A DNA stretch of 20,375 nt from Candidatus Krumholzibacteriota bacterium. Its GTDB lineage: Bacteria; Krumholzibacteriota; Krumholzibacteriia; Krumholzibacteriales; Krumholzibacteriaceae. Below the pieces are notes generated by a model. It had not been told where the DNA came from. It made no database searches and saw only the letters and a list, made by a program, of their open reading frames with translations. How positions within the stretch are numbered: position 1 is the first letter of the stretch; each line of letters starts with the position of its first letter. This document shows, piece after piece, positions 1 through 20,375 of the stretch. The stretch is taken from NCBI GenBank assembly GCA_016932415.1, contig JAFGCX010000032.1:1-20375 (forward strand), read 5' to 3'. The position numbers were made by a program, and so were the translations under genes.

Positions 1-84
1 ATAAATTTCACTTTCTCGTTCGACTTGCATGCCTAATCCACGCCGCCAGCGTTCATTCTGAGCCAGGATCGAACTCTCCGTTGT
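1..84 (-). rRNA. 16S ribosomal RNA, 5' end only (cut by window edge)
   Basis: The reverse complement carries the universal start of bacterial 16S rRNA: GAGTTCGATCCTGGCTCAG at 58-76, followed by GAACGCTGGCGGCGTGGATT and ATGCAAGTCGAACG. The mature 5' end is placed at about 84, eight bases before GAGTTCGATC, by analogy with E. coli. The rest of the gene lies outside the window. It is preceded on the same strand by two promoters and a boxA, as expected for an rrn operon. The usual GAGTTTGATC reads GAGTTCGATC here. Identity as 16S is certain; the exact end is approximate. Confidence 0.96.
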
Positions 85-147
85 AAAGAATTGTATATGA
101 ATACACTGCCTAAGCAGCGTCCATATTGACGTACATTCCAAACCTTT

Positions 148-165
148 CGACTCCGAAAGGAGTCG
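148..165 (-). other. Perfect hairpin in the rRNA leader
   Basis: CGACTCC (148-154) and GGAGTCG (159-165) form a perfect 7-bp stem around a 4-base loop, between boxA and the 16S start. It has no following U-tract, so it is not a terminator. A role in leader folding or processing before RNase III cutting is possible but not shown by the sequence. Confidence 0.6.
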
Positions 166-205
166 TCGGGCCCTCACATTCGTCCGGTTCGTCGCACACT
201 ATTTC

Positions 206-219
206 TTTTTCAAAGAGCG
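206..219 (-). promoter_or_regulatory. rrn leader boxA antitermination site
   Basis: The minus-strand leader RNA reads CGCUCUUUGAAAAA here, matching the rRNA boxA consensus (TGCTCTTTGAAAA) at nearly every position. It lies between P2 and the 16S start, about 30 nt into the predicted transcript. In characterised bacteria boxA binds NusB/NusE and makes rRNA transcription resistant to Rho. The role here is by homology of the motif. Confidence 0.85.
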
Positions 220-254
220 TATTTCCCTATATGGAAATTAATTCCCGAACAATC

Positions 255-283
255 AATATATCCAAGTTGTATTGGCTTGTCAA
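255..283 (-). promoter_or_regulatory. rRNA operon promoter P2 (proximal)
   Basis: On the minus strand TTGACA (278-283) is followed by exactly 17 bases and TATATT (255-260), a near-consensus sigma-70 promoter. Transcription should start near 248 and give a leader of about 165 nt before the 16S rRNA. The DNA just upstream (284-310) is A/T-rich and could act as an UP element. Orientation and spacing fit the rRNA gene and not the divergent penicillin-binding protein gene. Confidence 0.85.
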
Positions 284-360
284 TATCAAACTTGAGGTTT
301 CGTAAATTATTTATCGAACCTGAATTCAACACTGACCGCACTCTATCGAATGCTCGCAAA

Positions 361-389
361 GATATAATAGTTCTCGATTCCCTTGTCAA
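361..389 (-). promoter_or_regulatory. rRNA operon promoter P1 (distal)
   Basis: A second perfect TTGACA (384-389) on the minus strand stands 17 bases from TATATC (361-366), or 16 bases from TTATAT. Upstream on this strand (390-430) lie long A-tracts, including the complement of T8 at 423-430, the composition expected of an UP element. Tandem promoters about 106 bp apart are typical of rrn operons. The -10 element is less good than that of P2. Confidence 0.65.
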
Positions 390-428
390 CTCTAATCGTA
401 AATAAAATTGAATTTTTGTGTGTTTTTT

Positions 429-456
429 TTGACAAAGGTGCGATTAAGCGTAAAAA
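429..456 (+). promoter_or_regulatory. Probable promoter of the penicillin-binding protein gene
   Basis: TTGACA (429-434), 16 bases, then TAAAAA (451-456), with a T8 run directly upstream. It is oriented toward the gene starting at 534 and leaves a 5' leader of about 70 nt. The -10 match is only 4 of 6. Its -35 is about 40 bp from the -35 of the divergent rrn P1, so the two promoters share the same A/T-rich stretch. Confidence 0.5.
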
Positions 457-533
457 GGCTGGCAATAAAGGTCCAATACATTTACCTTTTCATAGTCGAA
501 CAGGTCAGGAAAACACTGAAAGGCGGCCGGTCG

Positions 534-2654
534 ATGCGCCACAGGCCACTGAAAAAGATCGAGGCTCTGATCCTTCAGATCCTTCTCCTTGTAGCAGTCG
601 TTATAATCGGGATTGCTACGGCGGGATATTTATGGTTCTCAAGGGACCTGCCGTCGATGGCGAGGCTCGAGATGATCGAACCTTCCCTCAAGACCAGGAT
701 ACTTGCGGCCGATTCCACGACGATAAGGGAGTTTTACAAGCAGGACAGGATCCTTCTTCCCCTCGACGAGATCCCTGAGCCGCTAAAACAGGCCTTCCTC
801 GCCGTTGAAGACAGGCGTTTCTATGATCATTTCGGAATCGATTTCATACGTATCTTCTCCGCCGCGTGGAAAGATATCCGGCACTGGCGTATAAAGGAAG
901 GGGCGAGCACGATCACCCAGCAGCTCTCGACCGATCTCTTCCTGACGAAGGAACAGACTTTCGCCAGAAAGATCAAGGAGATACTGCTCGCCTTCAGGAT
1001 CGAACGGGCATATTCGAAAGATGAGATACTTGAACTCTACCTTAACCAGATCTACTTCGGAGGGGGGGGCTATGGTGTCGAAGCGGCATCGCAGAGATTC
1101 TTCGGCAAATCTGTGAAAGACCTCGAACTGCACCAGATCGCACTGCTTCCCGGACTGCCAAAGAACCCCACGGGATATAATCCGTTCAGGCGTCCGGAAA
1201 GAGCTCTGAAAAGAAGGGCAATAGTCCTTCGGGCGATGCAGGAATACGGAGTAATAACCGAAGCTCAACTCGACACCCTCAAGACCAAGCCTCTCGATGT
1301 AGTCGAACAGGATGGAGATGACGTTCAGTCGGCTCCTTATTTCACTGAATATATCCGCCAGATACTTGTCGAGAAATACGGCGACACCGCCGTTTACAGC
1401 GGGGGAATGACAGTCTACACGACCCTAGACCCGTACCTTCAGAAAGTTGCCGAGGACTCGATGGAGACCTTCATAACCAGTCTCGAGGAAAAGAACGGTT
1501 ATGAATTTACCAGGGCAATGTATCTTGATTCACTCACCGCCGGAGTTAAAGTAGCACCGGACTATCTCCAGTCAGCTGCTGTCGCCATCGATCCACGTAA
1601 TGGTCATATCAAGGTGATGGTCGGAGGAAGAAATTTCAAGGAAAAAAAATTCAACAGTGTCATACAGGCGAGGAGGCAACCGGGATCCGCTTTCAAGATG
1701 TTCATATACCTCGCCGCTCTTGAATATGGATATTCTCCCTCGGACATTCTTCTGGACACTCCTATTGTCATCGAGATGCCGAACAGGGAAGTATACAAAC
1801 CGAGAAACTTCAGCAGGACATTTCACGGCGCTGTCTCGCTGCGATTCGCTCTGGACAAGTCGATAAATATCCCCGCGGTAAAACTTCTGCAGAAACTCGG
1901 AGGCCCCGCGGTCATCAACGTGGCGAAAAGAATGGGTATAAGGACTCCTTTGATGCCGTACCTCTCTCTCGCTCTCGGTGCGCAGGAAGTCACGCTGCTC
2001 GATCTGACATCGGCTTTCGGAGTACTCGCCACCGGTGGGATCCGGGCCGAACCGATGGCTATTCTCAGGATCGTGGACGCCGATGGCAATATCCTCGAGG
2101 ATTACAGGGAATCGCAGGAAGAGGTCCTCTCGGCACAGATCGCCTATATCATGAACGATATGATGCAGACGACGATCGACGAGGGTACGGGAAGGACCGC
2201 GAGATATATGGGGCTGAAGATCCCCTGCGCCGGAAAGACAGGAACCACGGATGATGAGGGGGATGGCTGGTTCATCGGGTACGCTCCGGATCTCGCAGTC
2301 GGAGTATGGACCGGATTCAGTCACGGAGTCATCCCTATGGGAAAGAATATGGTCGGAGCATATTCTGCCCTCCCGTTATGGACGTGGATAATGAAGGCCG
2401 CCCACCCCGGTAACACAGGTCCCGAATTCACCAGGCCTGACGGGATATCAGAAGCGATGATCTGCACCGATTCAGGCCTTCTGGCGACTCCATACTGCAA
2501 GAATGTCAGAAGGGAACTTTTCATCGAGGGACATGAACCTTCCAGGACTTGCGACCTGCACAGGATAAGCGCCTACGATCTTCTCGATCCCGACAAGGAT
2601 TTCAGGGAAATGGACAGGGAAGCATCTGAGGAAAAGGAATTGCCGAGAAGATAG
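534..2654 (+). CDS. Class A penicillin-binding protein (PBP1A-type, bifunctional)
   Basis: Bifunctional cell-wall synthase of 706 aa: it polymerises lipid II into glycan strands and crosslinks the peptides on the outer face of the inner membrane. An N-terminal membrane anchor spans about 10-35. The glycosyltransferase (GT51) domain shows VEDRRFYDHFGID with catalytic Glu92, GASTITQQL (123-131), RKIKE (145-149) and the IYFG segment. The transpeptidase shows SAFK with nucleophile Ser385 and Lys388, SIN (443-445) and KTG (568-570). A C-terminal tail has three cysteines (643, 655, 673) followed by a His, as in many PBP1A proteins. The frame is open from 408, but 534 is chosen because AAAGGCGG lies upstream and the short basic N-terminus runs straight into the anchor. 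An 8-G run (1062-1069) lies in the GT51 domain. It is divergent from the rRNA operon; mrcA/ponA-like, paralogue not assigned. Confidence 0.95.
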   Translation: MRHRPLKKIEALILQILLLVAVVIIGIATAGYLWFSRDLPSMARLEMIEPSLKTRILAADSTTIREFYKQDRILLPLDEIPEPLKQAFLAVEDRRFYDHFGIDFIRIFSAAWKDIRHWRIKEGASTITQQLSTDLFLTKEQTFARKIKEILLAFRIERAYSKDEILELYLNQIYFGGGGYGVEAASQRFFGKSVKDLELHQIALLPGLPKNPTGYNPFRRPERALKRRAIVLRAMQEYGVITEAQLDTLKTKPLDVVEQDGDDVQSAPYFTEYIRQILVEKYGDTAVYSGGMTVYTTLDPYLQKVAEDSMETFITSLEEKNGYEFTRAMYLDSLTAGVKVAPDYLQSAAVAIDPRNGHIKVMVGGRNFKEKKFNSVIQARRQPGSAFKMFIYLAALEYGYSPSDILLDTPIVIEMPNREVYKPRNFSRTFHGAVSLRFALDKSINIPAVKLLQKLGGPAVINVAKRMGIRTPLMPYLSLALGAQEVTLLDLTSAFGVLATGGIRAEPMAILRIVDADGNILEDYRESQEEVLSAQIAYIMNDMMQTTIDEGTGRTARYMGLKIPCAGKTGTTDDEGDGWFIGYAPDLAVGVWTGFSHGVIPMGKNMVGAYSALPLWTWIMKAAHPGNTGPEFTRPDGISEAMICTDSGLLATPYCKNVRRELFIEGHEPSRTCDLHRISAYDLLDPDKDFREMDREASEEKELPRR

Positions 2655-2741
2655 GATACCCTGGAAACCCGTTCCACTGCCGCTTGCAGCCTCTTTTCCC
2701 GGAAGACACCTATCGCGCCTGGTATCTCTTAAAAATGCCTT

Positions 2742-3410
2742 TCAGCCATCCCCGAGATATTCTTTCATTATCTGTACTCCGGCGCTGGTTCCTATCCGGT
2801 TTGCTCCGGCTTCGATCAACTCTACGGTAAAAACCGCGGTCCTTATCCCGGCTGAAGCCTTTACCCCGATGCCCGGACCAACCGTCTCCCTCATTATCCT
2901 TATATCGGCGATATTGGCCCCTGGCGGGCCGAATCCGGTGGAGGACTTGACGAACCCCGCGCCGGCTTTCACAGCCGTCCTGCATGCTTCTCTCTTTTCT
3001 TCGTCAGTAAGAAGCGCCGCTTCGATTATTACTTTCAAAAGAGCATCGCCGCAGGAATCGGCGACCGCCGCGATATCATCATGTACCAGGTTCCAATCAT
3101 CCGATTTGACCGCTCCCGCGTTCAATACCATATCTATCTCGTCTGCTCCCGCTTCGACCGCCCTCCGGGCTTCGAAAGCTTTCACTGCGGTATCGACAGC
3201 TCCCAGTGGAAACCCGGCGATCGAACAGACCTTTATATCGGTCCCATCGAGCTCTCGCGATACAAGAGGGACAAAGTGAGTATTCACGCAGGCGCTGTAG
3301 AATGAATATTCTACCGCCTCGCGGCATAACCTGATTATATCTTCAGGGGTAGCCTCCGGTTTAAGGAGCGTATGGTCTATCATCCTGTTAATCATGAGAT
3401 TATCGGCCAT
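2742..3410 (-). CDS. deoC: Deoxyribose-phosphate aldolase
   Basis: Cleaves 2-deoxyribose-5-phosphate to glyceraldehyde-3-phosphate and acetaldehyde in deoxynucleoside catabolism, in the cytoplasm. The protein is 222 aa, the usual length of the short DeoC form. The class I aldolase signature is complete: EIDMVLN with Asp93, FVKSSTGF with Schiff-base Lys155, and GVKASAGIR with Lys184. The start is supported by GGAGG five bases before the ATG. It is last in a minus-strand operon, 73 bp after the alanine racemase gene with no terminator between them. It converges on the penicillin-binding protein gene (87 bp between stops), and I see no strong terminator there. Confidence 0.96.
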   Translation of the reverse strand: MADNLMINRMIDHTLLKPEATPEDIIRLCREAVEYSFYSACVNTHFVPLVSRELDGTDIKVCSIAGFPLGAVDTAVKAFEARRAVEAGADEIDMVLNAGAVKSDDWNLVHDDIAAVADSCGDALLKVIIEAALLTDEEKREACRTAVKAGAGFVKSSTGFGPPGANIADIRIMRETVGPGIGVKASAGIRTAVFTVELIEAGANRIGTSAGVQIMKEYLGDG

Positions 3411-3483
3411 TTATGCCTCCCGTTGACTATCGGTCTTTTATCTGGAAATGTTCCGGCCGGTTCAATCGCTCCGCCCGTTTCGA

Positions 3484-4647
3484 TCAGATCTCCTGGACTC
3501 CAAGGAGCGATTTTGTGCTTTCGATACGCCCGCTTCTGAGATAGACGCGAACGACCCTCTTGCTTATCCGGCAAAGGACTTCGTAATTCAGGGTACCGTC
3601 CCACTGTGCTATATCATCTGCGCTTATGCTTGATTCCCCCTGCCTTCCGAATATGACGACCTCTTCCCCGACCCGGGGGGATTCAAATCCGGCCAGGTCG
3701 ACCATCGTCATATCCATGGTCACCCTGCCGATAATATTGACTTTCTCTCCCCTGTATAGGACTTTCCCCTTGTTAGAAAGGCGGTGACTCATGCCATGCC
3801 CGTAACCGGCGGCTATCACCCCTACCGTCATCCTCTCGGGAGCTATAAAAGTCCTTCCATAACTTATGCTCTCTCCCGCTTCGATGCTTCTGACGAGGAT
3901 CAATCTTGATTTGAAATTCATCACCGGTACGACATCTATCTTTTCCCTCAGGTCGATTGACGGATAATGTCCATAAGCGAGGATACCCGGTCGTATCATA
4001 TTGAAACGCGAATCGGGGAAATTGACGACAGCCGCGCTGTTCGCGCAATGGACATATCTGAATCTTATTCCGTCAGACTCGAGTTTACGAAGGATCTCTC
4101 CGAATTCAGAGATCTGATCGAAGGTGAAATCGAAATCACTGTCAGAGGCGGGGAAATGAGTGAATATTCCTTCTATATTGAGATTCTCCATTCTTTTCAT
4201 CTCTTTGATCGACTCGGCCGCAATATCTTTCGGCAGGCCGGCGCGTCCCATCCCCGTATCTATCTCGACATGCATCGTGCATACTTTCCCCTTCTCCCGC
4301 GCCGCATTGGACACCGCCCTGGCGAAAGCGACAGAGGATGCCGTCACTGCCAGGTCATTTTCGAGGACCTCGCGCATCTCCTGCGGAAGAACGGGGCTCA
4401 GAATGATCACGGGCAACCGGACCCCCGCCTTTCTCAGTTCGCGGCCTTCGTCGAGGGTCGCCACACCGAGCATCTTTATCCCGCATTCGCTTGCCATCTG
4501 CGAAAGTCTCACCGCTCCGTGTCCATACGCGTCCGCCTTTACTACAAGAAGAATATCAACCCTATCCTCAACATGCTCCCTGATCCTGCTGATATTCCAC
4601 TTGAACGCGTCGAGATCGACTTCTACCCAGGCGGGAAATCTATCCAT
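3484..4647 (-). CDS. alr: Alanine racemase
   Basis: PLP enzyme that interconverts L- and D-alanine, supplying D-Ala for peptidoglycan. The protein is 387 aa. VVKADAYGHGA carries the PLP lysine (Lys37), IRPGILAYG (218-226) matches the family, and ISYGRTF holds the second catalytic base Tyr263. MDMTMVDL (311-318) is the conserved C-terminal segment. The frame is open further upstream (to 4761), but that part lies inside the neighbouring gene and is not family sequence. The start at 4647 is preferred because AGGAGG lies nine bases upstream; the ATG at 4653 has the same motif only three bases away. It overlaps the preceding gene by 8 bp, so translation is probably coupled. Confidence 0.95.
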   Translation of the reverse strand: MDRFPAWVEVDLDAFKWNISRIREHVEDRVDILLVVKADAYGHGAVRLSQMASECGIKMLGVATLDEGRELRKAGVRLPVIILSPVLPQEMREVLENDLAVTASSVAFARAVSNAAREKGKVCTMHVEIDTGMGRAGLPKDIAAESIKEMKRMENLNIEGIFTHFPASDSDFDFTFDQISEFGEILRKLESDGIRFRYVHCANSAAVVNFPDSRFNMIRPGILAYGHYPSIDLREKIDVVPVMNFKSRLILVRSIEAGESISYGRTFIAPERMTVGVIAAGYGHGMSHRLSNKGKVLYRGEKVNIIGRVTMDMTMVDLAGFESPRVGEEVVIFGRQGESSISADDIAQWDGTLNYEVLCRISKRVVRVYLRSGRIESTKSLLGVQEI

Positions 4648-5611
4648 CCTCATCACCCTCCTCTTCACCGGGGGCTTCCCCTGCTCCATCACCCCTGTAA
4701 ATAAATCTGTCGAGAAGCCGGACATAATCGCTCCAGTTACCCTCTCCCGTACTGTTTCCAAGGACCATCAGGGAACCTCTGACCTGGGCATCGAGATTGT
4801 CTATATAACTGAGAAGCATCGCCTCGATCGTCATCGGAACGACTGGCGATCCGTGATCTAGCTGTCCATGGTGGCTGAGTATCATATGTTTCAGCCTGAC
4901 CTCGAGATCCGTAGGAAAATCCCCGATTCCCCGCAGATATTCATCGAGCAGCTCGACTCCCATGCTGATATGTCCGAGCAATCTTCCCCTGTCGGAATAG
5001 TCTATATGGTTGGAGACCGACAGCTCTGACATCTTTCCAAGATCGTGCAGAAAGACACCGGCAAGAAGCAGATCGCGGTCGACTTCTTCATACACATCCG
5101 AGACTGAGACTGCAATCCTCGCCATATCGTGGAGATGTTCAGCGAGCCCTCCGACATAAGAATGGTGCCAGCCTTTAGCCGCCGGAGCTTTAAGAAATCT
5201 CATCCTGAACTGGTCATCTGAAAAAATCGTGTCGAGAAGACGCGCGATATCACTGTTCTTCACATCGGCTATGATCTCCATTATCCCCGAGTAAAGTGAA
5301 TCGAGGTCCCTTGATGAGGAGGGAAGAAAAGCCGAAGGATCGTACTGTCCCTCGGCAAGCAGTTCGACGTAGTTGACTCTTATCTGCAGAGCTCCCTGGT
5401 ACTCCTGGATCTCGCCAGTCACCCGTACCACATCGTCAGCCTTGATTTTATCAGCTTCGCGGGCGGGATCCCACCAGACACCCTTTACTGTCCCGTCCTT
5501 GTCGGAAAATTGAAAGAGAAAAAATCTGCCGTTGGAAAAATCTCTCTTCACCTTTTTCGCGACGACCATGATCCTGTTTACGCTGTCCCCGACCTTCAGA
5601 TTTTCCGGCAC
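4640..5611 (-). CDS. YhaM-like 3'-5' exoribonuclease (OB fold + HD domain)
   Basis: The 323-aa protein has an N-terminal OB-type nucleic-acid-binding domain (about 1-88, e.g. GTVKGVWWDP) and a C-terminal HD phosphohydrolase domain. The metal-ligand pattern is complete: His149-His150, His159, His189-Asp190 in FLHDLGKMSEL, His214, HH at 247-248, Asp271. This order and length match the YhaM/CBF1 family, 3'-5' exonucleases known in Firmicutes for RNA decay; substrate here is inferred. Translation starts at GTG, with GGAG five bases upstream. The tail is acidic (GEEEGDEDG) and its codons contain the Shine-Dalgarno of the downstream alanine racemase gene, which it overlaps. First gene of the operon with alr and deoC. 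A TTGACC (5676-5681) lies upstream, but I see no good -10. Confidence 0.87.
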   Translation of the reverse strand: MPENLKVGDSVNRIMVVAKKVKRDFSNGRFFLFQFSDKDGTVKGVWWDPAREADKIKADDVVRVTGEIQEYQGALQIRVNYVELLAEGQYDPSAFLPSSSRDLDSLYSGIMEIIADVKNSDIARLLDTIFSDDQFRMRFLKAPAAKGWHHSYVGGLAEHLHDMARIAVSVSDVYEEVDRDLLLAGVFLHDLGKMSELSVSNHIDYSDRGRLLGHISMGVELLDEYLRGIGDFPTDLEVRLKHMILSHHGQLDHGSPVVPMTIEAMLLSYIDNLDAQVRGSLMVLGNSTGEGNWSDYVRLLDRFIYRGDGAGEAPGEEEGDEDG

Positions 5612-5762
5612 TTATTCTCCTTGTCTCTATACAGGTTATCCGACGCTTCTTAAACTAATTCAGAGGAAGGCCGGCGGTCAAGCATAAACAGGATCAGACG
5701 CGCGGCGCGCATGGAAATCCCGATTCGGAAGCGATATGGGCCTTCCTGGCATCCTTTCCGGC

Positions 5763-5794
5763 AAAAAAGAGGGCCGGTCAGATGACCAGCCCTC
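5763..5794 (-). terminator. Rho-independent terminator of the lipoprotein block
   Basis: The minus-strand RNA forms a strong stem, GAGGGCUGGUCA pairing with UGACCGGCCCUC (5769-5780 with 5783-5794; a single A-C mismatch within the stem), followed at once by U6 (5763-5768). It lies about 30 bp after the stop of the 5824-6612 gene and insulates it from the YhaM-alr-deoC operon downstream. Confidence 0.93.
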
Positions 5795-5823
5795 CACCAT
5801 TTTACTATTTCCCGTAAATCAGT

Positions 5824-6612
5824 CTACTGGGTCAGGGGAACGACTTCGCCCGCGTACTTGATGTACTCGACCGTGGCTTTCCCGCCGATCTTCGTGCTGG
5901 TCCTGTAGGATCTCGGGAAAAGGGAGGCCGAAGGAGCTCCGCCATAGCTCAGGCCGCCCGAGAAGAAAAGATTCTCGGCTATCAGGGCCTTGAGTATGAG
6001 TTCCATGCCGGGGTTCACCTCTTCAAGGATGAACCTTACGTTTGGAAGAGTCACTATATAAGCCATTTCAGGCTCGCCCTTGTAATCGACTTCTTCATAT
6101 GTAAGTTCAGCCTCGGGAACCTTGAACTTCGTGTCGTAGATCTCTTTGAGTTTCCTCGTGGAGGAATCGATCCCGTTGATGTCCACCTCTTCGAACTGTC
6201 CCTCGTCGAATCCCCTGAGAAGAGTCGGGAATGTCGTGGAGTAAGGCTCGCCTACTTTGATTGTATCGCCGCCGACAACAAAGAAATCAATCGCGAAGTG
6301 GACGCGGGGCGAAAAGACCTTTCTCGTACCCGCGACAAACTTGCGGCCCTCAACCAGCTTGACCTTGTTCTCGAGGTCTTCGCCCGTGAAGAACTCGATC
6401 AGGTTGCCGTCGCGGACCAGTCCTACATTGCCGTTGACGGCAATGAATTTGGGCGTATCGAAGCCGAACTTGAAGCCCGGACTGGTAATGTTTGCGTGCC
6501 CCGCTTCCCTGATAGTGACCATCTGATAGGTCTCATCGAGCGAACCACCGCAACCAGCAAATACTCCAGTAATAAGGGCCAGGATCAGAACGGATGAAAA
6601 GAACTTCGACAT
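5824..6612 (-). CDS. Predicted lipoprotein of unknown function
   Basis: Not a family I recognise. The 262-aa product has a lipoprotein signal peptide with lipobox FAGC (Cys21) and no residue after it that blocks lipidation by the +2 rule (Gly at +2). The mature part is mixed and beta-rich, with regularly spaced aromatic residues (e.g. GFKFGFDTPKF, VHFAIDFFVVGG) and a Gly/Ser stretch near the end (FFSGGLSYGGAPSASLF). There are no further cysteines after CGG. GGAG eight bases before the ATG supports the start. A candidate promoter precedes it and a strong terminator follows, so it is probably transcribed alone. It could be an envelope structural or binding protein; nothing points to an enzyme. 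Confidence 0.75.
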   Translation of the reverse strand: MSKFFSSVLILALITGVFAGCGGSLDETYQMVTIREAGHANITSPGFKFGFDTPKFIAVNGNVGLVRDGNLIEFFTGEDLENKVKLVEGRKFVAGTRKVFSPRVHFAIDFFVVGGDTIKVGEPYSTTFPTLLRGFDEGQFEEVDINGIDSSTRKLKEIYDTKFKVPEAELTYEEVDYKGEPEMAYIVTLPNVRFILEEVNPGMELILKALIAENLFFSGGLSYGGAPSASLFPRSYRTSTKIGGKATVEYIKYAGEVVPLTQ

Positions 6613-6709
6613 GGATACGCTCCTTTGTCAAAAGTGAACAGATAAAACCCTCTTGTTATTTCTACAATAAGAAGGATACCACCATATACCAAGGCTATTT
6701 CACCGTTGA

Positions 6710-6738
6710 AAATTAATACGCATCCGGAGTATTGTCAA
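6710..6738 (-). promoter_or_regulatory. Candidate promoter of the 5824-6612 lipoprotein gene
   Basis: In the 190-bp gap between the two lipoprotein genes the minus strand has a perfect TTGACA (6733-6738), 17 bases, then TAATTT (6710-6715). It leaves a leader of about 90 nt. The -10 is weak, so confidence is moderate. No clear terminator separates this gap from the upstream gene, so read-through is also possible. Confidence 0.45.
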
Positions 6739-6802
6739 CTACAAATTATTAAACCGGTTCGTCATTAAAACCATGTTTTTCCGGATCATCGAAGGAAACC
6801 CG

Positions 6803-7786
6803 TCACCTCTCGACCGATTTGCCCTTCTTTCTGAATTCCTTGTCGGTAAGTGGCAGATCGTATTGATAAAAAAGGTCCCTGATCCTCGGATCGATTTCAT
6901 ATTTCTCAGAAGTGAGCTGGATCTGTGACAGAAGGCCGCTTGTATATTTTCCTCCCGGACTGATCTTGAGGGTGATAGTACCTATATACTGCCCGAGCCC
7001 TCCTGTCGCCAGCAGAAGGGTCCTTCCCGCCATTTTCTGCTCTTTGATAAGTGGTTTTCCATGACCCACAAGCGCGATATCGAAATCCTGGATCCGGGTG
7101 AGCAGATCCTCCGTCCTATCGACGCCCATATGGCTTAAAAGTATGAGGAAATCGGCTTCACGCTTCATTGCGGGAAGGATTTTTTTCAGCGTCTTCTCGG
7201 CTGGTTCGACCCGGAATCCGCTCTTGTCGATATACCCGGGGAAACGTACCGCTTCATCAAGTACACCTGTTATCGCGATCCTGATTCCCCCCTCATACTC
7301 CTTTACGACAAAACTTTTTCCAAAGAGCGGCTCCCCCGTCTCCGTGCTGATGATATTTGCCGATACGATATCAAAAGAGGCATTCTCCGCCAGGGCCTGC
7401 AGAAAAGGCAACCCGAATATAAATTCAAGTTCGCCGGGAGTAAAGACATCGAGCCCCATTATATTGAAACTTTCAAAAGTGATCTCCGCTTCACTCTGCA
7501 GATAGGCAAGATCAAGGCTGAAAGCGTCTCCCGCGTCGATTATAAGAAGGTTCTTGGAACTGGCTCTGACACGATCGGCATATGACGTCCTCCTGCCGAG
7601 GCCGCCCACATCGAGGACTGTGCATCCGCAGGATCTTACCTTCCCGAGCATATCGCTTGAAAAGAGTATTGTTATTTCAGTCGACCCCGACAGTTTTCTT
7701 TTTTTCTTTTCCGATCCGGAACAGCCCACCTGGCTGATGAGCATGGCAAGAACCAGTGTCGCTGTAACAATTTTTCTAATATCCAT
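6803..7786 (-). CDS. Lipoprotein related to 5'-nucleotidase/metallophosphatases, active site degenerate
   Basis: The 327-aa product starts with a lipoprotein signal (lipobox QVGC, Cys22). The body follows the UshA-type metallophosphatase outline: ILFSSDMLGKV, LLIIDAGD, GLDVFTPGELEF, LLSHMGVD, LVGHGKP. It carries an SCGC...GGLGRR segment (52-66) like the PCGC...GGLARR of a subgroup of periplasmic nucleotidase relatives. Several metal ligands are changed: DxH is D45-M-L47, GNHE is GELE (118-121) and GHxH is GHGK (241-244). Asp45, Asp87, His219 and His242 remain. Catalysis by the usual two-metal route is therefore doubtful; a binding role is possible. The frame opens upstream with GTG (7843), but 7786 gives the signal peptide directly; its Shine-Dalgarno is weak. 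Divergent from the TPR lipoprotein gene. Confidence 0.8.
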   Translation of the reverse strand: MDIRKIVTATLVLAMLISQVGCSGSEKKKRKLSGSTEITILFSSDMLGKVRSCGCTVLDVGGLGRRTSYADRVRASSKNLLIIDAGDAFSLDLAYLQSEAEITFESFNIMGLDVFTPGELEFIFGLPFLQALAENASFDIVSANIISTETGEPLFGKSFVVKEYEGGIRIAITGVLDEAVRFPGYIDKSGFRVEPAEKTLKKILPAMKREADFLILLSHMGVDRTEDLLTRIQDFDIALVGHGKPLIKEQKMAGRTLLLATGGLGQYIGTITLKISPGGKYTSGLLSQIQLTSEKYEIDPRIRDLFYQYDLPLTDKEFRKKGKSVER

Positions 7787-7860
7787 ATGAAATATCCGCT
7801 TTCCATAAAGGCTTTTCTTTTCCAGATCCTTTCCGGAAACCACCGGCCGATCCCTCAGTG

Positions 7861-7869
7861 ATTATAACA
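7861..7869 (-). promoter_or_regulatory. Extended -10 promoter for the degenerate metallophosphatase gene
   Basis: The minus strand reads TGTTATAAT, a consensus TATAAT (7861-7866) with the extended TGn motif. Extended -10 promoters tolerate a poor -35; the matching position (7884-7889) reads GGTGCA. Transcription from about 7854 would leave a leader of about 70 nt to the ATG at 7786. It would exclude the longer upstream frames as the start. Confidence 0.6.
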
Positions 7870-7981
7870 TATCGAAGCTTTTTTGCACCAGAAATAGCAC
7901 CTTCGGACGCGGCGGCGATCCCGGTCACGACAGATACTGTCAGGGAATCATTATTTTTCATCCTTTCCATGACGCTTCGAA

Positions 7982-7990
7982 TGTTATTAT
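7982..7990 (+). promoter_or_regulatory. Candidate extended -10 promoter for the TPR-kinase-regulator operon
   Basis: TGTTATTAT on the plus strand has TATTAT (5 of 6) with TG one base upstream, in the divergent intergenic region. It leaves a leader of about 80 nt before the ATG at 8077. The -35 is not recognisable. It is nearly the same element as the opposite-strand promoter at 7861-7869. I found no sigma-54 GG-N10-GC motif here. Confidence 0.4.
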
Positions 7991-8076
7991 TTATCATCTG
8001 TGGATGGTTTTATTTATTCGGGGAAAACAACGGCGGTGATGCCTGAACGATCCAGGTGACAATTGAAAGGTTAGAA

Positions 8077-9201
8077 ATGGAGATCAGAAAATATTCGAAG
8101 TATCTTTTTCCACTTATCATACTTGCGGGGCCGATCATCTCCATGATCATCCTTGCCGGATGCGCCGGGACGCCACCGTCTGGCGCTGTAACCGGCCAGA
8201 AAGAAGATGCCGGAAAGGTCGTCGAAAATGGACCAGGGCTTCTTTCTGCAGGAGCAGTCATTTTTGACGCGACCATCGCGGCGCAGAACAGTGAATATGA
8301 AAAAGCCGAGGAGATGCTGACTGGACTTCTTGGCAGGGAACCGGACAATCTGGAAGCTATGAGGCTCCTCGCCAGGGTATATACGGCTGACGGAGACAGG
8401 AAATCGGCCACCCGGACATGGGAAAGAGTCTATGAACTAGATCCCTCCGATCCTGACGCGGCGTACGAGACGGGGACGATGCTTCAACGTGAAAAGAGGT
8501 GGAGCGAGGTCAGGACGGAAATGATGAAGACGGAATCTCTGGGAGGCGCCGACAGCCGGCACTTCCTGCTTATCGGCCGGGCCGGCCTCGAACTCGGTTA
8601 CAGGGATGAAGCGGAAGTCTATCTGCTCAAAGCGGGAAACCTTGAACTTGCCACAGCTCTGCTCGGCAAACTTTATTATGGAAGAGGCAAGACAAAGAAA
8701 GCTGAAGCGGCCTTTAAAAAGACACTGGGGAGAAATCCAGATAACTACATAGCCAACCTTCACCTCGGATATATAAGCTTCAACAGCGGCAGAAAAGAAG
8801 AAGCTTTGGGATATTACGCGAAAGCCCATAAGTCTGATCCGGATGACCCCCTGGCCTGCCTGAGCCTGGCCTCTCTGCACGAAAAGATGTCTCATGATGA
8901 AGCAGCGATAAAATATTACAAAAAGGCTCTCGGCCTGAAAAATATCCCGCGCGCGGAAAAACAGAAAGTCTATGTCTCGTTGAGCAAGCTGTTTATGAAG
9001 ACCGGGCGGACAGACGATATCTTCGCGCTTGTGCGCGATGGGATCGAAGAATTCCCCTCCTCGGGGGGACTTTATTTCTACTGGGGAGAAGCATTGCTCA
9101 AGCAGGGAAGAAAAACTGAAGCGAAGGAAAAATACAAAAAAGCGTCTCATGACCCCACATGGAAGAAACATGCTCTTGCAAGGTTTCACTCGATAAGGTA
9201 A
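8077..9201 (+). CDS. TPR-repeat lipoprotein
   Basis: The 374-aa product has a long signal peptide ending in lipobox LAGC (Cys29), followed by a Gly/Pro-rich linker. From about residue 65 to 360 it is a run of tetratricopeptide-like helical pairs, clearest at 91-124, 190-221, 224-255, 258-289 and 331-356, with the usual A-x-x-x-[YF] and P-[DN]-[ND] ends. TPR superhelices bind peptides or proteins, so a scaffold or ligand-sensing role in the envelope is likely. GTG at 8056 is in frame, but ATG 8077 is chosen because GAAAGG stands six bases before it. The stop is 11 bp from the sensor kinase start, so the two are co-transcribed and may act together. Confidence 0.85.
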   Translation: MEIRKYSKYLFPLIILAGPIISMIILAGCAGTPPSGAVTGQKEDAGKVVENGPGLLSAGAVIFDATIAAQNSEYEKAEEMLTGLLGREPDNLEAMRLLARVYTADGDRKSATRTWERVYELDPSDPDAAYETGTMLQREKRWSEVRTEMMKTESLGGADSRHFLLIGRAGLELGYRDEAEVYLLKAGNLELATALLGKLYYGRGKTKKAEAAFKKTLGRNPDNYIANLHLGYISFNSGRKEEALGYYAKAHKSDPDDPLACLSLASLHEKMSHDEAAIKYYKKALGLKNIPRAEKQKVYVSLSKLFMKTGRTDDIFALVRDGIEEFPSSGGLYFYWGEALLKQGRKTEAKEKYKKASHDPTWKKHALARFHSIR

Positions 9202-9212
9202 ATATTCTATCC

Positions 9213-10553
9213 ATGGAGAAAGAATCAGCGGCAACTGTACTCAGAAACGCCTGGATGATGATTGGGATACTGATCATCATCGCTCTCCTTATGTCTATCA
9301 ACTGGTATTATTACAACCAGATCCGTTCAGGTCTTGACAGGGAGTTTTCGACCCGCCTGCGATCTCTCGCTTCGATGGTATCAGCTTCAGTCGATTCGAA
9401 CGCGATGGCTGAACTTTCAGATCAGATCGATATGTTTGGGATCAGCGAGGAACCACCGGCTATATTCCACGATTACAGCAAGGAGTTCTCTCTTTCCAAT
9501 ATAACCGTACTGCGCGAAGACGGCACGATCATCATCTCGCTGCACCCCGGACTCTTCCAGCCTGGCGATATATATCCCCTCTGGAATATGGATTATCCTG
9601 CGATAATAAAAGCGCTGGAGGGGGATCCTTCCTCGACAGGACTGGTCCGCTCCGAGCAGGGCGAATATTTCAAGGCGGGATATGCTCCGATCCCTCCAGG
9701 ATCGGAGAGTTCGGGACTGGTCGCGGCAGTCGAAGCCAACGCCGCCTTTCTTGAAGGGATTGAAGACCTCAGGAAGATCCTGATCGCTTCGACCTCGGTC
9801 TCAATCGCCGGATTGCTGTTTTTCATCCTCTTCATCATAAAAGCGACGAGGTCCATTTTACGGACAAGAGAGTCTCTCTTTCAATCGGAAAGGCTCGCTT
9901 CGATGGGCAGGATGGCCGCCGGCATAGCGCATGAGATACGCAACCCCCTGTTCATAATAAGGAGCAGCGCCGAAAAACTGCGGCGCACCTGCCCCGGTTC
10001 GGCAAAAGATATCGATGAGTTCATCCTCGAAGAAACAGACAGGCTTGACGGCATACTGACAGACTATCTGGCCTTCGCGAAAAATGAAGCTACCAGCCGA
10101 TCACTCTGCGATCTGGCGTTGATCATCAACAGATCGATAAGACTCATCGAAGAAGGAACGGCCCAAAGACATGCGATTATCGAATACAGTTCGTCAGTTC
10201 CAGAGTCTCCCTTCGTCTGCGACGAGAAAAAGATTCAGCAGGCGCTTCTCAATATCCTGTTAAACGCAAGGGAAGCGTCGGAAGAAGCCCGGGCGATAGA
10301 GGTCTCCCTCGAAACAGATGGGGTAAATTATACGATCCTGTTCAGGGACCACGGATCGGGGATCGGCAGAAAAGAGATGTCGATGATATTCGAACCTTTC
10401 TTCACCACAAAACGAAACGGCAGCGGTCTCGGTCTGTCTATAGCGAAAAGGATTATCGAGGATCACCATGGGACAATCGATATGGAAAGCACTCCCGGAC
10501 TTGGTACGGCTGTAACAGTCAGGCTTCCAGTGCCAGACAACGATGGAGAATAG
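9213..10553 (+). CDS. Membrane sensor histidine kinase, NtrB/ZraS-type
   Basis: A 446-aa inner-membrane kinase. Transmembrane helices at about 15-31 and 190-210 enclose an extracytoplasmic sensor domain of about 160 aa (mixed alpha/beta, possibly sCache/PDC-like). There is no evident HAMP domain. The HisKA box SERLASMGRMAAGIAHEIRNPL puts the phospho-acceptor at His240. The ATPase shows an N box (NILLNAREA, 347-355), a G1 box (DHGSGIG, from Asp379), FEPFFTTK and a G2 box (GSGLGLSI). The frame is open from 9159, but 9213 is used because the earlier part lies inside the TPR gene. No strong Shine-Dalgarno is visible, which suggests coupling to the TPR gene. It is separated by three bases from the sigma-54 activator gene, its obvious partner. 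Confidence 0.92.
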   Translation: MEKESAATVLRNAWMMIGILIIIALLMSINWYYYNQIRSGLDREFSTRLRSLASMVSASVDSNAMAELSDQIDMFGISEEPPAIFHDYSKEFSLSNITVLREDGTIIISLHPGLFQPGDIYPLWNMDYPAIIKALEGDPSSTGLVRSEQGEYFKAGYAPIPPGSESSGLVAAVEANAAFLEGIEDLRKILIASTSVSIAGLLFFILFIIKATRSILRTRESLFQSERLASMGRMAAGIAHEIRNPLFIIRSSAEKLRRTCPGSAKDIDEFILEETDRLDGILTDYLAFAKNEATSRSLCDLALIINRSIRLIEEGTAQRHAIIEYSSSVPESPFVCDEKKIQQALLNILLNAREASEEARAIEVSLETDGVNYTILFRDHGSGIGRKEMSMIFEPFFTTKRNGSGLGLSIAKRIIEDHHGTIDMESTPGLGTAVTVRLPVPDNDGE

Positions 10554-10556
10554 AAG

Positions 10557-11921
10557 ATGAGCAGAATACTGATTATCGACGATGAGATCAAGATCACGAT
10601 GCTTCTCTCCGAACGTATCGCCAGTGAGGGATTCGATGTAGAGACCTTTACAGGCGCTGAAGAAGCCCTGATCCGGATAACAGAAGGCAAAGCAGATATT
10701 GTCCTCTGCGACCTGCGCCTCGGCGGTATGGATGGCCTGGAGCTTCTTCGCCAGACGAAGGTAAGATCCCCCGGCACTGATTTCGTGATGATGACTGCCT
10801 ACGCTTCAGCTTCGACGGCAGTGGAAGCGATGCGCGAGGGGGCTTACGAGTACCTTGTAAAACCTTTTCAGATGGATGAAGTAATCCTTCTGCTGAAAAG
10901 AATCCAGGAAAGACGCGATCTGGTAGTAGAGAACCTCGCCCTGCGTGAAAAGGTTTCGACCACGGGATCTGAGACGAGACTGATCGGCGCGTCCCCGGTA
11001 ATAAATGATGTCAGGGATGTCATTTTGAAAGTGGCCCCGACAGATACGCCGGTATTGATATTCGGAGAAAGCGGGACGGGAAAGGAACTTGTCGCCGCGG
11101 AGATCCATAAGGCAAGCAGGCGTTCTTCCAACCCTTATATAATTTTAAACTGCGCCGCGATACCCGACACGCTTATCGAAGGTGAACTTTTCGGTTTTGA
11201 GAAGGGAGCCTTTACGGGGGCGTCGCAGAAAAAACCGGGGCAGTTCAAACTGGCTGACAAGGGGACGATCTTTCTCGATGAGATCGGCGAGCTCCCCGTC
11301 GCCCTGCAGGCGAAAGTTCTCAGGGCTATCGAGCTGGGAGAATTTCTTCCCCTTGGCAGTTCGAGGCCGGTCAGAGTGGATGTCAGGGTGATAGCGGCGA
11401 CAAACAGGGATCTTGAAAAGATGTCGGCTGAAGGATCTTTCAGAAGCGATCTTTATTACCGGCTCAATGTCTTCCCGGTCAGGATCCCTCCTCTGAGGGA
11501 CAGGCCCGAAGACATTCTTCCAATCGCCGAGGATTTCATAAGAGGCAGGGCGGAACATTTGACCCCCCTGGGTAAAGATGTGATTGAGAAACTGTCTGGA
11601 TACGCCTGGCCGGGAAATGTACGGGAATTGAGGAACATCCTTGAACGCGCGACGATCCTCGCCGGATCGGGACCGATAACGACGGCTCACCTCTCTCTCG
11701 GCGCCGGGCAGGCTCTTTCCTCTCCAGAGGATGCCCTTGGGTCGCTTATCGGTAAAAAATCGCTTCCTGAGATCGAACAATCACTGATCGAACTTGCCAT
11801 AAAACGATCGGGCGGAAATAAAAGCAAAGCAGCCTCTATCCTCGGAATAACCAGAAGGACTCTTTACGGGAGGCTCGAAAAATACGGGCTTGCCTCCGGA
11901 CCGGCCGAAGAAGATGAATGA
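10557..11921 (+). CDS. NtrC-family sigma-54-dependent response regulator
   Basis: A 454-aa activator with three domains. The receiver (1-120) has Asp8/Asp9, phospho-acceptor Asp52, Thr80 and Lys102. The AAA+ domain (about 141-370) has Walker A GESGTGKE (170-177), the sigma-54 contact loop GAFTGA (217-222), Walker B TIFLDEIGE and WPGNVREL. The C-terminal Fis-type helix-turn-helix reads NKSKAASILGITRRTLYGRL (421-440). The GAFTGA motif is intact, so it should remodel sigma-54 polymerase when phosphorylated by the kinase next door. GGAG lies about eight bases before the ATG. The nearest gene downstream has a sigma-54 promoter, the likely target. Related to ZraR/AtoC-type regulators; the signal is unknown. 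Confidence 0.96.
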   Translation: MSRILIIDDEIKITMLLSERIASEGFDVETFTGAEEALIRITEGKADIVLCDLRLGGMDGLELLRQTKVRSPGTDFVMMTAYASASTAVEAMREGAYEYLVKPFQMDEVILLLKRIQERRDLVVENLALREKVSTTGSETRLIGASPVINDVRDVILKVAPTDTPVLIFGESGTGKELVAAEIHKASRRSSNPYIILNCAAIPDTLIEGELFGFEKGAFTGASQKKPGQFKLADKGTIFLDEIGELPVALQAKVLRAIELGEFLPLGSSRPVRVDVRVIAATNRDLEKMSAEGSFRSDLYYRLNVFPVRIPPLRDRPEDILPIAEDFIRGRAEHLTPLGKDVIEKLSGYAWPGNVRELRNILERATILAGSGPITTAHLSLGAGQALSSPEDALGSLIGKKSLPEIEQSLIELAIKRSGGNKSKAASILGITRRTLYGRLEKYGLASGPAEEDE

Positions 11922-11958
11922 TATAGTGAATCGATGCACCCTACGGTCCATCAAAACT

Positions 11959-11986
11959 GAACGATATAGTACAATATACCTTGTTC
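11959..11986. promoter_or_regulatory. Possible upstream activator site for the sigma-54 promoter
   Basis: GAAC (11959-11962) and GTTC (11983-11986) bound an imperfect inverted repeat (GAACgAtaTA against GAACaAggTA on the other strand). Its centre is about 100 bp before the predicted sigma-54 start, where NtrC-type activators usually bind. The octamer GATATAGT occurs inside it (11963-11970) and again at 11920-11927, 43 bp apart, about four helical turns. The DNA between site and promoter is A/T-rich, suited to bending. The binding protein is inferred. Confidence 0.35.
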
Positions 11987-12048
11987 GAGGAGATCATATT
12001 TAACCTTAATGTATTGTATTATTTACAGATAAGGTCTTTTGTGCCTCA

Positions 12049-12064
12049 TGGCATACCCTTTGCG
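12049..12064 (+). promoter_or_regulatory. Sigma-54 (RpoN) -24/-12 promoter
   Basis: TGGCATACCCTTTGCG matches the consensus TGGCACRNNNNTTGCW at 10 of 12 defined positions, with the invariant GG (12050-12051) and GC (12062-12063) exactly 10 bases apart. Transcription should start about 12 bases after the GC, near 12075, giving a 5' leader of about 32 nt to the ATG at 12107. It lies in the 185-bp gap directly downstream of a gene for an NtrC-family activator. Confidence 0.88.
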
Positions 12065-12106
12065 TGTTATTATTTCCGAAAGTTACTGAAAGGAGCAAAT
12101 AACACC

Positions 12107-13381
12107 ATGAACATTAAATACTGTAAAACAATGATCATACTGCTCGTCGTGGCAGTGACCTCCACCTTTGCCGGAGCGGCGTTCGCGCAGATCGCCGATA
12201 CCGAGGCTACCCGCAGCGCGGTTGAAAAAACGAGCGAAGTGATCAGGGAAGCGCAATCGATCATAGCCGACAGCCGAAGCCAGATAGCCCGGATATCCCT
12301 TGACAAGGCGATAGCGCTTCAGGAAAGAGCGTTGAACCAGTTCGAAGCTCATCACAATACCTTCGCGTACAAATATACTATGGAAGCGCGAAAGGAAGCG
12401 TGGCACGCGATCGCCCTGGCCAGAGATGACGCCCGCATAGAGGAAAAACTGACCAATCTCTCCGAACATACCAGGGATAAACTTCTCAGGCTCCGGGAAC
12501 GCGTGACGGAGACCGGCGTCAGGGATGAACGCCTTTTCGGGCTGATGAGCAGGTCCCGTGATCTTCTCGAAGAATCTCATATGAACGCCAACCAGCTCAG
12601 AAACCAGCTCGCCATGAATCTAGCGGAGAACGCGAGAAAGCTCGCCGTACGCGCGGAGGAACGTTTCAGAAAGGTCCTCGACCTTAAGGAGATGAGCGAA
12701 CGGCGTCTGATGTTGATGGAAAGACTCCTCATAAGAACGCGTGAAAGGGTAGATCAGAACGGCACCGAAAATGACAGGGTAAGGATGGAGCAGGCTGTCA
12801 GATCACTTGAAAGAGCGAAAGAGATGATAGCCGAGGGTAAGTACCAGGCGGCGCGCCTCTCGATCGAGAAATGTGAAAGGATCCTTCGCGGTTTTGCCCG
12901 CCAGTTCCCGAACGGAGAAAACGGGATCGCCGAGAACGGTCTTGAAGAAGCGTACAGGCTTCTTGAAAGGGCCAGAGAACATTTCGCGGACGCTTCCGAT
13001 CCGACCGGCGTCGTTCAGAGATCCGAGGCGCTTCTCGAGAGAGCAAGGAAAGAATTCGCCAATAACCGCGCTGACGAGGGTAAACGCCTGATCATAAGGG
13101 TGCGTTCGATGCTGAGAGAGGCCGTTCAGTCAGGCGGATCTGAAATCGAACCTGGGCAGGCGGAAAAGAATATCGAAACGGCGATGCAGGTCAGGGATAA
13201 TATCCAGGCCGATCTTGCCGAGTGCGGCGCGGAAGGAGCGCGTAACCTCTTCGAACGCGCGAACAGGCATCTTGACAATGCTGTCGGATTTTTCGAGAAG
13301 GAAAGATACGGCCAGGCGGATGCCGAGGCAAGGATAGCGAGAAATATCTACCAGCGGGTAAGAGAAATATGCGCCGATTGA
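12107..13381 (+). CDS. Secreted all-helical repeat protein, first gene of the sigma-54 operon
   Basis: I do not recognise a family. The 424-aa product has a Sec signal peptide cleaved after about residue 27 (AAFA|QIA). The rest is almost entirely helix-forming, rich in Ala, Arg, Glu and Leu and poor in Pro and Gly. Degenerate repeats are visible: LERA-x(8)-YQAA-x(4)-EKCERIL (about 234-260), LERARKEF...GKRLIIRVRSML (310-336), FERANRHL...ADAEARIARNIYQRV (382-418), with a first copy near 63-104. The units resemble TPR-like or coiled-coil hairpins. Only four cysteines, none in a metal motif. The frame opens at 11981, but ATG 12107 is chosen because it has AAAGGAG upstream and the signal peptide, and the earlier codons would include the promoter. 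A periplasmic scaffold or adaptor is the likeliest role. Confidence 0.82.
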   Translation: MNIKYCKTMIILLVVAVTSTFAGAAFAQIADTEATRSAVEKTSEVIREAQSIIADSRSQIARISLDKAIALQERALNQFEAHHNTFAYKYTMEARKEAWHAIALARDDARIEEKLTNLSEHTRDKLLRLRERVTETGVRDERLFGLMSRSRDLLEESHMNANQLRNQLAMNLAENARKLAVRAEERFRKVLDLKEMSERRLMLMERLLIRTRERVDQNGTENDRVRMEQAVRSLERAKEMIAEGKYQAARLSIEKCERILRGFARQFPNGENGIAENGLEEAYRLLERAREHFADASDPTGVVQRSEALLERARKEFANNRADEGKRLIIRVRSMLREAVQSGGSEIEPGQAEKNIETAMQVRDNIQADLAECGAEGARNLFERANRHLDNAVGFFEKERYGQADAEARIARNIYQRVREICAD

Positions 13382-13383
13382 AG

Positions 13384-13710
13384 ATGAAGCCCATATTCAT
13401 CATCCTGATCGCTGTTTTTTCAGCCTGTGCTTCAACATCTGATCTGAAAAGGCCAGCTGCCGATCAACAGGATCTGTATCCGGCGGCCGCAGATTCCATT
13501 TCAAGGACAGACTACGAGGATCTCTTCGTAGAGATCCACTCCGGGTTTATCGCCGAGATCGGAAACGAAAACGATAAAGAGAAGAACCCTGTATTGATAG
13601 AAATATGGACTATTGTCAAAATAGCCGAAGATGCTTATCTTCGTGGAGACCCCCTGTTAGCGATAAAGCTTCTGAGTGAAGCGGAAATATTACTCAGGCA
13701 GACTCCTTGA
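13384..13710 (+). CDS. Small lipoprotein of unknown function
   Basis: A 108-aa product with a lipoprotein signal MKPIFIILIAVFSACAS (lipobox FSAC, Cys15), a polar linker, and a C-terminal helical part (WTIVKIAEDAYLRGDPLLAIKLLSEAEILL) that looks like a single TPR-like hairpin. It starts two bases after the stop of the helical-repeat gene; ATG 13369 is in frame but lies inside that gene and spoils the signal peptide. No clear Shine-Dalgarno, so coupling is likely. Its stop overlaps the next start. Probably a partner of the proteins on either side. Confidence 0.72.
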   Translation: MKPIFIILIAVFSACASTSDLKRPAADQQDLYPAAADSISRTDYEDLFVEIHSGFIAEIGNENDKEKNPVLIEIWTIVKIAEDAYLRGDPLLAIKLLSEAEILLRQTP

Positions 13711-14972
13711 TGACTGGAAACAAAAGATCCCCTCATATCGTTTTAATAATGATCCTGATCTCTCTATGCGGCAGCATCCTCGCCTTCCGGTACGCCAACG
13801 CAGGCACTCAGCTGCGCTCATCCCTTCTTGCCGGATATGATTCATACATCGACAGGTTTACCATTCTGGAAGACGATACGACTGAAGCGATAGAAGAATT
13901 CTACCTGTCTCTTGCCAATTCGCTCGACTGGAACAATGATCTTTCCCGTTTTGATATCTCCAACACCTTCAAGTTTGGAAATCAGACGGTCAATGAGAAT
14001 CTTGTCACCGGATTCACCGCGGGATCGCGAAAATCCCTCCTGTTCGAATTGAGGAACAACCTGAGACTGAAATATTTCCGGGAAGGCAGCGACTACACAT
14101 TCGGAAACGATTACGCTCAGTCGAACCTGCACATGAAGATCAGCAGGTATTTCGAAGATCGGTTGAAGATCGCGTCAAAGACAAGGGTCGAACTTGTCGA
14201 TTTCAGCAAAAGGACATCGTTCGATTATGATTACCGCTATTTTGACACCGGGTTGGAGATGGAAAAAGGATCGTATTTCGATGATTTTTTCCGCGTCGGC
14301 TTTTCCGCTGGATACAGGGATGTCCCCGACTCGACAGCTCTGAGTTTCAACCGATTCCAGACCGATATCGAATTTCATCTTGTGTCTGACATGAAGCGGA
14401 AGACGGAACTCTCGATCTCAGCCGACAGGAGAGAATACAGGGAGAATACCAGAAGTTCCAGCTGGATCATCTATTCTTTCGCGGATTATTCGATCATCCA
14501 GTCTGATAAGACCAGATACGATCTGAGAATCGAATCGGAGATCTATCTCTACGACGATCCATCGACTACCTTTTTCAACACGCATTTTCTCAGGGCGGGG
14601 ACAGGCGCGACCTGGTCAGCGGGAGAGTATATCAATATCAGTATAGAACCCCGCCTGGCGGGGATGTTCTGCGATGAGTTTCCGGAAGAGCAGTATCGCG
14701 AAGGCTCGATCGTCCTCGGACTGGAATTGTCAAGGCACGACAGGTTCTGGATGAGTTGTACGTACGAACCTGGCCGAAGGGATTATCTGCTGGAGGAAAA
14801 TGATATCTATTCCGACTATTATCTCAACAGGCTTTCGCTGATGGGTAATGTCTCATTGCAGGCAGAGACTTCGTTGAACCTTTTTATTACCCACGACCCT
14901 GAACGCCACTCGAGAAGGGATGACGACTTCTCGCTGACGATGATCTCCGCCACTTTATCCAGGTCGTTCTGA
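13710..14972 (+). CDS. Predicted outer-membrane beta-barrel protein
   Basis: A 420-aa product with a signal peptide cleaved after about ANA (residues 29-31). The mature part consists of alternating polar and hydrophobic strands rich in Tyr, Phe, Arg and Asp (for example YRYFDTGLEMEKGSYFDDFFRVGFSAGYRD) and ends in Phe (TLSRSF), the usual terminal residue of Bam-inserted barrels. It has about the length for 14-18 strands. No TonB box, plug or known porin family seen. The ATG overlaps the previous stop as TGATG (13708-13712), so expression is coupled to the small lipoprotein. Last gene of the sigma-54 operon. Transport or surface-anchor roles are open. Confidence 0.75.
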   Translation: MTGNKRSPHIVLIMILISLCGSILAFRYANAGTQLRSSLLAGYDSYIDRFTILEDDTTEAIEEFYLSLANSLDWNNDLSRFDISNTFKFGNQTVNENLVTGFTAGSRKSLLFELRNNLRLKYFREGSDYTFGNDYAQSNLHMKISRYFEDRLKIASKTRVELVDFSKRTSFDYDYRYFDTGLEMEKGSYFDDFFRVGFSAGYRDVPDSTALSFNRFQTDIEFHLVSDMKRKTELSISADRREYRENTRSSSWIIYSFADYSIIQSDKTRYDLRIESEIYLYDDPSTTFFNTHFLRAGTGATWSAGEYINISIEPRLAGMFCDEFPEEQYREGSIVLGLELSRHDRFWMSCTYEPGRRDYLLEENDIYSDYYLNRLSLMGNVSLQAETSLNLFITHDPERHSRRDDDFSLTMISATLSRSF

Positions 14973-14991
14973 AAGATCCCGGGGATTGATC

Positions 14992-15015
14992 GGCCGGGAC
15001 ATCCCGCGCCCGGTC
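14992..15015. terminator. Weak hairpin between convergent operons
   Basis: GGCCGGG (14992-14998) can pair with CCCGGTC (15009-15015), a 7-bp stem with one G-U pair. It sits between the stop of the barrel gene (+) and that of the quinone oxidoreductase gene (-), whose stop begins at 15016. On the plus strand CTATTTAT follows rather than a clean T-run, so this is at best a weak bidirectional terminator. Confidence 0.35.
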
Positions 15016-16995
15016 CTATTTATCGATCCCGGCGACAAGTTCCGCTATATCGAGCACTTTGATATTTTCAACATCACGGGATTTCAGTCCGTCCTCGAAC
15101 ATCGTCAGACAGAAAGGACAGGCGGTGAAGATCCGGTCTACTCCGAGTCCAAGCGACTCATCGACCCTTTCCTCGTTTATCCTTTTTCCTGTATCCTCTT
15201 CCATCCACATGCGTCCTCCGCCAGCTCCGCAGCAGAAAGAACGTTTTCCATGCCGTCCGAATTCGGCCAGATCGGTCTTGACAACGCTATTGATCAGATC
15301 ACGCGGCTCATCGATGATATCATTGTAGCGTCCCAGGTAGCATGAATCGTGATAGACGCCTTTTTTGAAATCCGCCTTCACCGCCCCGAGCTTTCCTTCC
15401 CTGACCAGCTCCAGCAGAAATTCGCTATGGTGCATTACCGGTTTTTCGTAACCGAACTGGGGATATTCGACCCTGAACGTATTCAACCCGTGAGGACAGG
15501 CGGTCAGGATCGTGTTGAACGAATATTTTCCCAGCGTTTCTATATTAGCTTCGATCAGCGTCTGGGCGAGATATTCGTTACCCATCCTTCTCGCCGTTTC
15601 CCCACAGCACATCTCCTCGGTCCCTAGAATAGCGAAATCGACCTTTGCCTTTTTCAACAGGCTGGCGATCGCCCTGCTGACACTCTGGCCCCTCGAATCA
15701 AAAGAACCGGCGCAACCGACCCAGAAGAGGATATCGAATTCTTTCTTTTCTGAAGCGAGAGGGATATCGAGGCCCTCGGCCCAATCCGCCCTCGCCGAAT
15801 ATCCCATCGTCCATGGATTATAATTGACTTCCATATTTTTAAAGACCGGTTGCATCTCGGCGGGAAAACGGCTTTCCGTCATAACGAGATAGCGCCTCAG
15901 GTCGACGATCTTCTGAACGTGCTCGATGAATGGAGGACACTCCTGCATACAGGCGCCGCACGTCGTGCAGGCCCATATCTCGTCCTCTGTCATTGTACCG
16001 GGGATGATCGGCATACCTTCCAGTCTCTCGGGCGCAGCCTTCAGCAATCTTCCCCTGTCCTCCATAAGAAGCCCTCTCATGCGATGGATCATCCTGAAGG
16101 GACTCAGCGGTTTTTCTGTCATGAACGCCGGACAGGCCGCCTGGCATCTTCCACATTCGGTACAGGCATAGAGATCGAGAAGCTGCTTCCACGTGAAATC
16201 CTGCAGCTCTGAATTGCCGAATTTTTCAGCAGTCTCATCCTCGAAATCCATACGCGAAAGGGTTCCGGGGGATCCGAGATTGCGAAGGTATATATTCGGG
16301 ATCGCTCCGAGGATATGAATATGTTTAGAGAACGGAACATAAAGCAGGAAAAAGAAAATGATCAGATGATGTATCCAGGCGAGGATGCTCTCGGCTATGT
16401 GCAGATCGAATCCTTTTCCTTCGAAAAGCTTCGCGGCGATGGCTGAAACAGGAGCATACCGGCTATCGATCTTCCCGTCTATGATCCCGATACCCTTTAT
16501 GCAGAACATAAGCAGTATCAGTACAAAGATCAGCGAGAGTATGAATACCGCTTCATTCCTCGCCCCCGGGTCGTCTATTTTGAGTCTGACCGGTTTAATA
16601 ATAAACCGCCTGTAAAACGACACTATGATTGCGAAAAGGACCAGAAGCGCCAGAATGTCCTGAAGAAGAGATATCCATCCGGCTGCTGTCGCGCCGAAAA
16701 GAGCGACATAGCTGAAGCCGGGGACGATCATGCCGGTTATATGCTCTATTGTTCCGAGCGTAATAAAGATGAATCCCCAGAAAATCAGGAAATGACCTAT
16801 CCCGGCGGGTTGCGCCAGAACTCTTGCCTGCCCGGCGACGTATACTATTACCGACCAGATACGCTTGCCGGGACTACCGAATCCGCCCTGCTTTCTGCCT
16901 AGCAGAAGCGTGCGGATCAACATCCTTACGATAAAACCGAAGGCCGCCAGGGTGGCAGCGAAAAGAACGATCAGGATAGCACCCTGTACAGTCAT
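15016..16995 (-). CDS. Membrane Fe-S ETF:quinone oxidoreductase (HdrD-like)
   Basis: A 659-aa protein. The N-terminal third is a membrane domain with about six helices and several His (68, 85, 209, 210), like the NarI/HdrE b-type cytochrome. Then two 4Fe-4S motifs: C278xxC281xxC284xxxC288P and C343xxC346xxC349xxxC353P. Two CCG domains follow (C428...CCG 463-465...C500; C552...CCG 588-590...C626), which in HdrB/HdrD hold noncubane clusters. This order matches the membrane reductases found beside etfAB that pass electrons from ETF to menaquinone (EMO/EtfD-like). The start at 16995 has GGAGG four bases upstream; the frame opens earlier at 17037. Last gene of the acyl-CoA dehydrogenase-etfBA operon, which fixes its partner. 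The electron acceptor (menaquinone) is inferred. Confidence 0.9.
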   Translation of the reverse strand: MTVQGAILIVLFAATLAAFGFIVRMLIRTLLLGRKQGGFGSPGKRIWSVIVYVAGQARVLAQPAGIGHFLIFWGFIFITLGTIEHITGMIVPGFSYVALFGATAAGWISLLQDILALLVLFAIIVSFYRRFIIKPVRLKIDDPGARNEAVFILSLIFVLILLMFCIKGIGIIDGKIDSRYAPVSAIAAKLFEGKGFDLHIAESILAWIHHLIIFFFLLYVPFSKHIHILGAIPNIYLRNLGSPGTLSRMDFEDETAEKFGNSELQDFTWKQLLDLYACTECGRCQAACPAFMTEKPLSPFRMIHRMRGLLMEDRGRLLKAAPERLEGMPIIPGTMTEDEIWACTTCGACMQECPPFIEHVQKIVDLRRYLVMTESRFPAEMQPVFKNMEVNYNPWTMGYSARADWAEGLDIPLASEKKEFDILFWVGCAGSFDSRGQSVSRAIASLLKKAKVDFAILGTEEMCCGETARRMGNEYLAQTLIEANIETLGKYSFNTILTACPHGLNTFRVEYPQFGYEKPVMHHSEFLLELVREGKLGAVKADFKKGVYHDSCYLGRYNDIIDEPRDLINSVVKTDLAEFGRHGKRSFCCGAGGGRMWMEEDTGKRINEERVDESLGLGVDRIFTACPFCLTMFEDGLKSRDVENIKVLDIAELVAGIDK

Positions 16996-17041
16996 ACTAC
17001 CTCCAGAAAGAAAAAATCCCGGAACCCCGGTCCGCAAAAAA

Positions 17042-18025
17042 CTAATTCAGAAGTTTCTTTATCTCCTCGGTCAGGATCGGGACGATCTCAAAAAGGTCTC
17101 CAACGATGCCGTAGTGAGCCTTCTCAAATATAGGCGCGTTGGGATCCTTGTTGATCGCTACGATCACCTTCGAAGTCCTCATCCCGGCCAGATGCTGTAT
17201 CGCTCCGGATATCCCGCATGCTATATAGAGCTTCGGATTGACGACCTTGCCGGTCTGACCTACCTGCAGAGGCTGTTCGGCGAATCCCGCGTCGACCGCG
17301 GCTCTTGAAGCACCGACAGCTCCTCCGAAAAGATCGGCCAGATCGCCGAGTAATTTGAAATTCGCCGCGTCCTTCATCGCCCTTCCGCCGGAGACGATCA
17401 CATCAGCCTCGCTTACGTCCGGACGTCCACCGCTCAGAGGGACGATCTCGGTAGCGATAGCCCTTATCATCTCTCTTGTCACTCCGGAAGGCCTCTGCAC
17501 AACATCGCTCGAATCGGCACCTTCCCCAGCCGGGGCGATATTATTCGGTCTTATCGTCACGAATACAGGATGATCTCCCACCGGAGTAATATCGATAAGG
17601 AGCTTGCCCGAATAGACAGGTCTGCGCGCCACCAGGGAAGTACCCTCGACTCTGAGATCGACACAGTCACTGAACATCACTCCATCGACCTTCGCCGCCG
17701 TTCTCGGGCCGAGATCGCGCCCCATGGCCGTCGCGCCGAGAAGAATATAACCGTATCCTTCTTCCTTTATCATTCCGGCAAGAGCTTCCGCGTAACCTTC
17801 AGTAGAGTAGTTATCCAGGATCTCGTCACTCAAGACGGCGATCTTTCGAAGACCCAGCTTTCTGACCTTCTCCGCCTCATTTTCAGATCCCCTTCCCATA
17901 AGGACCGCGTCAATCGATCCACCTGTGCTTTCCGTTATTACCTTACCCGCGGCGATCAATTCCCTGACCACCTTCTTGATCTCTCCACCTCTTAATTCAC
18001 CAAAAACCAGAACATCGTTTGCCAT
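17042..18025 (-). CDS. etfA: Electron transfer flavoprotein, alpha subunit
   Basis: A 327-aa subunit that binds FAD and, with EtfB, carries electrons from acyl-CoA dehydrogenases. The C-terminal FAD domain is complete: SGGR (212-215), AVGASRAAVDAGF (236-248), QVGQTGK (254-260), GISGAIQHLAGM (271-282) and INKDPNAPIF (291-300). The frame opens five codons earlier, but ATG 18025 is preferred because GGAGG lies eight bases before it, inside those codons. It lies 21 bp after etfB and 46 bp before the membrane reductase gene. Whether the pair is a simple or a bifurcating ETF cannot be settled by eye; the adjacent quinone reductase argues for simple transfer to quinone. Confidence 0.97.
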   Translation of the reverse strand: MANDVLVFGELRGGEIKKVVRELIAAGKVITESTGGSIDAVLMGRGSENEAEKVRKLGLRKIAVLSDEILDNYSTEGYAEALAGMIKEEGYGYILLGATAMGRDLGPRTAAKVDGVMFSDCVDLRVEGTSLVARRPVYSGKLLIDITPVGDHPVFVTIRPNNIAPAGEGADSSDVVQRPSGVTREMIRAIATEIVPLSGGRPDVSEADVIVSGGRAMKDAANFKLLGDLADLFGGAVGASRAAVDAGFAEQPLQVGQTGKVVNPKLYIACGISGAIQHLAGMRTSKVIVAINKDPNAPIFEKAHYGIVGDLFEIVPILTEEIKKLLN

Positions 18026-18046
18026 TGCAGAATCCTCCATAATCTC

Positions 18047-18838
18047 TTATATGATTTTTGCCTCTTCACGCAGCAGGCGAGCAAGTTCTTTGACAGCATC
18101 CGAGACCTCTTCAGCCTCGACCATCCTGCATTCCCCTCCCTTTGGAAGGGTAAGCCATTTTAATATTCTGCTCGCGCCGGCGCCTGGAGCTTCATCGAAT
18201 CCCAGATCGGCCAGAGTCCTGGTCCTTATCTCTTTCTTTTTCGCTTTCATGATACCGGGCAGCGACGCGTATCTCGGTTCATTGAGACCCTTGTCGCATG
18301 AGACGATCACTGGAAGCGAGGTCTCGATCATCTCTGTTCCACCCTCGATCCTCCTGCCCACGACCGCTTTCGAGGCGTCTTCGGAAAGCTCGAAAGAGCC
18401 TGCGATATTCACCTGGGGAATATCAAGCATCTCGGCGAGGCCGCTCTGGACCTGCGCCGTATCATCGTCTATACCCTGTTTTCCACAAAATATGATATCG
18501 AACCCCTCTTCACCGATAGCTTTTGCCAGAACGGCAGCGGTCGTGAAAGGAGACGGCGCCTTCAGAGCCGGATCGCAGATATGAACCGCGTCGTCAGCAC
18601 CCATGGCAAGAGCGGTCCGTATGACCTCGGTCGATTCTTCAGGACCGAGGCAGACGACGGTGACTTTACTGTCTCCGCCGATCTTTTCCTTCAGCTTGAT
18701 CCCTTCCTCGATCCCATATTCATCGTATGTATTGATTATGAATTTTACTCCGTCTTCCCTGATGCCCGTACCTTCCTGATTGATCAGGATCTTCGCTTCG
18801 GTATCAGGAACGCGTTTAAGCAGAACAATGATCTTCAA
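18047..18838 (-). CDS. etfB: Electron transfer flavoprotein, beta subunit (TTG start)
   Basis: A 263-aa partner of EtfA. It shows the N-terminal KRVPDTEAKI, the nucleotide-binding GKQGIDDDTAQV (119-130) and the family signature LNEPRYASLPGIMKAKKK (185-202), where the Leu loop docks onto acyl-CoA dehydrogenases. Translation begins at TTG (18836-18838), with a strong AGGAGG five bases upstream; the protein begins exactly as EtfB family members do, so the start is secure. It lies 36 bp after the acyl-CoA dehydrogenase gene. Confidence 0.97.
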   Translation of the reverse strand: MKIIVLLKRVPDTEAKILINQEGTGIREDGVKFIINTYDEYGIEEGIKLKEKIGGDSKVTVVCLGPEESTEVIRTALAMGADDAVHICDPALKAPSPFTTAAVLAKAIGEEGFDIIFCGKQGIDDDTAQVQSGLAEMLDIPQVNIAGSFELSEDASKAVVGRRIEGGTEMIETSLPVIVSCDKGLNEPRYASLPGIMKAKKKEIRTRTLADLGFDEAPGAGASRILKWLTLPKGGECRMVEAEEVSDAVKELARLLREEAKII

Positions 18839-18874
18839 TTCTTCCTCCTCTCGGCAGTCCTTTCCCTATCCGGA

Positions 18875-20038
18875 TCAGGATGGATAAGCCTGCTCGTACT
18901 CTTCTATGACTTTTTTCGCTATTACAAGTCTCTGTATCTCGCTGGTCCCCTCATATATCTCGGTGACGCGGGCGTCCCTGAAAAGCCTCTCGATACGGAA
19001 CTCTTCGGTATAACCGACTCCTCCGTGTATCTGCATCGATTCATAGGCTATCTCGTTTGCCGCGCGGGTCGAGTATAATTTCGCCATCGACGCTTCTTTC
19101 GAACAGGGCTTGCCTTCATCCCTCATCCTCGCTGCTCTGTATACAAGAAGTCTTGCCGCGTCAAGTTTTACCGCCATATCGGCGATCTTCCACTTCGTCC
19201 CCTGAAAATCTATTATCTTCTGACCGAACTGGCTTCTCTCCCTCGCGAAAAGGACCGCGTCATCCATAGCTCCCTGGGCTATTCCAAGCGCCTGGGAAGC
19301 GATCCCGATCCTTCCACCGTCCAGAGCGCCAAGAGCGATCTTCATCCCGTGACCGACTTCTCCGATCAGGTTCCCTGCCGGCACCCTGCAATCCTCGAAC
19401 ACAAGTTCGACTGTCGTCGACGACTTCATGCCCATCTTGTGTTCACGCTTCCCGATCGAGAAGCCCGGAAAAGACGGTTCGACAAGAAAGGCTGAAAGAC
19501 CATCAGTCCTTTTGCCGTGATCTGTTCGGGCGACTACTATTATCACGCCGGCTTTATCACCGGTAGAGATGAATATCTTGTTTCCGTTAAGGATATAATC
19601 ATCACCATCGACGACAGCCGTCATCCTGATCGCCGATACGTCGCTTCCCGCTTCACTCTCTGTTATCGCGTAAACTCCAATCATATCTCCCGATGCCATC
19701 GACGGGAGGTACTTCTTTTTGAGAGCGTCGCTCCCATATTTAAGGACGATCGCGTTTGCCAGCGAATTATGGACCGATACCGCTATCGCCGTCGCGGGAC
19801 AGACCCTGCTGATCTCTTCAAGAGCCAGGGTGAGACAGAATGTCCCGAAATCAACCCCTCCATACTCTTCAGGAACAGTCATCCCCATGAATCCCAGTTC
19901 ACCCAGTTTTCTGTAAATGGCGTCCTGGAACACAGCTTCACGATTTGCCGTATCCGCAACTGCGGCAAGGTCTTTGGCGGCAAAATCACGAATGGTCTTC
20001 TGGATCATCCGTTCTTCTTCACTAAGTGTCAACCACAT
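18875..20038 (-). CDS. Acyl-CoA dehydrogenase (short-chain, butyryl-CoA dehydrogenase-like)
   Basis: A 387-aa FAD enzyme catalysing alpha,beta-dehydrogenation of acyl-CoA, first oxidative step of beta-oxidation or of amino-acid catabolism. It has the usual three-domain length, AITESEAGSD (124-133) and ERSQFGQKI (267-275) for FAD and substrate contacts, MQIHGGVGY (335-343), and catalytic base Glu363 in YEGTSEIQR. Placement of the Glu in that motif is that of short/medium/short-branched-chain enzymes. GAGG a few bases before the ATG supports the start. First gene of an operon with etfB, etfA and the quinone reductase, all same strand with gaps under 50 bp. Chain length not determinable. Confidence 0.95.
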   Translation of the reverse strand: MWLTLSEEERMIQKTIRDFAAKDLAAVADTANREAVFQDAIYRKLGELGFMGMTVPEEYGGVDFGTFCLTLALEEISRVCPATAIAVSVHNSLANAIVLKYGSDALKKKYLPSMASGDMIGVYAITESEAGSDVSAIRMTAVVDGDDYILNGNKIFISTGDKAGVIIVVARTDHGKRTDGLSAFLVEPSFPGFSIGKREHKMGMKSSTTVELVFEDCRVPAGNLIGEVGHGMKIALGALDGGRIGIASQALGIAQGAMDDAVLFARERSQFGQKIIDFQGTKWKIADMAVKLDAARLLVYRAARMRDEGKPCSKEASMAKLYSTRAANEIAYESMQIHGGVGYTEEFRIERLFRDARVTEIYEGTSEIQRLVIAKKVIEEYEQAYPS

Positions 20039-20100
20039 GATTTTCCTCTGGCTAATCAGTAAACTCTACAAGATCTCAGTCGCCCGGTACATAAAGGTTC

Positions 20101-20130
20101 AAGATACATCAATCCTGTAGCCGGTGTCAA
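20101..20130 (-). promoter_or_regulatory. Promoter of the acyl-CoA dehydrogenase-etf operon
   Basis: The minus strand has a perfect TTGACA (20125-20130), 18 bases, then TATCTT (20101-20106), leaving a leader of about 55 nt before the ATG at 20038. The -10 matches 4 of 6. No operator palindrome for a FadR-like repressor stands out nearby. Confidence 0.55.
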
Positions 20131-20205
20131 TCTCCCGTTTGGAATGGTGTTTCCGCGGCAGAGCAAGTCTCCGGCCGGATGGGGAATGGAAACCGGATCC
20201 CCCTC

Positions 20206-20257
20206 CAACGAAAGACCCGGCTACCAGTTCTTTCGTTGACTTGACAACCGGGTCTTT
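20206..20257 (-). terminator. Hairpin after the secreted-protein gene, with an alternative fold
   Basis: AAAGACCCGG (20211-20220) pairs perfectly with CCGGGTCTTT (20248-20257) around a 27-base loop, 30 bp after the stop of the gene entering from the right edge. A competing perfect 10-bp stem, CAACGAAAGA (20206-20215) with TCTTTCGTTG (20229-20238), shares part of the same arm, so the two cannot form together. On the minus strand the tract after the first stem is UUUCGUUG (its U3 is the end of the stem), weak for an intrinsic terminator. Confidence 0.5.
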
Positions 20258-20286
20258 ATTCGACTCTTTTTACTCAAATGAGACAG

Positions 20287-20375
20287 TCACCGCAGAAGGA
20301 TCATCTTCCTGACCGCCTTCACCCCCCCGGTACCGAGCCTTGAAAAGTAGACGCCGCTCGCTACCGGCTCTCCCC
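20287..20375 (-). CDS. Secreted protein, C-terminal sorting tail only (partial)
   Basis: The last 28 codons of a gene entering from beyond the window edge. The reading includes ASGVYFSRL, a short Gly-rich turn and VRKMILLR just before the TGA. This is the form of the T9SS type A / FlgD-Ig C-terminal domain ([AP]SGVYFYRL...xxRKMVLLR) common on exported enzymes and large surface proteins of the FCB group. The frame has no other plausible reading, since it ends exactly after the conserved Leu-Leu-Arg. The body of the protein, and so its function, is not visible. Confidence 0.75.
   Translation of the reverse strand, partial: GEPVASGVYFSRLGTGGVKAVRKMILLR

Follow-up and report, generated by a model that had tools for sequence, protein, structure and literature searches.

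A conserved unit of sensor kinase, activator, putative sigma-54 promoter and target operon in Krumholzibacteriota, encoding exported proteins without family matches

A sensor kinase, a sigma-54 activator, a -24/-12 promoter and an operon for exported proteins of no known family lie together in the 20,375-nucleotide stretch of Krumholzibacteriota DNA analyzed here (hereafter, the window), and our comparisons support the conservation of this arrangement as a unit across the phylum. What is new is the presence of inverted repeats upstream of the promoter of HEL, the first target gene, and of the same repeat before HEL-OMP in other phyla. The initial annotation had proposed six genes and the promoter, all of which we found, as follows.

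8077..9201, + strand: lipoprotein with TPR repeats (by Pfam TPR families; lipobox LAGC) that opens the regulator operon and is not always present
9213..10553, + strand: transmembrane sensor histidine kinase (HisKA, HATPase_c), with a periplasmic sensor at about residues 33-188, weakly Cache-like
10557..11921, + strand: NtrC-family response regulator, sigma-54 activator (Response_reg, Sigma54_activat, HTH_8)
11935..11950, + strand: enhancer-like dyad 1, TGCACCCTACGGTCCA, 10/12 consensus bases of TGTACC-N4-GGTACA
11958..11973, + strand: enhancer-like dyad 2, TGAACGATATAGTACA, 9/12 consensus bases, 23 bp downstream of dyad 1
12049..12064, + strand: -24/-12 promoter, TGGCATACCCTTTGCG (TGGCAT-N5-TTGC)
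12107..13381, + strand: HEL, predicted exported all-alpha helical-repeat protein of 424 aa, type I signal peptide, ATG start at 12107
13369..13710, + strand: LIP, small lipoprotein, alternative start possible at 13384
13710..14972, + strand: OMP, predicted beta-barrel of the outer membrane with 20 strands in the model, ending in Phe

The start of OMP had been read as a TTG three bases earlier, and we adopted the ATG at 13710 instead. Two minus-strand genes stand divergent to the TPR gene, namely a UshA-like (seleno)protein relative (6803-7843; a match to NF041198 that stays below cut-off) and a lipoprotein that fits no known family (5824-6612); both stay beside the module in families f1 and f2 and partly in f8.

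Profile searches of 80 genomes of the phylum found HEL in 56 and OMP in 58, as a rule at one locus each. Most relatives that share the operon and bear a phylum name are assigned to Candidatus Krumholzibacteriota. Of 52 loci with HEL, 51 have the activator gene immediately upstream of it and 47 have OMP immediately downstream; the sole locus lacking OMP that has enough sequence to judge (L163) carries in its place the gene for LA, a lipoprotein treated below. It had been asked whether the six genes stay together in related genomes, and the activator-HEL-OMP core does so across the phylum, whereas the TPR lipoprotein and LIP do not. The former accompanies ten f1/f2 relative loci and is absent from some other f1/f2 loci, and LIP was found in families f1, f2 and f8 only; judged by this distribution, neither is a core component. 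Because the flanking genes differ from family to family, the conserved unit is the operon, not the neighborhood. In several f6 genomes, a methyltransferase with a CPVCGW-like motif adjoins OMP (L054 10085-10897, with homologs in L053, L057 and L058).

The activator matched PF00072, PF00158 and PF02954 (receiver, sigma-54 AAA+ and Fis-type HTH) above cut-off, its GAFTGA motif is intact as had been claimed, and the domain sets of both kinase and activator are complete. Its HTH is nearly constant among the sampled orthologs (GNKxxAAxxLGITRRTLYxRL). The window's genome encodes about 20 sigma-54 activators. The sensor domain of the kinase looks weakly Cache-like: sCache_3_2 and dCache_1 each gave weak matches in 5 of 41 sensors (best E 0.001-0.002), the window's own kinase had no Cache-family match in the family search, and a profile search against PDB sequences returned nothing significant. 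With its activator domains, target promoter and upstream candidate sites, the system can be placed by sequence in the NtrC-family sigma-54-dependent class.

The near-consensus -24/-12 element described earlier is present at its place in the window and conserved among relatives. Every f1/f2 relative tested has one in the activator-HEL gap, with a score that at most 1 of 300 shuffles reached. Most loci of the remaining families have one as well once over-long HEL starts are corrected, as at L053, L058 and L059; in family f5 the element is weak. The window's genome contains 26 strict sigma-54 sites versus 3 in the reversed control, and at the corresponding distance the other 25 strict promoters reach at most 8 of the 12 repeat bases, which argues that the repeat is specific. 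These other 25 (L097-L122) stand mostly before exported proteins or lipoproteins; the genes behind them include one resembling type IV pilins (L112) and one resembling PilM (L111). Sigma-54 tends to govern the bacterial exterior (PMC3162934); in the literature collection searched, no paper treats Krumholzibacteriota together with sigma-54.

The TGTACC-N4-GGTACA repeat occurs in one or two copies, mostly 90-150 bp upstream of the -24/-12 element. In f1/f2, all 17 of 17 activator-HEL gaps contain two repeats, which lie 89-115 bp ahead of the -24 element at a constant spacing of 23 bp, with a pair score reached by at most 0.2% of shuffled sequences. Elsewhere in the phylum, a single good repeat is present at most loci, and a further copy often stands 22 or 31 bp from it; the window's two copies are degenerate (10/12 and 9/12). 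We infer that the repeats are candidate enhancer sites for the linked activator, a pairing supported by their recurrence across families together with the conserved HTH.

A search of 387 genomes found OMP homologs in ten genomes outside the phylum. The complete kinase-activator-HEL-OMP series recurs there at L174-L176, and also at L203 and L204 (phylum of G144). In f14 and f180, which belong to two other phyla, HEL-OMP lies apart from the regulator genes, but HEL is still preceded by the repeat and by a -24/-12 element; the unlinked HEL-OMP of f14 has two repeats (10-11/12) with its -24/-12. The genomes concerned encode elsewhere a kinase-activator pair with a similar HTH, which is likely orthologous: in G085 the unlinked activator scores 67 bits above the runner-up, and in G272 it is less clear which pair is the counterpart. 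Relatives carrying the targets without the kinase and regulator had been named as grounds against a single circuit; f14 and f180 are such relatives in gene adjacency, but not in the regulatory site. For nine other-phylum promoters, the per-site shuffle p ranged from 0.026 to <0.0002, and the Fisher combination of 2e-16 is overstated, because related loci are treated as independent in it.

OMP homologs also stand without HEL, in f11 and f159, and the barrel therefore need not work with HEL. The gene next to OMP in these two lineages is amidohydrolase-like: at L179 (7927-9126) and L180 (7579-8814), both reverse-complemented, and at L181 (8868-10094), such a gene follows the HEL-less OMP homolog each time. 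In f14, a lipoprotein of a different family (LB) follows OMP (L178 4705-5634, and L177). Another arrangement was seen in G230 (L206 4306-8892), where a similar kinase-activator pair follows two genes for TPR lipoproteins; HEL is absent there, and the gene immediately downstream resembles alanyl-tRNA synthetase.

The circuit had been described as self-contained, and this did not hold, because LA, usually unlinked, is usually preceded by the same inverted repeat and a -24/-12 element. LA is a lipoprotein of about 350 residues present in 69 of the 80 phylum genomes, including the window's own; in f3, in f8 and in part of the f6 genomes it adjoins the module or lies close to it, as it does in another phylum (L176), there with its own promoter and repeats. 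Among 50 LA upstream regions, the repeat exceeded shuffles at p <=0.05 in 41, and it did not in 9, among them the region from the sister genome of the window (L244). The usual distance from the repeat to the -24/-12, an element whose strength varies, is 91-115 bp, and another copy is often found about 21 or 31 bp further upstream. In the window's genome, TGGACCTTTATGAGCA, TGGACGATATGGTACA and CGGCATCGCTCCTGCA stand ahead of LA at about 265.9 kb of contig C10 (p 0.025). LA matched no Pfam or NCBIfam family and gave nothing significant in a profile search against PDB sequences; its C-terminal half contains short G-x-F-x-G-x-W-like repeats. We also considered co-loss, in which LA would lose its repeat where HEL and OMP are absent; G036, G037 and G073 fit this idea, G071 does not, and we dropped it.

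The regulon is probably small, because a scan of 1.19 Mb of a relative, G014 (29% of the genome), found strong repeats and a strong -24/-12 together at the HEL promoter only, the remaining three matches being at control level. Searching 20 genomes for the 23-bp repeat pair, we found that the placeable matches with 0-1 mismatch were the HEL operon and that 2-mismatch matches were at control level. A one-target regulon, as this pair search would suggest, was ruled out, since the LA repeats use spacings of about 31 or 21 bp.

The operon products had been claimed to be exported and to include no known output protein, and our profile searches agree: neither HEL nor OMP reached a Pfam or NCBIfam family cut-off, and the matches of LIP were below threshold. 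In prediction, OMP qualifies as a barrel protein by its signal peptide, amphipathic strands and final Phe, and its structure model has 20 strands (pLDDT 90, pTM 0.81). The cross-phylum alignment showed 20 amphipathic segments at the strand places of the model, with 59 of 60 inserted columns in loops, while the narrower alignment A4 resolved only 15 segments, some of them merged. Taking the termini as periplasmic, as in known barrels, extracellular loops are better conserved than periplasmic turns, and within the strands the outer half is better conserved than the inner. The predicted barrel has 20 strands, with conserved residues as the lining of its outer mouth. A profile search of OMP against PDB sequences gave nothing significant. 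By structure, the model matched AlgE, OprD/Occ, chitoporin, BtuB and MtrB (VIA-align Z 17-20, 6-11% identity), and the AlgE match (Z 19.7, 309 residues, rmsd 4.1) was tied with others. OMP shares the barrel fold and the C-terminal Phe with these proteins and differs from them in belonging to no Pfam family and in its 20 predicted strands; the matches to AlgE, OprD, BtuB and MtrB reflect the common fold only. In 2018, it was noted that solved structures included no 20-stranded bacterial barrels (PMC6340704), and Treponema TprC/TprD have been modeled as 20-stranded (PMC9001972).

The HEL model is all-alpha (pLDDT 88, pTM 0.54), confident in local structure and uncertain in inter-repeat geometry. 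FliS, DUF4398, YfdX and SMBP for HEL, like DUF4844, O_Spanin and BamD for LIP, were below cut-off or matched few members, and we treated them as compositional. Among solved structures, HEL resembled only designed helical proteins, a uranyl-binding protein and, partially, spectrin-like folds, as with Borrelia BB0323 (Z 10.7, 155 residues); such matches are uninformative for helical repeats.

The Zra and Cpx systems likewise feature an all-helical exported protein. It could accordingly be proposed that the kinase senses envelope damage or metal, that HEL is a ZraP/CpxP-like periplasmic chaperone or sensor-modulator, and that OMP and LA serve repair or barrier functions. Such an envelope-stress response fits the small regulon, the all-helical exported first product, and the place of ZraS and ZraR among the best-scoring models. 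We nevertheless consider it unlikely, because the sensor looks Cache-like, a type usual for small ligands, HEL is far larger than ZraP or CpxP and matches neither, and an OMP most conserved at its outer mouth fits binding of a ligand or partner better than barrier repair. The co-regulated lipoproteins could instead suggest surface display, with OMP and HEL forming a Slam-like translocon that carries LA and/or LIP to the surface. SlipAM, the Slam barrel family, did match OMP weakly in 2 of 21 members (best E 0.002); these matches are far from secure, and the window's protein gave none. Moreover, OMP consists of a signal peptide and barrel with no TPR match, the Slam barrel has 14 strands against the 20 predicted here, and LA is present in genomes without detectable OMP, such as G071, all of which makes this display role quite improbable.

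Both ZraSR-ZraP and the Prs system had been named as similar in logic, which holds for PrsTKR, logically the closest system, and by score the unit lies outside both. PrsT-PrsK-PrsR is the regulatory system of the exopolysaccharide-associated PEP-CTERM proteins (Haft et al. 2006, PMC1569441). Both systems combine a TPR lipoprotein, a membrane kinase and an NtrC-type activator with a conserved upstream motif and a -24/-12 element, and scattered single genes for envelope proteins are among their targets. However, the window's proteins fell far short of the Prs models (TIGR02917, 92.8 versus a cut-off of 312.2 bits; TIGR02916, 83.5 versus 300; TIGR02915, 361.7 versus 502.6), the Prs motif contains TTTACA (PMC1569441) rather than TGTACC-N4-GGTACA, and the unit described here is outside Proteobacteria; inspection by eye of the termini of HEL, LIP, OMP and LA showed no PEP-CTERM signal. 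The Prs-like wiring, recalling control of exopolysaccharide-associated proteins (PMC1569441), and the presence of AlgE among the best structural matches would suit polymer or exopolysaccharide export, with OMP as an AlgE-like exit porin, HEL and the TPR lipoprotein as a periplasmic scaffold and the synthase elsewhere. No synthase or glycosyltransferase was seen in the operon or its conserved neighborhood, and the barrel matches do not separate AlgE from OprD, BtuB or MtrB; we hold this export role to be the least probable of the readings weighed here.

ZraS-ZraR/ZraP resembles the unit in setting a kinase and a sigma-54 activator over an exported helical protein, and differs in score (ZraS, 170.7 versus 479 bits; ZraR, 352.5 versus 760), in that HEL has no family match, and in that an outer-membrane barrel and lipoproteins are co-regulated here. 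AtoS and AtoC are the best-scoring models for kinase and activator, though far below cut-off (198.8 versus 646 and 423.1 versus 714 bits). A possible likeness to AtoSC, to DctB-DctD and to other ligand-sensing NtrC-family pairs is the sensor, which looks weakly Cache-like here. DctBD controls a transporter, as this unit would; in contrast to the AtoSC and DctBD systems, which act on enzymes or on transport across the inner membrane, the target here is an operon for an outer-membrane barrel.

According to the above-described analysis, we favor, with somewhat better than even confidence, a pathway in which a periplasmic signal would turn on a small regulon for a channel in the outer membrane and for its partners, one periplasmic and the others lipoproteins. 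Its regulatory chain, deduced from conservation, is very probable: the membrane kinase would sense a periplasmic signal and phosphorylate the NtrC-type activator, which may bind one or two TGTACC-N4-GGTACA repeats and drive sigma-54 RNA polymerase into transcription at the -24/-12 element. The regulon would comprise the HEL-(LIP)-OMP operon and LA elsewhere in the genome, and its products would reach the envelope as the OMP barrel, the all-helical periplasmic HEL and one or two lipoproteins. Most likely, they would assemble into a channel complex of the outer membrane that is made on induction, in which the conserved outer mouth of OMP may serve substrate recognition and HEL may be its periplasmic partner; for this assignment of the products, with its complex formation and transport, we put the chances at about even. 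More tentatively, and somewhat short of even, the unit may be an undescribed outer-membrane machine, in which a new-family 20-stranded barrel works with its helical protein of the periplasm and with a lipoprotein under the same control, and the enhancer code of this machine would have been kept with the activator across several phyla even where the target has moved from the regulators.

For uncultured phyla with almost no known regulon, these data provide a concrete regulator, a DNA code and a target list. It is unusual for a transcription-factor site to stay with one target across phyla, and this allows the regulon to be tested in surrogate hosts. With the OMP family, bacterial outer-membrane barrels would gain a class of 20 strands, the size that was noted in 2018 to lack a solved structure (PMC6340704), and the conservation at the outer mouth of OMP points to a definite ligand.
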